A stretch of 64,000 bases of DNA from contig NW_023501084.1 of assembly GCF_014066305.1 (NCBI RefSeq), forward strand, positions 186,001 through 250,000, read 5' to 3'. Both the position numbers and the translations under genes were made by a program. Under the pieces are notes generated by a model. It did no database searches. It was not told the DNA's origin and was given only the letters and a program-made list of their open reading frames with translations. Positions 1 through 64,000 of the stretch are shown in pieces. This DNA comes from Letharia columbiana. Lineage: Eukaryota > Ascomycota > Lecanoromycetes > Lecanorales > Parmeliaceae. The first letter of the stretch is position 1; the number at the start of each line of letters is the position of its first letter.

Positions 1-461
1 GTCCACGGGTGTATCGGTCAAGAAACATAGATCCCCATTGCCGGTTTGTACATTCTGGGCTTTTGGGCCCGAATTCGCGGCCAGCTTGGTGGAGATTGAT
101 TTTTTTGGGAGCCGAAGACAAGTGCGTGCCTATCGTATCCTGGTCGGTCAGAGACCAAAGCTTGGTGAAGTCATTATGCAATGAGAATTTCGGAACTTGA
201 ATTTTTTTTGAGCATTTGTAGAGTACACGGCAAGGCGGGAATGCGCGATGATAGGTATTTAATGTCACAGTGGTAACGCCCTACGAGCTATTCTCCGACT
301 GGATTGACTGGAAGGAGGAGGAGCATGGAGATCTGGTTACCGTTCCACATCTCTATGTCTTGCAGACGTCAACACTTGGTGCTTCATCCCCAATAGCTTT
401 TCGTAGAATGCAACGGTTGCCCGGACAGAGCGCACGGTCAGGACGATATGTGGTTTTTTAT

Positions 462-507
<46 letters not shown>

Positions 508-1672
508 AAAAAAAAAAAAAAAATAGGGGGGGGGGGGAAAAAGTAGATGCTCGAAAACGTGTAAACGCTGCGAGAGCGGCTGGAGAAAGAGAATGGCGAG
601 GGAGTGAGCATTCTGGACCTGGGAAAGAAAAGCGTATGTGCTCGGTAAAGAAGCAGCCGGGCTCGAAGCGGTACGTTGTGGACAAAGTAGAGAAACCGCA
701 GAGGGGACAGCGATGCCGCCTGCCAAGCCCGGCAAAAAGAGGAAAGGAGCCGTGGGGGAAACCAAGGGCATTGAGAATGAAGCAGAGCAGCAGTCCAAGC
801 CGAAGAAGGCGAAGAAGGCGAAGAACGGTACCGTTGACAAAGACTACATTCAGAATGACGAGTAAAAGCTGACTCTCAACCCAAAAGCTCGCCGGTAGCC
901 ACGCCTGACTGAAGATCAAGCCCAGCCCAGACGACAGCATCATGCACGAGCAAGCCTGCCTCCATGGAGGACCTCAGGGCTCTCTATTCGGCTCGGATGC
1001 GTTGCGCGACGATGTCCAACGTCAGTAACGGGATTCATTGGGTATACGCTTCATAGAAGGATGTGAAAAAGGTCGTTGGCAAGATTGAGAGAGTCGTCAT
1101 CTTGCCTGCGGAAACCTTTTCGCTTGCGGGATGCTTGAACCGATGCTGCCTAGTTCACGTCCACTGCCACTCGTGCTTCTGTACATCACAGTCATGACGG
1201 GGACTCAGCCCTTCAAAGAGCAATCATGAACTCCAGTACTGGAAGCTCTATGTTGGGATCATCCTGATATTTCCGTCTCAACTCTGACTGGAGGTAATAT
1301 GCTGAACCTTGGTCATCCAGAAAAGTGACAGTCTCAAACGCCGTGTTTGTCTGTTCAGACACAAAATTTGGGTATTTAGCCGAGAATTTGTGCTGTCATG
1401 AACGAGGTCCAGCTCCAACAGAGCCTTGGGCCAGTGGAAATCAACTCCTCGTAATACTAAGTCTTTATATTTTTAAGGACTCGTACCGCAGCAGCTGCGA
1501 CTTTTTCTAGCAGCGCTATTCTCAGTAACAATTTCTGCCGCTGATATTGGCTTCCGGCACCCACTGACGGCAGTCAGCCAGTCGCTCAGCTTCTGCTTCC
1601 TATCTTCCAATCCAAAAGACGGAATCTGCACTAGAAGGACGCTTCGATTCGATTGCAATGCCGTTAACCCGC
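1..1672. other. No convincing gene; simple repeat and a possible short basic ORF
   Basis: I see no recognisable gene here. A 50-residue plus-strand ORF (about 713-865) begins MPPAKPGKKRKG and is very rich in Lys. It could be the tail of a nuclear protein, but no exon partner or family was recognised. The large minus-strand ORFs at 337-943 only read through the poly(A)/poly(G) tract and are artefacts. Confidence 0.4.
466..537. repeat. Long poly(A) tract followed by poly(G)
   Basis: A run of 40 A (466-505), one T, 17 A (507-523), then TA and 12 G (526-537). It is a simple homopolymer tract. It could be the tail of an old plus-strand retroposed copy or just replication slippage; no element body or target-site duplication was seen upstream. 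Lengths here are likely to be unreliable in any assembly. Confidence 0.85.
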
Positions 1673-2988
1673 TCAGATGGGTATTGGGCTGGAATACACA
1701 TCGTCTGGATGGAGAAATGTCGCAAGAGCGATGATGGCATAGCTTTAGCGATGTCAGAGTAGTACCAGCTTTAGCGTCAGAGACTTACAGAGCAATGCAC
1801 ATTGCGCCAGTCAAGTAATTGCTCTTCGCGTTTTGAACCAGGCCGTTAACGACGAACACACCAAGGAAGACAGTTGCAGTCTCAAAAAAGTCAACGTGCA
1901 AAGTCATCGGCTCGTTTATTATCCACCCTAGGATGACCAAGATGGGCAAAGTGAAGAGTAAGAGCTGCATACTGCTCCCAATGGTAACGAGAATGGTGAT
2001 ATCCAAATTATTCTTCCATGCGACTACGCAAGCAGACAGGTAGTCTGTTACATTCCCCAAAAAGGGAAAGAGTATAAAGCCAAGAAAAGACTTGTGTGCT
2101 TTCCAGATCGAACCTTGGATGCTCGACACCAGGGCCAACGTACAGAGCGTGATGCACGTAAGGCTGACAGCGAGCCAAGTGATGGCCGCGAAGGGGCCAA
2201 GCGACAAATTGGCTGCGTCGGCAGAAGCATCTTCCTCATAGTTTTCTGGGTCCTCGTAGAAATAATCGCTGTGGGTTTTGAGTGTGAATAAAAGGTATAA
2301 GATGTACAAAGCCAAGAGTATTATCGCAATTCCAAGGCTTATGAGCAGCATGAGATTGTCACCGTAAGCCGTATCGTAGGTCTCTGATACTGTACCCGTG
2401 TAGAGCTCTGATGGTATCAAGAGGCAACACAAGGCAAGGAGGTTGAGTGAGGTAATACTCTTTGTCGTGAATGAATTGAAGGATCCCCGGCTGTACTTCA
2501 TGCCGTGGGCAAAGAAGCACGAGCCCATTATCTGGCCTTTTTAGCAAAAAACCACAGCGGCAAGAAGTCACCGTGAGAGCACATACGAGGAGAGAGTAGC
2601 ACAAAACACTACCGATTACACTGAGTTGCACCAGACGTATTTCACCTTTGCATAGAGCTACTATGCCAACCTTGGCAGAATCAATAAAGACCCATGGCCT
2701 AATAGCGGTAGGTGTGACACATACAACAAACTCAACAAGGTTATCCGAAAACGCGACAAGCAACCTTCCCAGAGCTGGATTCGAGTTCGCTGACAAGTCT
2801 TCACAAGCTGAGTGCACGAGACCAGATAATGGAATAATAGCCAAGAAATTGAATATAAGGACGACATCTGGGGCCAAGGGAGTAACAACAGCGACGAGTG
2901 CCAGAGGAAGAAAGACCAGTAACAGGTTCAGGTAGCTCTGTGGCAAAGGTTGTAACAGGTTCCGATACCCTCCTGAGCGTTGGAACAT
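1673..2988 (-). CDS. VCX1-type Ca2+/H+ antiporter family protein, divergent
   Basis: Predicted membrane cation exchanger of the CaCA superfamily (CAX/VCX1 branch), which in fungi loads Ca2+ into the vacuole against H+. Four exons join in frame: 2988-2725, 2670-2587, 2531-1789 and 1742-1673 (introns 54, 55 and 46 nt, all GT-AG), giving 386 residues, close to yeast Vcx1. Family blocks visible are VLIFNFLAIIPLSGL, the first ion motif region SDNLVEF, GEIRLVQLSVIGSVL, IGSSMQLLLFTLPILVILGW and NAKSNYLTGAM. Both ion-binding repeats depart from the family: the first has Asp where Gly-Asn-x-x-Glu normally has Gly, and the second reads GNVTDY where GNxxEH is usual, so Glu is Asp and His is Tyr. The very short last exon (ALYAIIALATF) restores the final membrane helix. 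Fold assignment is firm; transport activity is uncertain. An extra 5' exon cannot be excluded. Confidence 0.82.
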
Positions 2989-4378
2989 CCGCCAGACGTA
3001 GCCCAGCCAACGTGACCACCAGTAAGAAGCTGGTCGAAATGCCGACTTTCGTCCCTACACGAAGGAGTCAGTATTCTAGTGAGTCATGATGCATATTTGA
3101 GCTGGATATCGGGAGAAATTGCGCGCGGAATTTGGCCTGCAACCCAAGATCCGATATGAACGAGGAAAAGATCAATCCCGAAGACGCGCAGCTGGTTTAT
3201 GATTCAAATTCAGCGTTGCCATGATTGGGAAACTTTCAGTAAGTGACAAAGCATTCTAAGGGAGTACGCCACGAGGAAATGCCCCTGAATCTAGGACTGT
3301 GACCAAGGTACCAAACAGTGGAGAGCAAACTCATCATTGACGTTATCAAACGGTGTGCAGTTGGTTACATGGCATGTTTGCGGAGTACGGTAGGAGCAGA
3401 CGCCCCCGAGACATGGCCTTCCCAAGTACTGGTAGTCAAGAGGGGTGAACGACCTGGGAAAGACATGCCTGAGGTACAAAACGTTGCCCGGTGACGTGCC
3501 ACAATTGTGCTGGCCACCGAACCCACCGCCTATTATCCCTATGCCAAGGCGTTTGGAATGCGGCTTCTGTGCCCCCAAGCATTCTGGTCTCATTGCCATA
3601 CAGCTCTGTATCTGCGTCCTCTCCATGAAGAATCGGTGTGGATTCCTCTCGAGGTCTTCTGGATGCTGTCCATTCCCAGCCGCCAGCTGAATGGCCAAGT
3701 TTCCTGAGGTTGGACCGGTTGGACCTAGCTGTGAACATAATTATTTAGTTTTGGAAAAGGTGGGTTACGAATGGAGTAAGAAGTCGACCGTGCCTTACTG
3801 TCGGACATCCCTGGACACTTGGAGATCAGGCCCCTCGCACGCAATCAATACACATATGTATGTGCTAGAGCCGCTAAGGCGGCGGTGGATAGAGGAACTC
3901 AATCGCAGGTTGACATAGATTTAGAGAAGGAGCACAAGTAATGTGTTGGGACTGGCAGCGACTTTTTTCAAGTAGCCTCATATACCTGGTCCGTACCTAC
4001 GAGTCAAGTACGTACCTTATGAAGTAGACAGGCAAGTATCAAAGCTACTTGGCTAACTCCAATAGGACTAGCATGATGAATAGGGCGGCTTACCTAATCG
4101 TTTGGAAAGGCAGCTGCCGCCCCCACATCGTGCTGCTGGCCTGATTATCCAAGTAAGGTAGCCGTGTTGACTAAACCGTAAGGCTGAAGACCAGCCCCAA
4201 ATCCGCTCATTCAACAATATAACAACCATACACTGTCATTGTTGGCCAAGCGATGCTTACTTCTAAGGCTTTATAGCTGGTTACTTTATACTTGTCTTAC
4301 TTGTAATCTATAATTTATAAGTTAAAGATCAGACGGACTCACCTAAATGCCTGTGGTGGACAGAGACCTTCTCTTGCA
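2989..4378. other. Intergenic, nothing recognised
   Basis: Several overlapping ORFs of 60-135 codons occur at 3290-3920 on both strands, but none has a recognisable domain or good splice extensions. The last 150 bp before 4379 are AT-rich and look like the promoter/5' UTR of the STAND gene. Confidence 0.5.
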
Positions 4379-7289
4379 ATGCTTGACCCTTTGACCGCCT
4401 TAAGTATCGCGAGCTCTGTCATCCAGATCGTCGACTTCGGATGTAAGCTAGTTTCACAAAGTCAAGAGATATACTATTCCGCCAATGGCGCGACAAAAGA
4501 TAATGTGACAAGTGGCGAGATTACTAAGGATATCAACCTCCTATACAAGGATCTAACCAGTAAGGACCAAAACTTCCAAATGCTAGACGACGATGACAGA
4601 GCACTTGGAAAGCTCGTCGGTTCATGCATGCGAGAAGTAGAAGCATTGATGAACCTCCTGGCGGAGTTGGAGGTGCCGCCAGATGCAACGCAATGGAAAA
4701 GCTTCAAGAACGCCATCAAAAGTGCACGAAAGAAAGGAAAGGTCAAGGATATTGAGACACGATTGCTCAAGATACAGAAGCAGATTGATTCTCGATTACA
4801 AGTAATGATGACGTACGTATCGCCAAATTTGTGATACAGTTTACTCGACTAACTCCTTCGCTTTAGCAACCAGCAGTCTGAACTATCCAAGCGAATGAAC
4901 CACATCTCCAAGGAGCATACCCTAATGCAGATCGAGAGCGTTCACCACATGGAGCAGCTAAAGGCTGACATTCGGAGATACGCCGCGCGACAGGCCGATG
5001 ACAGCAATCGCGCCCAGATCCTAATTCAGAAACTCGGCGACCTGGCCGAAGAAGGTCACAGAGTGGCGAATGAAGAAAAAAGTCCTCAAGAGCCTTGAGT
5101 TCACCGAGTGGAAGCGGAGATTCAATGATGTTCACAAAGCTCACACGCAGACTTTCGATTGGATGTTGGAAGACTCCAAGGACCCTGCCATACCACCCAC
5201 AGGCTTCAAAGAGTGGCTCCAAGATAAAAATGGTATCTATTGGATCTCTGGGAAAGCAGGGTCTGGGAAATCCACTCTCATGAAGTTCCTCGCCGAGAAT
5301 GCACGCGTTAGCCACTATCTCCAAGATTGGGCGGGTCTTTCTGCAAAACCTGTATTGATCTCCTGGTTTTTCTGGGCTGTTGGATCGGCTATGCAGAAGT
5401 CCAAAGAAGGTCTCTTTCAGTCGCTGCTATTCCAGATTCTGAGACGATGCCCTAATCTCATTCCGATTGTCTGCGAAAGTCGATGGCAAGAAGATAGTGC
5501 ATACGGCGAAGAGAGCGATCCATGGACCCTTGAGGAACTCGACGCTGCTTTTGTCATCATATCAAACCAGCCCACGCCCGGGATACTGTTCTGCATGTTC
5601 ATTGATGGCTTGGACGAATATGATGGACGACCCACCGAAATTATAGACAGGCTCCAACTTTTGGCAAAAGCTGAAAACATCAAAATGTGTCTCGCCAGTC
5701 GTCCTTGGACTCCATTCAGGACAGCTTTCGCTGAAGGGAACTGTGATGGCTCACTTCTGCTCGAAAGACATACGAAGCGTGATATCGAGCGCTTCGTGAA
5801 GGATATACTAGAGAAAGATAAAAGATTCACCCAAGCAGAGCGAATAGACAAGAAATATGGTTTGTTTGTCCATGAAGTGATTGAAAGAGCCCTCGGTGTA
5901 TTCTTATGGGTGTTCTTGGTAGTCAATCAGCTCTTGAAAGGATTGGGAGAGCGGAACAAACTAGAAGACCTCCAAGCAAAACTCGACACAATGCCGAAAG
6001 ACTTGGAATCTTATTTCAAGCAAATATTCGATGGAATTGACACAGCACACCGGACGGAATCTGCCAAGGTGTTCCTTCTGACGACCCATGCTGTGCAGCC
6101 ACTCTCTGTTGCCTGCTATCGCTATCTCGAGAAAGAGCATCGCGAACCGGGCTACGCGCTTGAAGCGGTGATCGAGCCGATGTCCCCAGAACAACTGACG
6201 CTCGTACACGAGGATGTTAGGGATCGGATCAATTTCCTGTGCAAAGACTTGCTCGAGGTGAATGAGACCCTTACCGACCAAAGGCTTGATTATCAAGTGG
6301 ACTTCCTCCATAGAACTGTAAGCGATTTTCTCATGGAAAAGGACATGTACCAAGACCTGGTTCAACGCGCGACCGACAACAACACAGCCAAATGGGATGC
6401 TCATCAAGCACTCTGCTACGTAGAGCTGGCCAGAGCGAAGAGCTTGCCTCTCAAACATGGCATTCAAAACCGACTCAACGTGGTGTTTTCTCTCGTTGAC
6501 ACACTCATGTTCTATGCCCACGAAGTTGAAATAGAGCAGAAAGCGCCACAGACCAAATTACTAGAACAACTCGATCGAGTCATCTCGGACTACGCTGATA
6601 ACGGTATGGTCTATCACTGGACAAATGCTCGCGATCCACCAAGAGGCTTGTACTTCGACGAATACAACTACAACAGCTTTCTCGCGTTGGCAGTTCAGAG
6701 TCGCCTAGGCTTGTATGTCAAGGAGAAGCTCGATAGCAAACCTAACCTTCTGCGCGCCAAAAGTGGCCGCCCGTTTCTGGATTACGCATTGCGACCCAAT
6801 ATTGTAACCCCGACTAGACTTCCGCAACTTGTGGAGTTTATCGATTTCGACATGGTTCGCTTGCTTCTGGACAAGGGAGCCAACCCCAACGAAAAGGTAT
6901 CGATTTACGGCAACATCACCGTCTGGGCGCTTTTCCTGCTCTCATGCTACGAGAAAAAGGATATCAAAAGTTCCCAAGCCAAAGAAACCTGGTTCAAAGC
7001 GGCGGAGTTGATGATCAGAAAAGGCGCTGATAGGAAGCTGAAGCTTGAGACTACGCGGCGAGAAAAAATGGCGAACCACTTAGAGGCGGAGGCGGCTGCG
7101 CTGGTGAAGACGGCAAAGTATCGAAGAGTGGTCACTCGAGGAGGGATTATTGAAGTAGACGTCCCAGTGGAGCTCACGGCTGTGAGTATCTTGAGGGAGA
7201 TCTTCGGCGATGGCAAGATTGCGGAGATAGAGGCTATTGTACCCGAGACAACGAGCTGGAGTGTGTGGAACTTGATACCCTGGACTTGA
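4379..7289 (+). CDS. STAND/NACHT NTPase (NLR-like), with one frameshift
   Basis: Signal-transducing NTPase of the fungal NLR-like class, linked in fungi to non-self recognition. Exon 1 4379-4812, intron 4813-4866 (54 nt, GTACGT...TTTAG), exon 2 4867-7289. Residues about 1-130 match the fungal STAND N-terminal helical domain (start LDPLTALSIASSVIQIVDFG). A coiled linker leads to the NACHT domain: P-loop GKAGSGKST near residue 272 and Walker B CMFIDGLDE near 387. The block VDFLHRTVSDFL and the region after it match the winged-helix/helical part that follows NACHT in this family. No ankyrin, WD40 or TPR repeats follow, so the C-terminus (to residue about 951) lacks a repeat sensor. The reading frame breaks at the A6 run 5076-5081: ...GHRVANEEK is followed by VLKSLEFTEW only if one A is skipped. 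This is either a sequencing error or a disabling mutation; the rest is open and well conserved. Confidence 0.85.
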
Positions 7290-10177
7290 CTTCACGACCT
7301 GCTTATGAAGGTGGAGGTTAAACAACATGCCATTTCCGTTGAACTGACGACGTTCTCCTCGGTTCGATCGGCACACGGCCAAAGGAGTCAGCAACTTCGA
7401 TCTAATGGCTTAGCGTCGCTATTTGATGATGACGAGCCAGAGCCATAGCCAGATACCTGATCTCTGAGCAGGCTTCGTCCATTGATGCTAACGAGATCAT
7501 CCGAACGCTGGAAAGTTTGACAAAATTCGATTGGGACTTCCATGAGCTCAGGGGTGGGCGGTTGATGAGAGGACTGATTGTCATACCTACTGGTAAGCCA
7601 TTATTTAGTGGGCAAATCCAACGCTTCGGTCTCCGATTCCAAAATCTCCTCTTCACGCCAACACGCCCCGACTAGCACATGGATGGAGCTTCAGCTCCAG
7701 TTCTCAGTGGTGAATCACGAAGTGTGAGTCCCTTCATACTGGAAGTGACAAGCCTTGAAAACATGAATCACCATCAGTCACCCTCACACCAGATTCACAC
7801 GGGTCGCGGTAATCCAGTCCACAGTCCGACCTTCTGCTTCGTCAACGAGTTTCTCGCCTAAAATCCGAGTTACAACACCGTGGGTGGTCAATTCACACGG
7901 TTTCACTTTTGACTTGGTGATCAAAACCTCAGTCATATTGGAATCAGAATCAGAGCACCACGCTTCCGTCGATGTCTAAGACTCGGTCGTGTTAAAGTGG
8001 ACTCTGGATGCCTTATCCTTGACATCCAAATCAGAAGGTAAATCCCGCGCTATCATCCCACCATAGGAGCTCGATGAGTTGGCTGATAAGAGAAGGTCTA
8101 TCGGAGACCTCAACACAAAGCCAAATGGCCGAAACAGCCAGGTTTTCTGTTCTTGCGGCTACCGACTGAAAACAGCCTTATCGTCTAGCACAGACCACTA
8201 TTCAGAAAGCTTTGCTGCTGCGCAAGACCTGCCCGTGTCAGACCAGGTACCATTGCTATCACGCGGATGAGCTGGTCGACATAAGAGAATGGAGATGCAG
8301 TAAAAGTCATGCATAGAGGGCGAACATTCCGAACGAAGCTGTTGAAGGTCTACAGTTTCCGGCGCGTTGCCAGAATAAAGTGACAATGGTTACGAACTTT
8401 TCCTGAATCTCGTCAATTTACCTGCAAGGGTTTTTTCTTCTATGCGTTTAGTCCTCTTGATTCGACATGGTCTGATAACAAAAGCCGATTTATTCTGGTC
8501 GATACCCACAAAAGTATGCGCAAATGAAAAGGAAGAGAGCTTTCTCCTCCTAGGATTTGGAGAGTTTGCAATTCCCTCTGTGCATGACTTCTGCTATACT
8601 CTCTTACTACTTACCCGATTTCCGGTAGCTGTTGGATGCGAGCGAGTAGCTCCAACGGTATGGCGTCGAGGCGGCAAGGTCTTGATCGATATATCGAGTG
8701 TGCCGCGTAGCACCATGGGCGCTGTCAGTGTTCCAATAACAGGCTAACTTTACGATGGATATCAAATTCTCGATCGTTCTTCCCTACCAGATGGGATTCG
8801 AGACTCTTCTCCTTCGAAAACTTGTCTTCTGAGTCCTTCAAACGGTCAGGACTTCGATTCGCCAGTATCCCAGCCTTTCAGCAAACTCAACGATACTGTG
8901 ACTGCAACCCGAAGCCGTGACCGATGCGATTTTCCCTCCTTGAGTCGACCTGTCGAATTTCGTCGCTGGGCGTTCCAGCACCTGTTCTTTGTTTTCAACC
9001 CCGAGTGGAGGTTGTCAGTAAATGTGTTGTTGATGACAGCTGGAGTCGATGAGGTTCTATGTCATCCATCAAGCTAGTCGCCGAATAAGCGAGGAAAGCA
9101 GTGCCGGATGCTACAACGAGAGGCATCTGGTTATTGACCTTTGTACATATATACCACTTGATGGCGCCCAAGATTGCTTCGGTAATAGACATATATGTAT
9201 ACCACAGGCGTGGCAGAACGTTGTGCGTCCTCACTCCACCCGGCTACTACTCTCGGTAGTTTCTCCACGGTGTAGAGAACGTTGGGGAAAGCTTTGGGCG
9301 GAAGTGGGGGCCCCAATTGCAATACATTATCATCGATTCCACATCATCTCAAGACTGCGGTCCACAAGAAGCATTCGTACTGTGATGTTTTCTCTTGTGT
9401 CCCGCTCTTCTCGACACAATTCCCGTCATCAGGTATTTAAAATTTCTTGGACTGAAGCCCTAATTTGACGGTGAAACAATAATTCCAGCACATCAGACCG
9501 ACACCTTTTTTGACTCCGAGTCTCCCGATTGTTGGCCGTCTGATATGTTTTGATCTACCGCGACTGTCACTTTTGGCGGAGTCTCGCAGTCCAGGAAAAG
9601 CATGTGATTGGCGTGCTGCCCGAAAATGTCGCATTTGCAGCTGTTCGAGTCCCAAAAATATTGAGACTGCTGAGTATGAGTCGCAGATCTTTTCTTTGTC
9701 GAATTCAGTGCCTGGGTTGGGTTCATTCGACCGGGGTATCAGCTGTGTTTAGAACCGAACGAGGCTGTTACTGGGTAGGCTTTTTAAAACTGTTATTTTT
9801 CTGGCAGCTTGCCTGGAGCTTTGCACAAGTGATCATCACAAGAGAGCGTAGGATACTGCCAAACGATGCTGCGTGGGGCCTTTCTGAGACTAGCGAGGCG
9901 AGGGCGCGTTGATAGTCACGCCAAGTCTATTATTAGATGTACCCAAGCTACGCGTATAATTGAGCAGGTCATCGTTGCCGAGCGGCAAGCAAGGGTCCTC
10001 GGTCACAGGCCACAAAAATAGTAAACAATTGCGCCCTGCCTGGAATACGAGAACCACTTCCAACTGATGCCGTTGCCACCATCCCCTCTCCGCTCTCTTC
10101 TTACTGCTAGACACCACCATTCTATCGCCTCAAAATTTGTATCGCGACGGTAGCGGCGCTGCTGCTCAATCACCCTC
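7290..10177. other. Gene-poor stretch, no supported gene
   Basis: Nearly 2.9 kb with only short, mutually overlapping ORFs (longest about 140 codons, 9049-9468 plus). I recognise no domain, no transposase or reverse transcriptase motif and no terminal repeats. It may contain decayed sequence or the UTRs of the flanking genes. Confidence 0.45.
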
Positions 10178-11674
10178 ATGGTGTCCTTCTCCTGCGAGGT
10201 ACCCATGCCCCTTGACTGGGCTTCACTACACATGCTAACGTTGGTGGCTTATTGCAGGCTTGCGGAGATGTCCTCACCAAGAAGAAGCTCGACGCTCATC
10301 ACCGCCAGTGTCAGGGTTCCTCATTTACTTGCCTGGATTGCATGACGCATTTTCGCGGAACGGATTTTAGGACTCATACCGTATGTCAATCCCGTCGCAT
10401 AGCCTACAATAGATGCCTGTTCGCCTGGCCCCAACTCGCAACCGAATCTGCTAACTCCCCCTCCATTCGATTAGTCCTGCGTGTCCGAAGACCAAAAATA
10501 CCAGGGAACGTTGTACAAAGAGAAGCCGGCGAAAAAGGCCAAGAAGTCGGTCAAGATATCAGAGCCTACATCACACGCCCCGCGCAAAGCCTACGTAGAA
10601 GATGCTCTAGACGAAGAGACAGGCAACGCCGTCTCCATCGTCAACGCTCCTCCTGCTGCTCCCACCCCACCTTCTGCTATCCCTTCTACACAGGATCAAC
10701 ATATCAACGTCTTCGACTTCCTCGTCTCGGGCGACACCCCTAATGCCTCGAAGACTAATATTGAAGGTATGAACGATTCTATAAAAATGGTGGAGCAATC
10801 GCCATCAATCCTTGGGAATGGCCATCAGGGAGCAGGACTAGGGATCTACGACGAAGCCTACGACAAACTTGGCTTCACATACGGTTCTGAGCCAATACCC
10901 GTTGCGAAAGAGAGGTTCAAGGTCGAGTACTTGACCCCGGCACCAAAGTCGGTATATATGCAAAACCCGAGCACGGACTCGGTGTACAATCTAGAGGATT
11001 CGGAGAGAAGATCAACGGACAAGAAGCGCAAACGTGTTCACGCCGAAGAGCTAGAATTCACTGCAGCTCGACGTCCCAGCCATGAATCAGACCACATCAT
11101 GGCCGACGCACCACCACCAATACTACACTCTGGTCTCACAGGCGGTCTTGGCCGCCTGCTTACAAAATCCAAATTTCCACCGAGGTCTGAGCTCTCGAAC
11201 GGTGGCCGCGACCCACCCAGCCCAGTGAAGCGGACAATAAAGCCAGCCGCCAAGGAGAAAGATCGGGGCCGAAAAGCAGAATCGGTCCTGGTCAAGGTCC
11301 GCAAAAGGCGGAGCTCAGACGAGTCTCGACCGCGCAAGCAGCGTCGCTCACATCACGAGTCAGATCGACATAGCCAACACAGCCACCACGATCGCCCCAA
11401 GCGCAAAGCGATCGAATACCACACCCAAACCGATCCCGATGACTCCCAGCAACAGCTCGTACTCTTCAAGACCAGAGCAGAACTGTTCACGTCATTCGTG
11501 ACCAAGGGTCCCGAAAGCGAGCAGGGTTATAGCTTGCACAAGGCGCTGAAAAGGTATCACCGTGAGAGAGGAGAGGAAGGGCTGGGTCTGGAGAAGGCGG
11601 ATGAGGAGAAGGAGCTGTTCAAGGCGCTGAGGCTGAGGAGGAACGACAAGGGGGAGATTGTGGTTTTCTTCTGA
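10178..11674 (+). CDS. LYAR-type C2HC zinc-finger nucleolar protein
   Basis: Ortholog class of human LYAR and yeast YCR087C-A (UPF0743), nucleolar proteins tied to rRNA transcription and ribosome production. Three exons: 10178-10198 (only MVSFSCE), 10258-10380 and 10475-11674; introns 59 and 94 nt. The first intron lies inside the first CxxC knuckle, so the finger MVSFSCEACGD exists only after splicing. The two zinc modules are Cys-x2-Cys...His-x3-Cys (residues about 6-26) and FTCLDC...FRTHTSC, followed by the family signature SEDQKYQG. After residue about 60 the protein is long (447 residues), low complexity and basic, with nuclear-localisation-like clusters such as KKRKR and RPRKQRR, and it ends in a conserved-looking helical segment (KALKRYHRERGEEGLGLEK...). 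Start and splice sites fit the family exactly. Confidence 0.88.
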
Positions 11675-12418
11675 TCGATGCCATAGGGGGAACTTCCGAC
11701 GAAGATTGTATGATCACGTGACGGTAGCATGATACCCAGAGCGCGGCGTTGGGGTATGTTAGATTATTTGTCCGACATGGGCATGAATGCTTCCAGACCT
11801 TTTTTATGCTCATAGAATATCATGATGATTATCCATTAATAAATTTCCCAAAGGTCTATGACCCTATGCACCTTCTTATTCTCCCTGACAATGCTCCCTC
11901 TTGGCCGCTAGACCCTAGGAGCTCACCTATTACGGGAATAATGTCAGGCTGAAAGGGGCACTAAATATGCAACAAGGCTCAGAGTCGACTTGAGGTTTCC
12001 AATCTCACCCAACAAGTGGGCCCTCCAAAGATGCAACCAGCTCACACTCTTCCCCATTGCTTACATGCCAGTCATGATCATGGATTGGAAGCATCGCTAA
12101 AACGAACATCTCTGGACGCGCGCGTTGTCTCCTGGAGCGCGCACCTTCAGCAGTAAAGCAAATTTCTTCTTTCTTCAAACTGTACAAGCAATGACGGGAC
12201 CGACTGCCTCGATTCTCAAGTTGAGCCAACTCATTGATTGATATTATCATTAACCTTAGCGATTAAAAAAGTAACCAAACTCCCAAACCAAACTCCCTTC
12301 CCAAGCGATGCAAACCCAACTCCCCCTCCCCCGAGCAATCGTTTGATAACATGAAAAAAAAAAACTGGTAAATAAACACATCCCCAAGCCCGCCGCCGAA
12401 AAAGCACGCCGAAGCAAA
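11675..12418. other. Intergenic between convergent gene ends
   Basis: Lies between the 3' ends of the LYAR-type gene (plus) and the WSC gene (minus). Only short random ORFs; no feature seen apart from an A9 run near 12355. Confidence 0.5.
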
Positions 12419-15400
12419 TCACAGACCGATGCCCGCAACGACGGTATTGACCACCGGGACCAGCGCCACCGCCCCACCGCTCGTGCTCACCGCCACCGCG
12501 TTCGTCACCACGACCGTGGTGAACCCGGTCGGGGTCACCGCGACCGGCGTCGCGGAGACTGCGGCCACCGTGACCGTGACGAAGGTGCTCGGCGCCGTCG
12601 CCGTCACGCTGGGCAGGAGCTGGACCGTGCCGCCGAGCGTGGCTTGGATGAGTGAGTTCTGGATGGAGATTTCGAGACTGACGCAGGCTTCGTCGGGGCA
12701 GTTGTACGGTAGCAGGGTCGAGATCGGCGCGGTGGTTGCTGCCCCTAAGATGGGTAGGGCCGGGAGGAGTGTGATTGTGGGGAGGGTGTCGGTGGGCAGG
12801 ATTGTGGGGACTGCGACTGTGGGGACGATGTCGGTGGTGAGGATGTCTGTAGAGATAACATCGGTAGGGAACATCGGTAGGGAGGACGTAGGATCTACTG
12901 TAGGGATGATGTCGGTGGAGAGGATGTCTGTAGAGATAACATCGGTGGGGACGACATCGGTAGGGACGACCGTAGGCACTATAACTGTAGGGATGATGTC
13001 GGTGGGGAGGATGTCTGTAGGGACAACATCGGTAGGGACGACCGTAGGCACTATAACTGTAGGGATGATGTCGGTGGTGAGGATGTCTGTAGGGATAACA
13101 TCGGTAGGGAGGACAGTAGGAACTGCTACTGTAGGGATGATGTCGGTGGTGAGGATGTCTGTAGGATAATATCCGTAGGGACAACATCGGTAGGGAGGAC
13201 AGTAGACACTGTAACTGTAGGGATGATGTCGGTGGGGAGGATGTCTGTAGGGACAACATCGGTAGGGAGGACAGTAGGAACTGCTACTGTAGGGATGATG
13301 TCGGTGGAGAGGATGTCTGTAGGGATAACATCGGTAGGGAGGACATCGGTAGGGACAACATCGGTAGGGAGGACAGTAGGAACTGCTACTGTAGGGATGA
13401 TGTCGGTAGGGAGGACATCGGTAGGGAGGACATCGGTAGGGACAACATCGGTAGGGACAACATCGGTAGGAAGGACCATAGACACTGTAACTGTAGGGAT
13501 GATGTCGGTGGGGAGGATGTCTGTAGGTAGCTCGGTAGGGAGGATATCGGTAGGGAGGACATCGGTGGGGAGGCCATCGGTAGGGAGAACATCGGTAGGG
13601 AGGATTCTGTTGGGATAATATCGGTAGGGAGGACAGTAGGAACTGCTACTGTAGGGATGATGTCGGTAGGGAGGATATCCGTAGGGACAACATCGGTAGG
13701 GACGACATCGGTAGGGACGACCGTGGGCACTGCAACTGTAGGGATGATGTCGGTGGGGAGGATGTCTGTAGGTACCGGTAGGGACAACATCGGTAGGGAG
13801 GACATCGGTAGGGACAACATCGGTAGGGAGGACAGTAGGAACTGCTACTGTAGGGATGATGTCGGTAGGGAGGACATCGGTAGGGAGGACATCGGTAGGG
13901 ACAACATCGGTAGGGACAACATCGGTAGGAAGGACCATAGACACTGTAACTGTAGGGATGATGTCGGTAGGGAGGATATCGGTCGGGACAATATCGGTAG
14001 GGACAACATCGGTAGGGACAACATCGGTAGGGAGGACAGTAGGAACTGCTACTGTAGGGACAATATCGGTAGGGAGGACATCGGTAGGGAGGACATCGGT
14101 AGGGAGGACATCGGTAGGGAGGACATCGGTAGGGAGGACATCGGTAGGGAGGACATCGGTAGGGAGGACATCGGTAGGGAGGACAGTAGGAACTGCTACT
14201 GTAGGGATGATGTCGGTAGGGAGGATGTCTGTAGGGACAACATCGGTAGGGACGACCGTGGGCACTGCAACTGTAGGGATGATGTCGGTGGGGAGGATGT
14301 CTGTAGGTAGCGCGGTAGGGAGGATATCCGTAGGGACAATATCGGTCGGGACAATGTCGGTCGGGACAATATCCGTAGGGACAACATCGGTAGGGAGGAC
14401 CGTAGGCACTGCAACTGTAGGGATAATGTCGGTAGGGGGGGATGTCTGTAGGTAGCGCGGTAGGGAGGACATCGGTAGGTAGGATATCTGTAGGTAGCAC
14501 CGTAGGAAGAGCAGCTGTAGGGAGAATATCGGTGGGTAGGATATCAGTGGGAAGGATGTCGGTAGGGACAACATCGGTGGGACAACGTCGGTGGGGAGGA
14601 TATCGGTAGGGAGCGCCGTGGGTATTGCGACTGTAGGGAGAATATCGGTAGGTAGGATATCTGTAGGTAGCACCGTAGGAAGAGCAGCTGTAGGGAGAAT
14701 ATCGGTGGGTAGGATATCGGTGGGAAGAGCAGCTGTAGGGAGAATATCCGTGGGAAGGATATCGGTGGGGAGGATATCTGTCGGTAGCACCGTAGGGAGA
14801 GCAGCTGTAGGGAGAATATCGGTGGGTAGGATATCGGTGGGAAGAGCAGCTGTAGGGAGAATATCCGTGGGAAGGATATCGGTGGGGAGGATATCTGTCG
14901 GTAGCACCGTAGGGAAGAGCAGCTGTAGGGAGAATATCCGTGGGAAGGATATCGGTGGGGAGGATATCTGTCGGTAGCACCGTGGGGAGAGCAGCTGTAG
15001 GTAGATTATCGGTAGGCAGGATATCTGTAGGAAGGATATCGGTAGGGAGAATATCGGTAGGTAATATATTGTAGGGAGCGCTGTAGGTATTGCCACTGTA
15101 GGTAGAATATCGGTAGGCAGGATACCTGTAGGGAGGACATTGGTAGGCAGGATATCTGTAGGAACGATATCGGTAGGCAGGATATTTGTAGGGACGATAT
15201 CGGTAGGGAGAATATTGGTAGGTAAGATATCTGTAGGGAGGATATCGGTAGGTAGTACTGTAGGAATTGCAAGCGTAGGGAGGATATCGGTAGGTAGGAT
15301 ATTTGTAGGGAGGATATTCGTAGGTAGGATATCTGTAGGCAGGATATCGGTGGGGAGGATATCGGTGGGGAGAATATTGGTAGGGAGGATATCGGTAGGT

Positions 15401-18357
15401 AGGATATCGGTAGGGAGAATATTGGTAGGTAGGATGCCTGTAGGGAGGATATCGGTGGGGAGAATACCGGTAGGGAGAATATCGGTAGGTAGGATGCCTG
15501 TAGGGAGGATATCGGTAGGGAGAATATTGGTAGGTAGGATGCCTGTAGGGAGGATATCGGTGGGGAGAATACCGGTAGGGAGAATATCGGTAGGTAGGAT
15601 GCCTGTAGGGAGGATATCGGTAGGTAGAATGTCTGTAGGCAGGATGCCTGTAGGGAGGATATCGGTGGGGAGAATATCGGTAGGTAGGATGCCTGTAGGG
15701 AGGATATCGGTAGGTAGAATGTCTGTAGGCAGGATGCCTGTAGGGAGGATATCGGTGGGGAGAATATCGGTAGGGAGGATATTGGTAGGGAGGATATCGG
15801 TAGGTAGGATGTCTGTAGGCAGGATGCCCGTAGGGAGGATATTGGTGGGGAGAATATCGGTGGGGAGAATATCGGTAGGTAGGATACCTGTAGGGAGGAT
15901 ATCGGTAGGTAGAATGTCTGTAGGTAGGATGCCTGTAGGGAGAATATCGGTAGGGAGGATGCCTGTAGGGAGGATATCGGTGGGGAGAATATCGGTAGGG
16001 AGGATATTGGTAGGGAGGATATCGGTAGGTAGGATGTCTGTAGGCAGGATGCCTGTAGGGAGGATATTGGTGGGGAGAATATCGGTGGGGAGAATATCGG
16101 TAGGTAGGATACCTGTAGGGAGGATATCGGTAGGTAGAAGATTTGTAGGTAGAAGATTTGTAGGTAGAAGATTTGTAGGTAGGATGCCTGTAGGGAGGAT
16201 ATTGGTAGGGAGAATATCGGTAGGTAGGATGCCTGTAGGGAGGATATCGGTGGGGAGAATATCGGTAGGGAGGATATTGGTAGGGAGGATATCGGTAGGT
16301 AGGATGTCTGTAGGTAGAAGATTCGTAGGTAGAAGATTTGTAGGTAGGATGCCTGTAGGGAGGATATCGGTAGGTAGGATGTCTGTAGGTAGAAGATTTG
16401 TAGGTAGGATACCTGTAGGGAGGATATTGGTAGGTAGGATGTCGTAGTGGAGAAGATTTGTAGGTAGAAGATTTGTAGGTAGGATGCTCTGGTAGGGAGA
16501 AGATTTGTAGGTAGAAGATTCGTAGGTAGGAGATTTGTAGGTAGAAGATTTGTAGGTAGGATGCCTGTAGGGAGAATATTGGTAGGGAGAATATCGGTAG
16601 GTAGGATGTCTGTAGGTAGAAGATTTGTAGGTAGAAGATTTGTAGGTAGAAGATTTGTAGGTAGGATGCCTGTAGGGAGAATATTGGTAGGTAGGATGAT
16701 CTGTAGGTAGAAGATTTGTAGGTAGAAGATTTGTAGGTAGGATGCCTGTAGGGAGGATATTGGTAGGGAGAATATCGGTAGGTAGGATGTCTGTAGGTAG
16801 AAGATTTGTAGGTAGAAGATTTGTAGGTAGGATGCCTGTAGGGAGGATATTGGTAGGGAGAATATCGGTAGGTAGGATGCTTGTAGGGAGGATATTGGTA
16901 GGGAGAATATCGGTAGGTAGGATGTCTGTAGGCAGGATGCCTGTAGGGAGGATATTGGTAGGGAGAATATCGGTAGGTAGGATGTCTGTAGGCAGGATGC
17001 CTGTAGGGAGGATATTGGTAGGGAGAGCATCGGTAGGTAGATGCTGTAGGTAGGATGCCTGTAGAGAGGATATTGGTAGGGAGAATATTGGTAGGTAGGA
17101 TGTCTGTAGTGGGCGCAGGACTGGTAGACGTAGAAATTGTGTGCCTAGAACTCGAGATCGCAGGACTCGTGGTCACCAATCTCGTAGTCACTGAACTCGT
17201 AGACGTGGCGCTCTTTGTTGTGGGCAACGCGTTCAGTCCCAAAGTCACGCTGGCTTGTACACCTAAGGACAATGACACACAGATCTCGTCTTGGAGAAAC
17301 CGAAGTCAGCCTTTGCCATTGATGAAGTAGGAGATATAAGCTTACTACCGCAACCAAATGGCAAAGAACTAGTAGAGGCGGTGCCGGCCCCGGCCCGTCC
17401 TGCATTGGACTCAGACACACAAGCAAGATCAGTGCATCCGTAGGGTAGGGAACTGGTGCTCGATGCGGTCACCGACTGGGAGCTGGCAGGTGTGGAGCTT
17501 GTCGTGTTGGCGTAGTGGGAGAAAGATTGACGTGAAGACAAACTGATGGCCCCAGTAACAGAAGCTAACGAAGCTACCACGTTGGACAATCTTTGCGTTG
17601 TGGCCGTAGAAGTGCTAGAGGTGGAGGTGGAGGAGGAATACGCTGCTAAGGCTTTCTGAGCGCGTTTCAACATTTTCAGACCGCCGCAAAATTCGTCCTG
17701 ATCGTCTTTGCAGGGTACATTGCACACGCTGTCGGCTCCGCGCGCCGGAGCTGCTACAATGGAATCTCCGCATGTGCCTTGCACTGTTGTCAGTGTTTAC
17801 ATCCTTCTCAAGGATTGGTAGTCACCCACAGTCAACGCCAGATTCCAATGAGAAGTAGGTCGAGCCCAGACAGAGCAGTCCACACTGGTCTACATCTCCA
17901 ACGGTATAGCTGGCAGCGACGGGCTGTATGTACTGGCCTTCAAAACATCCCACGTACACGTACGTTGCCCCTGCTATGGCGATTCGACTGGGGATAGATA
18001 CTAGACTATTGGTGGAGCTAGCAGTAGCTGTAAGGCTGTTCGTCGAACTTGGAGATGTTAGTATTGGGACAGAGGATGCTATACCTGAGCTTAAATCTGT
18101 TAAGGTAGGTGAGACAGAACTGCCGAGCCCGGCATTCGAGCCAATCGCAGTTGTGATACTACCTGAAGGTAAGGAGGTGGTAACAGGTACAACGACCTCG
18201 ACCAAACTCGATGTAAGGAAGCAGACTTAGCACCTTTCTTAGCATGACCTCGATCCTTCGCTCCCGAGATCGACTTACCACTTTCTTCCTGAGCACTGCT
18301 GGTTGGAACATGTGTCAGTGCTACTAGAACCAATGGCAGAAACCAAAGACGGGCCAT
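12419..18357 (-). CDS. Secreted WSC-domain protein with giant repeat stalk
   Basis: Probable cell-surface or wall glycoprotein. Exons 18357-18279, 18225-17830, 17777-17349 and 17289-12419; introns 53, 52 and 59 nt. Order: signal peptide (MARLWFLPLVLVALTHVPTS), Ser/Thr-rich spacer, WSC domain (YVYVGCFEGQY ... VDCTCGD ... DEFCGG; the central CxC is made by joining exons 2 and 3), Ser/Thr-rich linker with a GCTDLACVS motif, a cysteine module (CDEICVSL...), about 4.3 kb of 15-bp repeats, and a second such module (CPDEACVSLEISIQ) before a hydrophobic C-terminal tail after STSGG, which could be a GPI signal. The repeat enters and leaves in the LPTDI phase and exon 4 keeps the frame overall (summed exons divisible by three), but inside the array indels shift the phase, and the entry frame meets a stop at 13646. 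The exact protein is therefore uncertain; the gene itself is clear. Confidence 0.75.
12770..17105 (-). repeat. 15-bp minisatellite, coding, about 4.3 kb
   Basis: Roughly 290 units of a 15-bp repeat, plus-strand consensus GGTAGGGAGGATATC with variants (GGTAGGGACAACATC and others). The minus strand reads DILPT in the host gene's phase, YPPYR in a second and ISSLP in the third, none with a stop. Two blocks are visible: 12.8-14.5 kb has higher-order units built around the peptide IIPTVAVPTVLPTDVV, while 14.5-17.1 kb is simpler, with TNILPTG/TNLLPT variants nearest the N-terminal side. Confidence 0.92.
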
Positions 18358-19097
18358 GTTACGCTCGGCGGTGTGAGGGATTGGGGTTAATGGGGCTGTA
18401 ACTGACCAGTCAAAGCCACCATGACTCCGTCTATATCTTTTCGACAGATGGTTGTGATCGGACGAGAGGAATGAATCCTTTCGCGGGCCCGTGAAACATG
18501 TGGGAAGCGAGATCAATGAGATTAAGCGAGGTCAAGCGAGATCAAGCGAGGTGTTTCGTGGGTATCAACAGAAAAACAAACGCGTGGGGAAAAGCATCAC
18601 GTTTTTATGGAATGGAATTTGAGGAAGGGTGAGACAACAGGTGAAAGAACCACCACGCAGTAGTCAGGGTAGGAACCACCTTTTAGCGAGCTGAAAGAAC
18701 AGTGAACGACAGCAAGCAGTGATCGAGCATGACATTTGCTGCACGTTGGTTTTGATGCATTGAATGAAAAGGCGAATATAGTCTGCAGCTTTCTGATGCA
18801 CACGATCGAACAATCCGGAATGTGGCGTAGATACAAGAAATATTGTCCCCTTGCTTCAACCAACAGGGTAGCGCTTAATTATCGAAACGGTGATTTCCTG
18901 ACTTCTTCTGAACAAACACGCTGGGGGGTATCTCTTACTAAAAAAGATTCGAAACGATAACATTTGCACATTGAAGATGTTGACGATTCCACCTCCCGTG
19001 AACAATCAACGATGATATGTTTCTATTGCTGGGCAGGAACAAACTTGGATCGAACCGCATTTGCGACTATGCATTAGATCAGCAATTTGCGTAGTCA
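18358..19097. other. Promoter side of WSC gene and 3' flank of the Dnt1-like gene
   Basis: No gene seen. At about 18505-18552, 130-200 bp upstream of the WSC start codon, a short imperfect tandem repeat of the type GATCAAGCGAG occurs four times and could be a regulatory cluster; no factor is assigned. Confidence 0.45.
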
Positions 19098-22000
19098 TCA
19101 GGGTCTGCTTAACCTACGCTTCATCACTCCTCCCATACCCGGGTAAGGACGGAACTTCTTGTTGGAGCTAGCCTGACTGGGTGGCTCATCGACATCCTCG
19201 TCCTCGTCTGAACTGCTGCTGCTATCATCGCTATCGCTGCTTGACTTGTCAGATCCAGACTTTCCTACAGGCGAAGCGCTAAGTGGCTGCGATGAGGAAG
19301 TGTCCAATTTCGGATTCACCCCTGGTGTGACTGCTTGAGGGACTTTCTGGAGCTCCGAGAGACGAGGATACTTGTAGTAGGCAGGGCGGATACCGTTAGG
19401 AAGGCGTCCGGCATGGTCTAGCCCTTGATTGATGACCTTGCCATCTGCACCGCCGTTGGTGGTTGAAGAAGACTGTTTAACGCGAGGTCTTGGTATCGAT
19501 TGCTGAGACTCGAGCTGCAACTGTTTATCCGCCGCTTGATCGACGTGCTTGCCATCACCATGCATTGAGATAGCGCTGCGTGAGCAAGTAGACAAGGCTT
19601 GGCTTGACTGCGAAGACGCTTTGCTTTGTAAGTAGCCTTCCGGTTGTTTTACCCCGACATTGACGGCCTTGCTGGACCCCTCCACAGTGACAGGTGCCAG
19701 CTTGCCATTCTTTGCCCCAGTCGGCGTCTTAGATGATGACGCTTGGAGTTGTACCCATGCGTCAGACTCCAACTCTGAATCCGAAGCTATACTGGAAGCG
19801 GAACCAGAGCTCAACGACAACGTTTCGGACAAAGCCAGGGCCGGGGATCGAGAGGTTGATTTCTGCAGAGACGTGGTGTTCAATTTAGATGTGGAGCGAG
19901 GGAGAGTAGCTGGAGCTGCTGTTCTGTGCTTTTCGACTCTGATGTTGCGGAGAACAGGGTCTAAAGCTACACCTGAAGATTTCACTTCCGCAGTCTTCTT
20001 TTCTTGAGAAGTTGTGACGGGGAAGATGGGCTTCCTTGCACTCGGCCCAGCTTCGGCATTGCCGGTCTGCCACACTGGTTCCTCTGAGGTGCTTGTATCT
20101 TCGCCAGATGAAAGAACTATCTCCTTCTCTGGCGCCCGCTTGGACATAATTGGAGGATCAACGGCACGACCCTTCTTCTTCTTCACCTCTCTGGTCACAT
20201 TGAGCTTCGTCTGGACCTTCCCATTCTTGGCAGGAATTTTCGTGATTTTGCTGTCCGATGATTTCTTGGGAATGAGAGATTTCATGGGCGTTTCCGAAGG
20301 CGCGATGGATGCTGTTCTGGAAGGATTCTTCGGAGGATTTGTTGCGGATGATGACTTGGTGGCAAGCTCGTTGTTGATTCCTTTGAGAGACCTGGACTTC
20401 GAGGTCGGAGGAATGTACTCATTGAGCTTGGCCCGTGGCGGCACGTCGAAAGATACAGAAGACACAGACCGACGCAGCGCACTTGGAGTGTGTCGAAGGG
20501 CACTTCGAAGTGGCGCATCCATGTTCCCTGAAGATCGGCTGCTTGAAGGACTTGACCTCAAGGAACCCTCGTATGGAGAAGATTTGGTGACAGAACATCC
20601 GGGTATGACCGGCGTCATAGACCGCTTTCGACCTGCAATATTGGAGGATGCTGAAGGATCTGTTGAAGCTCGACTTCGCATCTCCGGAGAATCTCTCAGC
20701 GTCTGCACGTCTCCGTCTGCTAATTTTTTTAAACCTTGCTCCCTCAACGCCGTCGTCGTCTCTTGCGCTGTCCCGGCTCGATGGGCTCGATGCTTGGTGT
20801 CTTTGGAATCGATGTCTGCGGGCTTTTGGGGGTTCTCTCGTGCACGCTGTTCTTCGCGAGCTTTCTTCTCACGGTTCTTGCCTTGCGCTTCTCTGGTTTT
20901 CTCGTCGGCTTTTGCCTCATCAGCTTGTTTCTTGGCTGCCAGCTCTTTGAGCCTTGCCTTTTCCCTTTCCCCTTTCCTTTTCCTTTTCCTTTTCCTTTTC
21001 CTTCTTCTCTGCCTCAATTTGCTTGGCGCCTTCTGCTGCCAGCATCACTTTGTTAGCTTCTTCTGCTAACGCCGTCTCCTTGGTTTGCCGTTCGCGAGCC
21101 AGCTTCTCGGTGATCTTCTTTTCTTCTGCTAGTCGCGCTGCGTTCACCCTTTTCTCCTCAATGCGCTGGGCCTCCGCAAGCTCTTCCTCTTTTGCCTTTG
21201 CCTTCTTTGCCTGCGCTGACTCTTCAGCTCTGGCTTTCTTTTCTTTTGCTTCTCTTACGTCTGCTAGTCTTTCCTCGTTGGCTCTGCGCTCGGCTACCTC
21301 CTTCTTTGCCACGTTTTCCTTTTCCAAGGTATCTCGGGCTAGTTTCTTCTCTTCATCTTTCTTTTCTCTAATTCTCTTCTTCTCCTGTAGTTCTTCGGCT
21401 TCTTCAGCCAGTCGTTCTGCTTCTCGAGCGAAGCGATTGTCACCCGGATTGCGAACTACACCATTGGCATCATGATCTAAGCACACTGTTTCATCTGGTT
21501 TCTGCCCCTGGCTTGATACGTGATTGCCTCTTTGCTGGACAATTGATTCTGCTGTGCCATTGGCAGACTTATTGGAATCTTGCGACCAGGCAGTGTTAGC
21601 TTGAGATGAGGTCTGGGTCGCATCCACAAGGTCATTATGAACAGTAGTTTCTTTCGGTGTTTCTCGATCTAAGTTTGTTCGGTCATTATCGTAAGGCTCA
21701 GACTGTGCGTGCTCAAGAGGCTCGGCATCATGTTTGCCATGCCGCTTCGGAACATTCTGATCGCTCATGTTTTCATCCCTGGGGTCTCGTCTTGGCTTTT
21801 GGATTTTCTCGCACTGTGCTGGGCTGGTGACTTCACTTAGGGATATGGAAGCCCCATTCTTACGCGATTGCGGAAAAGTGGGCACGAGGAACTGGCCGTC
21901 TCTGCGATCTGCTCCTGCTTCGTCCGATTCCTTAGGCGATGTGAAGCTTGCGGCAGTCGTTTTGCTGGATTTGAGGCGCTTCGCACTTTGCATTTGCTGT

Positions 22001-23343
22001 TTTTCATGAAAGCTCTCAGTGTCTGATTCGATAGGGTCAAAGATGGGATCTGAGCTGCGCAAAGTTCTACTGCTGCTCCCGACGTTTTGTGCGTGTTCTG
22101 GTTCTGCTGTCGAGCGTAGGTGCCTAGGGGTTTGATTGACGTTGGCTGCCTTCTCCCCTATTTGCCTTACACCGATACCATGGTTCTTCGCATACTCGTC
22201 GACAATCTGCGGAATTGATACTGGTTGCAATGCCGAGCTGAAGATGAAGGGGGTCGTTGAAGGTTCTGGCGGATTTGCACTGGTAGTAGGCTGTTCGCCA
22301 GATGCATTGATTGTGCCCGCGGGTGGTACTTCATGAACCGACGCTCTGAGCTCTGGTGATTCTGATTTTGTGCTCTCACGATCGAGTTGCATAGCTCCTC
22401 CAAAAGCTCTGCCGACCGCTGTTGTTTCTCTGCCAAGTGGTGAGTCCGGTATCGCGGCGAGGTCGACCTCATTGCCAGGGATAGACTCTTGTGGACCGAC
22501 AAGGGTAAGGGACGTTGGGGTACCGTACGGGTTTAAATCTGTATGCTAATTTAACAGTGCAAACAGGGAGATGCGACAACCAAGACGTACGCTTCTTTCC
22601 AGGCGATATCTGCGAGTCAAGGACCTGATGAATCGATTCCTGCGTCCCGGAAGTCTGAGATGAGTGATACAGCCCATCCCGCTGTCCCTCGCCCATTCTC
22701 AACGGCTGGTGGGCAGCGGATGTCCTGTTAAGCCTTGATTCGTACGTGCGCTGCCGCTTGGTTGCTGTCCCGAACGGCCTATCGGGCTCAGCATCCGACT
22801 CTTCGATACTTGGTATTTCACGATGTATGTTTCGTGAGTGCTGTGAAGGGTAGGACAGTGAAGATTGTTCAAAAGGCCGTTTGTGCGGTCTTGCGGATGA
22901 ATCTGGGGCCAGCGAGGTAAAGCGTTGTAGAGTACCGAGTTCGACTGACTGGGGTGGATACCTGTGGACCTCCAGGATCGAATTTCGGATATTGCCGTCA
23001 TTTCCTCTATCGTCAAAGAGGTCGCCAACGATTCGCTGCTCCAGATCCACAAAATCGCCGTAGGCAGTCTTGAGATATCGAATATTCAATGGCCTGGTTG
23101 ATGGCGGACTCGAGTCAGCAGAGAAGGGAAGTGGGCTTTCCCTGGTGCGACTCACCCCATGGAACCCTCGAACATCCTTCCCCATGAAATGTAGATTTTA
23201 TCGCAGACCTCCTGCATCGGAGTGTTTTCAGTGCATGGTTCGCACCACTTTACAGTCTCTTGACGCGTTTCAGCACTACTGAAGGGTGACGGGCGTGGCT
23301 GCTCCCAGGGCAGGACACAGATTTGAAGCCGTATGCGACTCAT
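19098..23343 (-). CDS. Dnt1/Net1-like nucleolar protein
   Basis: Candidate member of the fungal family with a Cdc14-phosphatase-binding N-terminus (Net1/Dnt1 type), which in yeasts sits in the nucleolus and links rDNA, Cdc14 and cytokinesis control. Exons 23343-23156, 23093-22591 and 22538-19098; introns 62 and 52 nt. The N-terminus (SRIRLQICVLPWEQPRP ... MQEVCDKIYISWGRMF ... LKTAYGDFVDLEQRIVGDLF) has the ubiquitin-like beta-strand/helix pattern of that domain. Then come about 300 disordered residues, a very charged coiled coil (Glu/Lys/Ala heptads, about residues 520-750), a Ser/Lys-rich tail and a conserved-looking end (YPRLSELQKVP; FRPYPGMGGVMKRR). The frame breaks inside a purine tract: skipping one G of the run complementary to 20969-20972 joins KEKEKEKE to REKARLKELAAKK and keeps the coiled coil. 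With that correction the product is about 1,376 residues. Confidence 0.7.
20953..21006 (-). repeat. Purine-rich hexanucleotide tract in coding sequence
   Basis: Repeats of AAGGAA on the coding strand encode alternating Lys-Glu inside the coiled coil of the Dnt1-like protein. The gene's frameshift sits at its downstream edge, where four G occur in place of the three that would keep the frame. Confidence 0.8.
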
Positions 23344-23878
23344 TTTGATAATATTTTAGAGCATACTTTTGAAGCTGCAGGCGAAGATGTGATGTAAGAA
23401 TTCAATTGAAGCTGTGAGAAAGGGATAAGAGTCTAAGGGTGAGGGTGAACTTCTGTACGCGATTTTGTCAAAGCTCACTTTTAAGGTACCTAAGTAAGGT
23501 ACTTCATTTGAACGGTTCGGCCCGCCGTTTGATCCGCAAGTTTTAGCCTCGGCGTTAAGATCTCCCCTCCGAGCCTTCCGAGCCTTCCGAGCCTTCCAAG
23601 AGTTGGAGTTGACTATGCAATCTCATTGCTTGCTATTGCTGGCAAGCCATTGTTGTGGAAACGGATGCGTTCACTTGATAAAATTCGCTGCTCAGAGTAA
23701 TACGGGGCCCAATGGTAATCATAACAGATGATGTGTTGCTAGATATTCTCAAAATGTCTATAAACAAGCGATCAAGTAATGTCAACAACCCTCCAGCTCC
23801 ATCCCCGCCAAAACAAAGCACCTTGCTGAGTCGACTTAAGTCAACAGTCTTCATCAACATCATCGAGCCTCTGCACCT
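23344..23878. other. Promoter side of Dnt1-like gene, with 10-bp tandem repeat
   Basis: About 535 bp without a gene. A GAGCCTTCCG decamer is repeated three times in tandem at about 23571-23600, some 230 bp upstream of the Dnt1-like start codon. The rest holds the 3' flank of the sugar porter. Confidence 0.5.
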
Positions 23879-25721
23879 CTATCCATGCTTAAAGGTCTGC
23901 TTCTCCTCGTAGGCGTCTTCGTGGTGGGTAAGGGCATTGACATCCAAGCTCATGTTCCTGGAAACGCTGCCTTGTCGTCCAGACTTGGAAAGGCCAGTCT
24001 CAGGGTCAATGACTGACTGGCCACGTTGGGCAGCTTGGACGAGCTCGGGGTTTTGCTCCTTGAGGATAGCGAAGTTCTTTTCAGCTTCCCAATTCCAGAT
24101 GCTATCAGAGGCAAAGAGAAGATTCATCTCCTCAAGAGTGCGCTGGTTGGACTCGGGATACAAGCAGTAGACCATGGGCAGCGTGATGATGTTGGCAACA
24201 CCGAAGATGTAGTAAGTCTTTTGCTCGAGGGCCTTGAATATGACGGGCAGCAGAAGTGTGAGCCAGCCATTACCAATAGACCAGCCAACGACACCCCAGG
24301 CGTTACCCTTGGCACGGACCTCCAACGGGAAGATCTCAGCTGGGTAGAGCCATGGGACAGTGAGCCAGGTGGCGCCGAAAGTAGCCGTAAAGAGGAAGAT
24401 CATAGCAACGGCACCGGAGCTGTAGCCTCTAGCGAGAGCAGAGCCAGCTGGGTGTTGAAGGCCAGCAGTCGACAAACCGCCAGCGAGGAACATAGAGATA
24501 CCTTGGACGACTGAGCCCCAGTACAAGGTCCAGCGACGACCAATTCTATCGAGGGTGAAGACACAAATGAGGGTAGCGAACTAGAGATGATCAGTATCCC
24601 GAGCAAACATCACACGCAAGGGGAAGTTTCGCAAGGGGAAGCTTACCATGTATGTGATGGTGTTCAATCCCGAAATCCATTGCACCTGTGCATTGGCAAT
24701 ACCAGCGGTACGGAAAATGGTGGGAGCGAAAATAGTCACACCGGCAATACCGATCCACTCTTGCATGATTTGGAGCCAGATGACCAATTGAACACGGCGA
24801 CCAGTATGAAGCTTGCCGGAGCCGATACCGAAAAGCATGGAAATGTAAGATTGGGCCTTGGCGGTCTTGCGTTCGAGCTCGGCAATGTTGCGGATATCCT
24901 GGAATTCGGCCTCTGCCTTGCCCGCATCTTCACCCGTCTCACCACGGAGTCTTCCGAGAATATAACGGGCCTCTTCCTCTCGACCGACTTTGACGAGCCA
25001 ACGAGGTGACTCGGGGAAGAGCCAGCAGATGGCGAAGAGGAGAAGCAATGGGGCGATCTGGAAAGCGATTGGGAATCTCCAAGTGAATTGTCCAGTTCCA
25101 CCTTTGTAGAAGTTGGCGCCACTGAAAGAGAGTTAACAACCAGTTCAGACATTGCATGAGTTTGCAATACACTCACTATTCGATCCAGTAAGCAACGACG
25201 ACACCAAAGATGTTCAGCGTGAATTCGATGGCGACGAATTGTCCACGCGATTTGTGTTCGGCAGTCTCGGTGGCCCAAACCGGAACAATGGCGTTGAGCA
25301 TTCCTGTACCCCATCCATTGACGAGACGGGCACAGATCATCCAAGTGTGGTTCTGAGCCGATGTTTGAAGAGTAGCACCGAGGACGGCCCAACCAGCTCC
25401 GAGTCCGATTGTCTTGATACGGCCATAACGGTCACCAAACCAACCACCAATGAGACAGCCGATGAGAGTACCGAGATAGTAGATGGAAACAATGCCACCT
25501 TGGAGAAGGGTGTTGTCGATGACTGGGGCACCTGTTTTGGGATCCTGGTGACCGAATTTCATGGTAGTGTCATAGTAGTCAACCGCACCGTTGACACCAC
25601 CCATCATACCCTGATCATATCCGAAGAAGAAGATGGAAAGACCAGCAATACAATTGATCGCGATGAGAAGGCTACGCTTCTCAAGTTTGTGAACCACATT
25701 GGACCTGGGAATAATATCCAT
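23879..25721 (-). CDS. MFS sugar porter
   Basis: Twelve-helix proton-linked sugar transporter of the plasma membrane (MFS sugar porter family). Exons 25721-25177, 25121-24647 and 24580-23879; introns 55 and 66 nt; 573 residues. Signatures in order: FFFGYDQGMMGGVNG in helix 1, GGWFGDRYGRIKTIG after helix 2, the R-x-x-x-G-x-G type loop ARLVNGWGTGM, PESPRWLVK at the end of helix 6, QIMQEWIGIAGVTIF in helix 7, DRIGRRWTLYWGS, FGATWLTVPWLYPAEIFPLEVRAKG in the C-half, and PESNQRTLEEMNLLF, where the usual PETKGRTLEE is altered. The C-terminal tail is long, charged and cytosolic. Substrate cannot be told from sequence; hexose, disaccharide or quinate-type relatives are all possible. A CT-rich repeat lies just upstream of the start codon in the presumed 5' UTR. 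Confidence 0.93.
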
Positions 25722-25848
25722 GGCGACGACTATCCGGAGTGCGTCGAGGTGTCAGATGCTTTGTGGACCAATGAACAGACTGGTACCCTGCTTGGCTTTG
25801 GAGAAGCAGAGTCGGAGTAAAGTCTGGAAGGGGGAGGTGTAGGAGAGG

Positions 25849-25872
25849 GAGAGAGAGAGAGAGAGAGAGAGA
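25849..25872. repeat. (GA)n microsatellite in the 5' flank of the sugar porter
   Basis: About 12 GA units, read as (TC)n on the coding strand, roughly 130-150 bp upstream of the sugar porter start codon. CT-rich stretches of this kind are common near fungal transcription starts. Confidence 0.85.
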
Positions 25873-28800
25873 AGAGCGGTTTGAACTACGAATGTTGTGG
25901 GGAATGGGAGAGGCTTCTTATATCAATTCGACGCACGCGAGGACTCTCTTGCCTGAATACCCACATTGGGGTAATGTGGAGACCCATGGGGCAAAGACGA
26001 AACACGCCTGGTAGGAGATATGTGGACGGCAAGCAGGGATCAATCTACCATGTCCATTGGAACCGCGAGAAGGTGTGAGTGCATGACTGGTATCTGCCGG
26101 CGCGCTACTTGAACTCTGGTCGAATGCGCGAGTCGCAAGGCGTGCATACCAGTCCAGTGCATCCTTTGCAGCGCCTGGTCGCGTCCATCGGGCCTCGCAT
26201 TATTTTACGAGATGCACATGATCAGCAAGTCTCGTCAAGTTTAAGGGTAAGCTTGGAGTTCATGCTAGGTACCTAGCCAGGCGTTGAGGGTGCAACTTTA
26301 ACCGTGGATCGGTAGCATACCCGAAGGGTAGAAGCGCAGACATCTGACTTGAGCTGATATAGCCGCTTCAACATGAGTGAGCTCAGTAGCTTGGCCTAGC
26401 CGCCTGCCTCCAGCCATCGCGCACCTTGGAGCAATCAACATCCCGGCTCACCTCGATCCTCAGCTTACCCCACTGCATTGCCTCGATCGGGAAATGCTCC
26501 AGAAGTACGCTAGAAGTACTTTATTGCACTGGTCGCAACGCTAGAATTCCTTCTCTGCGCCTCACCTCCAATCAACCACTACCTCCATTGTCAGCGCTGT
26601 AGCGCGACCAATTCTTCAAGCAGCAGGCTGCCGAGAAGGCAAGGATGGTGGTGTCGTGCATCAGCTGCATCGTCGAATTCTTCCAGACTAAAGTACCTAG
26701 CTCTATTGAGAGGGCCTCTTGGTGTGGAAGAATAGGTCATGGAGAACAAAACGAGGAGCTCTGGAAGAAAAGCGGTGCTATCAATGTCCATGCCATGCCC
26801 TACCTCAGAGGTTCGCAAAAGCGAGTGCCCACGGAAGGCCTGGCGTCGAGGAAGAAAGGATGCCATAGGAATCGAAAGCCGATAACAGGGCGATTATCGA
26901 AACGTTGTCAGCGCATTAACGCGCGCCAGTAGTGGGACTGAGAGTGGGAGATGGCAGATTGGTCAAGTTTAGCCTTCACCCCTTTGGCTGCAACCGATGC
27001 AGCCATGCAGCCTCCCAGCCTCGTTCCGACTCCCACACCATCTTACCCCCACGCGCAAGCTGCAGGTAGGTCGGGCTAACCTTCCTGCACTACCTACCTA
27101 CCGTACCATAATCTCGACCAAGCAATTCACCACATCACTTTTCGTCCCATCCTCCATCGCTCCATCGTAGCAGATGCTTGGTCACCGACAGCCCTGTCTG
27201 CTGCGCTTGCTCAAAATGATTGTGAACAGATGCATGCCAAGATTCAATGTATGCGTGTTCAGTCTCATTGGCTTCTCTGGTGCCATCAACCGAGTGTCTG
27301 GATCTCGGAATTTTGATCTCTCCCTGCCGATCTTCTGACAAGCAGAATGGAGGTTTGGGGGGTTGGACGTTGGATCGCATATACTTCTTTTACTTTTACG
27401 CTTACGCCTCCCACACTCCCATGGCCCCTTCGGCCCAAAGGAGAGTGCGCAGTCCCAAAAGCAAAAGCTTGGTTCACAGCTCGGAAAGATGCGATCACAG
27501 ATACTCTCCGGCACTCCATGCGGTTTCTCATGTTCCAGATTTGTCATGCTTCTTTTCACGGCTTCGATAGGTAGCTGGAACTGGGGTATCGAGTTTCATT
27601 AATGCTACATGCGGTCCACCCCACTTTCAATCACTTCATTCGGCCATCTGCCTAGCATCTACAGAATCCTCAACGTGATCATGCTTGTGACATACCAACG
27701 TTTCATGTAACGAGTTTCCAGGATCTGAACGCAGAGCTATGGCGCGATAGGGATGCCTCTCCGGGACCCAAGCGATCTTCTGCGATTGTAATGATTCCAC
27801 ACAATCAGCACACCAAGCGTGAGGTCGATGCTCTGTCACCGAAAGCTCTCCAGTCGCCTTACAGCTCTTCTACGGGCGTCAACGAAAATCTATCTCTAGA
27901 TCTCTCGGGTCAAACTGAAAATGGGAGTCTCGAAGGATCTACTGCAATAATGATTCGGACGCCTGATGCAGGCCACTGAATGTCTGCATCGCTTTTTTCA
28001 TCTGAGGTTCCGAATTCTCCGTCGTCGCTGCATCCTTCCCAAAATGTCAGAGGAAGAGAATCGTAAAATCGACTAGCAAGCTAGCCCATGATGCAGGTCA
28101 AGTCCTAGGCGCTACTCCACAATTCCAGCATGAGTTCCAACAAGAAGACCCCCACATTTTAATCCCTCATTGGGTGCTTAAGAGCATCCTTTTAGCCACC
28201 ACCTGCTTGCTGACACCGGAGAAGCAGACGAATGCAGAGGCGAAGTGGTCTAGAATGTGCTTCTCCGATCATGACCGTTACTCTCGATGTGGTTTCCTGC
28301 ATTTCTGGCCACCGGCTTGCATGGGTACACGTTTCTTTTCCAGCAACGTTTACGGAGTAAAGATCCAATCTTACGCACCAACCAGTTCCCTATTTATCTA
28401 GAAGAATCGCTCTTGTTCTCGAAAATCCCTCAAAGCCAAGCCAAGCCATTCGCTGGTAGTGTCTGGCATACGGAGCCGTCCTCGGGTGAATGTTGCTAGG
28501 CTGTCTGCTCGCATCGTTGCATTTCCTCGAGCGCCCAGCCCCTCACCTGCAGGTCGAATCGATGTTGCCTTGATCGTCTTCCCATCTAAGCATCCTATCT
28601 GCCATGACAATATTGCGCCCAACCTTGTCCGTGGTGTTCGCTGCCTCGAACGAACCAGGGGAATAAATTTCAGAATCCTCCAGTTTCTTACTGAATAATG
28701 GCCTTAGGGTCATCGCTGCCATTGCAAAGTTCGGCTGGCAACATGGTCTTTCCTCTGCCACCGGAGACCACCATGAGCACACCACTGGATGACAGCTTGA

Positions 28801-29455
28801 GACGCCTGATTCTTTGATGGTGTTCAAAGCAGCATCACCGTGTCTCGGTACGATGTAAATTGTCGCTAGCCATTCCTACTCAATTTTAGGACTCAAACAT
28901 CCCGCTTCTCCAGACACAAACCATGTCAAGGAACCATACAAAGGAACACGACATGCCTACAAGTCTACACCACCTACACAGAATGCTTATCGACAAAAGA
29001 CCACATTGTGCTCACACGCTCTCGCAGTCTAAGTCTGACTTCACTACAGTTGCCCCATACCAGCATTTTTCAGAACACTACAGTCATCAAAATTCCACAC
29101 GGGCAACGAACGCATCGCTACGTCTCCCGATCGAGTCCGCGACACTAGGAACTTTGCCGTCCTGACCTCGCAATCCGAACATTGACCCAAAACCCCATCT
29201 CCAATCCCCACGATCGGCAACGGATCCGGTGCAAGGCCACGGTAGCAGGCATTCTTGGACCTCTGTCTTCCTTCGCTCTCCGATCGACATGTTTGGAACA
29301 CTCTCTCATGACCGCTCTCGCAGTGGCCTTTTTTATTTATTTATCTATCTGTCTGGACAAGAGGATCCGCATCGTGGGCATGGCCGCGATGGACAGATTC
29401 GGCTGGGCACAGATGAAGCAGCTTGCTGGCTCGGACCTTGGCGTCGGAAGAGGAA

Positions 29456-29472
29456 GATGGATGGATGGATGG
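29456..29472. repeat. (GATG)n tetranucleotide repeat
   Basis: Four GATG units and part of a fifth. A longer run of the complementary CATC motif follows about 190 bp downstream, so the two could pair as an imperfect inverted repeat. Confidence 0.8.
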
Positions 29473-29661
29473 GGTTGAGGGTGGGATGGGAGATTCGTTT
29501 TTCTCTGAATGATCGATCGAGAGATAGGGAGGGTGGGAAAGATGTATGTATGTGGAACTCACGACGACGCTTTTGACGACGAGGGTTTTGGCTCCGTGAT
29601 GATGAATGCGGGGGTCTACAACATACTGAAAGGCTGGCTTTCTTTCTTTTTCTCGTCCATT

Positions 29662-29695
29662 CATCCATCCATCCATCCATCCATCCATCCATCCA
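29662..29695. repeat. (ATCC)n tetranucleotide repeat
   Basis: About eight ATCC units, complementary to the GATG run upstream at 29456. Confidence 0.85.
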
Positions 29696-29776
29696 CCCGT
29701 CTCCTTCCTCTTCCAAACCTCCCACCAATCCAACACCACCATTCCATATCGGCGCAACTCGAGCAGGAGGGTCAAT

Positions 29777-29984
29777 GCCTCTCTTCTTCCTCTTCTCTCT
29801 CTTCTCTTCCTCTTTTTTCTCTCTCTTTCTTCTCTCCCTTCTCTCCTCTCCTCTCCTCTCCCTTCCTTCTCTTCCTTCTCTTCTTTCTTCTCTTCTCTCT
29901 TCTCCTCTCCCTCTCCCTCTTCTCTTCTCTTCTCTTCTCTCTTCTCTCTTCTCTCCTCTCCTCTCCTCTCCTCCCTCTCTCCTC
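29777..29984. repeat. Polypyrimidine tract of about 200 bp
   Basis: Plus strand is almost pure C/T (CTTCT, CTCTC and similar words). The long ORFs across it on both strands (Ser/Leu/Phe or Arg/Glu-rich) are composition artefacts. Such tracts can form triplex (H-DNA) structure. Confidence 0.9.
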
Positions 29985-30333
29985 AATATTCGGACTCCGC
30001 ACCCGCTGCGCTTCGAGGCCTACGTTGCATTAGCAGGTGGCTTCGGCGAATCTCGTCCTCTGGTGTGATTCGTTGGGAGGTTTTTGGGTAAGGGGGAGGG
30101 GCCGGGGGGGTTTCTTCTTTTTCTACAGTTTCTGGATTGTGGGAATGCGGTTGCTGCGTGGCGTGTTGAGCTCTATGATGGGGGGATTGTCAGGGTGGAA
30201 AAACCAAGTGTTTGTGTGCTTAGATTGGTTTAGGTCAAGGTCTTCATATATGGACGTTCGTGGTACAAAACAGGATGCATCATGCTCCACGATTTCTTTT
30301 GCCCGCGCGTCCCAAGTCTCTTCACAGATGCTC

Positions 30334-31497
30334 TCAAACGTCTTCGTATCCACCCTTGCCTTTCTCACCGACGGCGTCGTACTTTGTTGAAGACCCTACC
30401 CGCACAGTCCCATCGCCTTCGTCTTCATCCTCATCACCGGTCCTTTCCCCATCCCCGAACAATTTGAAGAAGACTCCGTCATAGCTCGTCCACATCCCCT
30501 GGAATATCGCGCCTGTCACTGCCACCAACCATGCTGGCGCCTTCCCGTTCTCGTCAGAAAAAGTACTGTTCAACCCGAACACAGCCTTGATCAGTGGTAG
30601 CCATATCATGCTGAAGATCCAGCCTCCAAGCATTTGCTTTTGCGTCGTCATTCTATACGGCCGTAGCTGGTGTAGATAGTCTTTGTATTCCCCAGGCAGA
30701 GCATGCTCGTCCGCACCATCGGTGATCAGCTTCAGGTATCGCACTGATGCTTGCGCATAATCTGGATCTGGACGTGAGAAGCGTCCGCCTTTTTCCGGTG
30801 GTTCGCCTGGAGGTAGGATGGGAGAGTAGAGCGTGTGCGCTTTGAAAGCATGGGAGGCTGGAAACTCGGGCACTATGTCTTCGTTATGAGGGAGCTCGTA
30901 GCAGTCGACAAGGACGTCTTGGTACGAAGCACCTCCACCTTCGGTAGCTATTATGTGGGCATAATCCTCTTTTGTTACTTCGTAAACGACGCCAACAAGA
31001 CCCTTCTTCCAGCGATTCTTGTGGTATCTTGGCGTTTTCTTTGGGATAAGGTGGGACTTCTCTGAGGTAGAGGTAGGAGGGGAGACATGGCGATATTTGG
31101 TGTTTGCAAAGCAGGGTTCAACGTAGGGCAGGCCAGCGAGGTCGAAGGTCATGACTAGTTCTGGTACCACAACGTTGCTTTGGGATAAGGGCCGTATTCC
31201 ACGGTTTCCTTGGAAGGTCTGCGCGCAGAGGTTCGAGCCATATGCGAGGTAGAGGACTGTATTTGGATGATCTGGGCCAGCTCCGAGTTCTTGTGGTGTA
31301 CCACTGTCTAAGCGGAATGGCTGCTCTCGTAGTGATTGGGCCTTACGCTGCCCTGAAGGGCAGGGAAGGGGGGCGTTCCAGCGTCTGCGGGTGCAAGAGT
31401 CGTTAGAAGCTGCGCTGACCTTCCTGATCTTCTTGTAGATAATGGCCGCTTGCTCGCCTGCAGAGGCGCCAATCCGAGGCTCTGTTGACGTGATCAT
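30334..31497 (-). CDS. Gamma-glutamylcyclotransferase-fold protein with C-terminal extension
   Basis: Single exon, 387 residues. After about 80 disordered residues a GGCT-like fold begins with VLYLAYGSNL (the glycine-rich substrate loop) and contains KGLVGVVYEVTKEDYAHI followed by ATEGGGASYQDV, where the Glu is at the position of the catalytic acid of gamma-glutamyl cyclotransferases. These enzymes release 5-oxoproline from gamma-glutamyl amino acids or peptides; the actual substrate is not known here. Beyond the fold, residues about 300-360 hold two hydrophobic segments (GGWIFSMIWLPLIKAVFG and WLVAVTGAIFQGMW) that suggest a membrane contact, then an acidic tail. Transcribed away from the PPTase gene across a 328-bp shared promoter region. 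Confidence 0.82.
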   Translation of the reverse strand: MITSTEPRIGASAGEQAAIIYKKIRKVSAASNDSCTRRRWNAPLPCPSGQRKAQSLREQPFRLDSGTPQELGAGPDHPNTVLYLAYGSNLCAQTFQGNRGIRPLSQSNVVVPELVMTFDLAGLPYVEPCFANTKYRHVSPPTSTSEKSHLIPKKTPRYHKNRWKKGLVGVVYEVTKEDYAHIIATEGGGASYQDVLVDCYELPHNEDIVPEFPASHAFKAHTLYSPILPPGEPPEKGGRFSRPDPDYAQASVRYLKLITDGADEHALPGEYKDYLHQLRPYRMTTQKQMLGGWIFSMIWLPLIKAVFGLNSTFSDENGKAPAWLVAVTGAIFQGMWTSYDGVFFKLFGDGERTGDEDEDEGDGTVRVGSSTKYDAVGEKGKGGYEDV

Positions 31498-31825
31498 GGT
31501 TAATGTTTGATCATATCAGACTATTGACTTGAGCAATCTGCTAAATATACGATTAGCAAACCCGTACATAGAGAAATCACAGTGAGGAAGACGAACCATT
31601 TGTCTAATAAAGGTCACCTCTTCACCGGTTGTTTGTTGATTACTGTATCAGTCTCGACAATGCCAAGCCGGAACAAATTCGAGCCGAGCCAAGCCAGCTT
31701 GATGTTTCCTAGAAGCCTCAAAGGAAGCCTCTAAGTATGAGGTCTCCAGTAACTTGATCGCCCTTCGAGGATCTTCCATGCTACCGACAGGCACTCAGTG
31801 ATGAGATGCTATTTGTGTGATTATT
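31498..31825. promoter_or_regulatory. Shared divergent promoter region
   Basis: The 328 bp between the start codons of the GGCT-fold gene (minus) and the PPTase gene (plus) must contain both promoters. No specific operator was recognised. Confidence 0.45.
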
Positions 31826-32746
31826 ATGGAGGAGACAAAAGTCTTTCGCTGGCTCCTTGACGTCGAGCCGCTGTGGCCTGCCCCTGTTGGAGGAAGCCAA
31901 AGCGCTCAATCTACAGCGCACTGGGCGACTGGCACGGCGGCCCAACATGCTCTGGGCCTTCTCGCAGACGGCGAACGCGCCAGAGCTCTTCGCTTTTATC
32001 GACCGAGTGATGCGAAGCTCTCTCTCGGGTCCAACCTTCTCAAACATCGGGCAATAGCAAATACCTGTCGAGTCCCTTGGTCTGAGGCTGTTGTCAGCGA
32101 AGGTGCGAACAAGAAGCCATGCTATAAGCCTCTCGTCCCGAGCTCCAAGAGCCTAGAGTTCAATGTCTCCCACCATGGCTCTCTGGTCGCGTTAGTAGGA
32201 TGCCCTGGAGAATCGGTAAAACTAGGGGTGGATATTGTAAAGATGAATTGGGAGAAAGATTACACTACGGTAATGAAAGATGGCTTCGAAGCTTGGGCTA
32301 ATGTTTACGAAATGGTGTTTTCAGCTCGTGAGATCAAGGACATTGCAGGGTTCGTACCGCCAATACGAGGCAATCAGCAGGACGAGATCAGAGCCAAGCT
32401 ACGGCACTTCTACGCACACTGGTGTCTGAAGGAAGCCTACGTCAAGATGACAGGCGAAGCACTGCTAGCATCTTGGCTCAAGGATCTGGAGTTCCGCAAT
32501 GTCCAGGTGCCATTGCCTGCCAGCCAGATGCATGCAAGTGCGCAGATTGGAGGTGATTGGGGTCAGACTTGTGGTGGTGTTGAGATTTGGTTCTATGGGA
32601 AGAGGGTGACGGATGTCCAGCTGGAGATCCAGGCTTTTCGGGAAGAGTACATGATTGCAACCTCGTCTTCAAGCGTGGAAATGGCATTATCTGTGTTCAA
32701 GGAGCTCGATGTTGAGCGGGATGTCTATCCCTTGCAAGAAGGGTAA
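31826..32746 (+). CDS. 4'-phosphopantetheinyl transferase, Sfp type
   Basis: Transfers the phosphopantetheine arm of CoA to carrier proteins of polyketide synthases, non-ribosomal peptide synthetases and alpha-aminoadipate reductase; in filamentous ascomycetes usually one cytosolic enzyme (NpgA type) serves these. Intronless, 306 residues from ATG at 31826 (upstream GTG in frame is not a plausible start). Family signatures: SLGSNLLKHRAIA in the N-half, FNVSHHGSLVALVG, the Mg2+-binding GVDIVK, FSAREIKDI, and the hallmark WCLKEAYVKMTGEALL (W-x-x-K-E-A-x-x-K). Length and motif spacing match the Sfp/NpgA class rather than the short AcpS class. Confidence 0.93.
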   Translation: MEETKVFRWLLDVEPLWPAPVGGSQSAQSTAHWATGTAAQHALGLLADGERARALRFYRPSDAKLSLGSNLLKHRAIANTCRVPWSEAVVSEGANKKPCYKPLVPSSKSLEFNVSHHGSLVALVGCPGESVKLGVDIVKMNWEKDYTTVMKDGFEAWANVYEMVFSAREIKDIAGFVPPIRGNQQDEIRAKLRHFYAHWCLKEAYVKMTGEALLASWLKDLEFRNVQVPLPASQMHASAQIGGDWGQTCGGVEIWFYGKRVTDVQLEIQAFREEYMIATSSSSVEMALSVFKELDVERDVYPLQEG

Positions 32747-33435
32747 CAACGGAGCTGTACCCCCCCTCGACTACCTCTATGGACGACGATGATCACGCTT
32801 AAATCCGCCCGAGGTAGCTAGGAAGGTGCTGCGAGACATAGGAGCTAGCCCTTGCCAGAGAAGTATTGATGTGCCCGTAGCCTGAGATGTCGAGGATCCC
32901 CATAGTCGCTGACTCCCAAAATCGATGACTGCAACCATAGATGAAGCCTGTCCTTGTCTGAGCACCAAATTGATGCGATTGACTTGTGAGACCGTGAAAG
33001 CTCACAATGGAAAGCGTGACAATCAATCTCATCATCTCCTTCCCTCCTTCCAGCCTCCTTCCGGACCTGGCTTAACGACTGATATTAGCACTGTAAGGTC
33101 TGAGGATTTGAGATGGGCTTTGAAGTTTGAACCCTTCCTTTTGGCTCCGTACCCAATGCTGGAAATTGAAGCGAAGATGTAGAAATATCAGGGCAATCTT
33201 AATTTCTCAATCCTGGGACGGTACTCTTTTCCAAATTGTCCCATTCTCCAAAACCACCGTTCTGCCATTTCTCTACCTCAGACATTGGGGATTCGTGATT
33301 CTTCTGTCGAGCCTGGCGTGCGCAGCATTACATTCATTTCATCTCATGCACATTGGCCAACTGCAGCCTCTGTCCCTTCATCTACCGTTGAACTGAATCA
33401 TCACGAGCCATCTCAACCATCAATCCGTCACAGCC
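32747..33435. other. Intergenic, nothing recognised
   Basis: About 690 bp between the PPTase stop and the next start codon; only short ORFs without recognisable features. Confidence 0.5.
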
Positions 33436-36400
33436 ATGTCAAGCAATTCTATCCCTCGGCCCAGCCAGGGTGCTCCGCCTCTGATGGTGCTCGCATCTTG
33501 GTTAGAGACCTCGCACCATCGAGATGACAGGGTTGTCTCGTAGGTTGGCATTCTCAGACTGAGCATATAGTAGCTGACGAGGCAACAAACAGATTTCCAG
33601 CAAACACTTCAGAAGCCATCAAACAGACTCGGCCCCCTGGAGGAGAGTATAACATGCAGGAGGTACAAGCGATTGTGCTCGCACTTGAGTGCCGTGACTC
33701 GACATTTTGCGAGCGCCTAGACTCACTTAGCCTTACTATCTTGTGCAGCATCTTCGTATACTCGCAGGTATGCCTTGCACAGCAACGAGGTCTCTGCCTG
33801 CTTGCGGTAAGTTTGTCGACAACCTGTGATCCAACGGTCACTCACTACGTACAGAAAGCTCTGCATCAGGATCAGCACGACTCCGTACATCAGGCAGCCC
33901 ACAAGCAGGGGAAGAAAATGGCAGTGGGACAAGCTGCCTTGACCCTACTTATCAAAGGCTTCCTGAAGCATGATGCCTCCGACAAGCTTCGAAGATGGGT
34001 AGGCATTACTCGTCGCCCTGATGCACTCCAGCTGATCTTCTTACCAGCTTGGGATACTTGCTTTGGAACTTCTCAAAGACTGCCCCGAAAATACAGAGAA
34101 GCTGCAGTCGGATTCACCTGAAGAGCAACACTGGTGAGCTGTGATTCGAGCGGACCTTCTTAACAATATATCTGACGTACCGTTCTAGGCAATTTCTCGG
34201 CGAGGTCATCGAACACGAAAGCTGCCAAGTCTTGAAACTTCTTGCGGGCTCGATGATCCGCGAGATGTTGAGCTCTGGCGTGTCGCCGGATGCCTTTTGG
34301 CCGAGTGGGACTGTGTATTCTAACTTTCCCAAAAGCCAGCATCACAACAGTCAATGGGTCACATCGTTTGAAGAATTCGTCGATGAATTGCTGCTGAAGA
34401 AGATTTTAACGCAGGAGTAAGCTACTGCCTCTACAATCTCCCCATTTGGGCTAACAACTCGTGCAGGGTTTCGAGCGTAATGTTCGCTCAAGCTGTCTAT
34501 GTCGGAGACCGGAAATGGGACCTCGAAGAAGCGGCAGACATACTAGTCACCCTCTCCGAAGAGCTCAACATAATCGTGCCAGCAAACGACGCTCAACCGG
34601 CAGTTTACATCGACGTGCCACTCGACTCTATAATAGATGTCTTCTTTGAGGAAGCATTCGTCACAGACTCACCAAACCCTACTTTTGGACTGATCATACA
34701 GTTGATGGGTGGAGGCGCAACCAACTGCATCCTCAACGCCAGTACGCACGCCGAACGCCATGTGGCACTTGCGTTCGCTTCAGAAAAGGATGCAGACACA
34801 CTCAGGAGATTGCTCATGCCAACGAACGTTCGGACGAACGCGTTTCCGCCACATAGCCAATCAGGGGCAATTGACGTCTCGGAGCCGATTCTATCAGACG
34901 ACGAACTTGCTTCGCCTGGTCGTGCATTAAGCAACAGTCAAATCTTAATGAGAACCGCTTCCCTAGCCAGTGCCATCATTCCTCATAGAATTCCAGTGAA
35001 CACGATCGATCGGTCAAAGCTTGAGCGTGTCTACACCTCTCAGCGTACTTCTACCGAGCCTCAAGAAGAGTCGTCAAGTTCGGTGGCAGAGCATGATGAA
35101 GATCTTCAAACGGTCGATCATGGTATGGAGATGGGGGCAGAGGGGTTTGGCGTTTCACAGAATGATGGTTTGGTACAGCAGGCCATTGAAGGCATCGACG
35201 TCTCTCAAACTGACGAAACTGACGGTTTGAGCAACGAAGAAAGTCAACACCGAAATATCCAAGCTCGTATTCTCGAAAACGCTTCGTCCAGCGCTCGGGT
35301 CCGTTACTCTCAAGCTCATAGTAACAGGACGCAAGAACCCATGAGACCTTTCGATCAAACTCCAGACACTAGACTGCCAAGGTCGTCACGACGCCATACG
35401 GGCTTCAGCTCAATTCAGAATGCCCCAGAGTCTCGCGCACAACTCCCTCAACAGGTAGTCTCGTCCGCCGTTAAGCTAGTCGAGAACGAATATGGCCGAA
35501 AAGGTCGGGATGGAGAGCATGATAATCTTTATGATACCAGTCCAAAAGTCCAAAACGGTCACCGAAGGTCTCCAAGAATTATTGCACGAGAAAATACCCC
35601 CCAAAAGCATGCTAGTCCAAAAGTCAAAGACGGTCAGCGAAGGTCTCCAAGAATTGTTGCACGAGACAATACCCCCCAAAACTGGAACGGCAACTCGAAC
35701 TGATCGCTCAGCAAGCAATTGCCAAGACAGCTTCACCCACCAAGCTGAGTAGACAGCTTCGTAATGTCGACGGAGTCGTGGCGTCGCGTACGGAACGGAC
35801 GGCAGATGAAGACCTCGCCGCCTCGACGAAGAACGGTGTTGGTGATGTCAAGGCTAGCACGAATAGAAAGAAAATCAAAGCACCCGTTCTGGCGAAGACA
35901 AGGACTGTAATGGAAGAGTCGACAAAGCCTACAAAAAACTTCGCACAAAGCAAGGGGAAAGCAAACGCTACCGAGAAGCCCCCGAAGGCTTCTTTTGATA
36001 ATCACGATGTAGCGCCATCACCTACACGCGCAGACTCCACCATCAAGTCCTCTAGAAACAAGATAAAGGCGACGACTGCTCAGCTAGAGGCCACAAGGGT
36101 GGCGTGCAACGATCAAAAGCAAGCGACGCCCGTGCTAACAAAAGCTGCCACTACCACTTCATCCATAGGCCCTGCACCACGATTAAAGAGAACTCATGAG
36201 AAGAAACCCAAAATGAACAGTTCAAATCACGACTTATCTACCAACAGTCCGAGTGGCAGGAACGTTGATGAGCATAATGATGCTATCTGGGACGTTAACC
36301 TAGCACATAGCGAGGAAAGACCTCAAATTCTGAGGCAATCACGCCAACCGGCGAAAACAGCAAAGAAGCAAGAGGTTCGCGTACCGAAGACCAAGAAAAA

Positions 36401-39400
36401 CAAGGCTCAAACTCAGCTACATTCCGATAAGGCAAAAGCAGACAAGGCAACCAAAGCCCAGACCCAAGCCCCAATAGCTCGTGTCGTGAAAGCGAAGCCT
36501 GCACCAGCTGCATTGTCTCAGCCACGGACCCGGCGCGTTGCAGCTATCAAGGCAAATAGAAAAATTCAGGGCCTCGACGAATCTGACGAAATCGTGGACG
36601 ACGAGGAAATCGTACCGACGCTTGCACGCAGCAAGCGACAAGGATCTTCAGATGCAGCAAAAGCGCCTAGAAATCATAAGATCGGAGACGGCAGAGACGA
36701 CCGAACAACATCCGGCGGGAAGCTTCCTACCGCACATATTCTAGAAAGAGATTCCATTCCGGATAGCGTCAGTCCTGACTCTTTAGACGAGCAAATACCA
36801 GACTCAGTATCAGACCCAAAGGCTGATAGCAGCCCAGAGCAGATTGATCTCGTCAGAGACGCGCCCGCGGAAGCTTCACGAGCTGCTCCTGGTGATACGA
36901 GGGACAATTTGCAAAAGGAGAAACAGACTAGCGCTGCCGAGACTTCGATGATACTACCACACGCAGGACTCGGCGACCACTCAAATCAGCGAAACTCTAC
37001 TTCCGTGGAAGAAATTGTCGAAGTGAGCGAAGCCAGCGCTAACTTAGTAATAGACAATATTCCGCAGCAACATGAATCTGTCACCGAGACCGATCCAGCT
37101 CCCGCTCGTCCTCAACAAGATAACCATGTCAAGCAAGGGCATGATGATCTCGACGCTACAAAACCGGCGAACCCTGGGGACCAAGACCAAGTTGAACCCG
37201 TACTGCCCTACAAGGATGATGTGTCACTCGAAGTTAATTCAAAATCGGACAACATTGAGAGAAAAGTCGCTCCCCCCTCAAGCCTCATCAGCCCCACCAG
37301 CCCCAATAGCTGTCGAATCTCAACAGAGAAGGACTTCGCCGCGGTTGGCTGAAGCAGCCCAAAAACATTTACCCGAGTCCACTGCCACGAGACGTGACCC
37401 CTTTGGTTCGAAGTTGAATGCTTCGATGCCAGAGTCGAAAGATATCAACGCCAAGGTCAAGAGCAGAGAGGATTTAGGTGATGCAAACGTCGAGAGTAAG
37501 GGGCCAAGCACTCCCAAATCAGCAGAGCTAGTAAGATCTTTGCGAGAGCCCAAAGCGAGAGCGTTTGATAAACTCGGAGTCAAATCGATCGAAGGGGGAA
37601 AACAAGCCCGGAACCCTCAAGAGCACTTGAAGTCCGCCATGCAGGTAGATGGCGAGGGTGAGGACTCACTAATCCAGAGGCTGAAAGCCGGTGGCGAGTC
37701 AAGATCGGCTTCAGGGGTTGAAACCAAAAGAAAATCCGAGCAAGTAGGGGAAACGAGCCACAAGAGAGTCAAAGTTGCGCCTCGGGAGCGACTCGAGGGG
37801 GTCTCAGCAAGAAGGAAACCTGCTTACGACGCAAGAAAGACGCCGCCGCCAGTTGTAAGCAACAGGCCATCAGTGATCGGGTTTTCCACAGCTGGCCCAA
37901 GGAACCAAGGCACTATTTCCACGAAGAAGCTAAAGCCTCCAAAGGATGTTGGAACTGGCGGACCCGTTGCAGTGGAGTTGCGTATGCACGATGTTCTCAA
38001 TCCCACGATCAATCAGGGGGAAGCAGGCTTCGCTCCAGTACAAGAGGCACTTGAAATACTTCCAGAAGATGTCCAACATGAACTCAAAGACGCAGGAGAT
38101 GCTCAAAAGGAAGCCCGCGGTTCAATTCAGCGGATACAGGCCGAGCATCTCAAAAATGGCAACGCGCTTGCGACTCGTGAGGCAAGTACACAAAAGCATC
38201 GAGCCCAAAAGCGCAGACTCGCGCCCGTCGATGACCCTGCAGCGTGGGAGCATGAGCAACTTTCCAAGCGTCAAAAGCGAGATATGGAAACTCCACCTAC
38301 TGCGCATCATCATCATCCTAGAATGCTCCCTGATCTTAGTCCTGCTATGATTCATGACAGATCTCAACCGCTTGGCTCTCAAAACACAAGAGTCAACGAG
38401 AATGGCAGCCCAATGCCATTCTTTATCACTCGTAATGAGAACATAGCAGCTGAAGAGCAGAATTCAGATGAGGACGAAGGCAACGATGCGCTTGCGGAGG
38501 TTCGGCTTGATGAGCAGATCGTGTTGCAAGACGATAATCCCATGTTACCAGAGCCATTTCTTCCTCTTCGACCTCTTGTCTCAGTCTCTCAGTCAAAGAC
38601 TACGGCGTATCAAAGTCTCTCGAATAATAGCAAACAAGTACCCAGCTCACCTCATGCTCCCTCGGCTTTTGGCACGATGCCACCTCACCACATTTACCAC
38701 GACGGAGAGATGGTGAACGCAGAGACAAGGGAGTCGATCGTACCAGTTAACCTTCAAGATCCTTTCCTTGGTGCCACACAAAACCCCCTGAATCCTTTCA
38801 TGAATGCCCTCCGCAAATCAACCGAAGTTGCAGCTAAGCGTCCCAATCCCGGAGCCAATGACAAAAGAGGATCGGGCAGTGTGGTAATGCGCCCATCCCT
38901 TAATGTGGGTGATGACCCCGACGAAACACTGGTGGAGCCAAAGAAGAGGAAAAAATACAAAAAAGTCCATATATCAGTTAGCTCTTCCAGTACGCAATCG
39001 AGCTCTTCCACACAAGCATCCCAGCCCGATAATTCTTCGGAAGAAGAAAGTGATGGGGAGGCGAGATGGCGAAAAGAACTGGAGCCGCACCAGGGGAATA
39101 TGCTCCAGTGTCTCCTGACGATCTCACATGTAAGCAGTAACTTCTGACATTCCGTTTTGTCTGGTACTAATCCGGGGTTCAGCGTTTGATTCGACATCTG
39201 GTCGACAAAGAGACAGCCGTCGGAGACATAGTCACCGACTTTGCGAGCCGTGGTAATAGTCTAGTCGAAAGCTATGAGAAGGGGCTTCAGGACGAACTTG
39301 ACTCACATAGAGCAAACAATGACCGGAGACATGCGAACTTGGTAAAGACCTTTGAGAAAGCGCAGGCAGACCGGGCGGCGACTTCCAAAGCAGTGGTCAA

Positions 39401-39494
39401 ATCGCATGTTCAAGATATGAAAGCGCAGTGGGAAATACGGCAGCAGGCTCTGATGGGAAAGATGGCCGCAGCAATGGCAGCCTGCGCTGAGTGA
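33436..39494 (+). CDS. Large protein with meiotic-axis-like architecture (SYCP2/Red1-class candidate)
   Basis: Exons 33436-33539, 33593-33767, 33855-33998, 34048-34133, 34189-34416, 34467-39129 and 39183-39494; introns 53, 87, 49, 55, 50 and 53 nt, several with clear branch sites (AGCTGAC, GGCTAAC, TACTAAT). About 1,903 residues. Seen: an all-helical N-terminal domain (residues about 45-240), then a compact beta-rich domain ending in a helix (VTLSEELNIIVP ... VYIDVPLDSIIDVFFE ... FGLIIQLMGGG ... ALAFASEKDADTLRRLL) that looks PH-like, then about 1,400 disordered, Lys/Ser/Pro-rich residues, then a C-terminal coiled coil (LIRHLVDKETAVGDIVTDF to the end). This order (helical repeat, Spt16M/PH-like, disorder, coiled coil) is that of SYCP2-type axis core proteins; that identity is inference. 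Two apparent frameshifts, near 35672-35681 (one base missing) and at the C6 run 37272-37277 (one base extra), cancel each other. Confidence 0.6.
35539..35684 (+). repeat. 75-bp tandem duplication inside the axis-like gene
   Basis: Two near-identical 75-bp units (35539-35613 and 35614-about 35684) encode the basic motif SPKV...RRSPRI.AR.NTP twice. The first frame break of the gene falls at the end of the second unit. Confidence 0.85.
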
Positions 39495-39873
39495 CTTAAG
39501 GATGGGAAAGCGGTAAAGTGGAGGAAGTGATAGTTGAATATCTGCTACTTGCTGCTGCTTTTGTATGACACCACTTTGCAAGACTTTGCATGTGTATCTA
39601 GCAGGTATCATGTTCGCCGTCGATGAAATCTATCCTATCGCAGCAAATGTAGATCATGTAGGGGGTATCTCAGCCATGGAAAATACTTTCAAACCTCCAT
39701 TTTCACATAATCTCTCCCAACAGTTTGGATTTACTATGCCTCGCTGCACGAAAGCGAACAAAGCCATATGTTTTGCCCGAAGTCGTCGATTATCGATCCT
39801 TCCGTAGCCTTTGCCAGAGCGCCAGCAACGCAAGTCGCTGCTCGTGAATGCGTCACACCAACCGCTCTCCTGC
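39495..39873. other. Convergent 3' flanks
   Basis: Spacer between the ends of the axis-like gene (plus) and RRS1 (minus). Nothing else seen. Confidence 0.5.
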
Positions 39874-40615
39874 CTATCCTCCACCACCTGATTTCCTCCC
39901 CTTCCTCTCATTAGCCCTCTGCTTCCTCTCATTCCTCCTAACCTTCTCCACCCTATCCCTCCTCCCCTCCCCCCTCACCGTCTTCCCCGTCCCTTCCCCC
40001 TCCAACCCCCTCTCCTTCTCCCCATCAACCTCCACAATCCACCCCCCTCCCCCTCCTTATTCCGCCCCTTGTACCCCCACTTTGGGCACCCACTCCCCCT
40101 TCCCGGCATCATACTCCCTCCCCCCCTCCCCCCGCTTCCGATCCCTGATCCCCTTCTTCTTGGCGAACCGCTCCCACGTCGTCTCCGCCTTCTTCCCCGG
40201 CAGCGGCTTCTCCCGCGGCAGCGGGAACGTGGCGGGCGGCAGGGCCATCAGGACGCCGCCGCCGCCGCCGCCGGCGGTGACGGTGACGATGGGGCAGGCG
40301 CTCAGGAGCTGGTTGATGAGCGACTGGGCGCAGTCGCGGGCGGTGGCGGCGAGGAGGGGGGGGGGGCGAGGGGGGCAGCGGGGTCGGGTCGTGGCAGAGG
40401 AGGTTGCCGAGGTCGAAGGTTGGGGGGATGGCTTTCGTTACCGTTACGGAGCTGGGGGGCAAGGGGGGTCGGGGTCAGTGAGGTCGGCTGTGAGTTGGGG
40501 ATGGGGAGAAGGTGGGATTTTACGATGGGTCCGGGTGCGAGGCGGCGCTGGGAGCGGAGTTGAGGGCGCTGGTGGACGCGGCTTGTGAGGCTGCCGGCGT
40601 CGAGTCGCCGGGCAT
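39874..40615 (-). CDS. RRS1: Ribosome biogenesis protein Rrs1, frame disturbed
   Basis: Rrs1 partners Rpf2 to load the 5S RNP into pre-60S particles in the nucleolus. Exon 1 40615-40524, intron 40452-40523 (72 nt, GTAAAA...CCCCAG), exon 2 40451-39874; about 222 residues, near the family length. Clear blocks: SVTVTKAIPPTFDLGNLL, ATARDCAQSLINQLLSACP, the proline stretch TFPLPREKPLP, TTWERFAKKKGIRDRKR, EKGEWVPKVGVQGA, WIVEVDGEKERG and a basic tail VRRNERKQRANERKGR. Two faults: the frame shifts at the G11 run 40356-40366 (one base too many), and a TAA at 40057-40059 interrupts the C-terminal part just after VQGAE, in a G-rich stretch where two compensating indels would give the usual Ala-Asn-Lys. 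Since this is an essential gene in yeast, and all faults lie in G runs, sequence error is likely. GC content here is high. Confidence 0.88.
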
Positions 40616-41777
40616 GATGGGAGCTTTTTGGATATATCCCGAAGATGGGTTGGATTTGAGTCGGTTGAGAGATTTGCTCGATATCAAAAGTACTGGCTAT
40701 GGATGGAGTTTTGCAACTTTTTTTCTGCAGAGCCGCTTTTAGCGTATTCAGAAAGAAGGCAATTTCTTGGCGTCTATACTTTACAAGGCCGCGCCCCTAT
40801 CTGATTTTGTATGTAATCAATCTATGTAGACTGAGACTAAGCTATGAATCTAATTCTTCAAATAAAGGAGTAGCGTAGGATTAACACTATCTATTGTGGG
40901 TGGTCTATATTAAATCTATTGTGGGTGGTCTATACAGATGAAATTAGATGGGGGCGCGATCTTGTGTGGACGCCAAGATACAGAATAGAACGAATACTCT
41001 AAGGTACTTTATAGGAAACGGATCGGCTACAGCCCTTTTACGCACCCTTGTCCTCCATTTGTAAACTCGAATCCACCAGACTTCAACGCTGCTTTTGACA
41101 CCCCTTTCACACCATACTAGGCATCGAAATCTCCGCGCACACGTATCAACTACCTTTACACCCTTTATGTTTGCGGAAAGGCTGTGCTTTCGGCTGGAAT
41201 GTTGGTGGTCTATGATATAATCTGAAGTGGGCGGTGAGGTGAGGGAAGGGCGGGATTTATCGAGGTAGTCAAAGGAGGAGGGTGCGGTGGTGGGCGAGAT
41301 GGATATGTTGATCTATGATGTCTGTGTTCTTGGAGGAGTGGAGGGGAGGGCGAGGACCTCGTAGTGATTTTGGGTATAGGTGCTTGGTGGTATGGCTACC
41401 GATAGGAGAGTTGACCGGATGATGGGCATTGGACTTGATTCAAGGCACGACGGCGAAACTTGCTTTGTCAGCCTGTAGCTCGGTCGCCCGCCCCAGCAGC
41501 CGTAACAAGTCGTGGCCTTTTTCGCTATGAAATGTGGGATTGATTGAGAATTGCTTGGAGGGTTAGAGTATGTTTATCATGAAGTGAAGACTCTGCTTTG
41601 CCCCACACTTTATAGCCTGGACGTCGATCTTTTTGTTCTCATTCTCATTCGCGCATTCCTTGCCAGAAGGAGGCCTATCCTTTCATTCTTCATTCAGACG
41701 CAAATACAATACATGCAGACGAACGATAAATAAAAACGAAAATGGGAGGAAAGCGAAAGGAAAAGAGGAAAAGAGGG
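40616..41777. other. Intergenic between RRS1 and the tRNA gene
   Basis: No protein gene seen. Contains the RRS1 promoter and a direct repeat (listed). It ends at the A-rich strand that forms the tRNA terminator. Confidence 0.5.
40890..40934. repeat. Direct repeat of a 20-bp unit, period 25
   Basis: The unit TCTATTGTGGGTGGTCTATA occurs at 40890-40909 and 40915-40934 with a 5-bp spacer. Function unknown. Confidence 0.85.
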
Positions 41778-41788
41778 AAAAAAAAAAA
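41778..41788 (-). terminator. Pol III terminator (T11)
   Basis: Eleven A on the plus strand, read as T11 on the tRNA strand, beginning two bases after the discriminator base. RNA polymerase III stops at such T runs, which supports this locus as a transcribed tRNA gene. Confidence 0.85.
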
Positions 41789-41816
41789 TTGGTCACTACG
41801 AGGGTCGAACTCGCGA

Positions 41817-41870
41817 CTGGTAGACGTTAGACATCGGACGATCAGAGAATCGGAACTCAAATTTACATAC
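41817..41870 (-). other. tRNA intron 3 (variable loop), spliceosomal-looking
   Basis: 54 nt, begins GTATGT, has GTCTAACG as branch site and ends CTACCAG: a near-perfect fungal spliceosomal intron. Precise removal joins CCAAGG to TCGCGAG and restores the normal five-base variable loop. Confidence 0.8.
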
Positions 41871-41879
41871 CCTTGGCGT

Positions 41880-41889
41880 TGACAATTGA
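41880..41889 (-). other. tRNA intron 2, canonical position 37/38
   Basis: Ten nucleotides (TCAATTGTCA; ends ambiguous by one base) one base 3' of the anticodon, the normal place for nuclear tRNA introns removed by the tRNA splicing endonuclease. Confidence 0.8.
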
Positions 41890-41909
41890 TATTAGCACCA
41901 CGCTCTAAC

Positions 41910-41964
41910 CTATCAAGACAAATCAGTAAATTGATCGGTACCAGATTATATTGGTTATAAATAC
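41910..41964 (-). other. tRNA intron 1 (D loop), spliceosomal-looking
   Basis: 55 nt, begins GTATTTATAACC and ends TTGATAG, with a branch-like TTTACTGAT about 15 nt before the end. Cutting exactly at GT and AG joins ...CAGTTG to GTTAGAGC, the standard D-arm sequence. Length equals the mRNA introns of neighbouring genes. Confidence 0.75.
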
Positions 41965-42010
41965 CAACTGAGCTAAGCGACCTGGAATAATTATTTGTGC
42001 TTAATGCAAA

Positions 42011-42020
42011 AGATATATCT
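42011..42020 (-). promoter_or_regulatory. TATA-like element upstream of the tRNA
   Basis: AGATATATCT lies 29-38 bp upstream of the mature tRNA 5' end, where several fungi carry a TATA element that positions TFIIIB. Assignment rests on position and sequence only. Confidence 0.45.
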
Positions 42021-42078
42021 GTATTAGCAAACATCGTGGATTTTTTGAAGTGGTCTGTATATTTTGGCCACCTTCAAC

Positions 42079-43739
42079 ATGATCGCGTCGAAAGTATATC
42101 GAAATTTTGATCTGCTGGAGACTTATCCTGCTTTGGATAATGAGGAAAATGGACTTGACAGCACGCGAATCCGTTCGACTGCGAGCATTTTGATGACCTC
42201 TTCAAAAGATCAAGCGACATCGTCTACAAAGCCTAAGCGTAAGCATTTCCATGAGAATGGGAAGGAACTTTCGAATTGGTTGCCCATGGATTCCCTGGCC
42301 TCAGTGGCGACGAGAAGGAGAGCCCAAAACAAAAGTGGCTTATCCATCGATAGAATTACAAGATACGAGATATTGGTTGGACAGAATTCTCTGAAAAAAA
42401 TCGAGATGGAACAAGTTACGAATACCTCAACACGATTCTACAGCGTCCCGGCACCCCAATGGTCAGGAGTCTTGTCTTAGACACCATTACGGCAGATTTT
42501 ACCAATTGTCTTGAAAGGAGTAAAGGGTCACCCTACGATATTGAAAAGTGAGGTTTTCCATTTATAAATTTTCAGCATTCACTGACACTTCTGTGGAGGC
42601 TCGGTCAAATCCAATCCAACCTCGACTATAATGGCGCCGCAGTATTCATCAGTATCGCTGGAGCAGGAGCCAGAGACGACCCTGCTTTTTTCCGACTGTA
42701 CATTGGTCAAGCTTCGAATCTCCAACGACGAGTCGGACAGCATCATGATCCAACATATAGGAACATCACCCATCATTACAGTATCACATGATTGATCGCT
42801 ATACGAGCAATAGACCGCTGAAAACAGTCTGCTTCGCTCGTATTCCCATACATTTGGGGCTTTCAGATGGTATCTTGGAGCTTATACAGAATATTCAAGA
42901 GAAGCTGGGTACTCTCTTGTTCCCAACGCTACCAGCGAAGACTCTTCATCAATTTGAGATTGAGCCCAAGTTTCCGAACATTCACTGCAATGTTCTATCC
43001 CCTCTACTCCAAAGCCAGGGCAACAGATGGGAAGCGAAATACATTGAGGAAGCTATAACATTTCTTCAGGAGACAGATGATCCCGAGATCTTACAATACT
43101 ATCAGGAACACGCTGGTCAAGATCCACTGAAGACCCTCATGATGGAGCGTGCGCTGGAGAAAAGAGGTGGAGTGGCCCACACCTTTGAGACTTTGCCAGA
43201 ATCGATCAAGAACTACCTATCGCGAAGGGGCTTCACTGATAGGAATGAGGTCGAAGCAATGATCGCGCCCGGCGCGACGCTCGTGCTCTCCATTCTGATG
43301 ATTATGTCAAGTCTCGGCAACGCTACCAGGCAAACACGCATTGAATGACGATGAACACTTCAAGCAATACCGCCTACAGGAGACTTACGAAAATTACGGT
43401 TCTTCTTCAGTGTTGGCACCACTAATGCGTGGCCCGCTCGGTACAGATTCGAAGATCGTTGAGCTCATATGCTCTCAATGCCGCACAGTTCGTAAAAGGA
43501 GCTCAATCCTCAGTATGAGCGCACAACGGGTCGTTTCATCCTGTGGAAATATAGGTGCAACAAATGTGATACAGACAGGCGTACTTCTGTTCCGGTTAAC
43601 CCTCTCATGCGTTACACCTCATCTACAAATCTTAACAATCGGAGGAGACGGGAAGCGAAGTTGGAAGCGAAGGCGAATGAGAGCAGATTTCATGTATAAA
43701 GGAGCCTGGGACGCCTTTATGGAAGCTCTACAAGATTGA
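42079..43739 (+). pseudogene. Decayed GIY-YIG nuclease-like gene with C-terminal zinc ribbon
   Basis: No single frame is open, but consecutive pieces read as one protein. A basic N-terminal part (42079-42400) is followed, after a frame change at the A7 run 42394-42400, by GTSYEYLNTILQRPGTPMV. After a TGA at about 42550 comes a GIY-YIG core (YNGAAVFISIAGAG ... FFRLYIGQASNLQRRVGQHH; Arg present in the expected place), then another frame change near 42785 and a helical region (ITFLQETDDPEILQYY). The end encodes two CxxC pairs in two frames (LICSQCRT and WKYRCNKCDTD), consistent with a zinc ribbon. At least four breaks, mostly not in homopolymers, argue for a pseudogene. Fungal GIY-YIG proteins of this kind are uncharacterised as far as I know. 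Its start lies about 100 bp from the tRNA gene on the opposite strand. Confidence 0.55.
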
Positions 43740-44024
43740 AATGAGATGGTGGCTATGTCTTCGTGTGGGTAGCAAAGGATGATACTCTTGTTCTGTCAAG
43801 AAAATGTTGTACTCGATTGAGTATTAGCGTAGCCCGCCTTGCAGTGTTCGAGGTCGGCCGATTGCCAATAAATTGCATACTTCTTGAATACGCTACTCGT
43901 AATTTACACAAGGCTTTCCTCCGCAGTTAAAGCAGCGATGAAGATTTCTCGACATCAACACTCCTGCTTTCGCCCTCCAGTCTGTAAGCTTCGGGCGTTG
44001 AAACTACATAAACTCACATAACAA

Positions 44025-45526
44025 ATGAGCCTCCAGACTTGCTGGCGCTGCATAGCCCGAGCTTCATGTCAACCATGCCCAACGCGCCGGCCCCCACAGC
44101 AGCTATGCACCCTCTACCCAGCATCGACAGCAGCTTTTACGACCAGCCCATTTCTAAGCGCCCTTCCACCGAAGAAGAAAGCCAAGTCTCCAATGGTAGA
44201 AGTGAACGTCAAAGGAGCCAAGAAGACCTTCACCAAGAAGAAAAAGAAGTTACAAAAGGTCGATAGAGGCAAAAAGCCAGCAGTTGGCGAACGCAAAGCT
44301 CTACGGAAGAGAGTCGTACTCAGTAACACCAACGCATTAGAAGTGGAAGGCTTGAAGGACATCACCGCTCAATCAATGATCGATGACAGTCTACGTGGGC
44401 ACGTCTTAGCTATACCAGGACCGGTGGTGGATCAATTGAGGGCTGTCGAGGCATTCAAGGTCACACAGGGATGGCCGCTGTTCAGGAGGCCGTCCATGCT
44501 GATCAGGAAGGATACGTTGGATATGGCGACGGAGATTGAAAATATAAGCCTGGGAATAGGGGACAAGACCATTAGACGGGTGTTTGTGGGGGAGAGAGGG
44601 AGCGGGAAGACGACGATGCTGCTGCAAGCTATGACGATGGCCTTTTTGAAAGACTGGGTCGTAATCAACATCCCACAAGGTACGCGGAGACTCGCTTTAC
44701 AGCATTGAGTCGATCCTTTCTTCCTTCGCTCTGCTGATCTTTCCCATTAGCCCAAGACCTCATCCTCGCCCAAACAGAGTACGGGCCCCTCCCCTCCACC
44801 ACCCCAACCCTCTACACCCAACGCACCTACACCGCCTCCCTCCTTAACGCCATATCCCGCGCAAACCCTATCCTCCAAACCCTACAGCTCTCCCAACCGC
44901 CTGCGGAAAATGAGATCCCTATTCCCGTTCCTCCGAACATCTCTCTCTCGCGTCTCGCTCTCCTCGGTGCTGAAGACCCTGAGATCGCTTGGCCCATATT
45001 CGAACTGCTATATCGGGAACTCACACTCCCGGACCGACCACCATTGTTGCTGTGTATGGATGGACTGGCGCATGCGATGAGGAACACCCATTACATATCG
45101 AACACGTATCAGCCAATCCACGCCCACCAATTCACCATCATCAAATGGTTCCTCGACCACCTCTCCGGTACCTCACCCCTCCCAAACGCCGGCCTCGTCC
45201 TCGCCTCGACCTCCGAATCCAACAGCCCCGTCGTCCCCGCCCTGAAACTCGCCCTCGGCCAACTCGAGGGCAACTCCGCCGTGCGGAAAGATCCCTTCGC
45301 CAAGTACGACGAGCGGGTCCTCGGGGTGTTCGAAGGGGGCGGGGTGGAGGTGAAGCGGATGGGCGGGCTGAGCAAGGAGGAGGCGAGGGGCTTGATGGAG
45401 TATTGGGCCCTCAGTGGCGTCGTGAGGCAGAGGGTTGACGACGGGTTCGTGGGGGAGAAATGGTGTCTGAGCGGCGGTGGCTGCGTGGGCGAGTTGGAAA
45501 GGGCGGTCGTCAGGATGAGGGTGTAG
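44025..45526 (+). CDS. RSM23: Mitochondrial small-subunit ribosomal protein mS29 (Rsm23/DAP3)
   Basis: P-loop GTP-binding protein of the mitoribosomal small subunit head. Exon 1 44025-44679, intron 44680-44750 (71 nt), exon 2 44751-45526; 476 residues. The N-terminus is Arg/Ser/Ala-rich without acidic residues, as expected for a mitochondrial presequence. The P-loop GERGSGKTTML lies near residue 190; downstream DWVVINIPQAQDLILAQTEY and the DAP3-type block PPLLLCMDGLAHAMRNTHY (Walker B region) match the family, as does the late segment MGGLSKEEARGLMEYWALSG. Splicing restores IPQ-AQDLILAQ exactly. Confidence 0.92.
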
Positions 45527-46503
45527 TACATGTGCGACTTGTAGTACAGAATATGGATCGGGCTTTGGGATGGTTGTTGCAGCTCTATCTACATATTGTA
45601 CAGCATTCATCGCACAGAAAAGATCCGCCCATCATGCACACACTTTTTTTTTTAAAAAAAAGGCTTCATAATATATCCCAGTCAGTCAACCAACCACCCC
45701 GATGATCCTTAACGGTCCATCTATCTACGACCGAGGCATCGCGACGTCGAATTTCTCATCCACGACCCAGCTCGCCCTCCTGCCCCTTTCCCTTCCCTTT
45801 TTCCCGGAGCAGAAACGAACGGAGCGGCCAGGAACCCCAATCATGATAAGCCTAGAGAGTGCAGCAGGTCAAGTCTACCGAGGGCGTTGGATCATCTAAA
45901 AAAAAAGGGGGGGGGGGGGTTGGGAGAATAATCTGCCGAGAGCACCGGGTCAAGGGAATGCAGGGAGGGGATGGATGATAGTGTGTAGAATAGATTATCT
46001 CAATTGAGTGAAAACCCGGCTCTGCTTGGTAGGATATCATACAACGACGCCTTTTTCGAAAATCGCGCTCATGCCAATCTCATCCGTCGGCCGCCCGTAG
46101 GGGCCGACGTGAGGATCAATCAAACCCGCGGGGTAAACGTAGGACTATTTGGTATCTGATAGCCAAACTCAAGGACTCGCTGGGACCAATGATAAAGGGG
46201 TCGCGCCCCGGGAGGAAAGTGAAGCCGGTACCGACGGTGGGTAAACGGGCTAGGATATCTGTTCGCTCAGGCTGAGATGCCTGCTCAGTCGCCTCAAGAC
46301 TGCGGAAGATTAATGAATAAGACAGTGTTTAGAATGGAAAAAATGATGGATGCCGCCGTGTTGTGACTCCTGTTCCCGTTGCGGACATTTGCGTGGCCGC
46401 GAAGGGTCACCGAAGGTAGCGTCATTGCGTAAGATGGACACCGTGGATGGTGTTTCCGAAAAGGTTGCATCCCGTGTACAGATGTGTATTATTGGTCGGA
46501 TGC
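45527..46503. other. Convergent 3' flanks
   Basis: About 980 bp between RSM23 and the RhoGAP gene, whose 3' ends face each other. Holds homopolymer runs (T/A near 45645-45661; A then G near 45898-45920) and no gene that I can see. Confidence 0.5.
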
Positions 46504-48672
46504 TCAATGGCTCATGTTAATAGGAGATAAGGGCATGACAGGCGCCAGCTCTGGTAATCGTGTCCTGCTTGTTGTATGTGCGTAGCCATTCTGGTTGCCT
46601 CCTTCCTCAGAGGTTGTAGATCCCGATGAGTGGTCGTCGCTGACTTTGATGAGTGACAGTGGCGGTGGTCTCATCTGATGAGAACGTCCCCCCAACGAAG
46701 GCTTATGGCTGCTTGAGGAAGCCAACGAGCGCTCCTCAGCAACAGCTGTTGACCCGCTTGAGCTGTTTCCACCACTGCCTGCGCCGCTACCACTTGACGA
46801 GGGTAGACCGCCGTTAAGGACCCCATACTCCGCTTCAAGGGCGTCCTTCTCCGTCCAGCATCCCTGCCAGCAGTTGCGCCAATCTTGAACGAGGAAGTGG
46901 AAACAAAGTGCGTCGATTTTGAGGGCAGGCTGGAAGCAGATGCAGAGGTTGCCGTAAGTCATCTTGTTCTTGGCGGAGTAGGCTGTGAGGAGGCTAAGAT
47001 GGCAGGTGATTGCGAAGAGCAAATAGTAGTTCCATGGAGGAAGCGACGAAAGCTCATCTTTCAAGAGTTGTGGGACTTCTGTGGCTCCTGCACATTGCTC
47101 AGCAACTCTAGCTTGGACATCCTTTGGTAAGATCTCGGACGGAAGCTCGCGAAGCCAAGCTTTGAACATAGACCCAATGATGTTGATGTCGTAGAGTTCT
47201 TCCTCGTCGAAAAGATTAATGTCGCTCTCTGCGTTGCTGTTAGCTGGATACGCTACAGAACAGTCCATGACTACCACTTGCCTTGATCAAAGCGCTTCTG
47301 CCAATGACGGATCTGCACATCGCTGCCTGGTACTCTATAGAGGCCTTCTTCTTCGCATCCTCGGAAGTTCAGATAGCTACCGCAGCGTTAGCCTTATGCT
47401 TCAGTTTTGGACTTGAGGTAGACTGACTCAATGCATCGCCAGGGTAAGGCAGGCATCCAAAACTCTGTCTTATCTTTCGAGTCCTCGAGCCGTCTGGCTA
47501 TGCGCGTACGTCGAGTTTGATCGATGAGAGGTAGATTGATGACACGTAAGACGTAACGCTCCTCTTCTTTTGCGTTGCTGCTGCCGCTTCGAGCGATCTT
47601 CCCAAGGATTCCCTTGCCTGCTTTGCCAAGGCCGTCTGCAGCTTTGCTAGAGGTGTTTTTGATATTAGAGAAGATGTGAGATCCGCCATGTGCTCCACCG
47701 CTTTCACGGAAGACTCTGGAATTAGAAGTCGACAGCCCTTGACCAGAAGGTCTGTCCTCACGACGTGGGCCAAGGTTTTCTTGACTATTATTAGATTGGG
47801 GCTGGCGGTCCGCAGAACGATTGCGTGTATTGGAATTCATCATGTCACGCAGTGAACGGTCCTGTTGCAGTGGTGCCGTTTTCGGAGCTCTCTGATTGTC
47901 CTCGGCCTGACTAGAGCCGTCGTATTGTACCATGATTTCTGGATTCGTAGTAAGGATTGGCGTCGTCGGCTTTGACTTCCTAGGTCCATCGTCCATACGA
48001 ATTGATCGTGTGCGAGTCAGGAAGCCACCGAATTTTGGCTTGGGCTTTCTCCCTTGCAACGGCTCAGTTGGACTGGCTGCATTGCTGCTATCTAATTGCG
48101 CAGAAGTTTCCACTGGACGGCGAGCAACTGTTTGTTCCTGGATATGGCGACCTTAGGCAAAGTCAGTACCTGATCCTTTGTAGGTCCGGAATGAACAGCC
48201 TACCCTCACGATCTTCTGTTACGCTGCTCTGTAAGGTCAATAGACTCAACTCAGGAGTTGATCCTGTAGCCTTGCGTAGGGAGTATAGCGACTTCTCAGT
48301 CGAATCAACATTGCTTCTTGCTGTATCTTCAGACACGTGTCGTATAGTCGGTTCCATATTGTACACTTTGTTCGAGGACTTGGAAGCCTTCATGTTTGAG
48401 AAGAAGCCTTTTGATGGCTCACGGGCATGGTTTGGCGTGGCTTTTGGTGAAGATGGGAATGGTGGTAGTGATGTGAGATCTGGTGAATTTGATGGATCTT
48501 CTACAGAGTGAGGTTCCAAAGGTTGTGCGTTCTCGGCGCTACTAGTGTGCAAATTTTTCGGCGACGGTGATGTGCTCCCCCTATCCGTGGACGATGTGAT
48601 GGTCCTGCTGACCGGCGATGCACTTTTTGGCAAGGGTAAGGACAGAGAGGCCGGTCTAGTTATCTTCTTCAT
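46504..48672 (-). CDS. RhoGAP domain protein
   Basis: GTPase-activating protein for a Rho-family GTPase, so likely a regulator of polarity, actin or wall growth. Exons 48672-48204, 48127-47428, 47376-47282 and 47228-46504; 662 residues. The first 310 residues are disordered and Ser/Pro-rich. The GAP domain starts around LPLIDQTRRTRIARR; exon 3 carries the arginine finger GCEEEGLYRVPGS and HWQKRFDQ, and exon 4 begins with SDINLFDEEELYDINIIG followed by SMFKAWLRELPSEILP and NKMTYGNLCICFQPAL, all standard RhoGAP blocks. The tail is Ser/Gly-rich. The third intron (47229-47281, 53 nt) uses a GC donor (GCAAGT) with a good branch (AGCTAAC) and CGCAG acceptor; no GT alternative keeps the frame. Other introns are 76 nt (ends less sure) and 51 nt. 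No PH, LIM or BAR domain is visible. Confidence 0.88.
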
Positions 48673-50215
48673 ATCTTATATCAGGCCGGTAAAGCGTCTC
48701 ATGAAGAATGTCTTGGCTTGTAGGACAAAGAGATAGTAAAGCAGGTAGCGTGTCTCGGTTCACTTGGAAAACCCAGTCAGGCACCTGTTTCAGTTTCCTG
48801 CCTCACCATATAATCTACCATGGGACATGTCAGCACGACAATTGTCTCAATATCCTAGCAGGGTGAATATCCATTGCAGATGGTAGATAAGACTTCCGGG
48901 AAACACCTTACCACTGAAACCCTTATTCAATAACAACGCCCCATACCTCACTCCCAATCCTCGCTTGTTCAGAACGCCCACAGGTGCCAAGTTGAACGGC
49001 TCCGCTAGCCTAGCCGTAAGACCTTTATGTATTCTTTCTGTTATCAGCCAAAGCTTTTAATTGCCAGGCAGTGTTCTAAGAAGGTCTCACGGTAGACTTT
49101 GGTGGGACGAGAGGGATGAGAGATGAAGCACCAGGCGGTCTGTCTGGAGTCTTTTGAAGATTTCTGCCGCAAGACCGAGCATTAGCGATGTGTCTTCCAA
49201 TGATTAGGCTCCGCTTCCAGAAAAGAAACTCGGTGCTGCTGTATGTCTGCATGACACTACATCGCTCCACGGGCTATCCGTACAGTTCGAGCGTTATGGA
49301 AGGGAAAGAATAAATCGAGTCATACCCAACGCATGAGATTCCTCCCCTCGGGCCTTGAGCTCCTCCAATGCTCCAACTGATCAATCTTCTCCCGGGCCAA
49401 AATCGATGGGCAAAAGGTTCGAGGCGGCTCGACTTGTGGGCAATGACAGGCTGGTCTCCAGAGATTGAGGTGAAGGGCAGTGTAGAATACAACAAGGATC
49501 CAAAAATGTCAAGAACCTCAGACAGACGACCAGCGTCCGTATGGAATTTGCGGCTCTTTATGCAGTGGGATGCAGTAGCGTAAGCTCGATTCGTCAATGA
49601 ATCGCAGCGAGGATCTCGGCCGGCGGCCGGGTTCCTAGAGGATCCAAAGACAGTTGCGGTGCTACCCTGAACATGTATATTGTATGCCACCAAATTTGAT
49701 GTATACACTTTTTTGCAGTGTGAAGAAAGAGTCAAAGATATTGTTTTGATGAGTGCAAAAAAGACAAGCTGTTGTAAAGGGTCTCTTTTCGCTGAATGCT
49801 GCTGAATGCTGATTTCTGGCGGGGAATAGACACGGCTTGGAATGTTTCCTTTAAACTTTCCTTGTCCCGAGGCGTCCCCTGAAAAGTAGGCTAATGCAGG
49901 GCATAACTTTCTTAGCGTAATTACCTTACCATGTTACCTTGTCCTTGGTCTTACCCACTCTTTTCAACTGCCAATCAAACCTTTTTCCGCTCGCTCGCTT
50001 GTTTCATCTCTCTCTCCATCATCCATCCACGATACATGTATCAAATCTAGCGGTCAGATAATCTCATCGAAACCCATTGCATTTTACCTTTCCCTTTTTT
50101 ATAAATGTTTTTTTTTTTTATCTTCATCTTCATCTTCATCTTCATCTTCATCTTCAACAACCAACCATCATCATCTGATCCGATAGCACTATCATCCAGG
50201 AGTATACACACTATC
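48673..50215. other. Divergent promoter region of RhoGAP and BET2
   Basis: About 1.5 kb between two start codons pointing away from each other. Short ORFs only. The BET2-proximal part is T/C-rich and has a hexanucleotide repeat. Confidence 0.5.
50108..50156. repeat. T12 run and (TTCATC)n hexanucleotide repeat in BET2 leader
   Basis: A T run (50108-50119) followed by about six TTCATC units (50120-50156), 60-108 bp upstream of the BET2 ATG. It is open in frame with a weak upstream ATG at 50105, but homology starts only at 50216. Confidence 0.85.
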
Positions 50216-51455
50216 ATGTCACTGGTTTCTGGTCCGGGAAGAGGGGGTGCGTCCGCTGGTGGTCATGTGCCAGACGAACTCAAACTGGTGGTGGAAAAGC
50301 ACGTGGAGTACATTCAGAGCCTGGACACCGTACGTCCTGCAGCAACCACTCAGGAACGACGCGGAAGCTCATTCGCTGACAGCGGCAAGATGAGCTGGAA
50401 TATTGGCTGACGGAACACCTGCGTTTGAATGGCGTCTATTGGGGGCTGACAGCTCTACATCTACTCGGCCATCCCGACGCCTTATCTCGTCTCGCAACCA
50501 TCGACTTTATCCTCTCCTGTCAACACGAAAATGGTGGCTTCGGAGCGGCTCCCGGTCACGATGCCCACATGCTTTACACCGTGAGCGCAGTCCAGATTCT
50601 CGGCACCGTCGATGCACTAGAAGAGCTAGATCGGCGTGGGAAAGCTGGAACGGAGAAGGTTGGCAAATGTGGGCTTGAATCATATATTGAACAAGAGTGA
50701 TGCTGAAAAGAAATGTACAGACATTGCAGACCTACAGAATCAAGAGACGGGGTCCTTTGCCGGAGATCAGTGGGGCGAAACAGATACTCGCTTTCTGTAC
50801 GGGGCCTTGAACGCTCTTTCACTCCTCCACATGCTTCGCCTCGTCAATGTCTCCAAGGCAGTCACTCATATACAAGCCTGCGCAAACTTCGACGGTGGAT
50901 ATGGAGTCAGCCCTGGTGCAGAATCCCATGCGGGCCAAATTTTCACCTGCGTGGCGGCGTTGGCGATAGTTGGTCGACTCGATTTGGTAGATAAGGACCG
51001 GCTTGGCGGTTGGCTCAGCGAACGGCAGGTCCCAAACGGCGGTCTCAACGGCAGACCAGAGAAGGTGGAGGATGTGTGCTACAGCTGGTGGGTAGGCAGT
51101 AGTTTGGCTATGATTGATCGTCTTCATTGGATCAACGGAGACAAGCTAGCCCAGTTTATTCTCCGATGCCAGGTGAGCATCTTTGACCTCATGGGTCTAG
51201 AATGATTTATTCTAACCTGTCCATAGGATCCAGAGAAAGGCGGCATTGCGGACAGACCAGGGGACATGGTGGATGTATTTCACACCCACTTCGGCATTGC
51301 AGGTCTGAGCTTGATCGGCTTTCCAGGGCTGATAGCAGTTGATCCGATATAGTGAGCCTTACTCACCTATGATTCATGTTACTGGGAATTGATTCGGCTA
51401 CAGTTGCATGCCTCGAGAAGTAACCAAACGTCTACTGAGCAAGCTCAATACTTGA
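50216..51455 (+). CDS. BET2: Rab geranylgeranyltransferase beta subunit
   Basis: Catalytic beta subunit of geranylgeranyltransferase II, which prenylates Rab GTPases. Five exons: 50216-50329, 50383-50668, 50721-51172, 51227-51351 and 51404-51455; introns 53, 52, 54 and 52 nt; 342 residues. All prenyltransferase repeats are visible: [70 protein letters not shown] and [19 protein letters not shown]. Zinc ligands are the Asp and Cys of EDVCYSWW and the second His of VFHTHFG. The last exon supplies the conserved end ([15 protein letters not shown]), so the TAG seen if exon 4 is read through is intronic. Confidence 0.95.
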
Positions 51456-52086
51456 CAGGTATGGAGGTATCTAGAGGGGTAGGTGTGAACTCGAATGGTG
51501 GTGGACCCAGCTGTGCAAGAAATCAAAGGTCCAAGTTGCTCCAATTTGGACATTCGATGGGGTCGCGACTCTATCTTTTGGTCGGCGTCGAGGGCCGCTT
51601 CCCAAAGATGTCGGACATTGACAGGTCAGCTGCAAAGCGGAATGCCACAAAGTGGTGTTTTCCTTTGATGTGCACGTACAATTGGACCTCCTTCTCAATT
51701 CCCCTGCCACCAAAGTCGTAAATTGATCATGATGGCAAATGATATGAGGTTGCAGGCGTCAGAAGCCATAGCCTTACAATTACGAACATGCCTGCTCATT
51801 GAGACTGGATGAGACGTGCCTTCCCTTAGAAATTTTGCAAAAGCGAACGAAGTCTTGGCGCTAATTCTTGCCTGATGCCCATTTCTCCTTCACTTCGTTG
51901 CGCCTTTCCTCTTGCTTTTGCTCACATCAACCTATCTATCACTCACTCTTTTCTGGGGAAGGGCATTCACCACCTTCAGCAATCATTGTCACCTCGTTGT
52001 TTCCTCTACACATTGATTGTCGAGGTCCACTGCTGTTGCAACAACCTGTCCCCCTGCGTCTTGCTACAAAGTCAGTTGCAACCATC
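51456..52086. other. Intergenic, nothing recognised
   Basis: About 630 bp. The part from 51,870 on is an open frame continuous with the next gene but is T/C-rich and looks like its leader. Confidence 0.5.
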
Positions 52087-54057
52087 ATGACTTCCATTCC
52101 ACTGCTTTGCAAAATCTGCCCCAAGGATCCAGAATTCAGCGACATCTCCCATCTACTCACTCACGTCGCTTCCAAAGGCCATCTTGCACAGGAATTGAAA
52201 GCGAAGGTTCGTAGCCGTCAAGATGCCTCAATCCGCGAAAAGCTCGACGCGTACGACCGTTGGTACGAGAAGTATCAACTCGAAAAGTTGTTATCCCAAC
52301 GTCTCATTCTCAGGGAATCCAAAGACACCAGTAGCAGAGCCAAACGCTCTGTCAAATCGCCTCCTTCAGCCTCAGCCCAGACCGTAAGGCCGCGCAAGAG
52401 GCGTGCCAAAACCTCTGAAAAACTCCCTGAAGCAAGTCCCGTCAAGTCCGAAGAGCCACCTATCGACCCTCAGCTTTCTTGGTTCCCACCCTCGAGTCCA
52501 TCGCCCTTTCTTAGTCTATCAGGGCACGGCGGGCTGCCACAGCATGACCAGGCTTTCGACCACCGGTACCATATCCCTCGGATGTGTGAGGAACAGGATG
52601 TTAACGCAAACCGTCGAGCGGACATAGCATCTACACCCTCAAGGATTCCAAGCGGTCAGAAGTTTCTCCAGGATCCTGGCCCGGGTACGGATAGCGAGAA
52701 CGACTACTTCAATACATTCATTCGCAGCCCAACTAGGACAGCATACCCCGACCCCTCCGACATTCTCGGTGATCCTTTTGGCTTTTCGCCTCCTCAGACG
52801 GTTGAGCAGGCAGGGGAATATGCCAACTCGACACCTGACCCCAATTGCCGAAAAATTGAGAAAGTAGAATCCATACAGCCACCACTACTCAAAGGAGTCA
52901 AGTGGCCTGGTATGTCCATCTTCGACTCTGCCAGCTTAGAGGCACAACGCCTCCGCAATCAGAAGAAGGACGGCTCTATACTGGAGCAGATGGAGCACAA
53001 CTCGGGTGTGGTTGAGCAGATGGAGCGAATTTACTGGCCAGACGGATCATTGAAACTGGAACGGCTTATCACTGGCAATGTGGAGAGCAGCCCACTCAAG
53101 GAACCTACACCTCCGCCAAAGCGACAGCGCACCAAAGCCAAGAAGACTCTGCTTACAGACATCAGCACCAACGCTCCAAGACCGACTCGCCGAGCACGTA
53201 AGGCACCAGGCCAGTTTCCCGCTACACAAGCTTCCGACCTACGCAGTATTTCCAAAAAGGCACTTGCCACATTGGATCCTCCACCGCCCCGGTTCGTTTA
53301 CCCCAGGACTGCTCACATGGGCTACGATGCAGCCAATGAAGAAGATTTGGAGCGACGATTGACGAGTGGAAATTTTGGCAACAGTCGTCGGCAGGCATTC
53401 GACGTTTTCAACGATAATGTGGCCACAGGGGGTTTGGAAAGTGCAACCCCAGGAACACGTCCAGCGAAGCCCAACGCCAAGACAGAAGGCTATCCCTTCT
53501 TGCACAATACACACGGTCACCAGGGTCCTCCCCACTCGCAAGCGGATGGCCTTTCAGCTTGGAGAAATCCGTTCGCGCCCTTGAAGTCGTCTGCCGGAAA
53601 TCAAAAACGAGTTCAGCCCGACGGACTGCCCTGGGACGCTCAGCTCAGGTCCTTTGCAAACAGCTCTAAGCCATCTACCGCGGAAGAGGACAGTGAGAAT
53701 ATCGAACCAATTCTAGATGGCGATGGGCGGGTTGATGATCAAGTCTCACAGGCCCACAATGGGAGGATCACCCAGCGCTATTTTTCCGTCACAGGAAACC
53801 AGCCTCCTCAGTTCTTCAACTCCTTACCACCTCACATGGACTTTGGTGGTCTTGCGGAGCCGAAATACCCCGGATCTACACTCAACTTGTTGAATCCATA
53901 TCTTCGCCAGCACCACCTTCCACCACAGTATCCTCCCGTGCTCTTTCACCACCCAGCTTCTCCATTATTTGCGAGCCGTCAGGATGACATCGGCAAGTCT
54001 GGGCGGCTAGCATTAGCCGAGGATGAGGATAGCAATGAGGCCAAAGGCCTTTTATAA
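52087..54057 (+). CDS. Unrecognised nuclear-type protein with N-terminal C2H2 finger
   Basis: Intronless, 656 residues from ATG at 52087 (MTSIPLLCKICPKDPEF); an in-frame extension upstream to 51868 is possible but T/C-rich and not protein-like. The N-terminus has one zinc-finger pattern, CKICPKDPEFSDISHLLTH...H, resembling matrin/U1-type C2H2 fingers, then a helical segment (REKLDAYDRWYEKYQLEKLL). The rest is low complexity and rich in Pro, Ser and Lys/Arg, with basic clusters (RPRKRRAKT, PKRQRTKAKK, PTRRARKAPG) that could be nuclear signals, and short conserved-looking islands (GVKWPGMSIFDSA, MERIYWPDGSL, NPFAPLK). I do not recognise the family. Nucleic-acid binding is a guess from the finger. 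Confidence 0.75.
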   Translation: MTSIPLLCKICPKDPEFSDISHLLTHVASKGHLAQELKAKVRSRQDASIREKLDAYDRWYEKYQLEKLLSQRLILRESKDTSSRAKRSVKSPPSASAQTVRPRKRRAKTSEKLPEASPVKSEEPPIDPQLSWFPPSSPSPFLSLSGHGGLPQHDQAFDHRYHIPRMCEEQDVNANRRADIASTPSRIPSGQKFLQDPGPGTDSENDYFNTFIRSPTRTAYPDPSDILGDPFGFSPPQTVEQAGEYANSTPDPNCRKIEKVESIQPPLLKGVKWPGMSIFDSASLEAQRLRNQKKDGSILEQMEHNSGVVEQMERIYWPDGSLKLERLITGNVESSPLKEPTPPPKRQRTKAKKTLLTDISTNAPRPTRRARKAPGQFPATQASDLRSISKKALATLDPPPPRFVYPRTAHMGYDAANEEDLERRLTSGNFGNSRRQAFDVFNDNVATGGLESATPGTRPAKPNAKTEGYPFLHNTHGHQGPPHSQADGLSAWRNPFAPLKSSAGNQKRVQPDGLPWDAQLRSFANSSKPSTAEEDSENIEPILDGDGRVDDQVSQAHNGRITQRYFSVTGNQPPQFFNSLPPHMDFGGLAEPKYPGSTLNLLNPYLRQHHLPPQYPPVLFHHPASPLFASRQDDIGKSGRLALAEDEDSNEAKGLL

Positions 54058-55090
54058 AACACTCCTGTCTAAGGAAAGGCTTTAACGACTACGATTCGCA
54101 GTTCATGTACAACATACTACATCCTACATACAAGCAACCCTATTTGTGCTTTCCGTTGGCAGCTTTGGAGCCACAAGGTCTCTCGCCGCTGCAATGGAGA
54201 TTAGGACGTTTTTCGGCCGTGGGGTTCGGACAGAACAGCGGTAGCTATATCATTAAGAAGTCATCGTTTAGAGATTTGCTTGATTTGCTTCGATAGCGGG
54301 CATAGCTTGGACAGTATATATACACAAGAGATATGATAAGGCTAGAAACAATTATGCTGCAAAGCTTCCCTATCTTCTGCGTCCAATTAAAGATGGCGGT
54401 AACTTCAATCCAGAAGAGAATCTAGAGACTCGCCTTCCTTAGGGTAAATCAATGCGGTGTACGAGTAGAGCCCCTGATCCTGCCCGTCTAGCAAATCCGC
54501 AGGATTCATGACCGCGAACAGACATTGGGCATACTCCTGCTAAGCAGCAGAAAACAATGCTCGACACTCCCAAAGCCATATTTCATCCACCATATCAACA
54601 GTTCTAGCATACGTCTCACGGCTCCTACCGGTCGTGCTGACGCATGAGTGCACCATACTAAGCTATCGACGCTCTCGCTGATTAGGGAAGGCTCATGGTC
54701 GATCCGCCTGGGGTTTTTCCTAGTGATGGATGGATGGATGGATGGATGGAGAGCGCTGAATGAACGAACGGTTGCGTTAGTGACGGATGTGCCATTTCGT
54801 TTGAACTCGGGGCCTATCGAAGGGTTTTGGGTCAGGGGGTTCGGTATTGGGGATTTGCTCGCTCGGGTCGATGCTCGGGTTCTGGGGTTACCCTCGTCGC
54901 GCCGAGTCTACGGACGGGAGTGGAGCGCGAGATTGCGCCAGGCGGAGAGAAGGGTCCGGTTTCTCATCGCCAAGGTGCGGGACGTGTGCGATTTTTCTAG
55001 CGGGGTATCTCGTCCGAGGGTATTTCTCGCGGAATGAAGGCGCAGAGGGGCCGGGACGAGGGATGGAAGGGAGGTCGCTCTGCGAGAGAT
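54058..55090. other. Convergent 3' flanks, nothing recognised
   Basis: About 1 kb between the C2H2 gene and the first F-box gene. Overlapping ORFs at 54648-55152 on both strands look random. Includes a GATG microsatellite. Confidence 0.5.
54725..54750. repeat. (GATG)n microsatellite
   Basis: About six GATG units, the same motif as at 29456. Confidence 0.85.
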
Positions 55091-56542
55091 TCAAGGACTC
55101 TGCGAATGGCCGATTTCGACCAGCGATGAGTCCTCCCCGGGACATGCGATGATTGTGTGGCTGTTCTCGTCCAAGAGGATGGTCCGGGGGATCGATTGCA
55201 TGAAGCTGCGCGCCACCGCCAGGTTAATGTCGTCTTCGAGATAGGGATCTACAGCCGCTTCGCTCGTCACCTCGTCACAAACTCCCAAGACACTAACGCG
55301 ACGTAGCCTCAAATATTTACCGATTTCCTTTGCGGCATCGGCCCATCCTTCCGCACCGAACAGATAGACGTTGCGTAATTGGAGCTCGCGGAGGGTGCCT
55401 TTGTGGGCTCGAGTGATGGCCTTAAGGTGCGATTCATCAAGGCCGAGATCCCCCCAAATCAGGATCTCGAGATGCGGCCAGACCTTGCCGTTGAACAAGC
55501 TGCTGTCGATACGCCCGCTCGTCGCGAGACAACGCAGCTCCGTGGCTTCTGACAGAAACCCGTTTAAGCAGTCGTACTGTTCTTGCCCTTCATCCTCGGA
55601 ATCACTTCTGGACACGTACAAATCCATCTTTAAGCATGTGAGACGCTGGGCCATTGTACAGGCGTCTTCATAATCATCCTGATCCATCTCAAACATGGAC
55701 ATGGGTGCATTCGAAAGCTCTGACCCTATATATAGTCCTGTCACCTCTTGACAATGCTTAGAAACCGCTCGCATGAGACTCTGGATACCACGAACATCCC
55801 ACTTTCTTATCTCACCATCTTCGATGGTCTTGGCTCGGGCCCATGATGATGGTGCGATAGGGACAGCAATTTCAAGTTCGGAGCGCTGGTGGTACCGTGA
55901 GTGATCGTCTGCCCGGAGAGGCACCCAGTCGCAGCACTCAGCAAATTTGTCCAGAGCGATGACTGTAGTAATGTTTGGCAAATTCTTGAGACCTGTGCAG
56001 AGAGCCTCATAGTCCTTTTTATCCTCAAGAATGCTCTGTTGCTGATCGACAAGGCGCGTGTAACGTACCAAAGTGTCAGCGAGGGTTTCATGATACAGAT
56101 CAGGACCTTTTATCAAACACCCAGGCGTTACTGCCTGGCGCCGGGTTGTTGTGTCATCGCCGACATTGCTAGTTGATCCGTCTCCATCCCCTGCTTGTTC
56201 TGCATCGGCAATGTCCTCATTGTCCTCGCCATGTTGGTAGCATATGTGGGCATCAAAAGCTTTCCTGTAGGGCTTATAAGCCGTAAGCTCTGGTAAAAAC
56301 AACCTCCCGTCGTAGACCAGCTCTGTCACAGTCCTGGCAAACGTAGGATTCGCGGAGATGCTGAGGAAAGTCTCGATGGCAGATCTGCGTGGTGCGAAGT
56401 AGACACGTTGGAAGAGCCCTTGAGCTCCGATGTAGCCGCATCGAATGCATGTGAGGCGAGCGGATTTGAGATCGGTTTTTGGCAGGTAGCCGAGTACTGC
56501 TACGAGCAACTCCTCCGGGAGGTCTTGAAGCCGAGGAGCCAT
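55091..56542 (-). CDS. F-box protein (copy A)
   Basis: Probable substrate adaptor of an SCF ubiquitin ligase. Start chosen at 56542 (AAACACATGG context), directly before the F-box; the frame is open upstream but not protein-like. 483 residues, one exon. The F-box is LQDLPEELLVAVLGYLPKTDLKSARLTC at residues about 5-33, followed by FQRVYFAPRRSAIETFLSI, a block shared with the paralog at 59.7-61.2 kb. The middle holds an acidic stretch (EDNEDIADAEQAGDGDG). The C-half has spaced leucine-rich segments (LEILIWGDLGLDESHLKAI, GTLRELQLRNVYLFGAEGW) that suggest weak LRR-like repeats. Target unknown. Such F-box families expand freely in filamentous ascomycetes. Confidence 0.85.
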   Translation of the reverse strand: MAPRLQDLPEELLVAVLGYLPKTDLKSARLTCIRCGYIGAQGLFQRVYFAPRRSAIETFLSISANPTFARTVTELVYDGRLFLPELTAYKPYRKAFDAHICYQHGEDNEDIADAEQAGDGDGSTSNVGDDTTTRRQAVTPGCLIKGPDLYHETLADTLVRYTRLVDQQQSILEDKKDYEALCTGLKNLPNITTVIALDKFAECCDWVPLRADDHSRYHQRSELEIAVPIAPSSWARAKTIEDGEIRKWDVRGIQSLMRAVSKHCQEVTGLYIGSELSNAPMSMFEMDQDDYEDACTMAQRLTCLKMDLYVSRSDSEDEGQEQYDCLNGFLSEATELRCLATSGRIDSSLFNGKVWPHLEILIWGDLGLDESHLKAITRAHKGTLRELQLRNVYLFGAEGWADAAKEIGKYLRLRRVSVLGVCDEVTSEAAVDPYLEDDINLAVARSFMQSIPRTILLDENSHTIIACPGEDSSLVEIGHSQSP

Positions 56543-59500
56543 GTGTTTTCTGACTGTGCAAGAGTCAGGAAGCTCATGAGTAGTTGGAGGTATACTGTAC
56601 CAGAGACAGAATGTTGCGTGCCTGCGAAGGTTCTGTTTACTAAGGGGGGTTGAGGAAGTTAAACATGCCAAATCGGGGGAACGTTTTACCGTCTTGGCGC
56701 TTTTGGCAACTCTCGCTCGCCTCGCCTGAGAACAAAGCAGAGAGGAATGATTGCTTGATCCATTTCAATCCACCCTACAACAATATATATCCAACCTTCG
56801 ACGAACGGTTCTACCCCTTCAACTTCGACTTCTGTAGCTATTCGCCTGGAACAGAGAGCCCGCCAATCATGGTGGCAAGCAAAGAGTACACTATCCACGG
56901 GGGCCAGGCTCCTCCTTGGCTTAGCAATAGCTACGCCGGAAATCCTCGCAAGAGCGTTCCTCCTTCATGCACCGTTGCTCTCATTCTGAATTGTGCTTGA
57001 ATACTATTGTATGGTCTCTCCGATGAAAAGAAGTCCCCCAAATCGACGCCGCGTGCAGCTGTTCAGATGCCACTCTACATCCTGTTTACGCTTCATTGGG
57101 TTTTCGTTTGCGTTTTAGCTACTGGAGTTGCTCCGATTTTTAACCAGCTTTGAAGAAATCGTCTTAGTGTGGTAGAAATTGAAGACGAGAAACCCTTTAA
57201 AAGTCTTCTCGTGTTGGCAGTCTCTGTAAAATTATTCCCCATTTGCCTTTATCATGCAGCCGCCGCGCTGCTGCCGTGCTTACCTTGGCGAATTGAGCAT
57301 GTCAATGAGATAAGGGACATACGTATAATGGTGGTCAGAGTCACGAGGAACGCGTGACCAATTTCTGCAAGAGCATATTGGCCCCTATATCAGGGATTGC
57401 GTTGTCAAGCATAGATTGAAAAGAGGGACCTGTATCTCACGTTTTTCTGCAACCGGCGTCCAACCACCCCACTCTCTGAACTTCCCTACGGTTGAAGTAA
57501 GTCGGCGAGGACCATGCTTATCAATTCGGATCTATGCATTTCAGAACTTTGGACGAGAGGGCCACATTGTCCGTAGTAGCAAGGTACTTGTTCAGAGCCA
57601 TGTCCACAGCGATGAAGAATCGCGCTGGTGTTCATTGTCAGACTTTGAAAACTCAAAACAGATTATCGACATTGGTGTCCGTATACCTCATCAGTGTGTC
57701 ATAACATGCTTTCTCTACCTCTTCCTGAGTGATACTGGGGAAAGACATGTCGATCTCAGCATCATCTTTCAATTTTAGATATCTCCGCAGTTCACAGACT
57801 CAGCTATGTATTGTGTGAGGTAGAAGGTATGCTTTATGCACTTGCTAGCCAGTATGACCGAAAGTATCGTATCGCAAAGCAATACGGGTTTGACAACGGA
57901 TATCCTGAGGCGGCTTTTCAAATTCCCGTTCGATGTCTGTGAAACAGATTCATGAAAGATAGCCCGATCGATTCCCATCTCAGCTGGAGCTAGGCCGACC
58001 GAAAATATACTCAATTCGGTTGTCCCATTGCTGTCGGACGAAGTTGATCCAATTATTTCGATGTCGTCGCACTCACTTTTACCAAGCAAGATTAAAGAAA
58101 CTTTGCACCAACCAAGGTATCATGCTCTATTGTTCAGAAGCGTGCCTGACTTTTGGGGGTTTGGAGAAGCGAGAGTTTACGTTCGTCAGTCTGCGCACAA
58201 ACCCCCTTGGCGATGATAGAATATGAAGAGTCTTTCACGACGAAATGCCACTGGCTCCCAGCTCCGCTTTCTAGTCTTTCCATTGGTTTCAGAGCGGTCG
58301 AAATTCCTTTCGGGATCGATCAATTCGCCTCTAATATTTGCAGGAGCAAAGAATGGACCCCGCAAGCGTAGCCTTTGACCATAATGGGACGGCGATGACA
58401 CCGTTCTCGAAGAGCGTATGCCAACACATGCTGGAGTGCCTCAGGTCGTCAAGCTGGAGAAATTGGAAACTCTTCCTCGATCCAGCGGAGAAGTGCGTGA
58501 AGCTAAGTCTCGCTTTCGATCCCATCGTTCCTTTACCATGATAAATACGGACGGCAGCCGCCAGCCAAGTGGATAATTCCCACAATCTCTACCTATTTGA
58601 TCCTCCAAGTATTTTTTCCCCCAGCTTTCCGTTCTCTGGGAAGTCTTATCAGCGTCGTGTACGCGTATCTCGAGCTCTGTGACATTTCTCGGCGGTCTTT
58701 CACAGCGCTTGTTCAATGCCTGATTAGCTTCGCGTTCGATCGGAGGATCTGATGTACCTTGGAAGCTCCATTATCGCCGTTCTCACTGGCCACACAACTG
58801 TCGCCGTTCCACTTGTCGTGGGATCGCATCTTAGACATTGATTGGTTGAAAAGGGTAGCCCTTTGCACTGGCAACCAGGTCCGCTGCGGTAATTAGTGGT
58901 CTCGGGACTGGCTCGACAATTGCTCGAAGAGAAGAAAAGTTTCTTTCCACAGCTGGAAAATGAAATTTTTGGTGACTGTTTGGCGGGGTCCAGGTCACTG
59001 CTGCAAGATCAGGACACCTGCTTTGATATATAAGCTGTCCATGACGTCTTGTTTGGACCGTTTCCGTCCCGAACAAAAGTCAGATGCGCGCCATTGGTCA
59101 TACACCGCTGTCTCCAATGAGTCATGGACTTGCAAGAGATGAAAACCCGTACAGTAACGACACCAGAGAGGCGTGTTATCCAGCTGAGTGGTGGTACTGT
59201 GCGTCCGCTTCTGTTCATTGGAGGTGTGTGGAATGATGGCTCAGATGATTAGTCTGAGCCCTAAATTCTTTGTTGATTTGTTGCTCATTGAGGTTTGGAT
59301 GAGGGAAACTCTTGAGATCTTGCTGTTCTTCGTCGATGCTGTTGAACCCGTTCGTTGGTGGGTGTTGGAAGGATTAGGTTGTAGCATCACAATGGTAATA
59401 AGACTCTTGTTTGCAAATCACCCACAGAGAGATAGAGAGTTGGCTAGTCTTTCCAGCATGAATCGGGTTTGTCCTTGATATTTAGCTTATGCTACCTAGC

Positions 59501-59650
59501 TTATTCTCTCATTTGTACGTAGCTAAAGCAATCATTTTCATCGTGCAGCATCAGCGTCTCGAGATGTCACAGCAGCTATGATACAGCAGAATGCAAGCTA
59601 GATGTAGTAGCGAGTTCACGATTCGTCCATTGGGTATGATTGGACACAAA
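56543..59650. other. 3.1 kb between the two F-box genes, no supported gene
   Basis: Contains the promoter of copy A. ORFs of 60-120 codons occur on both strands (for example 57416-57778 plus and 57775-58089 minus) but match nothing I recognise. I looked for a decayed third F-box copy and did not find the FQRVYFAPR block. Confidence 0.45.
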
Positions 59651-61186
59651 TCATGACGAGTCAGCCTTCAGCCTTCCCGTAATCTTGCCACAGTCCTCTT
59701 CGATCTCGAGCAGGTCCGGAAGCGCCCACTGCATCATATCGCGAACAAATGTAAGACCTTGATCCATCAAGGGCCACGAAGAGTTCCTTGTCCTAGTAAG
59801 GTCATCGTGTAATCTGTCCACCCGGACGTAATGTAGCATAAGGATCTGACCCATCTCCTTCCCCAGATGCTCCCATCGATCTGCACCGAGCAAAGACATG
59901 CTCGCCAGTCTGAGGTCGCGGAGGCTTCCCCTGTGGACTCGAGAAATCGACATCAAATCCCGTGCTTTCACCCAAGCATACGTCAAGATCAGCTTGGTGA
60001 GATGCGGCCACACCTTCCCCAGGAACATGCCGAAATCGGTACGCTCACTTGAGACAAAATCCTCATTCCCGTCATCTGATTCTCCTAATTCTTCGTCAAG
60101 AAACCATCTACTCGAAGACAGAATGCGCAATGCCTTAGCTTCCTGCAGAAGAAGTTCTAGGCAATGATACTGTTTCGCGTATTCGGGCCCATCAGCGCTT
60201 TTGGTGACGTACGGGTAGAGTTGCAGGGTTGTAAGGCGACGCGCCATAATGCGAACCTTGTCGGTGTCGGTATCGGACAATTGAAAGATAGTCATTGGAG
60301 CTTTGTAGTCCATTGAGGCTATACATAGCTTTTTGAGGCTCGGACAGTGTGTTGATATAGCTCGGAAAAGGGTGTGGACACCACGAACGTCCCATTTGAT
60401 GTGCTTCTCTTGGTCTTGCTCTCCTCCATCCTGGGATTCGGGCCGGGGGCACCATTTTGAAGGTGGCACGGTGAGGCCGAACTCAAGTTGAGATCGGAAA
60501 CTATACCATTCGTGAGGGTCGATAAACCGGTCATGTTTATCTCCTGAGCGGATATTATAGTCTGAGTAATGATCGAACTCGACGAGAGTGTCAACCGTAC
60601 TGATGTTCCGAAAGGACCGTAGCCCTTTACACAGAGCTTTGAAATCTTTGCCTTTCTTGAAAATGCTCTCTTGCTGGTCAAGCAGACGTGCATATCGGAT
60701 GAGACTGTTTGCGACATTTGTCTCAAAATCCTTACTGTCACCGGAAATATCCCTTTTCATGTTGTCACCAGCCCCTAGCTTCCACATGCTCCATATCGAA
60801 CGTTGGTACACTTTATCGGCAAAGTACATGCCAGCACGAGACGATGCGTTTCTCGTATGGTCTTCGTATAGGTCAAATTCCTCTACCATACGAGCACGAA
60901 AAGCTGTCCAGTAGGAGTCGAAATTTCCGAGTTCGGGCAGGAAGAGCCTCCCATCATAGATCAATTCCTTCACATTTCCAGCAAAAGCAGGGATTGCGGC
61001 TATATCCGAGAAGATCTTCATGGGTGCCTTGCGAGGTGCAAAGTAGACTCGTTGAAACATCCATTTGGCTCCAGAAGTGCTCCATAAAGCGCAAGTTAGG
61101 CGAGCCATTTTCAGGTCTTTCTTATCAAGCTTGCCAAGAATTTCTACCAGAAGCTCGTCTGGAAGGTTTCGAATTGTAGTAGCCAT
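59651..61186 (-). CDS. F-box protein (copy B)
   Basis: Paralog of copy A in the same orientation, 511 residues, one exon. Start at 61186 (MATTIRNLPDELL); the GTG further up is not a plausible start. F-box IRNLPDELLVEILGKLDKKDLKMARLTC, then FQRVYFAPRKAPMKIFSDI and VKELIYDGRLFLPELGNF, both nearly shared with copy A. The two also share the region LIRYARLLDQQESIF, WDVRGVHTLFRAISTHC and the block FLGKVWPHLTKLIL followed by GSLRDLRLASMSLLGADRW. The divergence is large enough to suggest an old duplication. Likely an SCF adaptor; target unknown. Confidence 0.85.
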   Translation of the reverse strand: MATTIRNLPDELLVEILGKLDKKDLKMARLTCALWSTSGAKWMFQRVYFAPRKAPMKIFSDIAAIPAFAGNVKELIYDGRLFLPELGNFDSYWTAFRARMVEEFDLYEDHTRNASSRAGMYFADKVYQRSIWSMWKLGAGDNMKRDISGDSKDFETNVANSLIRYARLLDQQESIFKKGKDFKALCKGLRSFRNISTVDTLVEFDHYSDYNIRSGDKHDRFIDPHEWYSFRSQLEFGLTVPPSKWCPRPESQDGGEQDQEKHIKWDVRGVHTLFRAISTHCPSLKKLCIASMDYKAPMTIFQLSDTDTDKVRIMARRLTTLQLYPYVTKSADGPEYAKQYHCLELLLQEAKALRILSSSRWFLDEELGESDDGNEDFVSSERTDFGMFLGKVWPHLTKLILTYAWVKARDLMSISRVHRGSLRDLRLASMSLLGADRWEHLGKEMGQILMLHYVRVDRLHDDLTRTRNSSWPLMDQGLTFVRDMMQWALPDLLEIEEDCGKITGRLKADSS

Positions 61187-61598
61187 ACCCACTTATGGTC
61201 ACGGTGCACGTGCTGATAGTACTGGTCAGCTTCAGATGACTATAATCGAGTATTGGTCTTACCTGAAGGCAAATGTGAGAGAGATCTGGTGGATTTGCTG
61301 CCCCACTTGCACCACTCCACTGCAACGCTCTCCAAATTTCCACGTACCCTCCTCTTCACACCCCCGCTTCACCTTCCTCGATAGTGGTTGTCTCAATGCA
61401 TTATTATCAATTCCCGCAGAGGTGTGGAGCGGGAAGGAGTCTCGAGGGACCGAGGTAATAGAGGTCCCAAGACGCTAGGATCACTAGCGCGAACGCGGAA
61501 AGCACTTTACGCGGAAATCTCTGCTGTTTCTCTTTTGGTGACCACCATGCGCTGACAATCAGTGCATCCAATACTTTGCCCGAAGCAGAGAGGGGGCC
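61187..61598. other. Divergent promoter region of F-box copy B and MSH3
   Basis: 412 bp between start codons pointing away from each other. No specific element recognised. Confidence 0.5.
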
Positions 61599-64000
61599 AT
61601 GGTGGGCTCACAGAGTTCTTCGCAGGCCTCAGCCAAAAAGCAGCAGTCAATTTCCAACTTCTTCACTAAGAACGCTGCGGTCAAACCACCGCCCGCTTTG
61701 ACTCCTAGCACCTCCAGAGCTTCCAACGGCACTTTGCTCGGCGACAAGGACGAGAGCCTTTTTGTCGACTCGTACGTTGATGTTGATATACATTCAAAGG
61801 GGGAAAGGAGCTCTCCGGCGCCTAAGCACGTCTACGACGAGGGCGGAGAATATAACGGCGGCGACTCCATAGGATTACCGGCTCGCAAAAGAGTACGCTT
61901 TTCAAAACCACACGAGGACAGCCAAGGTACGACTTCTGACAAGCACCTCATCTCCACAACCGCCAACGAAATCAGAAAGCCCAAACAAACACTGCACACA
62001 TCCAAGTATGCCTTTTCCAGCTCCCCCTTTCGAGATGAGGAGAACTTGGAGGACGATGACGAGACCAAGCGGCGCAAGGAGACGCTACACGAGAAGTTTG
62101 TCAAGAAGCTGGGTCGACCCGACAGTATCGCCGACATCAAGAGGCGCAATTGGGTGATCAGCGAAGAGACTGCGGAAGATCAGAATGATGCCGAGGATGA
62201 CGAAGAGGCTGAGGAGGACGGAACGTCCAAACTTGTCTCCAGGGGGGAGGAAAGGGGTCACTGCAAAGAAAGGCGCAAGCAAGCTCACGCCAATGGAGAA
62301 GCAATTCCTGGACATAAAAAGGAAGCACCTGGACACCCTCATGATTATGGAAGTTGGCTATAAGTTCAAGTTCTGGGGAGAAGACGCACGAGTTGCTGCC
62401 AAGGAATTAAGTATCGTGTGCATACCAGGAAAATTTAGATTTGACGAGCACCCTTCCGAGGCCCATCTGGACCGTTTTGCATCGGCTAGCATACCGACCC
62501 ATCGATTACATGTACATGTAAAGCGGTTAGTGGGTGCAGGGCATAAAGTAGGCATTATCCGGCAGTTGGAGACAGCAGCCCTGAAAGCGGCTGGAGACAA
62601 TCGAAATGCTCCCTTCGTTCGGAAACTTACCAATCTTTACACCAAGGGCACATATATCGACGATGTTGAAGGGCTGGAAGCATCAGTAGGGGCACCCTCC
62701 AGCGGTACGCCTGCTACAGGCTATCTCGTGTGCATCACAGAAAGCAATGCCAAAGGTTGGGGGACGGACGAGAAGGTCCACATCGGTCTGGTCGCTGTGC
62801 AGCCTGCGACTGGCGATGTGATACACGATGACTTCGAAGATGGCTTCATGAGAAGCGAAATAGAGACTCGGTTACTTCACATTTCGCCTTGTGAGATCTT
62901 GATTGTCGGCGATCTTTCAAAAGCAACCGACAAATTGGTACAGCATCTGTCGGGAAGTAAGACCAACGTCTTCGGGGAAAGAGTGCGATTGGAGAGACTC
63001 GACAAGCCGAAGACCATGGCAGCGCAAGCTTACAGTCACGTTTCAAACTTTTACGCCGAGAAAATGAAAGCCTCAACTGCGGAAGATGATGAGAAAGCAA
63101 GCAAGATCTTGGACAACGTGCTAAAGCTCGCTGAGGGTGTAACAATCTGTCTCTCTGCGATGATCACGCATCTGACGGACTATGGCCTCGAACATGTTTT
63201 CGATCTCACGAAGTATTTCCAGTCATTCAGTGCTCGATCGCACATGCTGCTCAACGGAACCAGCCTAACTAGCCTTGAGATTTACCAGAACCAGACAGAC
63301 CATACTGAGAAGGGGAGCCTGTTCTGGACCCTGGACAGGACTAAGACACGCTTCGGCCAGAGGCTGTTACGCAAATGGGTAGGCCGACCGCTGCTTCGGA
63401 AGGCTGAGCTGGAAGAACGCATCGCCGCTGTCGAAGAGCTCAATGATGACCAGCCGACAGTGCGAGCGGACAAGGTCAAACACCTTCTTTCTCAGATCAG
63501 AAGTGATCTGGAGAAGAGTTTGATACGCATCTACTATGGCAAAGTCAGTACATTCTTTTCCAGCGTCCTTGCCATTTACTGATTTTGTGCAGTGTACTCG
63601 CCCGGAGCTATTGACTGTCTTGCAGACTATGCAACGCATCGCCACTGAGTTCGTCTCAGTAAAAAGGCCTTCGGATGCTGGCTTCCAGTCATCAATCATC
63701 AACAATGCTATTGCCGCTCTTCCAACCATCGCGGAGGATGTAGTTTCATATTTGGACCAAATCAACCCAGAAGCCGCTAAGGCAGACGACAAGTATGCTT
63801 TCTTCCGAGAAGAGGTGGAAAGTGAAGACATCATGGAGCACAAGATGGGTATAGCAAGTGTTGAGCAGGAGCTTGACGCTCATCGACCCGTCGCCGCTGC
63901 AAAGGTTAAGAAGGTGAAGGTAGAATATGTCACGGTTGCTGGCATAGAGTATCTGATCGAGGTGGATAATGCACTACTGAAAAACGTCCCAGCTTCATGG
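61599..64000 (+). CDS. MSH3: DNA mismatch repair protein Msh3, partial, with a frameshift
   Basis: MutS homolog that pairs with Msh2 (MutS beta) to repair insertion/deletion loops. Exon 1 61599-63543, intron 63544-63592 (49 nt, GTCAGT...TGCAG), exon 2 63593 running off the window. The N-terminus has a PCNA-binding box (QQSISNFF, residues about 14-21) and a long acidic linker. The mismatch-binding domain begins at [16 protein letters not shown] and includes [38 protein letters not shown] and [17 protein letters not shown], diagnostic for Msh3 rather than Msh6. Connector and lever parts follow ([10 protein letters not shown]..., [21 protein letters not shown]). The ATPase domain is beyond the edge. 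The frame breaks at the G6 run 62242-62247: one G fewer joins SKLVSRG to [19 protein letters not shown]. As written, the protein stops at 62363 after about 254 residues. Confidence 0.93.

Follow-up and report, generated by a model that had tools for sequence, protein, structure and literature searches.

The window analysed here, a stretch of 64,000 nucleotides of the Letharia columbiana genome (contig NW_023501084.1, positions 186,001 to 250,000), contains what is very probably a working nuclear tRNA-Ile(AAU) gene, probably transcribed by RNA polymerase III (Pol III), whose precursor would carry two U2-type spliceosomal introns together with one tRNA intron at position 37/38. Across the 52.2-Mb genome, at least 16 distinct nuclear tRNA genes were found to hold 23 ectopic introns, one to four per gene. 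The best reading of this set is that the genes are functional, probably Pol III-transcribed, and that maturation of their precursors would require the spliceosome, joined by the tRNA splicing endonuclease in those genes that have a 37/38 intron. In the textbook view, nuclear tRNAs are spliced by proteins alone, in a process distinct from the splicing of mRNA; the tRNA genes described here look like multi-intron mRNA genes. An earlier note on this DNA had proposed, on the basis of the isoleucine gene, that processing of a Pol III transcript may call on both the spliceosome and the tRNA endonuclease. This proposal gains support from 15 further genes, from the spliceosomal statistics and from introns in U6, while spliceosomal removal of the introns and transcription by Pol III are inferred.

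The tRNA-Ile(AAU) gene

The gene lies on the minus strand of its contig (C49; window positions 41982-41790), where four exon pieces give a complete 74-nt tRNA-Ile(AAU) after removal of three inserts. In the spliced RNA the acceptor, D, anticodon and T stems are all paired, with three G-U pairs, and the anticodon AAU stands within the loop CTAATAA. The gene and its surroundings comprise the following features:

41965-41982, minus strand: exon 1, positions 1-18 (acceptor 5' strand and 5' part of the D arm)
41910-41964, minus strand: ectopic intron 1, 55 nt, GTATTT..TTGATAG, between G18 and G19
41922-41930, minus strand: putative branch site TTTACTGAT of intron 1, its A 14 nt from the 3' end
41890-41909, minus strand: exon 2, positions 19-37 (rest of the D arm, anticodon stem 5' strand, anticodon AAT)
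41880-41889, minus strand: 37/38 intron at the canonical position, 10 nt, not GT-AG
41871-41879, minus strand: exon 3, starting at position 38 and ending with base 3 of the variable loop
41817-41870, minus strand: ectopic intron 2, 54 nt, GTATGT..CTACCAG, in the variable loop after its third base, with two equivalent registers
41825-41832, minus strand: putative branch site GTCTAACG of intron 2, its A 11 nt from the 3' end
41790-41816, minus strand: exon 4 (end of the variable loop, T arm with the B box GTTCGACCC, acceptor 3' strand, discriminator A)
41778-41788, minus strand: run of 11 T resembling a Pol III terminator, one base downstream of the tRNA
42014-42017, minus strand: TATA, at -35 relative to the 5' end of the tRNA

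This anatomy agrees with the earlier note, which had described the 74-nt tRNA in four exons with three insertions and had given the two longer ones ends of GTATTT to TAG and GTATGT to CAG, sizes of 55 and 54 nt, and branch motifs; all pieces were found at the positions it gave. The ends of intron 1 can be placed in four equivalent registers, one of which is GT-AG. Its 5' splice site (GTATTT) is weak, and the nine letters of TTTACTGAT recur identically in one MSH3 mRNA intron of the same genome. The 10-nt insert lies one base 3' of the anticodon, as canonical tRNA introns do.

The locus was scored with a purpose-written, intron-tolerant tRNA search (the finder), which asks for GT-AG inserts and rewards mRNA-like motifs. 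With a score of 28.95 it was the sole match in the window, and the exact two GT-AG introns of the earlier note came first among three solutions. As a measure of chance, first-order Markov simulation produced 400 copies of the window, 25.6 Mb in all; searched on both strands, they gave one match of at least 23 and none of at least 25. In the raw window ARAGORN reported no tRNA, and no Rfam match was obtained at gathering cut-offs; in the spliced sequence ARAGORN detects a tRNA, with its own placement of the 10-nt intron giving the anticodon 'atc' and not AAU. When insert ends were left free and only stem pairing was considered, GT-AG came 6th among 143 end classes for one insert and 6th among 208 for the other, so the pairing of the stems is not enough by itself to define where the inserts end.

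The earlier note had also raised the matter of other tRNA-Ile(AAU) genes, and no intact copy was met by pattern, DNA and RF00005 searches of the genome. The 32-nt spliced pattern (positions 8-37, at most three mismatches) had no match, the DNA search returned only the gene in the window, and the anticodon AAT was absent from the 17 (of 56) RF00005 matches read.

Interrupted tRNA genes across the genome

The 23 ectopic introns, 49-83 nt long, consist of 22 with GT-AG and one with GC-AG ends. In the GT-AG register they occupy the sites 10/11, D loop, 18/19, 22/23, 24/25, 27/28, 28/29, 43/44, variable loop or arm, 51/52 and 52/53. The nuclear genes are distributed as follows:

One ectopic intron each: Thr-AGT, Ser-AGA, Thr-CGT, Arg-CCG, Phe-GAA, Arg-CCT, Ser-GCT, Met-CAT, Ser-CGA, Lys-TTT, Trp-CCA, Arg-TCT
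Several ectopic introns: Ile-AAT (2), Gln-CTG (2), Asn-GTT (3), Lys-CTT (4)
Confident nuclear tRNA genes without ectopic intron (14, of which 10 have a 37/38 intron): loci L008, L009, L021, L031, L033, L034, L036, L037, L038, L040, L080, L081, L108, L114

The set was assembled from several searches. An RF00005 search of the genome gave 56 matches, from 63 of 1723 candidates scored; the 17 read are those outside contigs C94 and C110, on which the other 39 are packed and which are taken to be mitochondrial, and "nuclear" here denotes genes off these two contigs that by eye are not mitochondrial-like. The GT-AG inserts of Thr-AGT and Ser-AGA were already among these 17 matches, and Thr-CGT came from the loci of a first pattern search. 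Further searches asked for a B box followed by a T-run (two complete lists, of 34 and 81 rows, and otherwise the matches listed). Candidate regions picked by eye from the rows of these pattern searches numbered 48 (8 + 20 + 20), of which 18 yielded tRNAs and 30 yielded none (4 of 8, 11 of 20 and 15 of 20). The gene set is non-exhaustive and biased to genes with an intact B-box core and a nearby T-run. Left out of the counts were an uncertain Leu gene (L035), four loci that appear mitochondrial-like (L020, L027, L039, L042), a repeat-like one (L127, 23.55) and the duplicates L087, which holds the same gene as L021, and L105, whose gene is identical to that of L104. Manual assignment was used in three cases: Arg-TCT; the GC-AG intron of Gln-CTG, for which the finder offered a GT-AG alternative with a 12-nt D loop; and Trp-CCA, for which it first gave a 60-nt insert at 37/38 and which, when read with a GT-AG intron, has an A-C mismatch at 31-39.

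After splicing, all 16 genes give a complete cloverleaf with an isotype-consistent anticodon by stem and loop scoring (Trp-CCA with that one anticodon-stem mismatch), and the spliced products retain the stems and the conserved loop bases. Very short exons occur: Lys-CTT has one of 7 nt, and the first exon measures 10 nt in both Lys-CTT and Gln-CTG. Exons of 7-10 nt are hard for a spliceosome and are a real difficulty for the spliceosomal reading. ARAGORN finds a tRNA in 16 of 16 spliced and 3 of 16 unspliced genes, and also in 671 of 1600 random removals; three spliced genes (Ile, Phe, Asn) it names differently, because it puts the 37/38 intron elsewhere. With random removals accepted so often and three introns misplaced, this is a weak test. 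The Rfam tRNA model scores only 4 of the 16 interrupted genes above its cut-off. Because such genes escape standard models, a genome in which tRNAs seem implausibly few deserves re-reading.

Unoccupied intron sites lend further support. Ser-TGA, which has no ectopic intron, is identical at 78 of 81 positions to spliced Ser-CGA, which has a T-stem intron, and Gln-TTG and spliced Gln-CTG, each of 72 nt, are identical at 56 positions. The Ser-CGA gene is present in identical form, T-stem intron included, at L104 (C53) and L105 (C81), so the intron was copied along with the gene. Among the genes without ectopic intron, L031 (321-392; C8:201009-201080) has the loop TTCGCAT, that is, the anticodon CGC (Ala), on a tRNA body that we take to be Pro-like.

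Splice signals and removal of the ectopic introns

Signals were tabulated for the first 22 ectopic introns, before Arg-TCT was added. Among these, 21 start with GT and one with GC (GCAAGT), all 22 end in AG, G stands at +5 in 18, and the median length is 53 nt. The motif CTRAY, with its A 10-19 nt from the 3' end, occurs in 19 of the 22, as compared with a mean of 1.5 and a maximum of 8 in 2000 trials of dinucleotide shuffling (CTRAY at 8-20 nt), and the 5' splice site has the form G[T/C]RNG in 17 against 1.7 expected. The 23rd intron (Arg-TCT; GTTAGT..CAG, 55 nt) was judged by eye to be without CTRAY, which is thus absent from 4 of 23. The features of U2-type introns are therefore present, namely splice-site ends with a GTRNGT-like 5' splice site and CTRAY near the 3' splice site, the GT-AG ends themselves having been required by the search. 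The GC-AG intron, in the Gln-CTG gene of L113 (284-472), combines GCAAGT with ACTAAC; the former is the classic minor 5' splice-site form of mRNA introns.

For reference, 17 mRNA introns of the same genome were used, 16 from three tubulin-family genes by spliced alignment and one from MSH3 by eye, a second MSH3 candidate being left unused. They measure 48-106 nt (median 58) and contain CTRAY in 14 of 17 at 8-25 nt; the ectopic tRNA introns resemble them. This reference replaced introns called within the window, where a motif scan gave 65 matches against 43.1 in shuffles with no clear length peak, and where both a codon-usage Viterbi approach (21 calls, four with CTRAY) and the bridging of open reading frames were disturbed by a 15-bp tandem repeat. 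About 286 copies of this repeat fill window positions 12900-17109, open in several frames on both strands.

The search itself favours GT-AG, and its bias was checked in several ways. When all 256 end pairs were compared without the motif bonus, allowing at most two inserts of 46-62 nt, GT-AG recovered the most tRNA loci (14, two of which hold the same gene; next best 9; mean 2.0). When the interior of each intron was shuffled between a fixed first and last base, GT-AG could be placed as well as in the real sequence in 5-82% of trials, depending on the intron (combined P 6e-4, 21 introns), so that tRNA structure alone fixes the intron ends only weakly. Given this, and the weakness of the ARAGORN test, the argument rests on structure, branch and donor motifs, and recurrence. 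Other kinds of ectopic insert would be missed by a finder limited to GT-AG and rewarding mRNA-like motifs. An internal control is provided by the 37/38 introns of the tabulated tRNA genes with and without ectopic introns (n = 21; 8-39 nt, median 16), none of which has GT..AG ends or CTRAY (0 of 21 each), a further one of 7 nt being present in Arg-TCT; because these introns are short, the missing CTRAY says little, and only the absence of GT..AG weighs much. No mobile introner family was seen among the ectopic introns (best pair score 16, equal to the shuffled maximum of 16), nor an excess of target-site repeats (on average 3.09 registers, with 2.98 after shuffling). Self-splicing introns were considered and rejected. 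The catalytic core of group I and II introns usually exceeds 200 nt; the inserts measure only 49-83 nt, Rfam applied at gathering cut-offs matched nothing in the window, and in 17 loci no intron family reached E<=1.

Two other accounts of the inserts need to be weighed against spliceosomal removal. The tRNA splicing endonuclease might cut them at bulge-helix-bulge-like (BHB) motifs, their GT-AG ends being incidental; the enzyme is presumably present, given the 37/38 introns in the same genes, and ectopic tRNA introns occur at similar sites in Cyanidioschyzon merolae, nucleomorphs and archaea, according to portions of PMC4090602 and PMC3978253. However, BHB-like geometry was found at 2 of 23 inserts against 1.1 in shuffles (by a simple 4-bp helix test, unvalidated on known BHB introns), neither the GT/GC-AG ends nor the constant distance of CTRAY nor the narrow, mRNA-like range of lengths would be expected, and GT..AG ends are missing from all 21 introns at 37/38, which together make this account very improbable. 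Alternatively, the interrupted genes could be pseudogenes or decayed copies whose intact counterparts were missed or are absent from the assembly. The searches were indeed non-exhaustive (63 of 1723 RF00005 candidates scored), and a review, in the part available, regards eukaryotic tRNA genes with short insertions in the D or T arm as being for the most part pseudogenes (PMC4090602). Decay, however, would not produce splice sites and branch sites, nor does it fit the stems and conserved loop bases kept in the spliced products. In addition, no intron-free Ile(AAU) gene was met, and no intron-free Asn-GTT, Phe-GAA, Lys-CTT or Lys-TTT gene was found among the places read, including the 17 of 56 RF00005 matches. 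Ile(AAU), Asn, Phe and Lys tRNAs are indispensable for any proteome. Decay of the interrupted genes is highly unlikely.

Under spliceosomal removal, Pol III would transcribe the interrupted genes and the spliceosome would excise the GT-AG introns, a nuclear step proceeding through a branch point and lariat. The tRNA would fold only after this step, which is placed first because the cloverleaf cannot form earlier; in the isoleucine precursor, the tRNA splicing endonuclease and ligase would then excise the 10-nt intron.

Transcription, related introns and consequences

All 16 interrupted genes have a T-run downstream, partly by selection, since most were found with T-run patterns, and runs of five or more T are absent from all 16 gene bodies. 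The depletion of T5 inside the ectopic introns is not significant (0 against 2.1 expected, P 0.11). Between -55 and -18, TATA occurs upstream of 12 of the 16 intron-bearing genes and of 11 of the 14 nuclear tRNA genes without ectopic intron, against a background of 5% in random window stretches and 25% in shuffled upstream stretches. The B-box core is unbroken in the interrupted genes, as the search required, and the introns at 10/11 divide the A box (Lys-CTT, Gln-CTG). Where introns lie at this site (L099 and L113), the 5' splice site that follows TAG (TAGGTAAG) is similar to the A-box half displaced by the intron. Introns at 10/11 may thus supply promoter sequence, with the 5' splice site GTAAG after TAG imitating the A box.

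Transcription of the interrupted genes by Pol II would account for the spliceosomal step, splicing by the spliceosome being normally Pol II-coupled, and would agree with the splitting of the A box in Lys-CTT and Gln-CTG. It is nonetheless very unlikely, as the downstream T-runs are found at 16 of 16 genes with no such run of five or more inside, the B-box core is uninterrupted (although the search demanded it), and a TATA about 35 nt upstream also suits Pol III genes. Transcription by Pol III is preferred.

The sole good match to U6 snRNA in the genome (L045, 1430-1650; C17, about 919.2 kb) is itself interrupted by a 53-nt intron with the branch motif CTGAT, whose removal restores ACAG|AGA, and probably by a second one of 57 nt near the 3' end, with the branch motif TACTAAT. 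Introns of U6 in Schizosaccharomyces pombe and other fungi, as in this genome, are likewise short GT-AG introns with a branch site in a Pol III transcript; here, in contrast, the host is a tRNA, many genes are concerned, with up to four introns per gene, and some are combined with an endonuclease-type intron. In 2017, frequent interruption by an intron was said to be known, among small structured RNAs, for U3 and U6 only (PMC5832005, in the part available). Spliceosomal introns, of 57 nt in Cladonia grayi, are also present in the nuclear rDNA of lichen-forming and other ascomycetes and are removed by the fungus, and also by yeast once placed in yeast rDNA, according to sections of PMC8527467. 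The word 'tRNA' has no occurrence in the main text of that paper. These rDNA introns are similarly ectopic and spliceosomal in a non-coding RNA not made by Pol II, but they differ in that their host is a Pol I rRNA and not a tRNA.

Several introns per tRNA gene, also outside the anticodon loop, are reported from C. merolae, nucleomorphs and Crenarchaeota in passages of PMC4090602 and PMC3978253, and the tRNA-Ile(UAU) of C. merolae has three, in the D, anticodon and T arms (PMC9602550, in part). In the excerpts available, the ectopic introns of these groups are of BHB type and endonuclease-cut, or of a mechanism not known (3-24 nt in Guillardia theta), whereas those described here measure 49-83 nt and have GT/GC-AG ends and a branch site, with BHB geometry at shuffle level. 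Canonical nuclear introns at 37/38 also occur here, in 21 tabulated genes including that for Ile, and the ectopic ones differ from them in their GT/GC-AG ends and CTRAY. Non-canonical eukaryotic tRNA introns are supposed to be rare in the part available of PMC4090602, and the prior work consulted also included PMC8450103, PMC10161547, PMC4035089 and PMC11782384. By title and start of abstract, no nuclear tRNA with spliceosomal introns was found among the matches listed in the open-licence literature. Spliceosomal introns in Pol III and Pol I RNAs are already known, and the nuclear tRNA as a host is new within the literature searched.

It seems likely that the core tRNA set of this fungus depends on the spliceosome, with at least 16 genes, including the only ones found for Ile(AAU), Asn, Phe and both Lys isoacceptors, giving hybrid or purely spliceosomal pre-tRNAs, and with introns that may supply promoter sequence. 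U6 is a catalytic part of the spliceosome and would itself need splicing, so that translation and splicing would each depend on the other through Pol III transcripts. If this is true, Pol III transcripts that are short, presumably lack a cap and have exons down to 7 nt would be routine substrates of the spliceosome, and the supply of tRNA would depend on its activity. Such genes would form a natural test system for the need of Pol II coupling, a cap or exon size in splicing, and for the entry of spliceosomal introns into non-coding genes.

Other non-coding RNA loci of this genome were also noted. The 5S genes gave five matches, full-length and with no intron. The only 5.8S match (L129, C7:26657) belongs to AT-rich, RIP-like decayed rDNA, and an intact rDNA unit may exist elsewhere in the genome. 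A dispersed repeat on many contigs (for example at C2:231246 and C3:376890) ends in GTTCGATTCCTAATGGCGCTGGTACAATGGTGTTGCGGTGCTTTTT, a B-box-like sequence with a T-run, and is possibly a SINE.
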